Origin: Xylona heveae TC161
Lineage: Eukaryota; Ascomycota; Xylonomycetes; Xylonales; Xylonaceae
Assembly: GCF_001619985.1 (NCBI RefSeq)
Contig: NW_017264196.1
Location: 806,001-870,000, forward strand
DNA: 64,000 nt
Direction of reading: 5' to 3'
Below, piece by piece: positions 1 to 64,000 of this stretch. The notes below the pieces were generated by a model that was given only the letters and a program-made list of their open reading frames with translations, did no database searches and was not told the DNA's origin. Each line of letters begins with the position of its first letter. The stretch's first letter is position 1. The position numbers and the translations under genes are program-made.

Positions 1-1029
1 TAAGTTGCCTCAGAATCAAGGAGCAGAAAACAGGAATAGTTAAAAGGCAACATGAGAAATGGAAAGAGTCACTCACCTCCATCGGTCATTTGACTACTAT
101 TTCCAGCCGTACTTTTGTCACCAAAAGCCGAAAAAGCTGGCCGAAGCTTGTTCAAACTCTCAAAAGTGGTGCCCCATCGCGGTCCTTCATCTTTAGTGAG
201 AGTGACTGTCTTCTGCTCGCCGGATTTCGGATCCTTGACCGTGGTAGTGATGGGGGTAATTTCATCATCGAACCAGCCTTCCTTTTGTGCACGCTCTGCT
301 CGATGATAGGATTCCGCCGCATATCGATCTTGCGTTTCCCTTAGAATATCAAAATCCTTGCCCACATTCTCCGATGTCTGACCCATTGGCTGCAAGCAGT
401 CAGCAGCCTCTGGCTTCTCCATGACTTCAGCGTCAAAGGAACTGAGCCGCTCTCCGCTAGCCGACATGATTTCTGCCCCCATTGCAAGACCACATTCGAT
501 GTTCCCAGCACTAATCTGATTGGCAATATCTTGAACAGCTTTTAGTCCAGAGGAGCAGAATCTATTCGCCGTAGAAGCTCCGGTTGTATTTGGAAATCCG
601 GCTGCTAGTGCAGCTGCGCGGACATAATATGCTGCTTTACCATCGTTGACCTAACGACCAGTGAGCAATCTGAACAGGATGTACGCAGGTTCACAGAATT
701 ACAAACATTTCCCAAACAAATGTCCTCGATCAATTGTGGATCCAAGCCCGACTTTTCATTTACGGCTTTGAGAAGTTTGCAGAGCAATGCGTCGAGAGAT
801 GTGTCTTTGAGACCGCCCTTGAAGGCTTTGCATAGAGGCGTTCGTATCGCCAGGGTGATGACTACATCGTCTGGGTTCTTCTGAGAGCTAGATTGAATCT
901 CGTATGAGCATGTAAACCTATAGAAAAAACAATAGGGAAGCTATTGCCGTGCAAAACTTACAGGGCAGCCAGCCCAGATTTGGCAGGGCTGAGGTGGTTT
1001 AGGATCGAACTTAGTCTTTCCGTAGCCAT
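1..1029 (-). CDS. POT1: Peroxisomal 3-ketoacyl-CoA thiolase (partial, C-terminus off the left edge)
   Basis: Catalyses the last step of beta-oxidation, thiolytic cleavage of 3-ketoacyl-CoA. Exons read as 1029-962, 887-707 and 650-77, then an intron (donor 76-71) and a few bases of the next exon at the edge. The N-terminus MATERLSSILNHL has R5-L6-x5-H12-L13, a textbook PTS2 peroxisomal signal, which supports this start. KNPDDVVITLAIRTP is the conserved thiolase N-terminal strand, and NRFCSSGLKAV holds the nucleophile (about Cys115). The later segment through EVMEKPEAADCLQPMGQTSE is typical of peroxisomal rather than cytosolic thiolases. The first intron has two in-frame acceptors (after 918 or after 888); the shorter protein ('ALSQKNPDD') fits the family better. 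The second intron has an atypical GTTTGT donor. It diverges from MIA40. Confidence 0.9.
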
Positions 1030-1952
1030 GATTATTTTGCAATCATATATTAGTGATGATTTTGTAAGGAGAACCAGTCTCTGGTAAGCTCATAATATTA
1101 TTCTGAAAACAGAGACCTCTTCATTTAAGCTATCTTATTCGAGCTCAAAAATGTGGGGAAGTTTACAGACCGCGGGGATAAGCCTCGGTAATACCGTCAT
1201 CCCTTTGGTTTAGCCACAGCAGTTGACCTCGGCATCTTTTTAACGAGTCGTAGTTAAGACTCTCCACTACGAGCACTCTGCCTAAGTAAGGTAGTCACTG
1301 CCAACCTAAGGCAGCAAAGTACAGGTCTAGTCTTCACAGGACATCAAAGAATCTTTGATCAACAAGCCACTCCTGTAGATGCATGTCAAGCAGGGGACTC
1401 ATAAAAAACGATGTTATATCATTCTGTCTATATGACTTTGTTCTGTCTGTAACCCGGCGCAATCCACAAGAAATCTCCCCCTCCGATACGTGTCTTCCGG
1501 TCAAGGTCCAACAGCGAGCTACTACTATGCGGCGTTTTTGACTTGACCCCCCAGAGAGCAGCATCGATTATTACCTATGAAGAAGATTCAGCACTTTTAT
1601 ATCGATACAATTCAATGCAATCACTTTGGGTCTGACATGTCTCCTCCGTAATGCTGGCAAAAGCTCTACATTATCACCATTGTTGTTATCCACGAGTGGT
1701 GAGGTTAGTGCGTGGTTAGAAGCGGAAAAATAGCCGAAACGCGAATGGATTGCTGTCCGGAAAGGAAACTCGAGCGCAATTGCTGACAAAATTCCCGAGA
1801 GGCCGGTCCTCTGGACATGAAGTAATTGAAGACAGTCTGCCAACAGGGAACGTTTCCCCATCGCAATTGCTCTATTTTCGTCTCACAAAGCTTGGACCAA
1901 ACAGCACAGTGCTACTTCAGCACATATTTCGTGCAATTGAGGTCTGTCCATC
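1030..1952. other. Divergent promoter region, thiolase / MIA40
   Basis: About 0.9 kb between the two start codons. Apart from the CCTCGG pair I see no coding potential; the short open frames here have no family resemblance or splice continuity. Confidence 0.6.
1183..1232. promoter_or_regulatory. Two CCTCGG boxes (candidate FarA/FarB sites) upstream of the thiolase
   Basis: CCTCGG occurs at 1183-1188 and again at 1227-1232, about 155 and 200 bp upstream of the thiolase start codon. In Aspergillus nidulans the fatty-acid-responsive Zn2Cys6 regulators FarA and FarB act through CCTCGG elements in front of beta-oxidation and peroxisomal genes, so position and gene match. The motif is only 6 bp and also occurs by chance elsewhere in the window; the pairing is the main support. 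Confidence 0.5.
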
Positions 1953-3096
1953 ATGTTTAGAGCTACGACGCGCTCTGGCCTTGTACGGTCACTACCGTCA
2001 CCTTCTTATCGTGCCTCCGCCGCGCGGCGTTTTCTAAGCACTGCTCCCCCTGCGCAGAAGTCGCGGAGTTGGAAGAGCAGCGCGGTTCGATGGGGATTGG
2101 CTATTGGTGGAATTTACTATTACAATACCAACACTGCCTTCGCTGAGGAGCTTCTCCGTAAGTCAATCATGACCACGACCAATTCCGGGACGTCTCAAAT
2201 ATCTAAACAATTCGCACAGCTTCTTCTTCACCCCAAGTTCCCGTGAACAACGAGACTGCCGAACCGGCTCTGACACTGGAGTCAATTGCGGCGTCGCGGA
2301 AAAAGCAAGCCCAAGCTACACCGGCTCCGACAGAAACTGCGCCCGAACCTGCGCCCGAGAGCCCGGAACCCTCCAAGAGTCCGCAAGAATACGAAGAGGA
2401 AGCTGCACAACAGGGCGCTTTCAATGAAGAGACTGGCGAGATCAACTGGGACTGCCCTTGCCTAGGTGGCATGGCTCATGGCCCTTGTGGAGAGGAGTTC
2501 AAGGAGGCTTTCAGCTGTTTCGTTTTCTCCCAGGAGGAGCCCAAGGGAATGGACTGCATAGAGAAGTTCAAGTAAGTGACTCAATTCCTATATTTGCATC
2601 GGTTTTACGATGGCGAGCAGCAGTGCATTTATACTACCTTGAAGTTGCTGAGAAATGACCAAAGTCTTCACTTCAATATATCACTGAACTAACGATTTCA
2701 CAAATTAGGGGCATGCAAGACTGCTTCCGCAAGTATCCCGAAGTTTACAGCGCTGAGCTTGAGGATGACGAGGAAGCACCGGCTCCTGCGCAAGAGGAGA
2801 TTGACGCCAATGCTGGAGCCGTTGAATCTGGCGCTCTGCCAAATATCCCCCCGCCTTCTGCTGCGCCGCGTCTCGATGGTGTGCCCCCTCACCCTGAGGG
2901 TCGAGCTGAGAAGCTTGCCCATCTCGCTACCGGCTCCCAGCACGAGGTTACCCCTGACGAATTAAAGGAAGCAAGACGGGAGCGGTCGAAACATGCCGCT
3001 GAGCAGGTCAAGCGGGATCACGACGAGGCCATCGCGGAGCGCGGTGCCATCCCCACGGAGTGGCACGACATGCGATCCAGTAACGAGGGCAAATAA
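1953..3096 (+). CDS. MIA40: Mitochondrial intermembrane space import and assembly protein 40 (Mia40)
   Basis: Oxidoreductase that captures cysteine-motif substrates in the intermembrane space and drives their oxidative folding, working with the sulfhydryl oxidase Erv1. Exons 1953-2157, 2238-2571 and 2709-3096 give 308 residues. The N-terminus is an Arg/Ser-rich presequence followed by one membrane segment ([13 protein letters not shown]), as in fungal membrane-anchored Mia40. A Pro/Glu-rich linker follows. The catalytic core shows the redox CPC motif (C141-P-C143) and the twin CX9C pair (C152/C162 and C175/C185); the second CX9C spans the 2571/2709 splice junction, which confirms that intron. 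The C-terminal tail is acidic and Ala/Pro-rich, longer than in animals and typical for fungi. Confidence 0.95.
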
Positions 3097-3436
3097 TCTA
3101 GCCACTTTCGAATCGTGGTGAAAAGCTTTTCACTATATGGGCGTCCAAAGACAACACGAATCAGACGAAAACAGCATTGGTCACTCATGTATTATATGGT
3201 GTGCGGTATGTGTATGTTCTGCATAGATATACACTGAATCTCACATCTGGCGCAAGCCAATATAATGTATACTTATGTAGGGGCTCGGAGTGGAACACGT
3301 CGTTAACTCAAGCATTTGCAAGCGTACATAGTCGACAAAAGAAACCAGTAAATAATAAAACGCAACTCTCCAAAACGAACAATGCTCGCAAATATCAGCG
3401 ATCTCGTTATCGATTCAAGAAGAATCGGCTTGGACG
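3097..3436. other. 3'-3' intergenic spacer
   Basis: Sits between the convergent MIA40 and aquaporin-like genes. Nothing but presumed 3' untranslated sequence is visible. Confidence 0.5.
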
Positions 3437-4735
3437 TCAGGCCATTGTCTCTTTTCGTTCTCGTGCTGCATCTGGGACGGGGGCGCTGTGGTATGGTGGA
3501 GCAACCCAGTACGTGAAGGCTTGTAAAAAGGAACCCCCAATCGGTCCAACCCACCATACCCATTGATCTATATCATGTGTCAGTAAAGGCCGCTTGAAAG
3601 AATCCTCTGAAAGCCAGACATGCAACGACGCTCGTTGCAGTATTTAATCGCTGGAAGACCAGACAGAATGCAAGAGTAAGAGATGAATTGGGCAGTGAAG
3701 GTGAATCATACTTGAAAAGTTTCCCCTCGCAATTGCAAAGGCAAAGCATCGGCCAGGGAACATGGACGCACCAGTGTATCCTGGAACGATGCCAGCACTA
3801 GCAAATGTTACAAGGCCTAGGACGCATCCGACGGCTAAGGGTCCGATATATGCTCCGTATAGACGGGCTTGCCTGGGGTCAAGACCCACACCAAACGAAA
3901 GAAAGCTAAGTAAAGCATTGATCAGCTGAAGGTCCAGTATCTGGATAAACCAGCAAAAGGATGTCTAGCAGCCACCGGAGAAGGTGATTGATGCATACAG
4001 CAGGGTAAAACTGGAAACGACTTCTATAAGAAGCGCTTGCCCGGAGGAGACAGTATTTGGGTCAATAAAGCACCCACCGCCATGGTATCTGATGACTTGT
4101 CAGAAGTAAAATTCTGTATTTTCCTTTGCTTTTAGTCGCAGTTTACTTCTCAATGCGAGCCTTTCCGTACGCCCCACGAAGCACACCACCGGCCAATGCA
4201 GCACCTGCAGTTTGCGCAGTCATATATAGTATAGCTATTCCCTTGCATTTAGCAATGTTCTCTGGAATATTCAAAGTCGGATGGAGTGACTCTAACCTCG
4301 AGAAAAGCCTGTGAAGCCGGTAAGAAGCGTTGCAAACGTAATGGTCTGATTGATATGGCCTCCAGAACCGGGGCCAGCTGCCATGATGAATAAGGCAAGG
4401 AGAAAGATATTAGAGATGCCAACAAATGGGGCAATTATCACAGTGTCAAAATTCGTCAATGTGGTATCGATCAACCCAGAAAGATAGATCAACAGTGTAG
4501 CGGCAATAAATTCTATAAACTGTTTTAATGTTAGCATTTTGAAAGTCCAGGGGCACGGTCGAGTCCAATCATACTGCGCCTTTCCATAATCCTGGACAGT
4601 CCCATCCGTCGAGTAAATAGGCATTCCATTGTGCAACTTGTCCTTTATTTGCTGGAACAATTTTTGGTTCATGCTGCGCGCCGAGTCCATTTCGAACAAA
4701 CGAGCCTTTGAAGTTGGCGATATCACTTGGCACAT
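3437..4735 (-). CDS. Aquaporin-like (MIP family) channel with altered NPA boxes
   Basis: Five exons (4735-4297, 4261-4147, 4088-3999, 3905-3712, 3567-3437) join in phase to 322 residues. Hydrophobic segments begin at LKQFIEFIAATLLIYLSGL and the order matches the MIP fold: AGPGSGGHINQTITFATLL (half-helix B), AQTAGAALAGGVLRGAYG, a loop CFIDPNTVSSGQ, FGVGLDPRQARLYGAYIGP, GYTGASMFPGRCFAFA (half-helix E) and WVWWVGPIGGSFLQAF. In the usual NPA positions it has N129-Q130-T131 and F264-P265-G266, the second still followed by the selectivity-filter-type Arg267. This places it among divergent fungal aquaporins related to XIP-like channels; substrate unknown. The start is uncertain: in-frame Met codons also occur at residues 16 and 22, and an open frame starting further upstream lies in another phase. 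Confidence 0.8.
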
Positions 4736-5643
4736 CTACTTGGCCGTGGTCTGAGACATGTGAGTCTTCCGTGACTGCGTTTTTTTGCTCCATTGCAGAT
4801 ATATGCTTCTCTTTTTGCATTTCATGGGTCTTGTAACTAGGTTCATGTTCTTACAAAAATGTACATTTTTTTTTGGGATTATAGATATGAGGTGTTGAGA
4901 GCAGCTTATGAAGCTTGACATAATATGGTGGCTTGAAGCTAATGCCGTTCATGGTAAGGGGTACGGAATCAGTAATCATCTCCAAACAGAGCGTACTATT
5001 CGCCTTAGAGAGAAAGATAGTATCTGTCAAATTGCTTTGAACATGGACGCAATAGAAAACCTGTGTTGGGCATTGCATAGTGGTAAATCGTAGATGGCCA
5101 TTTTTATTGAGTGGTCCATCACAGGCAAGCTTGAGGGAGTCTGGGATGATAAGGGGGAGGTTTGTGATTTCTCTCTTTCCGGTTGATATTGCAGCCCAAA
5201 AAATACCGTTACACACCAAAGTCAATGATCGCCATCGGATTTTTAAATTTTATGACAATTTCAATGGATTTATTTGGGATGATTTCGAGATTCCCATGGC
5301 CGAAAGTTGCCCTGACAGCGACGATCGTCATGGGCCCCCACTTTAGCGGTAACAGCTCTTTGGTATGACGTACCTGGTTTCGCGCAAAAACGGGGAATCC
5401 TAGCCGTCTAGGTTGCCGTAGCTCCAACCTCGGGCAATTTGCCCAGTTTCTCCCAAGACATATACCAAAGCCACTGCGCCCGTGATCTTTGACTTCTTCC
5501 ATCCCATCGACCTCCCATCCCATCTTATTGCCAATTTCAAGCCCTTAGCTGAGGTGAGTCTCATAATTTAATTCCCGTTTGATTAGAACGCATTACTAAA
5601 GCCACTTAGCTATTTCCCCTCGTCTTCAGCCCAACTTCAAAAG
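4736..5643. other. Upstream region of aquaporin-like and OM14-like genes
   Basis: Divergent promoter space. An open minus-strand frame at 5225-4851 (124 codons, Cys-containing, no match I recognise) and the frame that runs into it from 5523 cannot be joined convincingly, so no gene is called. Confidence 0.4.
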
Positions 5644-6390
5644 ATGTCTTACGCCGAAGCTGCTGCTCGTGGACCCAAGCAGTCCCCCGAAGAGGTACGT
5701 TGCTCTAGATCTGGAGGATATCTCCATTATCCTTGTGAGACTTATAAGGGTCATAAGCTAATAAGATATCCCAGGCGTAAGTTACCTTGGACATACTGCG
5801 TCCCTTCCAGCTGCGGGCACTCTCTTGTTGATGCCCGGAGTGGATTGATGCGCAGATTCTTTTTTTGGCATGTGAAAAGCTGACATCGTTTCAGACGCGC
5901 TCCCGCTCCTCCGCAGGTTGTGCACGATGAGGGCAGCGTGAGCTCTTTGATCGACGTCGACAGCCCGCACGTCTCGAGTGTGCCTTCGGACTATGAATCG
6001 CAGTCGGTGAAGACCGATACCCAGGCCCTGCGCATTGAGCACGAAGAGGAGGATAAGCAGCGTGAGGAGGAGCGCAAGAAGGCTGCTGCCAAAGCCAAGG
6101 CCCACAAGGGTGGTAAGAAGATCAAGGAAAACGTCGACAACCCCGTCGTCCTCGGCAACGCAGTCGCAGTTGTTGGTTTGGGAAGCGTGCTCGGTTGGGG
6201 CGCATACCGGAAATACATTGCTGGAGAGCTTTCGTGGAAGGTTGTCGGTGCTTGGGCTGGCATCGTTGGCCTCTTCGCTGCAGGCGACTACTACCTTAGC
6301 AAGTAAGTTTTTATTCCGCTTATCAAACATCTTTACGCTCTTGCTCACAGTCCTTGCAGGTATCTCTTCAGAAAGTACCCCACGAAATAA
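5644..6390 (+). CDS. OM14: OM14-like mitochondrial outer-membrane protein
   Basis: Small outer-membrane protein; yeast OM14 is a receptor for the nascent-chain complex on mitochondria. Best model has exons 5644-5694, 5775-5776 (only 2 nt), 5895-6302 and 6360-6390, giving 163 residues. The N-terminus MSYAEAAARGPKQSPEE is followed by ARAPAPPQ, then an acidic stretch, a Lys/Ala-rich helix (about residues 60-90), and two hydrophobic segments (NAVAVVGLGSVLGWGAYRKY and GAWAGIVGLFAAGDYYLSKY) ending in a short basic tail. The 2-nt exon is needed to keep frame into RAPAPPQ; the only alternative is a single 222-nt intron with acceptor at 5916. The last intron is required to pass a TAA at 6304-6306. Assignment rests on overall architecture and remembered family sequence. 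Confidence 0.75.
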
Positions 6391-7069
6391 ATTTGAGGGC
6401 TAGGATGGACTGTGTGGGTGCAGTGGGGTATTGACTCTCGGAGGCATCTTAAATTGGGTTATTTTTGTGAGCGTCAAAGCGCTCTGACTCTTGCACGCTT
6501 TTTCTTCTTGTGTGCTCTTGCTTTTGGTCTCTTCACTCTGAACGGCATAATACTCTCCAATCTCCTTTGTTTTATTTCAGCATCCGGTGTATTTTTGAGA
6601 AACAATGATACCATTTTCTTGTTCTATCCATTAGACCTTTTTCGCAAAGACGTGAAGTGTATACTGGAACAAAGCGTAGGCTATTCTATTCTCGATACAT
6701 CTGCAATAGCGAGCTCATTCTCTCGTCTTGCTCATCTCTTGCTCTGATACATTGCTATTGTCCTAGATTGCAATAGTTGGAAGATACGTCTCAAAGAATA
6801 CATAAAGCTTACCAAACCCCCTAGAGAATATTCATGCATGCTCAAGTTAAGTGCATTGTGATAGGGAAAGAAAAAACACTAGTATTAAGTAAAATACCTT
6901 GTATAGTACTAAGCCGAATACAAAAAAAGAAAAATTAAATAAATCTCACCTCTTATATATGACTTACTATATATTTTTTATAGCGACGAGTGACGTCTTT
7001 TCTCCATTTATTAAATACGCGGGACAAAGGAACAGGCAAACTTACATTCCTAATTCCTATAAAGAGCCC
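6391..7069. other. 3'-3' intergenic spacer, AT-rich
   Basis: AT-rich sequence between the convergent OM14-like and Cys-rich small-protein genes; no feature seen. Confidence 0.5.
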
Positions 7070-7555
7070 CTACTCCTCAAGCGCAGCAGTAATTTCTTTC
7101 TTGTCAGCAGATCCCATCATTATTAATCGTTTACCTTGATGCGGGACACGCAAGACACCATTGCCCCTGCGCGAATCGAGCTGGAACTCACCTGGCCCCG
7201 TCCAGCGTCCGCCCTGAGCATCGTAGAACTTCTCAAGATTGCCATTGTGGTTCTTGGCCTTGTCATTGGCATACGCATAACCCCAAATGTCAAAGATATT
7301 CAAATCCTTGGGTGGCTTTGACTTGACCGCCTGGACTTTACCCTTGTACTTGTCAGTCTTTTCGTAGATCTTTTCCTCTTCTTTCCTAAAGCACTCCTCG
7401 CACAGGGACGGCTTGTCGATCTTCACAACCCTAAAGTCTCCTTTGAAGAACCTGCAGAAGTTGTCAGTGCCGGCACGTTTGGAACATTGATGTTTGATGA
7501 TAATGTCGCGCTGGTGGTTGCATTTAGCAAAAACTTGTTGTTCGCCTTTACACAT
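7070..7555 (-). CDS. Hypothetical Cys-containing small protein (161 aa)
   Basis: Single-exon frame starting at the first in-frame ATG. It is basic and hydrophilic with no membrane segment or signal peptide. Cysteines cluster in the N-terminal third: C2, C12, C24, C34, and a CxxC pair in PSLCEECFRKEEEK, with His residues between (CNHQRDIIIKHQC), so a small zinc-binding fold is possible. The middle is Lys/Glu-rich (KEEEKIYEKTDKYKGK); the C-terminal part, GGRWTGPGEFQLDSRRGNG, is Gly/Arg-rich. I do not recognise the family. The same frame stays open upstream to 7942 without an ATG, with composition (His/Pro/Ser/Leu) unlike the protein; I treat that as 5' leader. Confidence 0.65.
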   Translation of the reverse strand: MCKGEQQVFAKCNHQRDIIIKHQCSKRAGTDNFCRFFKGDFRVVKIDKPSLCEECFRKEEEKIYEKTDKYKGKVQAVKSKPPKDLNIFDIWGYAYANDKAKNHNGNLEKFYDAQGGRWTGPGEFQLDSRRGNGVLRVPHQGKRLIMMGSADKKEITAALEE

Positions 7556-8610
7556 CTTGATAGAGATTGGTTTATTAGCTTTTTGTATAACTATTGGGAA
7601 GAGGATTACCTGGTTTGGTTTATTTTGGCTATGTCTGGGTTGGAAACTGAAGGTGAGTTGTAGAGAGTAAGATGGGTTGAATAACGTGGAGTATCTTGAG
7701 CTTGGTTGATGTATGAGAAAATGGTGATGATGATCCGGTGTGGAATGGTGTATTTCTGGGGGAAAGATATGAAGCTTATATAGATGGAAATGTTTGATTT
7801 GTTCATTACGTATTTGCAGTATGTGTATGGATATGTTCAAAGAGATTAAAACAGGGAGACGTGTTGAACAAAAGAGGACAAGGATAAAGACAAAGACACA
7901 AAGGGGATGATATAGAACTGTTTGTTTGAAGTGTAGCAACAAAGTAGAAACAAAGACAAAACAATGGTGGATAGTATTGAAATGGTAAGAGAAACACCTG
8001 TTTATTGCTGATTTGCATTTTGAAGCTTAAATGCCATGGTGACAAAGAAAAAATAAAATGTTCCGCTCATTGTTGAATTTGAGTTCCTGTTAGACTCACT
8101 GTGAACGATACAACAACATTGTTACATTATTTCCAAGTTGCAATTTTTTGTTCATATCATAAAAAAAATGAAGAAAAGCAATAAAGACACATTGCAAAAA
8201 AATAAACAGTCACAGAAATTCAGAAGTTGCAGAGAGATCAGCATCCCGTATTACTTGATTCTCGGTGGCCGGAAAACACGAAGGCGGTGAGGAGTGGCCC
8301 CCTCTGACGTCCTTGAGGTCCCCTACTCCTAGCTGCGATCCCCTACCGAGAAACTAGTTAACGTTGGGCACAAGCCACAACAACTACAACAGCGCAACTG
8401 TGAGCCTAGCAGTGCAACCAGCCACGTGTAGTCAAGCTCCCTGGACAGAACAGAGCTTACTACGCCGCCAAATCAATCATATTCCGTTCCAGCAGTCTCC
8501 TGGGTATCCGGCACACGAACCAATTGAGTTGGATATATAACCATCAGCTGCTGTGTGCAGAGGAGGAGAACTAAGATTATCCCTTAAGACAAGCAACACT
8601 TGTTGTCGAT
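7556..8610. other. Divergent promoter region, Cys-rich protein / BOS1
   Basis: AT-rich up to about 8220, then more mixed sequence before BOS1. No additional gene or strong motif was recognised. Confidence 0.5.
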
Positions 8611-9541
8611 ATGGTGCGTTGAAATGCTCCATATTACAGCTGATACGAACGTTACTAACTAGTGTATGATATCAAATAGAATGCCCTATTTAACTCCGCG
8701 CTCAAACAGTCCTCTGCTGTGCGGAGAGACCTCGACGCCTTCGCTGAGGCGCAAGCTATCAACCCGGCATTGCAAGGCCAGATATCCGCATCCCTGACGT
8801 CGTTTTCCCGTACAGTAGATGATTATGCGTCCATGGCACAGGGGGAGCATGTCGAGGCAAAGAAAGAAAAGGCCGCAGAGCGAATAAAGAATTTCAGGTC
8901 GGAGGTGGCAGAGTACCGGACGCAATTTGATCGGCTGAAAGCGGAAAAGACAGAAATGGTACGCACGGAACCTTACACATGCCCCCTCTTTCATAACAGA
9001 AAAGAGACTTGCACGAAATCCTTGATAGTCTCCTGAGATTGTCCGTTTTCTAGCTGATGGAAAATGACTGACATGTAATCTGTAGCAAACGAGCATAAAT
9101 CGCCAGGAATTACTCGGGCGACGTCCACACCAGGCTGCAACACCAGAGAACCCGTATGCCAATGTAAATCATCAAGCGTCTGCATTTCAACCATCATCCT
9201 CGTCGCCATATGCCGCCGGTTCTCCGTACGGTCTCTCCTCACCTGCGTATGCCACTCGCGAAGACCATGCGTTCCGAGAGCAGTCGTTCATGAGCAATAC
9301 ACATGCGCAGCTGGATGAATTTCTTGAACGAGGGCGCGCTGTCCTTGGCGATCTCGGCCAGCAAAGAGAGATGCTCAAGGGCACGCAGCGGAAATTGTAC
9401 AGTGTAGCGAATACTCTCGGTCTGAGCGGAGACACTATCCGGATGGTAGAGCGACGGGCAAAACAAGACAAATGGATTTTCTGGCTGGGGGTTGTCATCT
9501 TCTTCCTCTTTTGCTACTTTGTGCTCAAATGGCTACGGTAG
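8611..9541 (+). CDS. BOS1: ER-Golgi Qb-SNARE Bos1
   Basis: Vesicle SNARE for fusion between ER and Golgi, partnering with Sed5, Bet1 and Sec22 in yeast. Exons 8611-8613, 8680-8958 and 9086-9541 give 245 residues. The first coding exon is just the ATG; the intron after it has a GTGCGT donor, a perfect TACTAAC branch site and a TAG acceptor, and the joined product begins MNALFNSALKQSSAVRRDL. The N-terminal part is a helical bundle, a Ser/Pro/Tyr-rich linker lies at about residues 115-150, the SNARE helix covers roughly 160-222, and the C-terminal anchor is IFWLGVVIFFLFCYFVLKWL. Length matches the family. Confidence 0.93.
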
Positions 9542-9800
9542 ATGTCATATTTCGCTACTTGGGGCTGGTGTTTTCTTGACTGGACAGGGGCGTTTGGTGT
9601 TTAGGAATGGGTATTGTCCAACTGATTAAAGCATTTGGGAAAGATCTTCTTGTATTCATTATATCTGTTCTTGCATGCGCAATTATAGCAGCTAGCTAGT
9701 TCCAACTTAACGCGTATCAAATCATTATCAACCAATAATCACATATCCCTGCACGATTCTTTTCTTTATTTGGCGTAGATAGGACACTTCTACAGTCAAT

Positions 9801-10733
9801 CTACTGCTTTTGCTTTTGAATTTCTTGCACATTTAGTTTCGCCCATTCTTCATAGGACGTGGCCTTCCGGCCAATGAGCCATTCCAGGACATTAGGATTG
9901 CCAGCCAACCGGTGTTCGTTGTAGTAGAGCAGCATCCTCTCCGTAGTATCACGCGTAATATAATCAACTGGGGCATTGCCAAAAAGGAGCTTAAGGAAGC
10001 TCTCAACCGATTCTTCGAAAGATGCCGTTCGAGCGATTTTGACCTCTTTGCCAATGACTTTGCTCAAGATCTTGCCGACTTCGGTGTACGACAATGGTGC
10101 CGTCGAGACGATTGGATATTGTGCGAGAAAATGCTTCTCCCGTTCGTCCAAAACTCGAACAACGGCTTCCGCGAGGTCCCGCAAAGCTATAAAGGAAAAA
10201 GTTGTTTCTGGGTTCCAATGGCACGTGTAAATCGGAGACTCTTGCGAAAGAAGCAGAGGCAGTGGCATCAGATCCATGAAATGGGTAGGCTGAAGGAACG
10301 TATAATCGATGCCGGACTCGATCAGGCGCTCTTCAATGTACCGCTTGCAGTCATGGTTCATCATCTTGCGGATCTGCGTGTTCAAAACAGATGTAAACAC
10401 GAAATGCTTGAGAGTGCCCTCCTTGTAATACTTGGTTGCGCTGTCAATCATGTTATAGCCCATTTCCGTCTCTCGCGGATGGAATGGCGGCCCGACGTGA
10501 AACACAGCGGCAGCGCCATTGAGGATCTTGTCCGTCTCCGTGTAGAGAGCTAGATCGGCTCGCACAACCTCAGCATCGGGATAAGCCTTCTTCAGCCGTG
10601 ACTGGGAGGATTCAGAGTTGACCACTAGACGAAGGCGTTTCCATCTTCCGGCAACCAAAGGCAGAACATGTGATGCCTGACGCCCGCTGGCGCAGGTGAT
10701 GACAAGAAGATCATTCTGATAATCGACAGGCAT
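9801..10733 (-). CDS. NmrA-like NAD(P)-binding protein
   Basis: Single exon, 310 residues from the ATG at 10733 (MPVDYQNDLLVITCASGRQ). The first strand runs into a degenerate dinucleotide-binding loop (ITCASGRQASHVLPL where GxxGxxG is usual). Later features match atypical short-chain dehydrogenase/NmrA folds: VFHVGPPFHPRETE, a Val-Phe-Thr-Ser stretch at the end of a strand (HFVFTSV), the IDYTFLQPTHFMDLMP segment, and a C-terminal substrate domain with TYEEWAKLN. Such proteins are either redox-sensing regulators or small-molecule reductases; no neighbour points to a pathway. An in-frame ATG at 10772 would add 13 residues but is less likely because the fold starts directly after 10733. Confidence 0.85.
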   Translation of the reverse strand: MPVDYQNDLLVITCASGRQASHVLPLVAGRWKRLRLVVNSESSQSRLKKAYPDAEVVRADLALYTETDKILNGAAAVFHVGPPFHPRETEMGYNMIDSATKYYKEGTLKHFVFTSVLNTQIRKMMNHDCKRYIEERLIESGIDYTFLQPTHFMDLMPLPLLLSQESPIYTCHWNPETTFSFIALRDLAEAVVRVLDEREKHFLAQYPIVSTAPLSYTEVGKILSKVIGKEVKIARTASFEESVESFLKLLFGNAPVDYITRDTTERMLLYYNEHRLAGNPNVLEWLIGRKATSYEEWAKLNVQEIQKQKQ

Positions 10734-11718
10734 GGCGGTTAGCAAGGTGATGGGAATGAGTTCAAAAGTCAAGGAAATTTGCTTGGTTGAATGAGGTGTC
10801 TAGAGACCAATTCAGACAGAGTGCTTAATATATTTGAGAATGTGTTACAGAGACATTAGGATTCTGTCTGGTATATTCAGGATATTTCTCGGAGATAGGT
10901 TGAAGTCCGGAGTTAAATACTAACGTCATAGAGCTCGGGCTCCGGAAGACGCGGATGCTGCAGTTGAAATCCTTCAAGGGATATTAGTGCAATGTACCGC
11001 GGTATCAGAATACAGTGTCAGTTTGCAAGAAGGGTACTTGATCTAAGTGGGCTCATACTGGCATGATCAGAGGAGCTGCCCAACCATCTGATGAATACTG
11101 AGATTTTGTGGCAGCATCTTTGGCAGTTTCGTGGCTAGGGCTTACTACTCCGCATGTTTATATTCAGGGACCCCAGGATCTATTAATTACCTGCCTACTT
11201 CGCACTTAGTATAACTAACTAGGGCGGGATTTCAAGTTACGTAACCCCTTTCAGTTAAAGTCGCGGGTAGAGATTATAACCAACCAATGCAAGCACAGTG
11301 ATGGTCAGATGCAAAAGGGAAAAGCTACCGGAGTACGTACCGAATGGGGTGTGGAGAAGCTGTGACGGGGGAAATTTCGCTTAAAGGCCCACTACCGTTT
11401 GTAGCGGTGACGTACTACCCTCGTACGTTTGACTTGGTCGGAGCTCCGGCAGACAGACGTCGTGTTTGTCCTCTCTCATTGCCCGTATTGCTTCCTTTTC
11501 TCATTTGTGGGCGACCGTAGTTTCCCGTATCGGAAAGAGCTCGGTACGAAAGTGTTGGTCCGTTGCTGGGACGAAAGACCTTCCTCTCCTCCGACGTTGA
11601 AGCTTTCTTCCCATCTCTGATCAACCTCATCACATCGCATTGCATCTTGCGTTGCATTCCATTTAATTCCCCCATCACACCTCCTCTCCACTCCCGTCTT
11701 TTCTCTGCAATTGCCATC
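10734..11718. other. Divergent promoter region, NmrA-like / malate dehydrogenase
   Basis: About 1 kb with no convincing coding frame. The stretch near 11600-11718 is pyrimidine-rich, as expected of the 5' leader of a highly expressed fungal gene. Confidence 0.5.
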
Positions 11719-13187
11719 ATGTTCGCCCCTCGTCAGGTGTTCGGCACTTTCCAGCGCCGGGGCTTCTCGGCTTCCGCCCGCCAGGTAAGATTAATCCAAT
11801 TCGGCGGCAATTGGCCGACGCCTTCTTTGCCTCCAGAGGCCCAATTGGCTTCGGCTTCATGCTGCCAATGAAAGAGATATGCGCTGACAAGTGTTGTATA
11901 GGCCTCCAAGGTTGCCGTTCTCGGTGCCGCTGGTGGTATCGGCCAGCCGCTCTCTCTTCTGCTGAAGTTGAACCCCCGTGTCACTCAGCTCGCCCTTTAC
12001 GATATCCGTGGTGGCCCTGGTATGACGAAAATATATTGTTTCCAATTGATTGAATGATTGCGATTCTCATTTTGGATATCCTTCAGGTGTCGCTGCTGAT
12101 ATCAGCCACGTCAACACCAAGAGCACGGTATGAGACAGCGCCAAATCGCTCCTGGACAAGGGAACAAACAAGGCTGATTTGGTCCAGGTTTCCGGCTATG
12201 ACCCCACCCCCTCGGGCCTGAGAGAGGCTCTCAAGGGCTCTGAGCTTGTCCTCATTCCTGCCGGTGTCCCCCGCAAGCCTGGCATGACTCGTGATGGTTT
12301 GACACCCTCATCCACTCCCAGCGCCACAGCCGCTTCGGAGAACGTACCCAGGCGTTAATCATAATTCCAGACCTTTTCAACACCAACGCCTCGATTGTCC
12401 GCGACTTGGCCAAGGCTGCCGCTGAGGCTTCCCCTGATGCCAACATCCTCATCATTTCCAACCCCGTAGGTCGCCGGTTGTTCAGAAAATCCAACTGGAC
12501 CGCCATCCCGTTAACGCTCCATTTATAGGTGAACTCGACTGTTCCCATCACCGCCGAGGTTTTCAAGGCCGCCGGTGTCTACAACCCCCGCAGACTCTTC
12601 GGTGTCACCACCCTTGACGTTGTCCGTGCTTCCCGTTTCCTCTCCCAGGTCAAGAACACCGACCCCGCCAACGAGAACGTTCCCGTCGTCGGTGGCCACT
12701 CTGGTGTCACCATTGTCCCTCTTCTCTCCCAGTCGAATGGTGCCGACCTCTCTGGTCAGACCTACGAGGACTACGTCAAGCGCGTGCAATTCGGTGGTGA
12801 CGAGGTCGTCAAGGCCAAGGATGGCGCTGGATCCGCCACCCTCTCCATGGCCATGGCTGGTGCCCGTTTCGCCGAGAGCTTGCTGAAGGCTTCCCAGGGT
12901 GTCAAGGGTGTCATTGAGCCCACCTTTGTTGATAGCCCTCTGTACAAGGACCAGGGTGTGGACTACTTCGCCTCCAACGTTGAGCTCGGCCCCAACGGTG
13001 TTGAGAAGATCTACCCCGTCGGCAAGGTCACTGAGCACGAGCAGAAGCTCATTGACACCTGCTTGGTCGACTTGAAGAAGAACATCCAGAAGGGTAAGCA
13101 GAGTTCTATCTCCTATCAATCTGTCTTCTTGTGTACTAATTCTTTTTTCCCCCTTTAGGTGTCGACTTCGTCAAGCAGAACCCTTAA
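11719..13187 (+). CDS. mdhA: Mitochondrial malate dehydrogenase
   Basis: NAD-dependent oxidation of malate to oxaloacetate in the TCA cycle. Seven exons (11719-11784, 11902-12019, 12087-12127, 12188-12296, 12371-12465, 12529-13093, 13159-13187) total 340 residues, the usual length. The first exon is an Arg/Ser presequence ([20 protein letters not shown]). The NAD fold begins [19 protein letters not shown] (GAAGGIG at residues 30-36). The substrate arginine loop is [11 protein letters not shown], followed by SNPVNSTVPI and the catalytic His in [14 protein letters not shown]. The C-terminus is GVDFVKQNP. Codon use is strongly biased toward C-ending codons, suggesting high expression. The many introns near the 5' end are typical of this gene in Aspergillus relatives. 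Confidence 0.97.
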
Positions 13188-13711
13188 ATGTATACCCCTC
13201 TGGAGCAGACGGAGAGGATAGGAATATAAGTAAATTGACCTTAGAGCAATGTGATGATCATAAGTCTATCTAGTAACGTGTAAACTTGATTGTGAAGAGC
13301 ATCGTCATGTCGTGATCACAAAACACGTGGATGCGAGTGACCTGGAGATGAATTTTACCATTTAAAGCACTCCAATGACTTGTCTTTCTCCCTGAATTCT
13401 CAATGCGCGTCATGCAGCATGCCCACGTATTAGCGTAATATGACCGCTCTTTATCCGGTTGTCCCCCAATATTGTATAAATAAAAACTTTACTCGACGCC
13501 CAAGAGGTCACACATCATACCAGTACCAACATCAGCATCAATTGAATGCGTCAATCCCATGACTCGTCTTCAACCAAGGCAGTTGACTCCCGCCATGACT
13601 TTTGCCTCATGGATCATGGATCATGGATCCTGTCTATTCTGATCCGTTCTGTTCTTGATTCCGTTCTGTTTCTGTCGGGCAATCTCTGGCTCTACGTCAT
13701 TAGATAGAACT

Positions 13712-13728
13712 CCCCCCCCCCCCCCCCC
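13712..13728. repeat. Homopolymer C17 tract
   Basis: Seventeen consecutive C residues followed directly by a T-rich block (TTTTTATTT-type). Length may be subject to sequencing error. Confidence 0.9.
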
Positions 13729-13907
13729 TTTTTCTTTTATTATTTTTATTTTTATTTTCATTTTCATTTCTTTTTTTGGGAGGAGGGAGGGGAAAAGGGG
13801 ATATACAGCACATATGATCTGCATTACATATGCCGATATGCCGCCGTCAGGGCTATTGCTCTGAGCAAGGTACTTACAGCTGCTCATTTGTGTACGTCAG
13901 GAATAGA

Positions 13908-13949
13908 CGACCAGAAGACCAGAGGACCAGAGGACCAGAGGACCAGAGG
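13908..13949. repeat. Tandem 8-bp repeat (GACCAGAG-type)
   Basis: About five imperfect consecutive copies of GACCAGAG/GACCAGAA. A related GTCTGGTC-type stretch (inverse orientation) lies near 14195-14210. No coding role seen. Confidence 0.8.
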
Positions 13950-15091
13950 CGAGGAAGAGAGGAGGGAAGGCATGACCCAACACGGTGCTTTTAAGAATTG
14001 AGTGCATACACTTATGTTTGAACATGTTCGTGAGAAAGAATAGTTGTACATTTAATTATGAGAATTCCGGAACTACGAGAAGAGAGAAAGAAAAAATAAA
14101 ATTAAATAAATAAATAAAATAAAATTTAAAATAAAGACAAAAGACCAAATATGTCACTCCGGTGATCATAGCGGTGGGAAAGTTAGTATCGCTGGTCGTC
14201 TGGTCGTCTGGGACTAGCTGGTAAAGCCAGATTTGGTAGGTACTCTTCACGGCATGCACATGTGCACACATATACCAAAAACAGAGAGAAAAAAAAAAAA
14301 GAAAGGGGAAAAGGAAGGGAGAAAAGAAAAAAGGTTGGCGTCAAGAGAGAGGTGCCTTTCCAATGGGGTAAAATGGGGTTCAGTCTATCGTACCTGCCGT
14401 TGAGAGTTGAAAAAATCAGATGTTTCGCGGCTTGCCCGATTTGGCGTTTCGCCTGTGCTCCTTCCGTATACTGAATTTGTCTGTTGCCAGATTGCCAATA
14501 ATCTTGTTTTGGTCAAATGCGGTCTAGCTTGAAACTGCGTCGAAGGGGACCAGACTTTGATGAGCATTAAATGAAATGGTTTAGAGAGGAAGAAAATCGT
14601 GTAATAACAGGGAAAGAAAAGGGAAAAGAAAAGGGAAAAGGAAAAAAGACAGAGTTGCCCAATTCAGCGTGGTGTTGAGACCACATGACATACCAAAAAG
14701 CCAGTCAGTATGATGTGTAAAAGACTTTGCACTCACCACGTATTTTGGCGGTTTGGAAGTTCTGTTGGAAAAAGGTCTAGTAGATTATATCTCCAATGAA
14801 GACGAGGCTTACCAGACCGGATGTGTATATCTTCATCCAGAATAATGGCGGAATGGGACAGAAGAGGAGTAGAAAACGCCTTTTGCCTTCGTGATGCCAC
14901 GTTGTGGACGCAAAGCCGCATATTGAGAGACTTACAACTATAAATATGACAACCTGCTCCCGTCCATCCCTTTCTCTTACTTTTTTATCAGAGAGTATTT
15001 AAAAAAGTGAACAATTTTAGTGGGTTTTTGTGGCTAAAGCGGCTTCAAGGATACAATTTAGATCAAAGGTTCCGGAGAGCATATTGTGCCA

Positions 15092-15923
15092 ATGTCGTAC
15101 TCCAAGATAAACAAGAAAGGATGTGGAATGTCGAGATTATTCAGGCAGACTCCACCGGCTGACCAAGACGAAGATGAACGTTTATTAGCGGATGATCTTG
15201 AGATGCTGCCAACATGGGAGGAATTAAACATCCAAAGATTGCAAACAAATAGACCAACCTTGGTACCCGCGCGAAGAAATGCCGCTTCCGCTATTGCACA
15301 ACGACCGCAATCCGCTGAGGTTCGGCAAGCGTCAGATGTGGGAAGATGGACAAACGTATCATCATCATCTGCCGCTGCGGAAGAAGAATACTTCTTGGAA
15401 GAATTAGATGAAATAGATCTTTTGCCGACGTATGAGGAAGCGTGCTTTTCGAAGAAAGGAGAGAAGAAAGTAAACGTGACAGAGGTTCAGTCACAACGGT
15501 TGGGAGAGCATGAAGAGGGACCAGCCAAGTCCACAACCAGTTTCCCTATGGCCAGCCGTCGTAGTAACAACGGCATGGGGAACGTCGGCTCCTTGGACGG
15601 CCAAATAGATAGATACCGATCCACGGAACCACCCCGCTCCGGTGAGAATGATATCTGCCTGGAAATGATAACAGATACTGACTCTATTAGGATCCACGGA
15701 GAGACCGGCGCCGACTTCTGCCTCTCGACCAAACGGCGCCGGCGGCCGCGGTACTCCTGAGAGCTTGAGCGGGAACAGGGGACCTCTCACTGATCCTTAC
15801 ATGGATGAGTTGAGTTTGGAAGCGTATCTGGACCCGGGTCGCCACCCAAAAGACCTCCAGAATTTAGAGGCTCATTTTCGCTGGCTAAAGAGGGAACTCG
15901 AAAATTTTCTGGAGAAGAAATAA
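15092..15923 (+). CDS. Hypothetical acidic protein with repeated LPT(W/Y)EE motifs
   Basis: Two exons, 15092-15641 and 15691-15923, give 260 residues. The 49-nt intron has a GTGAGA donor, a TACTGAC branch site and a TAG acceptor; reading through it would end at a stop soon after, whereas splicing opens into a well-formed helical C-terminus (DPGRHPKDLQNLEAHFRWLK then RELENFLEKK). The N-terminal half contains two related segments, LEMLPTWEELN (residues 36-46) and IDLLPTYEEAC (about 108-118), each in an acidic context. LPxY resembles PY motifs bound by WW domains of Nedd4/Rsp5 ubiquitin ligases, and PTYEEA recalls tails of arrestin-related adaptors, but no arrestin fold is present. The middle is Ser/Gly/Arg-rich and probably disordered. 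Family not recognised. Confidence 0.7.
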
Positions 15924-18900
15924 TCGAAAAGTTACCCGGAAGTTGTATTGGACAATAGGAAGCAGATCTTTGAACATTGGGAATGTATGGCTCATTGGAA
16001 TTGAAACAATATGCGATAAAAGAAAATCTGTACGAAAATGATATTGATTTTGGCTTCATGCGTTGTTCAGTGCTGTCGAGTGAGTGCTATTGTGCCGCGC
16101 AATACACGCTTTAGCAAAAGGGATATGCCTGCTCTTTCGAAATTGATTGGATGTGGTTCTCTGATACATGATCGCGTCAATCAGCGACCAATGTGCGTGA
16201 ATGCTATACTGCACCTTGTCAGCTAGGATTGTTTCCTGAAAGTTTTCCCAGAGAGTTTCGTTCCCAGAAGTCCAGAGATCCTGGTTCGTTCAACCCCGCG
16301 ACGAGGATCTTTGACCGATGCATTGTGCTGTACAAGAGCTTGCATTTTTGTTTGAGATAAATGCCGCTCTCGATAACCGCGGGTGTGAATCCTACTAGAT
16401 GATTTGTCGACCATACCATTGGGCCTTTAAGCTCAAGATGCTGCATGTTGCAGCACTGTTCGGCGTTGAGCTCCGCTACTCCGACATAACGCGTCCAGTT
16501 GAGCGAATAGGAACCAATAACGTAAGAGCACTTAAACTTGACTCCTCCTTTCTCTGAAAGTCTATCGACCCTGAACCAAGCAGCCATCTACGTACGTAAG
16601 TAGGTAGGGATCTCCTAGATTGAAAGTGGCCGCATAGGAGTGACCTTGGCTCCCGGCTACGCCGCAGCCGCGCAGCGAGTAGGCCAAGCGGAGCTGCAGA
16701 GCTAAGCAAAAGCGCAACAAGCACGAGCACCAGACAAGTAGATCAGCGGGCGCTATCATACCATCAGTAATAGAGCAGAACGCTATAGCTAACGTAAGTC
16801 AGTTTTAAGTTTCTTTTGAGGCCGCTCGCACAGACAAGAGTCCCTGAACTAAACCCAGCCCATACGGAACTTGCTGCTTGATGCTCTTTAGGGTGTCCAT
16901 GTTTTCATGCCGGACATGCCGAAAGGCACAATGATGAATAGCAAATATACTTTGAGGCAAGACGATTTTGACCGAATGATAAAATAAAATGGTAAGAGAA
17001 CAGAGCGCAGTCGTAATTAAGCGACGTTATTAGTTGCTCACCACTGACTGCATTTGCCGGATGTAAAAGGATCGATCCTTGTCTGCTTACCTAGGTGTTT
17101 GTTCAAAGGCAGACCCAATTTTCAATTGTCAATTCTCGTAATTGACAAATATATAGGCGCCTTATCTAGCTCAGCAGCTTATGATACTATTATCATAGCA
17201 TTTCAAGTGAATGATTACGCCGTAAGAACGTACAGCTGTGAAGAGGCTGGGTAGGAGATGTTGATCCCAAGGTTCTAAAGGTGGTGTCATGGTTTGCTAG
17301 GAAGGAGAAAAGATTATTGATTGCCGTAGAATAAATTAGAGGATGATGTTTCATTCGATGACAAGAGTCATGCTGGAACCTCGGCTTTCTCACCGAACCT
17401 CGACTGAGTCAAGCTTCTCTTTCCCACAATCAAGCAGCAATCAATTCAGTGGGGCCGTATTGCAGATGCCACGGCTGATCCCGACGCTCACTGGTCCTTG
17501 TCAGTGGTAGACAAAGCAAAAGGCAACAGCTCCCAGCATAGGGGCAAAGTTTGTCCTGACCCTGTCCAGGCCGTGCCCCTCTTCAGTATTTCTTTTTCTC
17601 CACGAGGCTTGCGGCGAAGATCAAGTTACATAGCGGGGAAAGGAAACAATTTCCCTCTGAAGCGAAGTAAAATTCGTGCTTTCCGGGAGTATCACGCGTA
17701 TATTGTAAGGCACAGGGTACAGTCATTGGAACGGGCTTCTCCACATGTTGATATGCCAGGTCACTGGACGCCTGGCATAAGAAGGATGAGGAGGAGTACG
17801 AGGGAAGACGTGATCAAGGTATTGTGTCCAGAAGAGCGCCATCTGTGGGCGGCACATATACCTGAACAAGCGAGGCCAGATCGGAGATCGAGAGATTGAT
17901 CGAGGCCTTTGCCAAAGTTTTCAAGAAGTATGCGATTGGGAAGGGAAGGGGGGGGAAACAGCATCAAGGATACATGTAGTGGAGCCGAGAATACAGGGAC
18001 GAGTATTCTGCAATAGGAAATCGCGCATCTCGAGAACGGAGGATGAGGGGAAACAAAGGGCGTAGTAGGGTTTTGAGAGATACCCCAGCGCGGTCCAAAT
18101 TGGTCGAAGAGGACCTAGTTGACACTGAACAAAAGACATTGTTCTCCGCGGCATGGCTCTCAAAGGGGCCGAAGAGAAGTTGAGTAAGTTTTGCCCGACA
18201 TGAACCCCGGCCGGGAGAGAAAGGAGGATGGAAAGAAGAGGTTGGTCAGATGTCGTGTGGCTGAATGATTTCCTGGGGAGGGAAGATTCCATCTTGCGAT
18301 TGGAGTTGAATTGAGCAACGATGTTCCAGGAAGGGGAGCCCGGAGGATGAACGAATTAAAAGCACAGAAAATCAACCGAAACAAAACCATGTATATTGTT
18401 GACTCAAGGGTGGGAACCACAATCAATGTCCTTATGAATTGTGGTTTAGGGCCCAGCACACCGGAATTTGGCAGTATCAAGTGACCACAGAACCATGGGC
18501 AGATGAGTGCGTGTCCTTGACCCAGTTGACCTGCCTAATCGGCGTGACTGCGCGCTTTGGTCCATCTACCGCACTATAACCTTTCGTCGTGCCCTGGACA
18601 GGCGGCTTGACCCCGACTCCTTTCCTGGACAGGCTTCACTTGACCAGGGGAAGTATTGAGCACATGCTGCTCCGATATGTGTCTCCCTTTGCGTGATGGT
18701 AGCGTCCAAGACCCGACAAGCAATATATTCTTCCCATAAAACGATTCCTAGACTGCCTAGGTTCGTATAAACGAAGAAAGAAGACTGGCGGATAGGCGTT
18801 ACCATGCAGGGCGGATGTGCAGAAGCGCGAGAGTGAGAGACAGTCCAGTCTCCACTATCTTGTCCGTCGAGCGAATGATGATGAGCCTTAATCCTGCAGA

Positions 18901-20897
18901 ACGCACCTTTGCACTAGTTGTGGTGATGGTTGAACTGGAGCAAGTCAATTGACGTGGGGCCCCAGTTAAGCTTTAGTGTCTCGGTCGCTACAGCACTCTT
19001 TCTGTCTTGGCACTGCGCTTCTTGAAAGGCCCCACCGCTCGTTGGCAGTCCCCTTTGGTATGACCAGTCAGTGAAAATAAATTGCCTGCATAAAATTATC
19101 TAATACACACTGTAAAAATTGCAGCAGCATGATTTTCACTGTAATGCTTCGTTTTCATAGTGCTGGATCCCTGCAGATCCTGATACACTACGTGTTGCTG
19201 TATATCCCGTTGTGTTCACTATAACTATTCCCCGAACGGGAGGGAGAGCGCCGAGATGGTTCAGGGACCAAAACAAGCCACCGACGCGGCAATGCGGCAA
19301 AGACGCATCTTCTCACGAATCAACGCAGCGGTATAAGGCACTCAGTGTATATCGCACATATTTTGTTTCGCCATAAAATCGCACGCATCCGGGTCGATTA
19401 TACACAGTAAGCATAGCGTACACGGTGCATGTACGTACCATATATATTGCGGCTTTCGCTCCGGGGATACGTTTAGAGAACCCGTTCGGCCGACCCATTT
19501 TGCGGCCAACGAACAAGGAATAAATGGGAAAAGGAAAAGGGAAACGAAAAGGCAGCAGGCATAGCCGACAATGTCATTGGCACTGTACGTAATTGCACAT
19601 GTACTGGGCGCTTCACGAGGCCAGTTTCAATCTCCAATCTCTGCCGTCCCCGCTCCCGACGCTCCATATCCCTGCTTTCGTACCGTGGTAGAGATGGATG
19701 ACAAGTTCAACTCCCAGGCGGCCAGTTTCTCGGCCGTGTTTGCTCACCGAATCCCCCTCCTTCCCCTGCTCAATAAGCCCTGCAAACCTGCTCTCTTTTC
19801 GCAGTCTCCGAACATGTGGTCCCGCCGTTCCTTGTTGAGCTGGATCCAATAAGATATGGAGAATTGTGTCAAATTGTGAAAGTGGTCTTATGGAGCTGGG
19901 GGTGAACCGCCAAGCGCTGCCGGCCGCAACAACGAATGCTGCCTGCCCAGCTGGATGACGAGAGAAAGAGTATTATGCCGCTGCACAAAAATGGTCAGGA
20001 TCAGCGATGCAGCCTGGTCTACGCTAGCCGCTGTTTACCTTGGTCCTCGCTCCGTTTTGGGTTGCAGTGTTTTGCTGCACAATCCATGGCATATTCCTCA
20101 TGTGCATGTGTACAATGGTTCGATGGGCGCGACAAAGTTGATTGCTGCGTCTCAACGCTCGTTTTGAAAGGTGAACTAGGCGCTGCATCTTTCCATCGGC
20201 AAATTGAAAGGTATGGTGCTCTGCATTTGGGCTTTCGCCACGAAGCCACACAGATCAGGCTCTGAAGCTCGGGACAAGAAGTATGAGCAGAACAAGGGCC
20301 AGGACCAGGGGCATCAGAGCGAACAAGCTTCACAAAGAACCATGTTCTCCGATAAGCACCGCAGACCGTTGCGGCGTGGCGATTAAATCCTCCGGATGGG
20401 GGGTCGAGTATTTGCAGCCAGGCAGCCAACAGGCTGCGATGCAAGAGGGTACTTGTCGATGCCGTGTTACCAATCCCATCCGCCACGCTGCGCCAATGAG
20501 CTTTCCAAATTGCCGGCCGTTTGGTATTCATTCTGCATCCGCGCAGGCCTGCAGGCCTGACCTGATCACTATCAATGAGGTCCCGAAGGATATGAAGCCT
20601 GTCTCTCCTCATTCAACTGCCTGTTTCTGACACGCACTGCCTTCTGCCTCGAGAACGACTGCTAGACTTGAAAAGCCTCACAATACTGTCCTGCACTTGT
20701 TCTTTTCTAAACAAGCGTTTGTCATCATCTTTTGCACATTTCCAAAAATTGGCAGTCTTTCAATTACCTTTCTTCAATCGTTGACGACTGAAATCTTCAC
20801 CGAAGAAGATAATCCCAATTCAACTTCTTTCATATCTCCTACACGATTTCCCACGGGACGCCCTTCTTCTATCGCTAGATAGGAAAACAACAAAGTC
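15924..20897. other. 5-kb gene-poor region
   Basis: Several open frames of 60-197 codons occur on both strands, but none has recognisable motifs, splice continuity or codon pattern of a gene. The most protein-like is a minus-strand frame at 16587-16219 (122 codons, starting MAAWFRVDRLSEKGGVKF). The final few hundred bases, pyrimidine-rich, look like promoter and leader of the gene at 20898. Confidence 0.5.
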
Positions 20898-21413
20898 ATG
20901 GCCAACGTGCAGTGTGCGACTCGGGACCAAGTACCGGGGGTGGAAAAGTCCGCTGTCTCAACGGCCTCGACAGTCACTAAATCTCCATCTCAGCGGAGCT
21001 CCAGCAATGGTAGCAAGAAGATTGTCAACTTTATTCGCGGCATCGGGAGAAGTTCATCAAAAGCTTCAAACAAGGATAAACACCCGGCCGAAGTGTCACC
21101 AACATTGACAGAAGCTTCCATGAACAGCTCAAGCACCGATAGCAACTCCACCAGTGGCAGCAACAAAAAGCTGCGTCGAAGCCGCGTTCTCAATGGGCCA
21201 GCCATAGTCGGTCGATCAGGCAGCTTTCAGTCGGCAAAGACGATAACCCACCCTTTGGATATAGTGCCGGCCAGTCAGACCGTCACACCTGAGCAGAGGC
21301 AGTATGCCACCTTTGCACAGTTTCCGCGCCGTCGACATGACGAGTCCGAAGAAGACAGCGAAGACGACTGGTACGAACGCAATCCCCGTGAGAGGGCGTG
21401 GATGGAAATGTGA
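20898..21413 (+). CDS. Hypothetical disordered Ser-rich protein (171 aa)
   Basis: Single exon starting at an ATG after a pyrimidine-rich leader. The sequence is Ser/Thr/Lys-rich with low hydrophobicity. Recognisable pieces are a basic helix-like segment KKIVNFIRGIGRSSSKASNK, a Ser/Thr/Asn run, an Arg-rich stretch KKLRRSRVLNGP, and an acidic C-terminus HDESEEDSEDDWYERNPRER ending in WMEM. There is no signal peptide or membrane segment. I do not recognise a family; the composition suggests a phosphorylated, intrinsically disordered regulatory or adaptor protein. The large gene-poor stretch upstream suggests a complex promoter or long leader. Confidence 0.6.
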   Translation: MANVQCATRDQVPGVEKSAVSTASTVTKSPSQRSSSNGSKKIVNFIRGIGRSSSKASNKDKHPAEVSPTLTEASMNSSSTDSNSTSGSNKKLRRSRVLNGPAIVGRSGSFQSAKTITHPLDIVPASQTVTPEQRQYATFAQFPRRRHDESEEDSEDDWYERNPRERAWMEM

Positions 21414-22260
21414 CGCCCCAATGATCCGCACGCAACGGTGTATGAGCAACGCATTATTCCCCCCTAAGGCCTTAATCCCTTTAGCTTCCAACGCACCTTT
21501 TCCCAAGTTATTCGGAACGTTCTGAATGAGCTTCCAAGTTAGTCGTTTTCGAACACAGTTGCAAACTTTCATGGTAGAGGCGTTAGGGTTTGCACTTGAA
21601 CACGACTAGCTGAATCAGGTCCTGCTCCATGATGCCTACGCTTCCATAGGTAGACACTTATTCCTCGCTCAAAGTTTGAGACAAGAGCTGGCCGATGGAG
21701 GTACCTTGCCTCGAACGAGTTGATACCAAGCACCAATGATGGCTGGTTTGATTACTTTATATCCCTGGTCACGCAGACTTGGGTGAGCCAGGACGTATCA
21801 GCAACCCAACCTCTACTCCGCCATCAAAAGCTGCGATGTAATCGTTGCTTTCGGACCTCTAGCACGCTCGAATTGCGCTATCAGCTGTCACGCTACCTGT
21901 TATAAATTAGTATCAAGCCATCGTCATCAAGGAGACATCTGCTGCGGGTTACCTACTTCTTCGCTTTTTGCTTCTTTCCTTTTCTTCATTGCTCCATTTT
22001 AAATCATTCTGGCGGTTCCTTGTGTTATACCATTTTGTTTAATAGATTCCATCTGGGTAGGCAAATAAAAAAGATGTGCCTTCAACTCTCAAGCCCGCCC
22101 ACCATATCAACACTTTCATCGTGTTTGTCAGTAGATGGCTTTCTTAAAGTGCTTTGAGGTGTTGCAAGATGCCGCGAGGTGTAAAAGCTGTCGAAGTTGT
22201 CCAAGGTTTCGCCCACGCCCAAAGTGCCGAAAAAAGTTAAAAGTATTGATCGTGATGGCC

Positions 22261-22298
22261 GTATGTTGTATGTTGTATGCTGTATGCTGTATGCTGTA
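22261..22298. repeat. Tandem 7-bp repeat (GTATGYT)
   Basis: About five head-to-tail copies of GTATGTT/GTATGCT. Confidence 0.85.
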
Positions 22299-22414
22299 TT
22301 AAATGAGCAACCAACAGTACGAAACCAAGCCCGAAACCGACACTTTCATCCATCAATGTGATATTCTCAGGGCGGCACAACTAGGCGTTATTATATATTG
22401 CTATGCCAACCCAC

Positions 22415-22449
22415 ATCTACACCATCTACACAATCTACACAATCTACGC
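22415..22449. repeat. Imperfect 9-bp tandem repeat (ATCTACACM)
   Basis: About four consecutive units of the type ATCTACACA/ATCTACACC, followed by CA-rich sequence. Confidence 0.75.
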
Positions 22450-22630
22450 CATACACATACACATGTACATGCAAATTACCACGAGTAGAGCTGCAAGCCA
22501 CCAGCCACCGTCCAAATGCACAAATGGACGTTGGACTTATGGTCTCATTGATGCCAAGCGTATCGTATTTTACATAAGGCATACAAGACCAAAAAGCAGG
22601 CTGGACTTCATATTACAATGATGCTGTTTT

Positions 22631-22633
<3 letters not shown>

Positions 22634-22679
<46 letters not shown>
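22634..22679. repeat. (AG)n microsatellite
   Basis: About 23 uninterrupted AG dinucleotides; likely length-polymorphic between strains. Confidence 0.95.
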
Positions 22680-22682
<3 letters not shown>

Positions 22683-24149
22683 TAGAGGAAGTGGTACCAA
22701 CAGACCGTTGATGCAATGCTCGGATTAAAAGAAGAAGAAGACAAAGGAAGATAAATAAGCAGCACTGTAGTAAAAAATACTTTTATGTTGTTGTTTGTGC
22801 GTCACTTTCAGTAACCGCCAATGATAAGGTAGGTAGGTAATGAGCTTGCACAATGAGCATAATAGTATTGTACATTGTGCGAATGACCTGCATACATACG
22901 GTATATTACATACATGAGACATTGTGTGAGAAGATAAGAGACTTATGATGATGCATGAATCAATAAGGGGGAAAGCGTCCTCCCCCTGGCCCCACCAAAA
23001 AAATATAATGAAATGAGATAGAATAGAATAGGATAGAATCAATAAGATAAATAGAAAAAAATAGAAATAGTAATGACAGACAAGAGATAGAAAAATAGCT
23101 ATAATATTGTATTTCGAGACAAATAACACACATATCACACCTTTCGATACGATAATACGATACGATACAATACAATACATTGTGAGCCTAATCGCGAATT
23201 AAGATACCGACATCGATCAAGCTCGCTGCTCGCTGGTTGCCGCTTTGCCGCGCGTCGCGAGTTCATAAAACGATAAATTGGCCGCAAGCCCAGAAGTCAA
23301 AGAGGAGAAATCAAACGTCACGCCATAAAAGAAACATTAGGGCATATAAAGAGGAAAGGAGAAAAAGAATGAGGACAGAAAAGGGAAAAGGGATGAGAAT
23401 CAAATGACAAAAAAACGCCGAGCGCTATGCTACCGTATAGGCCCAAGCCAAGCTCCGAGGGTAAAAACGACCCATTCAGCCAAGTCTAAGGGGAGTATTA
23501 CCCCCTGAGATACGATAGATCGACAGAAACGATAATGCAAAGAGGATGAAATTAGAAAGCCAAAAAGACCGTGACACAAAACACCAGAGTAGCCCGTTAC
23601 CGTATACAGGATTTCCAAGAACCAGAAAAACCCTGGGAAGAATGGGAGACTAAAATACTTGAGATATATAATCGTCACAAGATCTAACGGAATTGGGGGG
23701 CCTGAGGGATAAAGCAGAGATGCAAATGACCATATGGGGAGTGAGAAAAATCAAGGAAGGAGCCCCCGGTAATGTCAGCCATGAGGAAGCGATGCCGTGT
23801 AAAAAGTATCCTCCGAAAAGTTTAATGGAAAATAATAAAGTGGTGGTGTCAGAGACTGCGTTGTGTAGCTGTCGTGTAGCTGTCGTGCCTGCTGTCGGGC
23901 TCGGGTCGTGTAACCAAGGGCATCAAAACGAGCCGAAAGCACCGATCCATGGGTTGATGGGCAGAAAAGGAAAGCTAGAGAGATACCTGGAGAAAGTAGT
24001 GTGGAGGGCTATGTCGCGCCTTTCCCAAAAAGGAGTTAGCGCGGGGGCGTGTCGCGCATGACCTTACCCCCGTCTTCCTGTCATTCCTTTCCAAATCCGT
24101 AAGATGTTGTGCTCAATCAAGAGCAAACGACCCTTGTGTGTGGAATTTT

Positions 24150-26529
24150 TCATGGCCGCGGTGCGCGATGATAACTCTCACCGCCACCAAGATCGGAAGA
24201 CGACGCTCCCACTGCTGTGGCAATGTTCCCAGGCTGCTGGAAGCTGACAGCATGAGCAGTCGTGTCGGCTTCTGGAGGAGCTGCCACGGGATGGTTATTG
24301 TCAATATATGTCGCAAAGTCCCAGGAACCCCTGCCGCTGCCCGCGACACTCGGTAGTCCGGATGTAGGTTGCCGATGTGTGAGCTGCACGTGTGATGGCT
24401 GCTGTGGCTGCCAATGATGTTGTGGTTGATGTGGTTGATGGTGATGATGATGCTGAGGATCTTGAGTTGACCCTAATGTGGGAATAGACAATCGAAGTTC
24501 CGATGGTCCTGGAGGTGACCGAAGACCTCCAACCGCTGCCATTCGTAAATTGGGCGAACGTACAGTTGATGTCATGCCGGTAGTGTAAACTGACGAGGTG
24601 ATCGACTCAGTAGTGGAACGGGGCGATGCTGTCGCATGGTGTTCAGTACCTGTCTCGGACGGCACCCCGCTAGCATATCCCGTAGAGCTCACAGGAGTCA
24701 GAAGAGCGCCAGCGGTCGAGGAATAGCTTGCCGACTGTGTACAAACTCAATCAGAGATTGTTCTCTGGCTGCGGAGGGAAAAGATGAAAAAGGAGATGGC
24801 GGACTTACATATTTGCCAATAATTTTCTTCAAGGCATGAGACAAGATTTTCCATGGAAAGACCTTTACATCCTTCTCAATATTCCTTGGTTTCGGGTTTG
24901 GAAATCCCATAATGACTTTGAAAAATTCTTCGCTGTCGGGCTTGGCTTTGGAGACTGTCAGTGGCCGGAACCCTTCCAAGTTTCTGCGAATCCTGTTCTT
25001 CTCCTCCACAGTAAAGCGAACAGCAACCAAGGACTCTAGCAAATAGATGGTATCGACACTGGTAACAAAGCATTCCTGCTTCTCCTCCCACCAAATGCAG
25101 CTTATGCAGATGCTGTTAGGCGTTCGATCTTCAAGCGTTACAGGCTGAAACGACGTCTGAATGGTTGAGCCAGTTTGTTTGCGTGTAAATTGAACTAGTC
25201 GCCTCTTCGCATCCCATTCGGTGCGACTCCATCCCTCGGCCATGGCATCAAGATCGCCTTCAATCTTCAAAACGGCCTTGTGAGGATAAATCGCATAAGG
25301 GTTGAATGCTTGACTCCCTTGGCTTACACCAGCTGGCGTAGTCGCAGGGCTAGGAGAATGTTGAATGGTTGAGGTCCGAATCAGAGGTGGGTTGGCCATG
25401 CTTGAAGGAGACGAGATCCGCTGCAACCGACTTGCGTTTGAGTCGGGTATTTGCCTTGGACTTCGGCTCAACGCGCTGTAAGCCGAGTAGGGACTCCAGG
25501 CGGGGGAGTTTGGTGCAGCTACTTTGGTCGTCGGGTTTACATTTGGTCCAGAAGCATACTGATACTGGTATTGTCGCGGAGATATTTGTGGTTGATAGTT
25601 TGAGGGCCCCAGCGACCTGTCGTAGCCGGTAGAGTAGGAGTAGGCGGTACTAGCGACAGGAGGTTGAAGATATGGCGAATACGGCGATCCAGTTGGTTGC
25701 ATATAAGAATAGCTACCGAAATCGTCGCCGACTTTGTTGCGCAGCTGCTGACCGGAGGATCGCTTGGCCGGTGTTCGCGCAGCGTCCACTGAACCAACAG
25801 AGCCTTTTCTCTTCCGCGAACTCTCTTGAGGCGAGTTGTACGCGGCTTGATAAGTTCCGTCAGTATATGTAAAATTTCCGACTTCCACAACGCCTACGTC
25901 TTGGCTGGAACCGTCCTCGACCCTCAAGGAGACACCAACCAGCGGTTCAAGCCAACCAGTGGAGGAAAGCGGCGGAACTGTAGCGGTCAATGTGTAGAAT
26001 CCGTACTGACTGCGAGGATCAGCCTGATCCATCGGCGTTACCATAGCTGCACATTGCTTGGAACCAAACATCAGTGACAAAGACAAATGCGATTCAGACG
26101 TGATATCATAGACTGTTCGAATATACACGTAAATTTTCGCTCCTGCTGAGCCCTTGGATGGACTGTAAGAGGTCACCTCGGGGAGCGGCCGTGCAGATAG
26201 GTCAAGCAGTGACTGGGAGGGCTCGCCATAAGCAGCTGGGGCATGATATTGTGATGTAGTCACGAGCGATAACGGTCCTGGGTTGCTACCATGTGGTAGT
26301 CCGGCCTGCGGACCAGCATACTGAGAAGGAAAGGGAGGCTGAGTAGAGGCATAAACATGCTCCTGAAGTGCGCGAGGCGCGTTGTATTCTGAAGGGAGCC
26401 TGTTAGCCTAGCGATCGCCTCACGTGTGCGCTACCGGGTGTGGCTGGTGGGAGGGTAGCAGTTGCAAAGTAGGTCAGATGAACGTAACTTACCGTACAGA
26501 TGAGGTGCGGACTTCTCGTAATTCGACAT
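24150..26529 (-). CDS. medA: Developmental regulator Medusa (MedA)
   Basis: Nuclear regulator of conidiation, adherence and sexual development in Aspergillus; related to Acr1 of Magnaporthe and Ren1 of Fusarium. Exons 26529-26493, 26388-24809 and 24734-24150 give 733 residues beginning MSNYEKSAPHLYEYNAPRAL. The conserved domain covers the central part: SYSPSKGSAGAKIYVYIRTV, LMFGSKQCAAMVTPM (an IPT-like N-terminal block, about residues 80-190) and the C-terminal block KAVLKIEGDLDAMAEGWSRT through VMGFPNPKPRNIEKDVKVFP (about 390-525). The last exon is low-complexity, with a His/Gln-rich run. An in-frame ATG at 26667 would extend the protein by 46 residues; the 26529 start is preferred because it matches the conserved family N-terminus as I remember it. 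Confidence 0.92.
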
Positions 26530-29500
26530 TGACAGAAGTGCGGCCGGAAAATCTCCCCTGGCCAATAGGCCCTCTTCTTCCTGACCTTGGTAGTGTAGAG
26601 TTTCTGCGAGTTCACTGTGTTCGTCCAGAATTAAAGGGATCCCGGGGTCTTCGTTCGGCTGCGCCATGCGAATGATCCGCTATCAGTAGGCTGGTCGAGA
26701 AAACCTAGCTCAGGAGAAAACAGCGGAGGGACGGGAAGAATAGCGATTTCTCCCAGAGGAGAATAAACAGACGAACGGCTGAGGGGCGAGGGGCGAGAGA
26801 CGGAGCCAGGTTGGAAAAATGATGACGAACAGGAGTACTCGCGATGCTCAACGCAATGCGCTTGAATGACCGGAAACCAAATGGTAGCTAAGTATTTTGC
26901 GAAGAATGATCCCTGGGCGTGACGATTCTTTCCCAGCAGACTCACAATGGTGCCCAGCGATGGCTACATCCAGTGTCGTATTGCTTGCAGCGAAAGACGC
27001 AAAGAGTTTCGGCGCAAGAGCAATAGAGGTAAAATAAAAAAAATAATAATAATCCAAAAGTGATGTAGGTAGCTATGAAATGATATACCTAAAATATCCC
27101 GCCGAGTCTGCGAATGACCAAATAGTCGAAACTGGCGAAGGCTTAAAAACACGAGCCAGGGTCCTCTGAAGAGGACTACAGAGATCCTAGGAATGCCACT
27201 AACGGTAAAGCTGCCGCAGCCTAATTGGGTCGAGTCTCGGGAACCGGACGCACCCAAAACGACGGCGATCCAGGGTAGTTCTATTGGAAAGCCTGGCGCC
27301 TCAATGAGTATCACGGCCACAGGGCGATGGTGCCGCCTGCATGCATGAGCATGAACTGGGAAACTAGCATACCTGGGACAAAGAGAGATATAACAGAATT
27401 CGGGACGGTGGCTTCTCCGCTGCAGCACACGCCGAGAAGGGGAGCACGATGATCCGGGCTAAATGCCTAAGGAACCTAGAACAGAGGCCTGGTGGGTTAA
27501 CGTAGGTTCGCATGATATGATGACGATGAAGCAAATAGTTCTAGTGGTACACCACGACGACTTTTGGGTCTTCGACGCAAGGGATGCAAGGGGTACTTCA
27601 AAGATGGTGGGGCCACAGACCTCCTGCTGACCTTGGGGTCAGTAAGCTGAAGGGCTCCAAAGACGTGGTAAAGTAGTTACTGCAAATCGAAAGTGATGGT
27701 CAAACCTCCAGCAAAGCCCCCTAAATGCTGCGGACAGTCATCACTGACTTGCAGTGACCGTGGGCGGAACAGGCCCGCGAGGGCTCTATGATCGACGCTG
27801 GAAAAGCCGATGCGAGACCTTGATACCCGGGTCGGCAGTTCAGGTTTATCAGGCTTGGCGTCGATACGCTGGTAAAGTGAAAAGAAGACCTCAACCCTGC
27901 GCTCTTCTACTTGCAGTGGTCAAGGAGTGGACGGGTGCTTGGACGAGTTCAAGCAGCCACACTCTATCTACCCGTCAACGCCAACTTACCAGGCCACAGG
28001 CTGACCGGGATGAGTAGACTAACAAATGAAATCCAAGTAAAGGACAAGCCCAATTTTGGCTTCAACCAAGTTCGGCTATGCGCAAAGAGAAAATAACCGG
28101 AAAAAGAGAGGATGAAATAATGGAGGGAGAGCTCGGAGTGGGATAATAATCAATGATCAACCAGACCCGTGGGTCAAGTCTATGGGATAAATGGAATGGT
28201 ACATGATCGAAAAAGGCAGAGCACCCAAAAAATTCAGATTATATCTGAATCGTCATAATGTATGTAATCCGACCCTCGGTCGGATTTAATTCGCATACAG
28301 TAGAATCTGGAGCAGGAGGCCATTTGGCCCGCTGTGAAGCGATCATGGCCCAGTCATTATGCGCAGGCGATGCTTCATGATGTGACTGGTGCAAAAAAAG
28401 CTGTAATGGGCTGCCTGCTGCTCAGCCCCGGCCCGTCCGTCGGCGCGGCGGCGGCGGCAGGAGCAGCTGTAGCATGAGCATGAGGAATAACTTTTCTGGA
28501 GAAGGAGCGGAAGTAGCGGGCAAAGCTTGCACCTAGCAAGCAGGCATAGGGGCTTTTCCACCGATCTAGTGATGAAAGATGGTTGCTGATCCGGTCATGA
28601 GCTCCCCGGTGCACGACGTAAAACCGCTGTTTGGGAGAGCCCGGCACTACCCTAAATTTAGGAAATCGCGCATGCAATCCCCAGCACCCTTGCACTCGGA
28701 CCCCCCGGTCGAGACGAACTTTAACTTGGTTAAATGCTGAGCTTCTAGTTTGAACTGAGCGCAACCATCTTCGTCACCTCTCTCCCGAAATTCAGCAGTA
28801 GTATCGGAGTATGGACAAAGGACGAAAGTAAAGGTGAGACTCATAGCTCATGCAAATCTTCAGCATCCGCTCGTGCACTTCTGTTCAGGATGCATACCCT
28901 TTGCTGCCTATGTTGCGTTTGCGCGGGTAGTCCACCTGTCCGTTGCAGGGCTGCGTAATTTGTGTCTTAACATTTGTTTGTTTCTCTGACTGCACGCGTA
29001 GTTTTGCGTCCTTCTTCACGTTGAAATGATGACGGTGTCCGGACCATGTACAGTATTCGTCGGATCCTCTCGGGCACCATATCTTCTCAACGGCAAACGG
29101 AGGCCGCGCAATTAATGCATTGATAAATGGATGATCCAAGGCCAGAATGGCCGGCTATTCGCCCATCTTACCCATCGAGGCTTCGGCAGTGACTGCCTGC
29201 TCGGGTTCCAGGAAGCTGCGTTTGTCGACGTCGGCTTTGCCACGACCCGGGTCCACGGCACCTGTCGAGGAAGCTAATTGACAGTTTCCCCACAAGAACG
29301 GCAGATTTCGACCAAAGTCGGATAGGGAGAGTAGTGGTTTTGGGCCCTTACTTCTCTGTGCGGCCATCGCAAAAAAAAAAAAGAAGTAGGGCCCGACAAA
29401 TAAAAATAATCAGGTAAGTGATTCGAATCCGACATACTTTTTATTCTTTCGACTGCGGCGTCCCCGCGCTCGTGGTCTTCGCAGTCGCCGGGCGCTTTCT

Positions 29501-31648
29501 GTCTCCTGCCTGCTGCTTCTGCGAGCGCTCTCGAGTTGGGATTAGTCGGCAGCTTATCCTGTCCCCAGAAGGGACAATGTGAGGCTGTGTTCACGTCCAG
29601 GAGAGCATGCATGCTTGCTTGCTTTTTGTTTTGGCTACCTACAAACAGTATAGCTCTCTGCCTAGTCGTTAGCTGTGACATCTTGCCATCAAAACACTTC
29701 TGGAGACGACAGCAAATGAGCTGGGGAAAGCCTTTCGCTTCCCTCTCGGATCGTGACGCCACCGGGACATTTGTTCTTTTCGGGGTCCCAGTAATGAGGA
29801 CCCTGCCAGATGCCGATAGGTTCATAACATATGCAAATTTGGTGCCTTGCACTTTCGACCAGTTAACCCGTCATACAATCTCGCCTGTTTCTTCTCTCGT
29901 TTTTCTTAAAACTCCCCCTTCCCGTAATAATGCCTTAATGCCGCGTATTTGCTCGTCGAGACTCGAACGGTTGTGTCATGTTTTGTTTGTTCACTTCGGC
30001 TTTGCAGATCAAGCGCTGTTATTGTCCTTTGCAGTACTTTCGACAAGCCGCTGCATATCAGGTCACGGGTCGTTCATTTTGTTATTATTATCATTACTAC
30101 TGTAAGCCCTCGATGCAGCAAGCGGCTGATTGCTGCAAGCTAAAATACAAGTATAACTAATAAAGGCCCCCCCACGCGGATGTGTCGTTTGCACGCGCAT
30201 CTCTCCGAGCAGTCGGTATACGAGAGGCATAATTTGATAAAGTTTGCATGTTAGAAGATCTGCTGATTCGAGAACGCGCTCTTACCTCGCGACAGATCAA
30301 TTTCCCAGGAGAAGCCCCTCACTGTGCCTGTGCAACAGTTGGGCAGGATGGAATTGCATGAGCCCAGCTTAGCTCATCGTGTTGGGCTACCTTATCGCCC
30401 AATTCAAGCAAATCATATCAAAATTTACTGGTGTGCGACAGAGCCGTAAAGGAATATGCTTAACGAATGCGTGGGCTTCCTCTTTTTTGCCCTTGTTGGC
30501 TTCGGCAAGTCCTCTCACTATCCCCAATGCGCGGAATTGCTACCCTTTGATCTCGAGCCTACAAAGCACGCTCGGGTTTCAGTACGGTGAAATTAGCTCC
30601 ATGCTCAACGCTTCCTTTACGTTTAGGATTTGCAGAGCTAGTGGCCAGTCAAAACAGCCACTCTGTATGTGGCCGGTCATCAGATCGACGGCCTTCCCGT
30701 TCTGATGTCGTTCGCAGGAACTGTTGGTCTGTGGTCTAGATTATCCTCATTCAGCAAATTTTCTGCCATGTTGGGAAAGAGTGATCTGCCGCAGGCATGA
30801 TAGAACTGATCCCTTACTTGCGAATGAGGCCCAATTACGGCAGTCATCAACGGTGAGACCTGCTTTCACTTTGCGACGCACTATCGCGAACACTGTCTGA
30901 GACTCCCCAGTGGTTCGTCCCATCCTGGAGTTCTTTGTTTGAAAAACATCTGAAGTAGTAGTCAGCAATCGTTTCTTCATTTGGCGCGCTACCTCCAACC
31001 AAAGGTGGGTCTTCGATCGTCCTGGTAACCTATGGTCTTTTCGGGAAAAGGACAGCCCCTATTTTTGATCTCAGTTCATCAGACTGTAGCATATTTGATA
31101 GAACAGCTTGACCGCACAGTTGTAAGCTGCTCAATTGATGAATAATTTTCTTCAATGCAAGACCACTGCAGTTAGCCATAAGGAAGAGCCTGTGGGAAGA
31201 CTATACCCTATACAGTATCTAGGCATCGGACACGGTCGAATTCTCGTTGACGAGCAGAAGGACGTTACTCAAAAAATCACGATGTCTGAGACCAGCTCAG
31301 TTTCCGCCTGAAGATCTAGCGATCTCCGTTCCCACGCAAAGGTCTATTTGCCACGTTCAGTTCGCAGAAGAGTTGATTCACCTGCACTGTAGGTTTTCGC
31401 CACGATTACCATCCCTTCTCTTTGTAAGGAAAAAAAGCAGCCACTCTCATCACTGGATCACAAAAGCCTGGACGGTTGTAAAGACATGTATCTGCATTCT
31501 TCTCTCGCAATAGACAGCATCCCAGAAATTTCTTTTGGTATTATAGATGTGATATATGCACGTAAGATCAGATTCTGTGTCGCCGAATATCATCTCCTTT
31601 CGTATTCCAATTAGTACTGAACAAGTAAAAGCGTGTCAGGTGTTGCAC
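26530..31648. other. 5-kb gene-poor region upstream of medA
   Basis: No credible gene. Open frames such as minus 27428-26964 (154 codons) and the overlapping pair near 29274-30105 show no family features. The region most plausibly contains the medA promoter and a long leader, plus the 3' end of the dehydrogenase transcript at its right side. Two strong hairpins occur at 28232-28286 and a GC-rich CGG-type run at about 28430-28465. Confidence 0.5.
28232..28286. repeat. Pair of adjacent short inverted repeats
   Basis: ATTCAGAT-tat-ATCTGAAT at 28232-28250 (8-bp arms, 3-nt loop) and AATCCGACC-ctc-GGTCGGATT at 28266-28286 (9-bp arms, 3-nt loop), both perfect, separated by 15 bp. They lie about 1.7 kb upstream of medA. 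Confidence 0.85.
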
Positions 31649-32890
31649 TCACAGTCGACTGCCCTTCTCAGGAAATGCTTCTGGGTTTATATCGACCACT
31701 AGCTTTCCGAATTGAGCACCAGTCTTCATTTCGTCGAAAAGCCCCTCGATCTGCTCAATATTAAGCCCTTTTACAGTGCGAGAGATAACGGGAACGATTT
31801 GCTTTGCCTTGATAAAGGATATCATATCTCGAAATTCGCTGCGAGAGCCCATGGTTGATCCACGAATCTCAATGTTTTTCAGAACTGCTTGCATCGGAAA
31901 AGAAACCTTGGGGCCAAGCGTCATTCCATAGCTCACGATAATCCCTCCGGACTGTACACAAATTCTCGTAAGTATTCCGAAGTCTCGCATTTTGCTAAAA
32001 TCTTTTGGAATACACAGACCTTTAAAAATTTGGCACCTTTTTCGACTATGTCACCGCCTGCTCCGTCGATGATGGCATCAATCCATTTTCTCTCGCCAGG
32101 CAGCTGATCTAATAGCATTTTATTCCAATCCTCGTTTTTGTAGATTACGCCTCCTTTGGCCCCTAGGTGCTTCGCTTTGCTTAACTTTTCTTCACTGCCG
32201 CTCGTCACAAAAACATTGCAGCCGGCCGCTGTCGCAAATAACAAGGCCATTAGAGCAACACCACCTCCAATGCCAGTGACAAGGATATTCCGTCCTGGTT
32301 TGGCATTTTCACTCTTCGTGAACACAGCTCGCCATGCTGTTAATCCAGTTAAGGGTAATGCTGCGCTTTGTATCGCGCTTAGATGCTGAGGTGCTTCCTC
32401 AATTTCCCGATGATCAATACACAGAAATTGCTGAAGAGTACCTAGTGGTGTCGCCTTGGTTCCTCCAAGGATCTTGTAACCTGTTGGACTTTCTGGCCCT
32501 TCAGGCGCACTTTCCCATCCAAGTCCGGGATTGACTACAATACACTTGTGAAGCCATCTCTGAGCTTCTGCGGAGCTACCTGCGCGAATCACCTCTCCGC
32601 ACCCATCTGAAAATAATGGGACTTCAAAAGTTGTCCCAGGGTACAAGTGTTGACGGATGAAAAGGTCCCGATGATTCAGTGCGGCCGCACTTAATTGAAC
32701 AACAACCTCTGTCGCATTTGGCTCGACTTCAGGGACTTCAGTAAGTTGCAGGCTGCAGATATTCGACTAGTTAGTAATCTCGGAAACTAGGGAACCCTTG
32801 CACGGATAGCATGGAACTTTGAAAGCCTTACGGGTAATAGACTTGCCCAGGCTTTCCTGGGATTTGCTTGATGGTCACGGCTTGCGGCAT
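31649..32890 (-). CDS. Zinc-type alcohol dehydrogenase/quinone oxidoreductase (MDR family), possible PTS1
   Basis: Medium-chain dehydrogenase/reductase, NAD(P)H-dependent. Exons 32890-32832, 32752-32020 and 31951-31649 give 364 residues. The catalytic domain starts MPQAVTIKQIPGKPGQVYY and contains LNHRDLFIRQHLYPG and FSDGCGEVI; the cysteines that bind structural zinc in true ADHs are not evident. The Rossmann domain shows LPLTGLTAWRAVF and ILVTGIGGGVALMALLFATA (glycine-rich loop GIGGGV), then KHLGAKGGVIYKNEDW and DAIIDGAGGD. The protein ends in Ser-Arg-Leu, a canonical peroxisomal targeting tripeptide, unless a further short intron (GTGAGT at the stop) changes the end. Substrate unknown. Confidence 0.88.
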
Positions 32891-33370
32891 GATAATGTAA
32901 TGTTTCTCTTGATGAATTGGAATTTAGTCCTCGATTGTGATGCTCGGGAAGAGGGGCGACTAAGGGCAATTTAGCTTACTCGTAGTAATCAACTAGATAG
33001 AGATAAAGTCAGGGTTCGGGGGCATGCCCACTACCTTAGTCTCCACAGCCGAACCCCGCGCGATGCCACCAGCAGGTATACCGAGCAGCGGGCCGCACCG
33101 ACCAGAATTGCGCAGTTCACTACCAGCTTTCTCCAGCAATAATGTGTCAACTTGACTTTTTCCGCATTAAACATTTTTTCGGCATGTTTGCCTGGCTATA
33201 AAAATTTAAACACTAATCGCTACTGTAGAACGAATTGCAAAATCAGAAATACTTTTATGAAGGGTATCTTTTCCAAACTTTGATGCAGATTCTCGCAAGA
33301 ATGATAATGTCCAATCCATCATATACTAGAAAAATCGTTGTAATATACTTTCTCAATACCATGTGCAAGA
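32891..33370. other. Spacer between MDR enzyme and MATE exporter genes
   Basis: Holds the MDR promoter and the MATE 3' end. GGGTTCGG at 33012-33019 and CCGAACCC at 33049-33056 form an 8-bp inverted repeat 29 bp apart, about 120-165 bp upstream of the dehydrogenase start, a possible binding site for a dimeric regulator. Confidence 0.4.
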
Positions 33371-35404
33371 TCATTGAATTCGTTCCAATGCCTCTTCTAT
33401 GACCCTTTTCCAGTTCATTTCACGTATGTATAGGTACTCAACGATAACCATGCTTAAAAGGGAAGGTTAGTCAATCGGGTTCCTGCAGAAAGCGGAGGGG
33501 CGCTCTTACAATGCATAAGCAACGGAAAATCCAAGCCACAAGCCTTGAAGATTCAAATTTGAACCAAATCCCAAGCCAAAAGCAATAGGCAAGCAAATCT
33601 GATAAAGCATTTTTAGCCTTTTTCTGGTCCAGAATCGTCAAATATACACCGGAACACGCGTAACTAACCATATAATATGCAATCAGAGTTAGAATACCGC
33701 TCACATGCTGCCTTCCCGCTGCACGCATCACCCCATTGCACGTGGTGACAAATGCATCTCCGATCATGTTGATGCCGCAAATCGGAAGTATATTGGCCGC
33801 CAGCTGAATAACCGTTTCATCATCGGTAAGCATCCGAGGTATCTGACGACGAAATATTGTGACTAAGAGACAGATAATCGTTCCTGCAACAAGGGAAGCT
33901 ACAAGAGCAACTTTGCTCGCCAACTTCGCACTTTCAGGCAACCCGGAGCCGACAAGATTCGCTGTTCTTGTCGTTCCCACGATAGCAAGGCAGAAGGCGC
34001 CCTGAAAACAGATCGAGTATGCCGTGCTGACAATAGATTGCGCAGCAAGATGGTCTGGAGAAAATCGACTTGATAACAATGTGACGAAGAGATAGACAAA
34101 CCATTCGCCAAGCATCGTTACAAGTCCTGGAAGACTAAGCTTGACCATTGGGCCCCACTTGTGAAAGGCAGAACGGTCAAACCCACCCCAGCACTCTCGT
34201 CCTTTAATAAAAATCACATAAAGGAGCAGGCATAATGGAAGCATAGTTTGAGTGGCGACAATCGCGAGAGGTGCTCCAAGAAAGCCCCATTTGAATTTCT
34301 GCAGTCATATTTACCGTTAGTATAGTCAATAATATCTTGCAAGATGAGAGGGAAAAGTGGCCTTACCCACACAAATAACCAGCTTAACATGCCATTTAGC
34401 GGAGCACAGATGACAAGAACATAGAACATTGCCGAGAATAAGCCCTGCGCCTGGAGAAATCTTTTTCCCGCTTCAAAGAGGGCAAAAAAAGGTGCGCCAA
34501 TGGCCAGGATTCTGAGATATTTGTTGGTGAGTTGTACCTGTTCTGGATCAGGCACGATTGTGGCAAGGAAAGGCGAACTAAAGGTCCAGAGGGCGACGAT
34601 TGGAATAGTGGCCAGTAACAAGAAACATATCATACGCTGCATGTGCAGGCCAACGATCGTCTTTCGACCTGATCCGTACGCTTGAGAGCAGAGAGTGTCC
34701 AGTCCCGTGGCTAGGCCCTGATAAACGACATATCCTGTAACAGTTGCCACACTATTTCCTAAACTCGCAGCTCCCAGCTCTAATGTCCCCAGCCGGCTGA
34801 CAGTAAATAGGCTGGATGCCATGAGCGAAAATTGTAGTAGCCCGGTGAGAATTAGAGGTCTCGCGTGCATGGCCAGAAATTGAGCCTCAATCCTCCATGT
34901 CGTTGATGTCGTCCCTGCCACAATTTCTGCCTCGACTGGATTTTCTGCGTGGGTTATTTTCACACTTCCGTATGACACGGAAGGAACTTTTATCAGTGAG
35001 GAGTCTTCGAATTTGTTTTCTGCTTCGGAAATTGGCATAAGATCTTCAATTCTCAAGTTGTCGGACGTATTATTTCCCCGCTTAGGATTACGGTCGTCGT
35101 ACATCAGTATAGACCGGTCTGATCGCATATGAGCAACATCATCGGTATTCCCATCATTCTTTGCTGTTTGAAATTGCGGAAACTTATTGAATACCGAATC
35201 CGAGACTGGTGGGCTTGCCATTCCAAACCCAAACGCGTGGGACTGATAAGAACTTGCAAAGAAAACATCGACATTGCGACTTGCATTCTCTGCAGCATCC
35301 AGAGCCTTGGGACTATAGCCATAGTCGGCCATAGCACTCGTATCTAATTCAGCTTCGACATCGCGGACCGCATCATTGTGGACGTTTGTTGATTGCGCAT
35401 CCAT
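33371..35404 (-). CDS. MATE-family multidrug/metabolite exporter
   Basis: Cation-antiport exporter of drugs or metabolites. Exons 35404-34367, 34298-33669, 33598-33510 and 33452-33371 give 612 residues. The first about 195 residues are a hydrophilic, acidic cytosolic extension (starting MDAQSTNVHNDAVRDVEAEL) that is long but usual for fungal MATE proteins. About 12 membrane segments follow, including ARPLILTGLLQFSLMASSLF, LGAASLGNSVATVTGYVVYQ, GLATGLDTLCSQAYGSG (the conserved family signature), LVTMLGEWFVYLFVTLLSSR, and, after the last two introns, CLPIAFGLGFGSNLNLQGLW. Splicing of the two small introns near the C-terminus restores the typical final membrane helices; reading through them gives non-family sequence. 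Confidence 0.9.
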
Positions 35405-36698
35405 TGAAGCGGAGAAGACAAAGTTAATTCCAGATAAAGATTCAACGAACACAAGACGAGTAGAGCAGAATTGTTGCACAATTTGATAGAGCAGTATCTC
35501 AGGATTTATAAAGTCCGGGTGGACAGAAGAATGGAAGACTCATTTGCAGCGCAGTCATATGTAGCCATCGTGACTGATAAGCCATGCAGCAGGGGTAAAA
35601 ATATCAGAACACCACGACACCAAGTGTTCCATTTTTCTTCTCACCCGCCGGGCCCTAAATTTGGGTGGTTCGGCATGGGACCAACATGCAACGACCATGT
35701 TTCTAGGACTGATCTTACGATAAGTCAGATAAATCCAGAAAATTTGCAGAGATAATGCGCTCTAGTGGTAAGTAGGCCTGTGCGGGTTGGGGGAAGAGCG
35801 GCCGAGGGCGGTCTCGCTACAGAAATCCCGGTAGAGGTTCCCGTTTGACAGGAACAAACGGAAGGTGTCCCCCGGCCCGGGGAAGCGAGCAAACCGCCAG
35901 ATTCTGCCCATGGATCTTTTGGCTCGAAAGCCACACCTCGATCTCTATGTGAACACTTCTCGCATTCTACAACGCCGTCGTCACAAGCCAACAGTATAAC
36001 AATTTAAGTGATGCGTGCCCCTTGATGAGAGTATGTTAATAATCATATATACTCACAACGGAGCGCAAATGTTCTATTTGAGGACGCTCGGCCCATGTAA
36101 TTTGACCTCTCTTTAGTGCACCGTAAACATTCACATTTGGCGTAACAAGCATCTCTGTAAGCACGTGAATATTGAATATCGAATATCGAGTATTGGTTAA
36201 TGTTCAGAATTGTTCGCAAAGGATGGATTGGTATCAAGCGATTAGTGATATTTGACACAGACATGAGACCGCAAAGCATATTACCCCGAGCTTGAGTATT
36301 GATAATCCTTTTAGTCTCAAATTTGGCATCCCTCAAGACAGGCAGTTCCCAAGTTGTCACCATTGTCAGACGCCCTGCCGCAAGGATTTCCCTTGAGGAC
36401 TCGATTTATCTTATTCAAATTTCTCTGACTTTCCGCCTCTGTTCTCTCTGAGTACCCAGCTAGCAGGGCAAACTGTGAGACAGGAAAGACGTCAATATTT
36501 ATTCCTGATACAGACAGCACCATCTGACACTCCTACAAGAAGCTGTGGACGTTAAAACTTCAGCAAAAGCTTCTCTGCTATAGTCCCAACTCTCACTGTT
36601 GAAACGCTTGAAACAAGTCACAGCTTCATTAACATCACCCAGCATCGTCGAACGAGGGGCTGTCCAATTTTCGGTCCAATCTCATCGAAGACTTCGCA
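35405..36698. other. Intergenic region upstream of MATE and RRM-like loci
   Basis: A GC-rich patch at about 35760-35990 stands out from AT-richer flanks. Two overlapping minus-strand frames at 36523-36317 and 36363-36043 (the second with a CYAKCECLRC cluster) may be relics of a gene, but I cannot assign them. Confidence 0.35.
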
Positions 36699-38390
36699 AT
36701 GGACGATGGGCGCCTTCCCCGGAGGTATGTGCTATACTCATGAATTTAGTAGACCTCTTGCTGAGTTCCGACTAGCAAGAAGACCGATGCCTCGAGAACC
36801 GGAGGCTGGGGGTCCGCCTTCAGAAAGAAGGAGAAAAAGAGAGATCCATTCGATCCCTTGGGACTCTTGAGCTCAGAGGAGAGCTTCAGGAAGGACCAGC
36901 CTCTCACGAATGTAGCGTCCACCTGGGCCACATACGATTTGGACAATCGGCACAGGACGTGGTCCCAGCCCCACAATCATGCCACCGGTGACTCAACTGG
37001 AGGGACGGCACTGCATGCATCACGAAAGATGGACGCTAGAAATTCTGGCGAGCAGCGCGACGCGGAAGCAGATTTTCTCGCCATCCCGGCGTTGCTCCAA
37101 GGCCGACGCGGTCCTCGCTCCGCTTTCGAAAGGCGCAATCCCTCGATCGCGCGGGTAGATGAATCGGGGCCGGTCAAGGTCGTCATCGGTGCAGAATCCA
37201 AAACCGTGTTTCAACGGCCGGATACACGCGCCGAGCAAATGGATGAGGAGGGAAAGTATGTGGACGGGGTGAACAGAGGGAAGATGAGAAAAGGCCTTGA
37301 AGAAGAGAGAGGGGCTCTGATCCGGCGAAGAAGAGAGGCAATGTCCGCAGCCAAAGCTGCAAAGAGGGCATGGGATGCTCTAAGCCCAGAAGGCAAAGAA
37401 AGAGAAGGCCTCAAAAAGCAACGCTCCGAGCAAAACTTTGCGTTGTACAGTGCCGGCCTGACAATTGATGTCCGGCTATATACGGCGCTCCCAGAGAGAG
37501 TACCAGAGAAAGACTAGCTTCAGGAACGTTCGCAGCTGGAAAAATTTGATGAGGTAAGAGGAATTTGCCTCCCTTTAGTTCTTTTAATGACCAGAAACAG
37601 CCAGTCTTCAGCTGCCAGAAATCTGAAAGATGCCAAATCAGAAGTTCTGCAATGCCCAGAGATCTTTCATGTCGATGACACGTTGGAAACAGTGGTACTC
37701 AATGCAGAGAAGCTAGAGATTGCAAGCAGAGCAAAAGAACTTTGTGAGCAACGCGGTCGTTTGGTGACGGTCATTCTGGGCAAACTTGTTCAATATACTC
37801 GGGAAGCAATCTCTAGGCGTCTTTTTGGGGGTCTTGTTCAAGAAATACGCTTCTTTCCTGAAGATATGCTGGCCATAGTCGTGTTCGCATTGCCAACGGA
37901 CGCCGAAGGTTTCATACGGCACATCAAATTTGTGAAAGACAACGATCCTAGTGCATACCGTGCCCTGCAGATCAATGCTGAATGGTACAAAGGGGTCGAG
38001 CTCCAGGCTATGTGGCCATCTCAGCCTTCCTTGGTGCAATGGATCCTCACGGGGGCCACCAGATGCCTTCAGTTGTTCGGCATAGACATAGGGCAGAAGC
38101 CCGATGATTTCGCAGAGGCCGTTACATGCGGTCTAGGAATTCGACCTATCAAAGTCGCGATTATCCATCAGAAGAAGCGCCAAGTGAAGACAGCCCAACT
38201 AGGAAATTCAGGGATTATTGAATTCTCCTCTATCAAAGACGCCGTGGAATCCAGACAAAAAATCCTCGAAAAGCGGGCGCCTGGTCTAAACAATTGCCGA
38301 GTTGAATTTCTTGGGGATCCTGCAGATAATGCACCAGTACGCAGGGAATATTGTGCTTGCCAAACCTGCAACGAGCTCCAAGACACCTAG
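36699..38390 (+). CDS. Unrecognised protein with RRM-like C-terminal half, interrupted by one in-frame TAG
   Basis: Exon 36699-36724 (MDDGRLPRS) splices to 36776, giving a basic, charged N-terminal part with a coiled coil (MRKGLEEERGALIRRRREAM). A TAG stands at 37515-37517. The same frame then continues openly to 38390 with sequence that looks coding, without a frame change: LQERSQLEKFDE follows directly, then two alpha/beta units, RLVTVILGKL...FFPEDMLAIVVFALP and RPIKVAIIHQ...GIIEFSSIKDAVESRQ, which resemble divergent RNA-recognition motifs. Possible readings: a nonsense-mutated gene, stop readthrough, two adjacent genes, or a 48-nt phase-0 intron 37470-37517 (GTCCGG...CTAG) that removes the stop, with a poor donor. 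No family recognised. Confidence 0.55.
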
Positions 38391-39377
38391 GAAGTTCGCT
38401 CGAGAGATCTCTGGAAATGGAAGTGTCTTCCCCACATGATACAGGGTTACTTCTGAATCCCATTGGGAAAGAAAAGTCAAATAAACCTCTTCAAAAGGTG
38501 GCTCGGAAGTGATAGCACCATAGAGGCACGGCTGGAGATTAATACATGCGTGTTGTCACTTCCCGCTTAGGGCAACCCCCAGCAAATTGGGGCAAACAAA
38601 TTGTATCTCTCAAATGCACCTCGAAAACTAGTAGATTTCTTGGTGTACGAATCAGACATCGTGCTTTGTTTGGTTCTTTTCAAGGATTGCATAGAGCAGT
38701 CGTAGTCTTCTCAGACCTTGAAGCTAGCAGTCCTAACAACCGCGACAGTTCAACCTGGTATAAAATGTACAAGCAGCGTAATCCGTCGGCCGAAAATGCA
38801 CCGTCATAGGGTGCTTTGCTTGGGAAAATGAAAGGATTACCCAGGACAAAATCTTGGCCCCAAAACTACGCGCGACAGAAACAGCCCTGAGAACGCGTTT
38901 GCCCACGCGCCTTCCCCATATAGTCGGTAGTTTCTCCAAGTACGAAGACATGATTGGATGACGCAGGGGCCAAAACCCTTTTCATCTTGGGCCTTTCCTT
39001 GCCTTACACGTCCTGGGGCGAGGGTTGGTGCTACTGCGACTTTATGCTTGTACACTCTTCGTCTAAGCCGAATGTCCAATGTGTGTGAGCTTCCTAGCCT
39101 CTTAACCTCGTCCGTAAAAATAATACTTTCGAGCCCGTTTGCCTGCCCTCAATAGGCTTTTACCTCCGCGCATCGCCCACCTACTCAGCATTTACGACAG
39201 CATATTTCACTCCATCGAGGTCTTCATTCTTTCGCAATCCACGCGAAAAGTGCTTCCTCTGTTTTTCTCAAGCGAGCAGTTCCGGCATCATCTCTCTGAC
39301 GAGACTTTTTGCATCAAATCTACCAAACTTTAGCAAATTGTCGTGATCATTCGTGGTTTTTTGACGACGATCCGACC
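38391..39377. other. Intergenic region upstream of GYF gene
   Basis: No credible gene; the last 250 bases are pyrimidine-rich and probably leader of the GYF gene. Confidence 0.5.
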
Positions 39378-42300
39378 ATGCCTTCTCCTTTTACATCAAG
39401 TTTTGCATCGGCTGCGGCCATCAACAGTAACGCAGATGGGAGCTCCACGCGAGCGTCCCTGAGGGGCGATGGTCCCGGTGGCGGGGACTGGTAAGTCACA
39501 AAGGGTTCTCATCACTGTAATTAACTCTGGTATCCATTTGTTGGCGGGGCCAGTGATGTGAAAGCGTTCTTCCGCAGCCAATTTTGGCTGCTTGAATGTT
39601 GTGGGCATTTACTGTTGCTGTTGTCCGAAACGTCAACGTTTGAGTGTCGGGATTTGATTTCATTCGGCAGCCAAAGAATATTGTAACATCAAACTGACAC
39701 CTATATTTATCGAACTAGGCCCCGATCTCGTGTCAATGGAGCTACGCATACTTTTCGTCGTCCTTCCGTTGCGACTAACGCGTCTTCTTCGTCTCAACGC
39801 GATTCTGCACAGCATCAATCATCTAACACGACTTCAAACCCCGGCATCTATGTCCCTCCGCACATTGCATCTGGAACCTCCACCAGCGTGAATCGTACTG
39901 GTAATGTTAGCGACAGTCGGTATTCAAAGGAACAGCTTTTAGATCTCTTCAAGGTCCAACGCGACGTTGGCGATATTTCCAAAAACTTGTCGAGCCTCTT
40001 CATCGGAGGATGGGAGCCGGGGGCCTCTGCGGCGGCGACTCATACTGCTTGGAACAGGCGTGACGAGCGCAACAAGGACTCAACGATTGGGCCGGAAGTT
40101 TGTTGGGACCAAAACGGCAGCGTGGAACCCATGGGGCTATCCAACATGACTGGAGAAGAGAAGGAGGTCTGTCTTGATGCGAATCTAGCAGTTGCTACGA
40201 AAAGGTCGTTTGCTAATTGCGTACTTTAGCTCTTCTCAACCTCTGTCAACTCGCCTTTGAAACCCCCGCCTCAAAATGCGAATAAAGAGAATATTCCTGG
40301 TACCACCGGTGCAAACCGAAAGACTTCCTTATCGCAAAATGCAATGGGCACTTTCAACGCCGCCTCACCCGGCAACGCTCGTCCGAGCAACCGTCGTCGC
40401 GAGACATCGGACTCCCTCAACCAATCTACTCCAGGTGGATCCGGTCGGGCTCTGCGCGAAGAGTCTGGTGCCCCCACCCCACCCCCTTCGCTTTTGAGGA
40501 GAAGGACGGATTTGAAGGACATTGGTAATTCGACCGGCTCCGACGAGCGAGACAAAAGTGGCCCTGGACGAGACAACACTGTTGATTCACCCAATCCATT
40601 TGGCACACTTAAACGCAGTACCACGGGTCCGTTCAATGCCGGCCTGAATGCCCCGGCTTCTCCCTGGTCTTCGGCTGCTTCTCAAAACGCCACGTTTTCT
40701 CCCATGGGAGCCTTTGGAAATTTTTCTTTAGCCGCCCCAGCTGGTCAGCCGCCTACACCGAGCGAGAAGCGGCCTGGCCTAGGCAGCCTGAGAGGCGAAA
40801 GCCGATTCAAAGGTCTGATGGGAGGAGAAAGTAGCGAAGACCTGACTTCGCGCGTAAAGGAAAGGGCAGCTGGTTCTGGGTCGGAGAAGCGCAATGACAC
40901 TGAAGCTGACTCTGCATCTCGTCGGTGGGGGGATGCGAGGTCAGCCAGGCCTTTGAGCAGCGATACAGACCCCTTCGCGGAGGGCGAAGAGCGATCTGGA
41001 AGTGCTGCTCTCGGGGGCGGTCAGGACGTTAGTCCACCCCCTGAAAGCCGCGTCCCTGACCTCAGCGCGCCGAATAGACAGATATCGTCGGATGATTTGG
41101 GCTTCGCGCCGTTTAGCATGTCATCCGAGCTTCCTAGGATCCATGATCTACTCCGTCAAAGTGGTCGAGATTTGCCCCAGGATGGTAGCTCCGGGAGCGA
41201 ACCGTTATCTGGACGCGAGCCCATGAGTCCGACAAACACAAATCCTTACCAAAGCCCCGAGGTGGAGACAGCTGACGCTGATGACATTGACACTGATGGT
41301 TCGGACATTCAGAACACTCATCTGCCCGGATTGAGTGCCTTAGCCAGCGATCCTACTATGGGAATTTTTGGTCCCCAACCTACCAGAGCCGTGTCTGGAT
41401 TTGAGGGTCCCGCAAGTGACCGCAGCCAGACGTCGAGTGTCGGACCCAATCGTGGCTTTCCGTCTCTCGGTGGCCTGGGAGGCCTGGGGGGCCTTGGTAG
41501 CACGACTGGTTGGCCAGCTGGTCCCGGTTCAGTGGGCACTCCGAGCCGGGAGAGGGCCGGGTTTACTGGAGCTTTTGGTGATCCAATTTTTGGGGGAATT
41601 GGTGATTTGCAGTCACCCAGTCTTGCCAGTCATAATGCCAGTGGCCTATTCGGGCCGGGCACTCCTTCAGCCATCGGGAGTGGTGGCTCCGTAGGCCGTG
41701 GGAGCAAGTTGGGCTCTCTCTTTCCCGCATCAATGCAAGAGCAGATGCGAGCTGAAAGCGCGCGGCAGGAGGAAGGACCTCTGGATGGTAGTGATCGACA
41801 ACCTGTTGGCACCTTGCCGGGTCGTCCAGGCTTTCCCGGTGGCTCCGGTGCGTTTGGACCGATAAGCAGAGACACTGGTAGTCCTATGCGTGCTGGACGA
41901 GGAATCTTTGATGATCTTTTGGGCAATCTTGACCCTAGCCGGGGCGTACGTGATGCGGAGTCGTCTTTTTCAGCAAACGATACTCTGCCAGGTTCTTTTG
42001 GCCATGCGCAATCCGCCGGATCTATTCAGCCTCCGCTCCCGGGTGGCTCTAATTCTGCACTGTTGTCGCAAACGCTTGCTCAAGCGCAAGGAAATGCCGC
42101 GAGAGCTGGGCAAGTCAAGATTCCTAGCACTGGGAGCGCGGGCTCTCAGATTCCTGCAACCCAGCAGCGGACAATGGTTATGCCAGACAGAATGCGATGG
42201 ATCTACAAGGATCCGCAGGGCAACACCCAAGGCCCTTGGTCTGGATTGGAAATGCACGATTGGTATAAGGCTGGTTTCTTCTCCCCTGAGCTCTTGGTGA

Positions 42301-44720
42301 AGAAATACGAGGACCCGGACTACGAGCCTCTTGCTCAGCTCATACGACGAATTGGGAACTCTCGTGAACCTTTTCTCGTGCCTCAGATTGGCATCCCTCA
42401 CGGACCCCCTAGCGCCCCTCCCAGTAGCCAATGGACCGGCGCCGGCCCTCCGCCCGCAACGGGAGTGTCGGGTACTGTTGCAGGGGCTCAGCCGCCTTTT
42501 GCCAGCAGTTTCCCAAGCTTTGGTACTACGCTGACAGCCGAGCAGCAGAATGCTCTTGAAAGGAGAAAGCAAGAGGAGCAGTATCTCATGGCACGACAAA
42601 AGGAGCATCTTGCTCAGCAGCAGGTCATGATGAAGCAGATGCACCAGATTCAGGGCCCAATACATCCCCAACAGCTGCACCATCATTCAAGTGCCCATAG
42701 CCTTCACAGTCAGCCCAGTTTTGGCAGTATCACGTCACCGCCCGCCTATCCTCCGGTCTCTACCCAACCTTCCTTGCAAGCTCCACAAGGATTTCCTGGC
42801 GTTCTCGAGGCATCGCTGAGACAACATGTGAATGCTCCGTATGGGAGTCCTGGTCCAATCCCAGACCAGCTTGCCGGTGTCCGTGATGATGACCTGCCAG
42901 CCCTTTTTGAACGTTTGAATGCCGGCCGCGGTACACACCCTCCTTTCGGTGTCATACCTGGTGCTTTTTCCCAGCAGCAACAAGATGCCATCCATGCTCA
43001 GCAGGTCGCGGCGATGCTTAATGATAGAGCTCGTTTACAGCGAGAGCAGGCGCAGCATGATCTTGCTCAGCAAACGAATGACGAGCAACGCGGTCATTCG
43101 GACCGTCTGCAGCAGTTCCATGAGCTGCGGACCCAGCATGATGAAGCACAGGCCGCTGCTGGGCCTGAAGCTTCAAGTGGCAAACCATCCGACTTGGCGG
43201 CATTGGAAGGTCAGGATGAAATCTCCCATCAGTCAGAGCAGGATCAATCTTTTGCAGAAAGTCAGGAGGAGCAACACTTGGGGCAACACCAGCAGCAGGA
43301 GCCCCGTCATGCTAGTCCCGCTCCTAGAGACGCATCTCAGGAAATCGAGGCCACCATTATTGACAGCATTTCTTCCCCCACTGCGGAGCCAAGAGTGCTT
43401 ACGCTGACGGAGCAAGTACAAAAGGCGGCCTCTGCAAAGCAGACACCTACGGCGCAGGCTCAGTCTCCATGGGGCAAAGTCGATACCGGTATGCCGTATC
43501 CTTTCCCGCCGCCACAATCTGTGTCTCCCCTTCCAGCCCCTGCGGCGCAGAGGAGCAGGCAAAATGTTGCTGAAGCCTTGACGGCAAGCTCCCGATCTCG
43601 ATCTCAGACCCCAGTCGAGACACCCACTTCAATCGCACCATGGGCGAAGGAGCCAGCAGAGCTTCCCAAGGGACCGTCTCTGAAAGAAATTCAGGAAGCT
43701 GAGGCTCGCAAAGCGGCCGAGCAAGAGGAGATTGCCTCGGCTGCACGTCGGGCTCTAGCTCAGCAAGAGCGCATGAACCAACCGCCGGCCCCAGCCCCAG
43801 GCTTGCCCTCAACTTCGACTTGGGCAAGCTCATCTTCGCCCAGCGCTCCAGCACCTGCTTCCTCGTGGGCGAAGACAACGACGGGAAAGACTGCTCCAGG
43901 AGCTGCTAGCACTGGTGCTAAAAAGACATTGCAGCAAATTCAAAAGGAAGAGGAGGCTCGTAAGCAGAAGGCGGCAGCGGTTGCCAGCGCCGCCAGTGCG
44001 GCAAATGCGGCTGGGACTCAGTCAAGTGCTGCCGCCGGGAAACGCTACGCGGATCTTGCCAGCAAAGTCGCTGCGCCCCAGGCCTCTGCTAGCGCTGGCG
44101 GAGCTTGGACTACCGTTGGAGCAAACGGTAAAGTCAAGTCTGCTCCTGCCCCTCCAGCTACAGGCTCAACAGGGGGTGTGAAAATCAGTAGCACTGCCCA
44201 AACACCTACTCTCAACACGGCCGTGAGATCGAAGCTCGTCTCCACCCCTTCTAAGAGCGGTGTCGCTGTTCCCACTACCAGTACTGTCAATGCCGCTGAA
44301 GAATTCACCAAATGGGCCAAGGCTGCACTTGCCAAGGGCCTCCATTCCAATATCAATGGTAAAAAGCAACATGACCCTAGTTTATCTCGCACTACCTGAG
44401 CTAACCATCTTATAGTGGACGACTTTGTTCAGCAACTTTTGACATTCCCCTTGGAGGCAGAAATCATTTCTGAATGCGTCTACGCCAACTCATCCACCAT
44501 GGACGGGAACCGCTTCGCTGATGAGTATATCCGTCGTCGCAAGCTTGCTGAGAAAGGCATCGTTGATACAAGCGGAAGTTTTTCGCCCGTGGGCTCTGAT
44601 AGCAAAGCGTCTGGAGGCTGGAGCGAAGTGGCAAAGAAGAACCCTGTGAATGGGAGCAAGGATGAATCTACTGCTGCCTTCAAAGTTGTCGCTCCGAAGA
44701 AGAAGGGTAGTAAGAGGTAA
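39378..44720 (+). CDS. GYF-domain protein (Smy2/Syh1-like)
   Basis: Four exons (39378-39490, 39719-40166, 40230-44358, 44416-44720) give 1,664 residues. The GYF domain lies at about residues 842-905: RMRWIYKDPQGNTQGPWSGL then EMHDWYKAGFFSPELLVKKY; the W-x-Y-x-D...G-x-x-QGPW signature binds proline-rich peptides. Family members act in mRNA translational control and quality control, and in vesicle traffic. The N-terminal 800 residues are disordered Ser/Gly/Pro-rich with NPF-like and KENIPG segments, and a glycine run near 41460-41500. After the domain come Gln/His-rich coiled coils (QQQQDAIHAQQVAAMLNDRA) and Ala/Glu-rich helices. The final exon is the conserved C-terminal helical block (VDDFVQQLLTFPLEAEIISE...RFADEYIRRRK) ending KKKGSKR. 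Confidence 0.9.
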
Positions 44721-45717
44721 AGTGGCAGGGTGACAAGGGTGCCGAAGATGCTCTAGAGATGCTGTCTACCATGAATTTTCTGGTTCGCGATACAATGCTT
44801 CTTGCCTTCCAGACCTTGTCTGGCTGCACTTATAGCGAGTTTGCTGATAAATCAAGACCGAGGTATATGTGCGGATATCAAAAGTGCCTATTACTGTACA
44901 AATCACTGGAAATATTCCACTTCACGACAAGTAGACAGCTGGTTGTTGGCGTACTCTGAGCGAGCTTGGCATTGTATTTAGTTCTATAGCCTCATAAAAG
45001 CAATTGTATCTATAACAGATACTCCAACACCGTTGATCCTTTACTATGTCGAATCAGTGGTCATTCTTTGCGACGTCATTCACATGAACTTGCTTAACAC
45101 AATTGGAGTGGTCAACCCGACTGTTTGAAGATTGTGATATACAGAGTACCCGGTTGTAAATTCTCTGCATGGGCTTGATAGCTCTTATCATTTCGGGCCC
45201 CTTGTGTGTCCCGAGTGGGGCCAAAATAAATGACTCCAAAGACCCCTCAAGCGATTGACCAATAATAGCACACAATCCTGACTCAATCTTATCTCACCTA
45301 TATCATGTTCAGAGTATTGTAATTTTGAGGCTTCAAAGCAGTGCATAGGAGTTTGACTGTGAAGCCAAGACTATTTCTTAGCCAACCTGATATCCCCGTT
45401 GGCAGAACGAGGGGTTGCTTGTCTACCGAAGGGCGCGTGGGGCATTGATACTCCGTAATGTATTGCTGGGAGTCAGCAATCTTACACCTTATCCACAAGC
45501 TACCTCTCACGGTTGACACGGGCCACCTCTAGATAGAGTCATCAATTTCGACCACGTTCATATTTGCATTCTCTATAAAGATTGACTTTTTCTCTTTTCC
45601 CGTTTTTATATATTTTCTTTTTGTTTTATACCGGTGCAAGCCTTTTCTTTTTTACCTTTTTTTTTTCTCGTCTCATATCATAACCGTTGAAAGACTTGAT
45701 CTTCACAACCTCCAGCC
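44721..45717. other. Intergenic region, GYF gene 3' end to aminotransferase promoter
   Basis: No credible gene. A T/C-rich tract at about 45580-45680 directly precedes the aminotransferase start, typical of fungal promoters and leaders. Confidence 0.5.
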
Positions 45718-47487
45718 ATGGTATCCGCAAAAGCTCCCGTGCCTTTTGGCCGCGAGATGCGTAAACAATTCCTCATGGATGACAACTATGTAAATTTGAA
45801 TCACGGTATGTATCTACCTTGAAACGCAACCATCAGATGTGCCCATTATCTTTGCTACACTTTCTTTAAACGTCCCCACGTATTTTCACATGATGCATGA
45901 TAATAGACAAACACCAATTCTTAGAAAAGAAGATAAAAGAAGACAGAAAAAGATAGTTCTGTACTTGACATCAACATTATTTCTTGCTAACCTAAAATAC
46001 AGGCTCATTTGGCACATTTCCTGCTGCCATCCGCAACGTTGCGCGCCAATATCAAGACGAGCAGGAGAGCCGGCCAGATCCATTCATCAGATATGCCTGG
46101 CCGAAACGACTTGATGAGTGCCGGGCCGCCATGGCCCAATATCTAAATGTGCCTGTAGAAACAGTCGTCTTTGTGCCGAATGCAACCACTGGCGTCAACA
46201 CCGTGCTGCGCAGCTTGGTGTTCCAGCCCGGCGACAAGATTGCCTACTTCTCCACCATTTACGGCGCGTGCGAGAAGACAGTGCAGTACATTACTGAGAC
46301 CACGCCCGCTGAGGCGGTCAAGATCCAATACACGTATCCCGTCAGTGACGACGAGTTGGTCGCGAAGCTGCGCGACGCCATCAAGCAGGAGAAAGAAGCA
46401 GGGAATCGTATCAAGGTCGCCATTTTCGACACCATTGTCAGCTTGCCGGGCGTGCGCATGCCGTTTGAACGGCTCACCGATGTGTGTCGAGAGAATGGCG
46501 TCCTCAGTCTGATTGACGGCGCGCATTGCGTTGGTCAGATTCCCATCGACCTGGGTGCTCTCCAGCCAGATTTTTTTGTCAGCAACTGCCACAAGTAAGA
46601 ACAGACCTACCTCCCCCTTTCCATTGTTCAGGCCTAGCATTCTACGCAGAATAATCCACCACATCTATATCCAAACAGAAATCTAACGGACACACCTCTA
46701 ATTAAGATGGCTCTACGTCCCCCGCGGCTGCGCCGTCTTCTATGTGCCCGTCGCAAACCAGCCTCTTATCCGAAGCACGCTTCCCACCTCTCACGGCTTC
46801 ACGGCATTACCCCGCGCCGGCACCACGCCCGTCAACAATCCTCTCCCGCCGAGCAGCAAATCCGCATACGTCACGGCGTTTGAATTCGTCGGCACCATCG
46901 ACTCGACCAACTGGCTCACTGTCCCCGCGGCACTCGAGTTTCGGGACTCCACGTGCGGCGGCGAAACGGCCATTATGCAATACTGCATCGATCTTGCTCG
47001 CGAGGGAGGTAACCTCGTCGCCAGATGTCTGCATCGCATCAGCGACGACGTGGATATCGAGAAACTCGGCCTCGTCATGGAAAATCCAGAGAAGACGCTC
47101 CGTCGATGCGCCTTTGCTAATGTTAGATTGCCGCTGGAGGTTGGCGGGCCCAGTAGCGGAGCCAAAACCCAAGACGCAAAAGACGCAAAAGAAGAAGAAG
47201 AAGAAGAAGACCTAGGCGTCAAGAACCTAACGCTCAAAAGCACGAGCGGCGACGGCCACAGAGTCCGCGCAGAAAACGTCCCCCTCGTGACAAACTACAT
47301 CGCGTCGCGCACGGTCGAGGACCACGATACCTTTGTGGCCATCATCTTCTACGGCGGCGCGTGGTGGGCGCGGCTCTCGGCGCAGATTTATCTCGACTTG
47401 GACGATTTCCGGTTCGCTGCCAAAGTCCTTGATGAGATTTGTGACCGAGTGAAGAGGGGGGAGTATTTGGATGTGCAGAAGGCGTAG
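45718..47487 (+). CDS. Class V aminotransferase (isopenicillin-N-epimerase-like)
   Basis: PLP-dependent enzyme of the aminotransferase V/NifS fold. Exons 45718-45805, 46003-46594 and 46707-47487 give 486 residues. Family features in order: VNLNHGSFGTFPAAIR (substrate loop near the N-terminus), RYAWPKRLDECRAAMAQYL, VFVPNATTGVNTVLRSL (PLP phosphate region), SLIDGAHCVGQIPIDL (Asp and His that hold the pyridine ring), and SNCHKWLYVPRGCAVFYV with the Schiff-base Lys227. The codon of that lysine is split by the second intron (AA|A). A fungus-specific insert before the last strands contains an acidic run from a GAA repeat. Likely a cysteine desulfurase- or epimerase-like activity of unknown substrate. 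Confidence 0.9.
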
Positions 47488-48366
47488 TTCTGAAGATGGT
47501 TTTGGCTTTTTTTTTGGTTCTCTTTTTTTTTCACCTCCATTTTCTCCCATCTCCCAGTTTGGTTTCTTTGGTAAAAAGAAAAATTTAGTTATTTATTGAG
47601 TAGCTTGCTCTGCCTGGAAAGAGCATTTTGGGGACCAAACGATGTCATAAGAAAGAGATATACACATAGAGACACGAAAAAAACAAAAGAAAAGAAACAA
47701 TCTGGATGTCAAATATGATAATATATCCTAGAAGGATACCGATATAGCAGGTCCAAGTGAATAAATGACATGATTGCAGGTATATTAGTGGCAATAGCAC
47801 CGTACGTGTTCCACAGTTGCTTTTGAATGAAGGTTAACGATACTGACACCATGTGATTTTAAGAGTTTGGGGACGTTAATCAAACAGTAAAGAAATAATT
47901 ATTAACTAGGCGGGCCTCTACATGGAAGTAGAGGCAATTATTAATATAAACTCTATGAGTATTACTTCCTCAATCGTGGAAGAACCGGTTTGGCCATCCC
48001 TTGTAACCAGTCAATTCCCTCCGTTTCATCCATTACCGTAAGCCACACCACCACATTAGAGCATATCTTTGACCGCTAACGGGAACAAATTACACAAAAG
48101 CCAGCAAACTGCAGTGCGCCTCGTCAATAAGAGCATAGGGATCTATAAAACGACCGCATAAAGGACCGTCTTTTCCCTCTATGACACGCTAAAGAACTTG
48201 ACTTTGAGTAACAGTGATGAATGGCTAGGGCAAGAAATCGCTTTTGGCATGACTTGACTTTTGACAAGTACTAGAAGTCCGAAGAGGAACCTGGGCAATA
48301 AGCTACCAAGGGCGAACTTCGAGATTTTTTTCTTTTTTTGACAAATAAACCCTACAGCGGTGAGGC
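47488..48366. other. 3'-3' spacer, aminotransferase / erg5
   Basis: AT-rich presumed 3' untranslated and terminator sequence; no gene recognised. Confidence 0.5.
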
Positions 48367-50244
48367 TTAAGGGCGCTTAGAGAAAACCAAGGGGCAATCA
48401 TCCTAGAAAGGTGAGGGAATTAGCCCTTGACGACGAAAAATGTGAAGAAGACGCATTTGCTCGATTTACATACCTGGGGGAAGATTGTGGCAAAGACCTT
48501 GATCTTCTCGGAAAGCGGGGTGATTTGGTGCTGCCAGTCCAACTCGATACTAGCCTTTCCAATCATGGCCATCAGGTTCAACTGAGCGTAGGTCTGTCCA
48601 AGGCAGTAGTGGGGTCCAGTGCCAAAGACCAGCCAATTCTTGGCCTGCTTCTCGGCGTCGCCGGTAATCCAACGTTCGGGGTCAAACGTATCAGGCTCGG
48701 GATAAACCTCGGGGTCATGGAGCGCAGGGTAGACAGAAGGAATGACCATTGAGCCTGTTTCATGGTTAGTCATTGGACTGAGTCCTAGAAAATTAAAACT
48801 AGTAGGGGCCAATCGAACCTTTGGGAACGGTGTAGTTTTCGGTGACGGGGAAGTCCTGCTTGGCAATGTAGGGGACCATGATCACAGGAGGACGGTATCG
48901 CAAAATCTCCTTGACGACAGCACGAGTGTATGCCATTCTGTCAAGCATGTCCATGTCAAAACGCTTGCTTCGGTCGCCATTTCGGACGGCCAAATTCTCC
49001 TCGCGCACCTTGTCGAGAACCTCGGGGCGGTCAGCCATGACTTGGAAGAGCCAGGTGCAGGCACTGCTGGTAGCATCTTGGGAGGCGAAAAGGAAGGTGA
49101 ACAGCGTCTGAGAGATTTCAAAGTCGGTAAAGTCACGGAGAACCATCGACGGCTTTTCCTCGCTAGGCACCTCAATTCCCTTTTCGACCTTTTCGCGGTA
49201 AATCTTAGATTCAATCATCGACTTGACCCAGCCGTCCAAAATGCAAGTGACATCACCGCCTGCAGCCATTCGAACTTTACTCTTGGCAGCGCACTTGGCA
49301 AATTCATCCAGAACCATGTCGGCCGCCTTTTTGCCGTACCAGGGCTTGGTGAAGGGCAGAATCACGGGGAAGTTGACGAGCTCGAGAGCGGCAGTGATCA
49401 TATAGTAGTCGTCGGCAACCTTCTTGATCGCTTCATCGGGCATGTAGTGGCCTACAAAAGTACGGCACGAGACGGCGCACATGGCCTCGCGGAATTCAGC
49501 CATGAAAGGCGCGGGCTTACCGGCGTTCTCGCGAGAAAGTTCAACGAAACGGGCAAAATATTGATCGTAGACCTCCTCTTGGCCGGGGAGGTACAGCTCC
49601 AGAGCCTTGCGAGTGAACAGACCGTTCAATCCCTTGCGATATTCGACGTGAGCCTTGCCATCCATGAAGACCCAATTGGTCGGTCGCAAAAGCTTGTGCG
49701 CAATGTCGACGACGCAGGGCTTGACGAAGCTCGGCGAGTTAAAGACTTTGCGGGCCATGTCGCGAGTGGATGCAATGACGACGAATCTAGCCCATGTTCG
49801 TGTCAGTATCCAACATTCAAGCTCCTCTGCTGTAGTTTAGTGGCGGTGGGATGATCGTACTTGTGGAAGACAGAAACGCAACTGAGCGCACCACTGTTCC
49901 ATTTCGCAATGTACTCTTCCATTTTCGGGTTTACGGACTGCAGGAACGGGCCCATGAAAGGAATCTTGAAAGATGGTCCAGCAATAGTGCCTTTGTTATA
50001 GATGTACTTGACTGCATCAATAAAGTCAGTTTTTGCCTGGCTTCAATGTCTTGGTGTAAGGCTTGACGATGTGAAACTGACGTTGATCATAAATAACAAG
50101 CATCGCAAACAGCGTGATGGCAATGGTCCATCCGTTCATTCCCTCCAAGATTGTTCCGACAATGCCGGACGAGTTGGTTACTGAGCTCCCCATGTCTGCA
50201 TTCGCAGCCGGGGAGGTGAAACTGGCATCTACCGCAGCAGCCAT
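48367..50244 (-). CDS. ERG5: Sterol C-22 desaturase, cytochrome P450 61 (Erg5)
   Basis: Introduces the C-22 double bond in the ergosterol side chain, at the ER. Exons 50244-50082, 50011-49861, 49786-48819, 48754-48474 and 48402-48367 give 532 residues, the normal length. A single N-terminal membrane anchor ([17 protein letters not shown]) is followed by [20 protein letters not shown]. The helix-I oxygen-activation region appears as [20 protein letters not shown], the ExxR motif as EILRYRPP, then DPERW, and the heme-binding loop is [10 protein letters not shown] with the thiolate Cys478. The last exon codes just [11 protein letters not shown] and needs the 48403-48473 intron; otherwise translation runs into non-family sequence. 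Azole-relevant ergosterol pathway gene. Confidence 0.96.
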
Positions 50245-51632
50245 GGCGTCGGAGCGGGCTTGGTACAAGCCAGAAGATAAACGCAATAATTTAATTGCCA
50301 ATTCAGAAGCTTAAATCACAGAAGACAAAAGGAGGGAACTCGGTGCAGCCCACTTTCGAACGAAGTTCAGTGAACCTGGCTTCGTTAGTAGGTTTGCAAT
50401 CCACCAACAAAAGTCCAATGGCAATCCGAGACCGCGAGACAGAGCCTGAGCCTGAGCCTAGCTTGTGCAGTAGCAGAGGCAAAGGGTCAACCTCTGCGGA
50501 ACAGCCACTACAGAATAAAGGAGCGCACGGAAACGATATCGGTGATATCTTTTCCTTTTGAATGAAGGAGTGAGCGAAAGAGAGAGGGAGAGCGAGGGTC
50601 CTTCCGGGATTATTAACTAAGACACGAGCAAGCAATTTCTTGGGGAAACCGACAAGATTGAGATTATTACAGTCTCCCATTCTCGCATTCTGATTGGCCC
50701 GTTGGGCATCTGAGCTTTTTCCTCTCTGACGGATCCTCCGCTTGGCATACCCGAATAAGTTTAGCGAGATATCCAGGGTCAGAACACTTCCACCGCTCCC
50801 GGCAACCAACGTTCCGGCACAACCACTAAATCAACGAGTCCAAAGGTGAAAGTGCAGAACCCTTATTGCTGATAGGATACTTGCACGTGATCAATAAGCA
50901 GCCTGTCAAATGGCGAAAAAGACATTTAACGTTATGCTGGCTAAGAAAAATTCAACTACCTTGTTATTATACTGTACTCCGTACAGTCGTTGCCATCGAA
51001 CCATCTGTTCCCTCATGCGATTGTTAGCGAATTCCCCCCCCCCCCCCACTCGCCCAAGTTGCCAGGAACCAGGGGCACCCGTATCAAGGGCCGGGGACCG
51101 AGCGAACCCTCGGAAGCTGTTCGCATGTGGCTTATCTAGTTGACACAACTGACATCCTCCTGATGGGTAACGATGCTTCGATTTTCTTCGCTAAGGAAAG
51201 TATACTGGAAGTCCCGTGCAGAGGTACTTTACGCTGAAAACACAGTACGTGGTACCAGCTTTATCACGTTTTTTTTGTGCTGCTTGGATTTGACGAGCAT
51301 GTGACGATGTTATTGACGGAATTGCTCATCGTCATCAAACACTCCACCATCACGTGGTTGTGCGTCACTCTACTCTTATGCCATTCGGTAGGACCCTGAT
51401 TAGTTTTGACAGGGTCAGAAGCGTCGTCGTAATAGACGTAGTCCTACTACAGACCAAGCTCTAATTTCCTAGTTCAGATATCCAAACAAGTTGAACGGAT
51501 GCAACAGCCAGTATTGTCAATGAAGCAACCTTGAGCAATTGCGCTCTCCGGCTGCAAAACACCTTAAATCTATAACAAAGCGAATAACCGCGCGCTTAAA
51601 CGATGCATTGGACTACGAATCAATATAAAGAC
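50245..51632. other. Upstream region of erg5 and 3' region of BSP-family gene
   Basis: No credible gene (a 168-codon minus-strand frame at 50809-50303 overlaps the erg5 leader and has no family features). Contains a C14 run at 51034-51047. Confidence 0.5.
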
Positions 51633-52505
51633 CTACTGGGAAGGGGACCCTGGCTCGGGCGTGGGAATCTCGTCAGTGTCACTGCTAGTGCTCTCATCGC
51701 AGCTTCGCTGAAGAACGTGACTGTCGGAAGACGACACAGACTGGGAGTTGACCGGTTTCTTGCCAAGGCTTTTACAATAGTCGTCCCATAGTTTCTCGAC
51801 TGGCTTTTTGAAGAGGGTTTTCCACATCTCTTCACCATAGCGATGATCGTACAACCACCCATTGATTACCATAACGCTGCCCTCACCATATACGTCTTCG
51901 AGATAATCGAGAAAGTACCCAGTATGCTGGTACCCGGCATCCCACCGGTCGCTGCTGCCTCTGCTCCAATGTGGAGGCACGAAACCAGATCGAAGACGCA
52001 CCCAGTCCGCAATGCCTTCTACTAATCCGCCAGGAGCCGAACCGTGGCCGTTCCACTGCCAGCAATGTACCACTTCGTGTCGAATGACTCCCAGTATCTC
52101 TTCGCGACATCTATCCTTTGCAATATGTTGAATGTAATCTGTGGAGAAATGAATTTCTTTATGATCATTATCCAGACTACTGCCAGTCGTATATGCGACG
52201 CCAGGCATCGATCGAAGAATCAAGGTGATCGATCGGGTACCAGGTATTTCCGAATCTGGGGTATACAGAAGTTCCTGAACGCCACGAACTGCATCCTCTA
52301 ACACGGTGGCGGCATTAACAGCTGAAAGGAAAACTTGCGAGCCGATGCTTGATAAATCCTCAATCTGAAGGCGAAGCTTGGCAGAGCGGAAAGACGATTT
52401 CTTTTTTGGGCGAAGAGGAAGTGTTTCCGAAGACTTCTGCGCAGAGTCTAGACGCAGCGGAAGAGGAGAGGGCGTAGGTTGGGAAGTGCTAGAAGCTGTG
52501 GACAT
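51633..52505 (-). CDS. Basic-secretory-protein (BSP) family putative metallopeptidase
   Basis: Single exon, 290 residues from the ATG at 52505. The core holds a zinc-peptidase signature: H143-E-V-V-H147 in GVIRHEVVHCWQWNGHG, followed by GGLVEGIADWVRLRSG where Glu163 and Asp167 are the expected downstream ligand region. This HExxH...EGxAD arrangement is typical of the plant/bacterial/fungal BSP peptidase family. Also conserved: SITLILRSMPGVAYTTG and the Asp/Tyr-rich WDAGYQHTGYFLDYLEDVYG. Despite the family name I see no signal peptide: the N-terminus is Ser/Thr/Pro-rich and then Lys-rich, so the protein may be cytosolic. The C-terminal tail is Ser/Asp-rich and disordered. Substrate unknown. 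Confidence 0.87.
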   Translation of the reverse strand: MSTASSTSQPTPSPLPLRLDSAQKSSETLPLRPKKKSSFRSAKLRLQIEDLSSIGSQVFLSAVNAATVLEDAVRGVQELLYTPDSEIPGTRSITLILRSMPGVAYTTGSSLDNDHKEIHFSTDYIQHIAKDRCREEILGVIRHEVVHCWQWNGHGSAPGGLVEGIADWVRLRSGFVPPHWSRGSSDRWDAGYQHTGYFLDYLEDVYGEGSVMVINGWLYDHRYGEEMWKTLFKKPVEKLWDDYCKSLGKKPVNSQSVSSSDSHVLQRSCDESTSSDTDEIPTPEPGSPSQ

Positions 52506-53332
52506 TTCTAGTAGAAGGGATGAATGTGCGTGATAATTAAACACCAAATGAAATCACAAGGGAGGAGCAAAACATGCATAGAAAATTTCAAAAATAACCC
52601 AAAAGAGTAAAAGCAAGCAGCATCAGCTACTATGTAGTAACTCAAAAGTACGTTTGCAGGTGGTTCGGGAGTCTCGCTATATAAAAGATAAAAGGGAGGA
52701 ACGTCAGAGGATGAGGTTGATGAGGTCGGCTGAGCTTAGCTGGGCGGTTGCTGGGGCCTGAGAATCGACTTTTCCTGATAGGGAATGAGCGACACATTGG
52801 AATTGCCCTGTTCGCTTGATCCCACGCCAACGCGGACCCAAAGTTCGCGATCGACTTCATCTAAGCGGGTAAACTCATAACAACACTACTGCCTTGTGTT
52901 GACATTCTCATCACGGCAACAACGAACCTCAGGTAAGTCCTGCGCAATGTGGAAGTTCGTGATATGTGCTCCTGAGTTACTCTGTCGCGTGCTTGAAATG
53001 CATCAACATCTTTGTTCATCGCAACCTCTTACGCCCTTTGCATCTTTGTTTTCCCATTTTGGACGCACCCGTTTCTATCCGTTGTGCTTTGGCTAACATT
53101 TGGAAAAATGGCAGCTGCCATTCAAAAAAGCACTCATACTATCTTTGCCATCTTATTTTCCGTGCTCGCGCTTGACGCCGTCGCCGAGCTCTTTTTCCCG
53201 ATCCTGTCCGTGTTCCTGATTGTTGGCGCGATCCTTCTGCCAACAGCACAGAGAGAAAGCTCCTCCGTTGCGGGGGAAGTCAAAGCTGTCTACTTTCTGA
53301 GTTACCAATCTCCCGAAGAAGACTGCGCCAGC
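52506..53332. other. Divergent promoter region, BSP-family gene / STU1
   Basis: The stretch 53012-53332 is open in frame with STU1 and encodes hydrophobic, non-family sequence; I treat it as leader. Confidence 0.45.
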
Positions 53333-56300
53333 ATGGCGATGGTGACTGACAAGGATGTCCTCTTCGTCAAAAACACTCAAAACCTCGAAGCCGTCAGCGA
53401 CTTCATTACCCACATCAAAGCAGACGTAAAACATAAGCAGCTCCCAGAGGATTCTATAATTCCGCTCTTTCAGATCGTTCGCATTTCGATATCATCACCG
53501 CACTCTACTGTGAGCAGTGCCGGATTCAGTCTGTTAGTACACCTGCTCAAGCGATTAAATCTACAAGGCCAGGCAAAGGCCATTGCCGCAAACGAAAAGC
53601 TTTTGCTACCCTATCTTCTCGATCGATTGGGAGATCAGAAAGATAGATACCGCACATTTGCTACTCTATGTCTCACGGAGCTTTGGCTCGTATGCCCACA
53701 AGATGTGGAACGGGCCATCAAGGAAACGGCTCTGACAGGAAAGAACTCTAAATCGAAAGAAGCCGGCATGTCTTGGATATGCAAGGTCAGATCTCTTTCA
53801 TGCCTTCTAGACTGTGGCATTACTGATGTGAAGCGTAGATGAACAAAGAGCACGGTCTCGCTTTCCGTAGCTACGTGCCACGTCTAATGGAATGTTTGGA
53901 GGACGCCGATGGTTTCGTTCGAGAGCGCGCAAAGAGTGCTATCGTTGATCTGTTCAGGTAAGCCAAGAAAATCAATATCCTATTGTCCTTCGGAGAAAAA
54001 GTGCTGAATGTATAAGCAGAACGGCTCCTGAACATGCCAAATCTGATCTGAAAAGGCAACTTCACGAGCATAATATCCGAAAATCTATTGCGGCATTCAT
54101 TTTGGAGAGCCTTGATCTGGCTGGCTCGGTTAGCGCAGAGCAGAAGACGCCAGACCTGCCGCCTGTAGCTGAGAAAAGTGCTCCGAATGCGAGCAGTAGC
54201 TTGGCATCCTCTACAGGATTCGCCCCAGAGTTTTCTAGAGCTCGCTCGTTGGGCCCAGAGAGCGACAAGCTTGAATCTGCTATTGTTAATACGCAACGGG
54301 AGCTTGACGAAATTTTCAAGTCCATGTACCAGCATTTTGAAGGAAAGGAAACGGAGCAGAACTGGATGCTGCGCGACAAGAGCATTTTGAAACTTCGTCA
54401 GCTGACCAAGGGTAATGCGCCAATCGATTTTCCCGGTGCCTTTGCCGCTGGTATAAAATTCCTCATGGATGGCATTTTGAAGGTGGTGAACTCACTACGG
54501 ACGACGCTGTCAACAAGTGGTTGTCTTCTAATCCAAGAGGTGGCTAAAGCGATGGGACCCGGAATTGATCACATCGTTGAATGGATGCTGCATGTTTTGA
54601 TCAAGCTTTGTGGTCATACCAAAAAAATCAGCGCCCAGAACGGTAACGCCACAGTGGAGGCTATTTTGGGTCACGTTTCGTACAATGTTCGACTTGTCCA
54701 GTTTATCTATGACGCAAGTCAAGAAAAGAATGCACAGCCGCGAGCTTTTGCTGCGGGATGGCTGAAGACCATAATCACTCGGGAGGGTGTTAATAAATAT
54801 CAGAAACAGCACTTTGAGAGTTCCGGTGGCTTCGCACTTGCTGAAAAGTGCATTCGCAAGGGGCTGACGGACGCTAATCCTGCAGTGAAGGAGGGAATGC
54901 GTGCTGCGTATTGGGTATTGGCAAAAGTGTGGCCAGCGACTGCTGATAGGTATGTACAAGCTCGCCCCGGATATTTGGCAAATTTTCTGACTTGAATCAA
55001 GCATAATGTCTTCTCTGGATGCGAATTCGCAAAAGCTGCTCCAGAAAGCCTCTGGTGGTGCCGCTGTAATGGCGGGTACCTCCAGCGCGACTGCCACTAG
55101 TCAGAATGCTCCCCAGGCCCCTCGGCCGAGTCTTCGCGATGCTATTGCGGCTCAGAAACGGGCGAAGAAGGCGGCTCAAGGTCTCCCTGAGCGCCCAGAA
55201 TCGGCCCAATCTAGCTTTGCATCCACGACCACCCCACAACCCATCTCGAGACCTAACACTCTGTCTAGTTCAACTAGCTCAGTTGGAGGCGGTTTGATGT
55301 CTGCTCCGGTTCGCCCTATGCGGCCTGGTCGCCGAGCAGAAATTGCGCGACCTGCTACTGCAGAACCATTTGTGAACCGCAGACCTGTAAAGCCCCAGAA
55401 TGTATCTACAGGGTCTGGTCCCACGCCAATCAAAAGCGGTCCCCGGCAGACACCAGTGCAGGATGTGAAGGTTACTAAGGACTCCACCCCAGCAGTTGCC
55501 CCAGCGGATAGCGAGAAGACTGCCGCTAAACCTCCAAATAGCACAGAGTCTGTTCAAACCCCATCAAGAAATGAAATCCGCAACATGGATGTGGAAGAAC
55601 GTCGGAAAATCCATGAGCAGCGATATGCCCACCTCCCCCCGCATTTGAGAAGGGTATTTCGGCCTGGTGTGCCTGGCGCCGATCCCGGAGCAGAGCCAGA
55701 CCCGAGCTATGAAGAATTCATCCGTGTGGCTTCTGCTCCTTACGAGCGGAATAGATCAACATCACACAGGTTCTCCACTCAAGCAGAACCAATTATAGAG
55801 CCTGCGGCTCAGCCTGATGACAGCCTCCAGGTTGCTGCAAAGACTGTCCTTCCGCGCTCACGAGAGAGTTCTCCAAAGCGAGAGGTAGCGAAGAACGAAA
55901 ACCGGGCGAAGACGTCGAAGCCTCTCAAGGTGTACGAGGATCCTATCTCGAGAACACCATCCCCGGTTTCTTCGCACCCCCCTGCACAAACAAAGGCTCT
56001 TGAAGAGCTGACATTGAATGAGCCAGCCAATGTCCCAGTTGCTTCGTTTTCTGGTTCAAACGAAGAAGTGAAACCAAGCGCGGCACTTGTCAAGCGCGAA
56101 GAGCCCAAAGACAATGTCGAGGTCGTTTCTGAAGAGACTCTACCTACTTTTGTTATTCCCCAAGTTCGGGCCCGGACATTTGACATGGAAGGGTTTGCCA
56201 GCTTGCGAAGATTGATTTTGGGAAGCGACCCTGGGTTTGATGATGAAGTGTCGCGAGAATTGCTTGCTGCTCTTGTTGACTATGTTCGCTCGACTGAAGA

Positions 56301-56910
56301 GGAACTCAACCTTGACCGACTAGAATCGGACCGGCGCAAAACTTTGGCGTTGCCAACAGTGATGAATCTACTTCAAAAGAAGCAAGATCGTCTGGATGTA
56401 CTAGGCATGTGGTATCCTTATGCACTGGCTGGCATGCTGGAAACACGAAGTCTTTGCGTTGAATTCTGCCGCGTTGCTGCCCTTGCAAACGACGTGACAC
56501 GATTCCTCGTCGAGTCTGGAGAGCGGCCTCGTGCTGATCTCATCGATCCCCTACTCGCATTCATCGAAAAGGCGCAACCGAGCGAGGGCGATGATATGCC
56601 TCTGTTGCTTGGCATTCAAGTATTGCGCAGAATGTTCACTCGGATGAAAATATTCGCCATGCCCTTGTCAGAGGAAGCTGAGCAGAAATTTGTTCACCTA
56701 GCAGAGCGTTTCTTGAGCTATCCCGATGCGCGGATTCGACGCAAGATGGTTGAATGCTGCGTCGTCTTTCAATATCTCGCCAATCGATACGAAGACACCG
56801 ACAGATTCTGGAGCTTGATGATGCCCGGACTCAGTCTCGCTCATCGTGATCTCATTACCTATTACCAAGAAAGATGGCAACCACAGGACATTCCGTTCAC
56901 GTCTGTCTAA
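53333..56910 (+). CDS. STU1: Microtubule plus-end protein Stu1 (CLASP)
   Basis: Binds and stabilises microtubules at kinetochores and spindle midzone. Exons 53333-53785, 53839-53957, 54020-54949 and 55002-56910 give 1,136 residues, matching the family. The N-terminal HEAT/TOG region contains ITHIKADVKHKQLPEDSIIP, SPHSTVSSAGFSLLVHLLKR and EHGLAFRSYVPRLMECLEDA. The second TOG region has RDKSILKLRQLTKGNAPIDF and LKVVNSLRTTLSTSGCLLIQ, then TKKISAQNGNATVEAIL, highly conserved. A Ser/Pro/Arg-rich basic linker (about residues 505-870) should contact microtubules. A C-terminal helical repeat region follows. The start at 53333 was chosen because the alignment to family N-termini begins about 20 residues before the conserved block; an in-frame ATG at 53108 would add a hydrophobic, unrelated stretch. 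Confidence 0.92.
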
Positions 56911-58117
56911 GTAGGCTTTTTTGTGTATCCCCTTTTCCTTTTCTTCTTTGTCTTCTTCTTCTTCTTCTTTTTCTTTTTCTGTTTCCTTTACTTCTTCTTT
57001 TGCTTCTGTAATTTTCTGTGGTAAAAGTCCAATCGGCGACTTTCTTGTATTCTCTTGATTCATTTCTTTAATGGTTGCCCGGAGGAGTATATATTAGCGC
57101 AGGAGTACAATGGGGACATGGCGGTAAATTGGATCATTCAACTTTGTCACCAAGGAACGTGGGACGTAATTCCGTTTCTGTGGTACGCCTTATGAAATTA
57201 ATTGTATGAATTACTTTTTCCACCCACTTTATGTGTTTCCAACGATGATGATGATGATGATGATTATGATATGGTTTGCTGGGACGGAATATATCTATTT
57301 CCAAAAAAAAAAAAAAAAAAAAAACACGGAGGGACGAGGAGCTCTTATTTAAAATGACACCGCCCGGTCTCGAAGTCGTATTGAGTAGGCCGGATCTAGA
57401 GCTCTCGGGAGCTGTGTTAAGTATTCTTCCTCTCTCTCTAAAAGGGATATTAGGCCTTAATTCAAGGAGTTTGCCGTCATATCGATTTCACACGTGTTTG
57501 TACGGAGTAGTGGAACGTATGTGGCAAGTGGTACAATAGTACAATACTAATTTCTATACTCTCTGACAGACGTTCTCTTCAGTCAGCAATGGATGAAAGA
57601 TCAGCCATACTGCTTTGATGTATCGGAGTAAGTAATAAATACAAGATAACAAACTTGTCATACTCCAGTTTCACCTGAGTTTTCCTTTCCTCCAGGAGCA
57701 ATCTCCTTCCCTAAATTACTCCATGACCCGAAAAGACTACCGTGACGCGTAATGCAATACAATCAAACATAACAAGGGAGAGCAGAAAAATGGATAGGCT
57801 GGAGGATACACGCGCGGATCGTGCCGTAAATTGCCTTGTCAGAAAAGAGATATATTGATACTCAAAAACACAAGGAGAATAGAGGCATAACGGTAGAGCA
57901 GAACAGGATGAGCAGAAAACAAAAAAAGGAAAAAAGGTCAAAAGGTTCAAAAGGTTATTCTAGAGCATGGCTTGCGAATATGCCATGTACTGTTTATCCA
58001 CCAATGGGACTTGTTGATCACGCCAATGTTGATTTGAAGTCTCTTGCGCTTTTCCGTAACAGTTCCATTCGTTGGTGGCCGAAACCGGCCGCAAAATAAC
58101 GGTGATCGTGGGTCTTG
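56911..58117. other. 3'-3' spacer with low-complexity tracts
   Basis: Holds a TTC/TTT-rich block just after STU1, a (GAT)7 run at 57244-57264 and an A22 run at 57303-57324. No gene recognised. Confidence 0.55.
57303..57324. repeat. Homopolymer A22 tract
   Basis: Twenty-two consecutive A residues; nearby sequence does not look like a retroposed gene copy. Confidence 0.85.
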
Positions 58118-58681
58118 CTAAACATTCGTTCGGGTTTTGCGAGGAAATGTAGCATGGGTTGGCCACTGGGCGTTACAAGAAACTCCAGTCGATTTGATTG
58201 GTGTTGCGGTAGCATTTTTGCTTTTGCTGGCTGGGAGGTATGTTAGCATTTCTCCGATCGTAGGTAGGTAGGTACAGTAGCAGAAGGCATTTGACATACC
58301 CTGCATCCATCTTCTGGAGGCGATCAAAGCCTCTTCTCATTTCTTGTCTAAGAGGGGTCGCTTTACTGCAGAATTCGAGGCGTACAGCGTCTATTTCGCC
58401 GCGAAGAGCGCCGACTTCTGCTCGTAGAGCAGTAACCTCACGCAAGAGGCTTGTCATTTCCCTAGCAACTCTAATAAGGTCAGAAGAAGTAGCCTTTCTT
58501 CTTCTTCTTATCCTTCTTCTACCACCACCAACAGCTTGTAAATTGGTGTATAATCCGGATCTCTCAAGAGCAGTGCACAATGCCTTGCAAATCTGATTGA
58601 AATTAGGTTGAGGCGCTGAAGTACGTTGGCGGGAAACATTGGAGGACTTCGTCGGGATCTTCCCAGCATTTTTGGCAGCTA
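58118..58681 (-). CDS. Hypothetical coiled-coil protein module, copy 2
   Basis: The frame runs through SAPQPNFNQICKALCTALER, then a basic Arg-rich linker, then a coiled coil (EMTSLLREVTALRAEVGALR, GEIDAVRLEF) ending RRGFDRLQKMDAG. An intron follows (GTATGT donor, TGCTAAC branch, acceptor after CTCCCAG or CCAGCCAG), with an end at about 58118-58175 depending on the acceptor. No in-frame ATG precedes the conserved part, so it is either an internal part of one gene with copy 1 (through an intron I cannot place) or a decayed copy. No function known. Confidence 0.4.
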
Positions 58682-59110
58682 TCCTAAGCCCGAGCGCGTC
58701 ATGATCATCCTCCGTCGAATCAGCGAGTGCCTCTTTCTCAGAAAGACATCGAGAAGTGGTCGAATAGCAGCTTCAAGTTTCTGTTCCAGCCGATCAAAAC
58801 CCTCGCTCCCGTCTCTCCTGAGCGTGTCCACCTCATTGTGCAACACATAGCACAGTTTGCCGATGTCGGCGCGCAGTGCGCCTACTTCGTTGCATAGAGC
58901 GGCAAATTTATTGACAAGCTTGATAGTTGCCCTAGCGATTCCACCCTTACTTGTAGGAATGGATTTTCCTCCGGCAACTGCAGGTGAATTGCTAGATAGC
59001 CTGAGATTATCCGCAACGGAACAAAGGGCTTGACTCATCTCAATGAAGTTAGACAGAGGCGCTGCAGATCTTGCATTTGCTGTTGTGTAGCTGGATAAGT
59101 GTTGCAATGA
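58679..59110 (-). CDS. Hypothetical coiled-coil protein module, copy 1
   Basis: The frame opens near 59107 without ATG; the first in-frame ATG is at 59038 (MSQALCSVADNLRLSSNS). It parallels copy 2: SAAPLSNFIEMSQALCSVAD, a linker, then LVNKFAALCNEVGALRADIG, KLCYVLHNEVDTLRRDGSEG and FDRLEQKLEA. An upstream exon may exist, since the acceptor-like TTATCCAG near 59087 precedes the conserved part. Unknown function; a helical, probably oligomeric protein. Confidence 0.4.
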   Translation of the reverse strand, partial: SLQHLSSYTTANARSAAPLSNFIEMSQALCSVADNLRLSSNSPAVAGGKSIPTSKGGIARATIKLVNKFAALCNEVGALRADIGKLCYVLHNEVDTLRRDGSEGFDRLEQKLEAAIRPLLDVFLRKRHSLIRRRMIMTRSGLG

Positions 59111-62100
59111 TTACTGAAGGAACTTTTCGAAAAGCAAATTGTTTTAGTTGCTTGCGTTATGGTGGCTTGCAGAAATAATGATCTGGTCATTTTGATGAAC
59201 TGGCAGCAGCAGCTGGTCTTTAAATATGAAAATTGTTGTTTTTATTATAACATAAAGTAAGTGTTGACCCGAGGAAAATAAATAGATTTGCAGTGTTCAA
59301 ACCATGAAGTTTCAATTATTGTGCGGCACGGCGGCCCTGGCGGCACTGCGGCGGCTGCAGGGGTTGCCAAAAACACATTGTCGAATCGGGTAAATTCATG
59401 AGTTTCGCGTTGCGCGCGCCACGACCACACGTGACTTGAGAGACGCGATGAATATGGGAAGCATTAATTTGTAGAAGATGTTAAACTTTTATACGGCAGC
59501 GGGTGGGCATTTCTGGTAGTGATGGTAGCCCATTAACATGGTGATTTTTGCGCGTAATCATCTGGTTCAATAATTATAAGTGGTGATGCTCTCTGTATGA
59601 ATATATCTATCGAGGGGTTTGGTAGGTCGGGCTACGGGTTGTGATTGACTTGAACGAATTCACCCCAGGAATAAATTAATACTAGGGCTCCATTTCCATG
59701 CGGAATCATACACCATCGCACTTGAATACTTGCCCCGCTATGGACTAAAATTTTCTTGTCAGGGCCTGGTCCAGACTAATCGGAGTCGTCGTCAGGTCAT
59801 ATTGTCCACTCGGTGGAACCTTTGATGATACACGCGTTCCTACAGAGTAAACGTTGGACATGTCAGACGTTTGAGGCTGTCTGACAGCCGGTACAGATCC
59901 AGTGGGGGATGTGTCACCGCCTGAATGGGCAACGAATGGCGGCGTTGGAAAGAACTGGGGCATGTTTCAGATGATATTATACGTCGCATCGTGGTTTATG
60001 CTACAAAGTACATACATTATCCACATCAAGCTTATGGGTATACCTTCACCGCAACTGCCTCGGACTTTTACACGGAAACAATTTGTTCTTGATAGCACTG
60101 AATAGTATCTGAGAAGGTCTGAAATGCTTGATGCAGATACCAGTCTCGTCATCATTGTTGATCAACCTTATACTGTGTCGATCAAAGTGGACGAGATCTG
60201 AGCAATTCATGGCTGCAAGTAATTTGGGGGGGAGGAGGTTATGATGGAGGGTTATAACCAGTGCAAGGGAGGGACTAGCCTGAAACCGTTCACTTGAGAC
60301 GGAACGAAGAGCGAGGGGATTTGAGACCAATAAAATTGAATTACCACCGTAGATTGGCGAGACTATAACTGTACTCTCGGTAGATGGTGTCTTTGGGCCC
60401 GTGGTCCATCAAGTACCGGTACGGGCGGACAACGGTGGCTGAGTGTGTTACGGCAGGAGTCCAGCCCACGCGAGCGGATAAAAGGGTCCAGAAAGAGAAA
60501 GAGGCAAGAACAGCAGAAGATCTGTGTGGGGTTTTTCTTGAGGGAGCGCCATCCCTTGTGTTCTACGCCGCAAAGAAAGGGAGAGTACTGGTACTTTGGC
60601 TCCAACCTTGGCTCGTATCGTCAAGTCCACGGATACATTTCCTTTGGATATATCTTCGTATGTCTCCTTGATGCAGCTTACCCGTACACACCAAACATGG
60701 CCCAAGCGTAGACCCGATCCACTTCACAGGTCAATTAGTTCCGTCCTCCATACGAGAGGGAGAGACACCGTAAGATGGTGTGGTCCGTTCATGTTCCTGC
60801 TTCAGGGTACGAAACAACGGTCATAAAATAATAATGCAAAGCTGCCAAATGTCAGCGATAAGAGACCCACTCCCTCGCCGCACACGAGCTTACATGTACA
60901 GTATATGTCTGTCTGTATTGATCATGTTCCCCAATGGCGTCCAGGCGTCCATGCAAAGTATATATTCAAGATATCAAACTCCTCGTGCTGGGCTCTTTGA
61001 CGTTTCAGTTTTGGTCAGCAAGCCACTCTGCAGTCAATTTCAAATACGCTGCACTTTAGATGATCCTGAATAATGGAAGGGAGAAGGAACGGGTGCGCAC
61101 AGGCAGCCAATACAGTCGAACTTTCGATTCATAGTAGAAGATGCATATACTTCTTGAAACGATAGAAATCTATTAGGGACGTGCAAGAATTAATCATCCC
61201 AGCATACGAATCTCAATCTTGCAATTGTAGCATGTAGTCTCTTGGAGAGATTTCGGAAAATTATAGTGGCGCCTTCCCGGTTCATGCCACGCCTGGCTTT
61301 CGAGACGCCTTTTTTCTCCCCAACCAGACCGAAACTGGCCCCCGCGAACATCAGCCTGATCCGACCATTTCAAATTTCCCACGGCTTTTCCCCTTCGAAT
61401 TGTGAGCTGGCATATTCTGCTTCTGAATTTCAGCAGCTTCAATCCCTTCTATGAGCGGTTGCACTGTTCGCTTCATTTACCCCCCGTTCTTTAAGGGTCT
61501 TCGCAGTTAGGTAAGTGAATTAAACTTTAAATCCACCTTACCAGTCTGGGCTCTGCCACTCTCGCTCCGCATCCAACCCTCCGTCCTATCCACGCTTGTC
61601 CAACAACCTCCGTTGCTATCAAGCTTCAACCCATACACTCACCCATGCTTGCCTTATGTCCTATGGGCAGCGTGGCACAAGAAGGATCTTCTGGAGAGCA
61701 ACATTCACTGACCTTCAAAGTGCAATCGCTCGGGCTGGCCACAGATACATGTTGATCTTCGCTCGCAGCACCATCTCAAGCCAGCTCCGGCCCCTGCGGT
61801 GACGATCATCTCTCGTGCCTGCGCAAACATTCCAACATCGTCCACTTTCGTTGTTTGCTACTTCCGTCTCTCCCTCGATCTCTTGCTCCCTCGTCTGATT
61901 TTGTTCACACACGGGTGCTGTTTGGCACACCCACCTTCAAGGATCTGTGGTGTGCACTTCGCTCGCCCAGGGGACACTGTCTTTCCTGATTGCTCAGCAA
62001 CCCCTACTCAATCGACAATCCGGCACCCATAACAATCAACAAGGTCACACTTGGTAGCTACTGGACGAATTCGAGTTTCCATTGGTCCTAAAAGGCACGG

Positions 62101-62141
62101 TTCATATTCATTTTCGCTGTGCCTGAAGCTGGACCGTCATA
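59111..62141. other. 3-kb gene-poor region upstream of LIM gene
   Basis: Probably promoter and long leader of the LIM/RhoGAP gene. One short minus-strand frame at 59963-59745 (72 codons, starting MPQFFPTPPFVAHSGGDTS) has a protein-like Ser/Thr/Pro composition and may be the last exon or whole of a small gene; nothing upstream joins to it convincingly. No other feature seen. Confidence 0.4.
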
Positions 62142-63313
62142 ATGGAGTCTCCAGCGGCCTTTCCAGACACCCCAGTGGAACATGACGATGTGATTTTCCA
62201 CTGCAAAGGATGTGGCGATGTAAGCTTTTCAATTCGGACCCAGCCAATGGCTTTTCGCAATTTGAGTTTCGTTAGATGGGGATTGCTCAATAGCTAATCT
62301 TGCACTGGAATATAGATCCTGGAGGAAGGAAAAGCATTCGAATTAGGTGAGCACAAATTCACATTGGTGCAAACGCTGTCGTACCTACTCTAACACAACT
62401 CTACAGCTGGTAACCGATGGCATATCGATTGTTTTCGTTGCAACACTTGCGATTCCGCCCTAGATTCCGATGCGAACCTGTTGATGCTGGGAGACGGTTC
62501 CTTGATTTGCAACAATTGTACCTATAGCTGCTGTGCCTGTGGCAACAAGATTGAGGATCTGGCCATTCTCACGGGCGACCAAGCATTCTGTGGAAATTGC
62601 TTTCGATGCCGCAACTGCAAACGCAAAATTGAAAATCTGCGATATGCCCGCACTTCACAGGGTATATTCTGCATGAATTGTCATGAATCTTTGATGGCGA
62701 GGCGGCGCAAAAAGGCGAAGATGGCCAAACAGAATACGGCAAGCTCCCTTGCCAATTCTCCCATGTTACTCGACAAGTCCCTGCCTTCTCTTCCGCCAAG
62801 TGCCATTCCGCCAAACGCATTTACGCCAGACCCAAGCTTGTTAGAAAGCCCCCCAGAACGCCGTGATCGCTCACCCCAGCCGAGGCGATCATCGGCCACT
62901 GGCTCAGAGCGCCGGGAGATACAACGCGATCGCTCCCCAGCAACGATCCGTGAGGCTTCAAAAGGTAAGGGCATACTGATGATCTCGCCCCTCATCATTT
63001 CTTGACACTGACAACGTCGATCATTCTCAGAAACACTTACCCTGCCGCCCACGACTTACAAGGAAGAACGGCGTTCGAGGGCTTCACCCCAAGCGGAATC
63101 GCCCACTGGTGACGACGGCTTCTTTATCCCCTTGGCGTTGGATGAGTCCGTTGCTTCTCCATCATCCGCAGTCTCAAAACCCAAGACAGGCGTCCCTGTT
63201 TCTCCGGATCAGCTTGATGCTAGGCTATCGGATGCCAAGTCGCTTGGTCGTGATATATACCCTCAGAGCCGGAGTTCTTCTCTGGGTTCGCAGCAGCCCC
63301 AGCAGCCCCAGCC

Positions 63314-63349
<36 letters not shown>

Positions 63350-64000
63350 GCAGGATAGCAGGCCGGTATCTTCCAGGTCCCTGTCCGTGCCAAAGGAGAG
63401 ACAAAACCGGGCATCATCGTACACGGGGGCCAGCCCGCACATAGCTTTTCAGGGCAAGGATCGCCAACCGTCTAACGAACTCGTGGAGACAATGCGAAAG
63501 CGCAAGGAGATATTACCGGCACCTACCCCCAACGCAACCAACCAGTCTCCCGTCGCTGGCGGCAGCGACAAACTCTCCCAAACACAATCTGCAACAAGCT
63601 CTAGTCCGCACACCGCAGCAAGTAATCTTCAGCTTCCCGAAAGCATTTCTAGCCGTGTCTCTAGCCGTGCTTCGAGTCCAGCACACAGTGAAAGGTTCAA
63701 GTTGCAGGACGTTCCTCAATCGAAGAAGGCGGGCGGTTCTGCAAGAGCGGTGGACACCTCACGGTCGCCCTCCATCATCGACCGTGCCAGCTCCGAAAGT
63801 GCACAAAAGAAGATGGAAGAGCCACCCCGCAGGCGGGAGCCCCCACGGTCGGCATACGGACATGATGGAGCCGAGACTCCCCGAACATCGGAAGAGACCA
63901 AGAAGAAGCATGACACGCCGTCACTTAGTGGGCATAGCAGTCCGTTTATGAGACCCTCTGAAGAATCTCCAAGACCACCTCGGGAAGAGTCGATGGGTGC
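62142..64000 (+). CDS. LIM-domain protein, probable Rho GTPase-activating protein (partial, runs off right edge)
   Basis: Exons 62142-62219, 62316-62346, 62407-62964 and 63031 to the edge. Two tandem LIM zinc fingers occupy about residues 19-145: the first is CKGCGDILEEGKAF...NRWHIDCFRCNTC...CNNC, the second CCACGNKIEDLAIL...AFCGNCFRCRNC...CMNCHES, where the usual histidine ligand is a cysteine. A basic stretch (ARRRKKAKMAKQ) and a long Ser/Pro-rich disordered region follow, including a Gln tract coded by 11 pure CAG codons (63315-63347). In filamentous fungi this exact LIM pair sits at the N-terminus of RhoGAPs that control polarity; the GAP domain itself would lie outside the window, so that part is inference. 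Confidence 0.85.
63315..63347 (+). repeat. (CAG)11 trinucleotide repeat coding polyglutamine
   Basis: Eleven pure CAG codons within a longer CAG/CCC mixture (63291-63353), in frame in the LIM-domain gene. Confidence 0.95.

What the first reader, a model, noticed from the sequence alone, without database searches (positions are those of the whole stretch)
5695..5894. A 2-nt microexon in the OM14-like gene
Directly seen: 5695-5774 is a good intron (GTACGT ... GCTAAT branch ... CCCAG) and 5777-5894 is another (GTAAGT ... GCTGAC branch ... TTTCAG), leaving only GC at 5775-5776 between them. Joining 5694 directly to 5895 shifts frame and hits a TGA within about 12 codons. Inserting the two bases restores an open frame reading SPEE-A-RAPAPPQVVHDEG. 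The rival model, one 222-nt intron using the AG at 5916, is in frame but needs an unusually long intron, ignores two strong splice sites and drops the RAPAPPQ peptide. Exons this small challenge exon-definition models and are missed by gene predictors.
Basis: partly seen in the sequence, partly recalled or inferred. Interest (0 to 1): 0.75.

Follow-up and report, generated by a model that had tools for sequence, protein, structure and literature searches.

The report
Likely two-base exon in fungal gene
A fungal gene for a probable mitochondrial outer-membrane protein seems to carry an exon only two bases long between two normal introns, which is rare and easily missed by gene-finding software but not without precedent, and it still needs RNA evidence.

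Summary
The sequence features are exactly as described. Two complete U2-type introns, 5695-5774 and 5777-5894, leave only GC (5775-5776) between them. Skipping GC hits a stop 11 codons after SPEE; including it gives a 163-aa protein. A splice model trained on the window ranks this structure first of 492 enumerated in-frame routes and ahead of three re-scored alternatives in 9 of 9 settings, though by only 0.6-2.1 nats once the branch-distance prior is flattened. The 222-nt rival must skip TTTCAG 12 nt after its branch point and use an AG 34 nt away; 0 of 25 predicted core introns skip a YAG, and their branch distances are 8-24 nt. Shuffled interiors give an equally good frame-restoring exon in 6 of 3000 trials. 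The evidence is sequence-only: no orthologue or transcript could be reached, coding potential does not favour the eight extra residues, and one credible 197-nt intron exists. Such exons are known: 1 nt in Fusarium CYP621A (PMC12940212), 3 nt in another ascomycete (PMC5639578), 1 nt in plants. Verdict: probably real (about 0.74), a new member of a known kind. It does not challenge exon definition, since short-intron fungi use intron definition (recalled).

The parts
5554..5629 (+). probable 5' UTR intron (76 nt, GTGAGT...TTCAG)
   Evidence: sequence; scored 3.67, donor 5.83, acceptor 4.43
5644..5694 (+). coding exon 1, MSYAEAAARGPKQSPEE (ATG at 5644)
   Evidence: sequence; translation
5695..5774 (+). 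intron A, 80 nt: GTACGT, branch GCTAAT 5757-5762, CCCAG
   Evidence: total score at the 72nd percentile of 25 core introns; donor in the top 0.9% of + strand GTs in the window
5775..5776 (+). two-base exon GC; with A5895 it makes the Ala codon GCA
   Evidence: lies between the two introns; needed to keep the frame if 5894 is the acceptor
5777..5894 (+). intron B, 118 nt: GTAAGT, branch GCTGAC 5879-5884, TTTCAG
   Evidence: 12th percentile of 25 core introns in total score, with a strong length penalty; acceptor in the top 3.6% of + strand AGs
5895..6302 (+). main coding exon, including RAPAPPQ and the first hydrophobic segment
   Evidence: open frame 5884-6306; Pfam OM14_C match begins at residue 99
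5895..5916 (+). 22 nt that are coding in the two-base-exon model and intron tail in the rival; 77% G+C
   Evidence: 25 core introns have at most 64% G+C in their last 22 nt
6303..6359 (+). last intron, 57 nt
   Evidence: score 5.43
6360..6390 (+). last coding exon, ends at the TAA stop
   Evidence: sequence; translation

Best explanation
The gene encodes a 163-aa OM14-like protein from four coding exons, the second being the two bases GC (5775-5776). Introns A (80 nt) and B (118 nt) each carry their own donor, branch point and acceptor, so each can be recognised across the intron, not across the exon. The donor of B starts 2 nt after the acceptor of A, so both sites probably cannot be engaged at once. 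The introns are therefore most likely removed one after the other, in either order; after the first removal the two bases belong to a normal-sized exon. Shown: the sites, the frame, and the ranking of models. Inferred: that splicing happens this way, in sequence, and that GC is included constitutively.
For: All six splice elements are present. The structure is first of 492 enumerated in-frame routes: 5.89, against 2.49 for a route with a 16-nt exon and 2.01 for the 222-nt intron; second, at 4.44, is the same GC exon with acceptor 5963. It led the three re-scored alternatives in 9 of 9 settings (three splice matrices, three length models), by 3.0-5.9 nats over the 222-nt intron, or 4.0-6.9 with intron composition added. 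0 of 25 core introns skip a YAG at least 9 nt past the branch, and branch distances are 8-24 nt, with the distance prior and without it; the rival needs 34 and skips TTTCAG at 12. The rival's 22-nt tail is 77% G+C against a core maximum of 64%. Frame-restoring exon in 6 of 3000 shuffles. The five other splicing outcomes translated, apart from the 222-nt one, give only 18-79 aa.
Against: No transcript and no orthologue was available. Margins shrink with a flat branch-distance prior: 3.46 against 2.84 (16-nt-exon route), 1.80 (GC exon with acceptor 5963) and 1.37 (222-nt). In one search the narrowest margin was 1.5 nats, over the variant with acceptor 5963, and 2.1 nats over the 16-nt-exon route. 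The eight extra codons are not favoured by coding potential: CDS score -5.17 with them, -3.69 without; the 22 nt fit coding and intron composition about equally (-26.3 against -25.4 for intron body and -27.0 for intron tail). The window-trained coding model scores the whole CDS negative in either version, and the free gene finder used the 5694/GC/5895 junctions but with implausible outer exons. My exon-length prior is a plain geometric, generous to tiny exons, and the finder also made 3-nt and 4-nt exons elsewhere, the 3-nt one looking spurious. The core introns are themselves predictions; 3 of 25 skip an AG that is not a YAG. An unrelated tandem with an 8-nt exon reaches the same score on the - strand. 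One 197-nt intron is credible. Intron B ranks low (12th percentile).
Confidence: 0.74

Rival explanations
1. A single 222-nt intron 5695-5916 is removed, giving a 155-aa protein with SPEE joined to VVHDEG; the inner sites are chance.
For: In frame and open. A credible 197-nt intron exists in the window. 5895-5916 is pyrimidine-rich and ends CGCAG|G. Coding potential slightly prefers leaving those codons out.
Against: Needs a branch-to-acceptor distance of 34 nt (core range 8-24) and skips TTTCAG; 0 of 25 core introns skip a YAG. Tail 77% G+C. Lower score in 9 of 9 settings and with a flat branch-distance prior. Must ignore a complete 80-nt intron sharing the same donor.
Confidence: 0.14
2. A [D1,2] stwintron-like route: internal intron 5695-5781 is removed first, G5694 then joins T5782 to make a new donor, and the external intron ends at 5894, giving SPEE-RAPAPPQ (162 aa) without a two-base exon.
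For: It is in frame and open through the whole protein; stwintrons of this type are known in ascomycetes (PMC12403724, abstract and passages).
Against: External donor GTTACC scores -0.43; internal acceptor is AAG (0.31) and skips CCCAG 7 nt upstream, while GTAAGT would be cut in two.
Confidence: 0.03
3. Another multi-exon route, for example exon 1 extended to 5734, a 16-nt exon 5811-5826, then 5895 (SPEEVRCSRSGGYLHYPSAGTLLRAPAPPQ).
For: In frame; score 2.49, and only 0.6 nats behind with a flat branch-distance prior; the exon-1 frame is open to 5880.
Against: Lower score in 9 of 9 settings and requires ignoring GTACGT at 5695.
Confidence: 0.05
4. Assembly error or decayed gene: the bases at this place are an artefact or the gene is no longer functional, and there is no exon at 5775-5776.
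For: Cannot be excluded without reads; no relative to compare.
Against: The model reads open end to end, with good UTR and last introns.
Confidence: 0.04

Closest known systems
One-nucleotide exon of CYP621A in Fusarium (Nelson and Syed 2026, PMC12940212; parts 1 and 2 of 3 read)
   Same: Ascomycete gene; two complete introns flank a sub-codon exon; omission breaks the frame; missed by annotation.
   Different: 1 nt there and 2 nt here; 20 orthologues, an intronless relative and 18 RNA reads there, none here; a P450 there.
Single-nucleotide exon of Arabidopsis APC11 (PMC4674806, outline and abstract) and 1-nt exons of APC11 and VPS55 in land plants (PMC8831610, passages)
   Same: Sub-codon exon between two introns.
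   Different: Plant; shown by transcripts and, for APC11, reporter constructs; 1 nt.
Two 3-nt exons in the duplicated lipS genes of Dactylellina haptotyla (PMC5639578, one passage)
   Same: Tiny exons in an ascomycete.
   Different: Whole-codon length; mentioned in passing.
20-nt microexon of Trichoderma Xlr2 (PMC11121469, passages)
   Same: Filamentous ascomycete; microexon missed by annotation.
   Different: Ten times longer and regulated by glucose; no regulation shown here.
[D1,2] stwintrons (PMC12403724, abstract and passages)
   Same: Two U2 introns removed in succession from what looks like one long intron; the pair can also be removed as one big intron.
   Different: There the internal intron splits the external donor; here the donor GTAAGT is intact and two coding bases lie between the introns.

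Membership tests
Ultra-short (1-3 nt) protein-coding exon | Flanked on both sides by complete canonical introns | tested here: met
   sites; scores
Ultra-short (1-3 nt) protein-coding exon | Its omission breaks the reading frame | tested here: met
   5694 joined to 5895 gives 28 aa against 163 aa; joining 5694 to 5917 instead stays in frame (155 aa)
Ultra-short (1-3 nt) protein-coding exon | Present in mature transcripts | not testable with these tools
   no reads or cDNA available
Ultra-short (1-3 nt) protein-coding exon | Residues conserved in orthologues or an intronless relative | tested here: inconclusive
   no relative found in viral contigs or genome contigs, which are viral and prokaryotic collections
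[D1,2] stwintron | Internal intron splits the external donor between nt 1 and 2 and leaves a good donor | tested here: not met
   the only junction donor found in frame is GTTACC, score -0.43, with internal acceptor AAG 0.31
OM14 family | Pfam OM14_C at or above the gathering score | tested here: not met
   25.0 bits against 26.1, E 2.6e-5, residues 99-160 of 163
OM14 family | C-terminal hydrophobic segments (a recalled feature) | tested here: met
   19-residue hydropathy windows above 1.2 span residues 98-122 and 126-152

The most novel reading that the evidence does not exclude
Because the two-base exon plus 5895-5916 adds up to 24 nt, the same donor can yield two in-frame proteins (163 aa with ARAPAPPQ, 155 aa without), while the other five splicing outcomes translated (exon skipped, A kept, B kept, both kept, A out with B spliced to 5916) give 18-79 aa. 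The abutting, mutually exclusive splice sites could then act as a switch between two isoforms and transcript decay that sets the level of this mitochondrial surface protein.
Probability: 0.08. Interest if true: 0.6.

Novelty: new member of a known kind. Interest (0 to 1): 0.42.

Why it matters
If RNA confirms it, this would be a two-base exon in a fungal gene unrelated to P450s, supporting the idea that such exons are under-annotated in ascomycetes. It would also give a clean test of how two introns whose sites nearly touch are spliced in turn. Two full-text searches for one- and two-base-exon phrasings listed 17 papers; by their titles and abstract starts none is about a 2-nt exon in a fungal gene (I did not open the passages of the two literal phrase hits, PMC7725694 and PMC5241210). 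Exons of 2-5 bases in Arabidopsis, Drosophila and human are cited in PMC12940212.

Tried and rejected
Orthologue search: no own genome is held; no relative was found in viral contigs or genome contigs. A degenerate tail pattern gave two loci, L001 and L002, whose translations around the match do not resemble the query beyond the pattern itself. Rfam and tRNA scans of the window found nothing. The PDB sequence search of the main exon gave no convincing match, best E 0.11. RNA folding of 5680-5940 was somewhat more stable than shuffles (z -2.25, 2 of 200) but does not separate the models. Repeats around the gene are short and look unrelated. Pfam could not decide between the proteins because the OM14_C match does not cover the N terminus (25.0 and 25.4 bits). 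Rejected: one 200-nt intron 5695-5894 (frame break); B spliced to 5916 after A (25-aa product); the 3-nt exon 40164-40166 made by my gene finder, since an open frame spans 39687-40229 and its upstream intron has weak sites. No structure prediction was submitted: the spliced protein is not a direct translation of the window.

Full report
What was checked. Exon 1 runs from ATG 5644 to 5694 (MSYAEAAARGPKQSPEE). Intron A, 5695-5774, begins GTACGT, has GCTAAT and ends CCCAG. GC is at 5775-5776. Intron B, 5777-5894, begins GTAAGT, has GCTGAC and ends TTTCAG. The downstream frame (5884-6306) holds no methionine, so an ATG start must come from upstream. A further intron, 6303-6359, and the stop at 6388-6390 finish a 163-aa protein. 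The protein matches Pfam OM14_C over residues 99-160 with E 2.6e-5, just under the curated cut-off (25.0 against 26.1 bits).

How the models compare. I trained a simple gene finder on the window: three-periodic coding model, splice and branch matrices started from a recalled generic consensus and retrained on 42 predicted introns. The OM14-like gene was not among the 13 genes of its final round. I then scored in-frame GT-AG routes with one or two introns from any ATG in 5301-5960 into the main exon, with the last intron fixed and very weak sites left out: 492 routes, a few of which split the ATG itself. With three splice matrices and three length models it stayed ahead of these three alternatives in 9 of 9 settings; the narrowest margin was 1.5 nats, over the acceptor-5963 variant. 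All those runs used a prior on the branch-to-acceptor distance centred on 17 nt. With that prior made flat the order of the winner holds but the margins are small: 3.46, then 2.84 (16-nt exon), 1.80 (GC with 5963) and 1.37 (222-nt). The exon-length prior treats a 2-nt exon as no rarer than a plain geometric would, so the score alone does not settle it.

Why the 222-nt intron is less likely. Of 28 predicted introns with both flanking exons at least 30 nt, 25 are 130 nt or shorter (52-117 nt, median 67); the other three are 175, 197 and 327 nt. The 197-nt one (45806-46002) joins NLNHG to SFGTF, with strong sites and no comparable inner exon; I take the gene for an aminotransferase by recall, since the piece I sent to Pfam had no hit. 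So a long intron is possible here. But in the 25 core introns the branch-to-acceptor distance is 8-24 nt, with or without the distance prior, and none skips a YAG lying 9 nt or more past the branch; 3 skip some other AG. The rival needs 34 nt and passes over TTTCAG at 12 nt. Its last 22 nt are 77% G+C; the core maximum is 64%. By plain Markov composition the 22 nt fit coding and intron about equally, and the codon model gives the extra eight codons a slightly negative score. Those two results do not help the two-base exon. The core introns are themselves predictions, not verified introns.

Chance. Scanning both strands for two adjacent introns (45-160 nt) separated by 12 nt or less, each at least as good as intron B and together as good as A plus B, finds one case on the + strand (this one) and one on the - strand (8-nt exon, introns 61489-61541 and 61423-61480) where the finder called no gene. 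When the interior 5701-5872 is shuffled keeping dinucleotides, with the outer donor and the 5894 acceptor kept real, 17 of 3000 shuffles give any such exon, 3 a 2-nt exon and 6 a frame-restoring one.

Mechanism. Both introns are complete, so each can be defined across itself. The donor of B lies two bases behind the acceptor of A, so their recognition complexes probably exclude each other and removal is in turn; whichever goes first leaves the two bases in a normal-sized exon. The three bases before the B donor read GGC both before and after A is removed (5774-5776, or 5694 plus 5775-5776; seen), so the B donor does not depend on the order in these bases. Skipping the exon gives 28 aa, keeping B gives 18 aa, keeping A gives 59 aa, keeping both gives 79 aa. 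The order, the efficiency and any decay of the failed products are inference.

If intron A ended at the AAG of GTAAG (5781), G5694 plus T5782 would form a new donor, as in a [D1,2] stwintron, and removal to 5894 gives SPEE-RAPAPPQ in frame (162 aa). The sites are weak (donor -0.43, acceptor 0.31) and I rate it at about 3%. RNA reads would tell the outcomes apart.

Known context. A one-nucleotide exon with comparative and read support was reported in 2026 in Fusarium CYP621A (PMC12940212; parts 1 and 2 of 3 read), which calls it the first such fungal case. A passage of PMC5639578 mentions two 3-nt exons in Dactylellina haptotyla. Plants have 1-nt exons in APC11 and VPS55 (PMC4674806 outline and abstract; PMC8831610 passages). 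A 20-nt switch-like microexon is known in Trichoderma (PMC11121469 passages). Term searches inside two stwintron papers, PMC6616335 and PMC7138796, found no mention of tiny exons. So the kind is known; length 2 in a fungal gene, and this gene, did not turn up in my searches, of which I saw the listings only, apart from the papers named here.

Verdict. The two-base exon is the best explanation at about 0.74, awaiting RNA reads. It is a rare but precedented feature, and it does not challenge exon definition, since short-intron fungi splice by intron definition (recalled).

Noticed in passing
5554-5629: Probable 5' UTR intron (GTGAGT...TTCAG) upstream of the OM14-like start codon.
   Followed up: partly
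5695-5781 with G5694: In-frame [D1,2] stwintron-like alternative with weak sites.
   Followed up: yes
5644-5880: Exon-1 frame stays open through intron A and most of intron B, so the form with both introns kept could encode a 79-aa product.
   Followed up: partly
45806-46002: Credible 197-nt intron in a gene that looks like an aminotransferase by recall; no internal microexon found.
   Followed up: yes
61423-61541: Minus-strand tandem of two intron-like stretches separated by 8 nt, equal in score to the finding, where no gene was called; probably chance.
   Followed up: partly
5680-5940: Predicted RNA fold is more stable than shuffles (z -2.25, 2 of 200 as stable).
   Followed up: no
24698-26407: Minus-strand protein with DUF7082 (E 1.9e-75), function unknown.
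   Followed up: no
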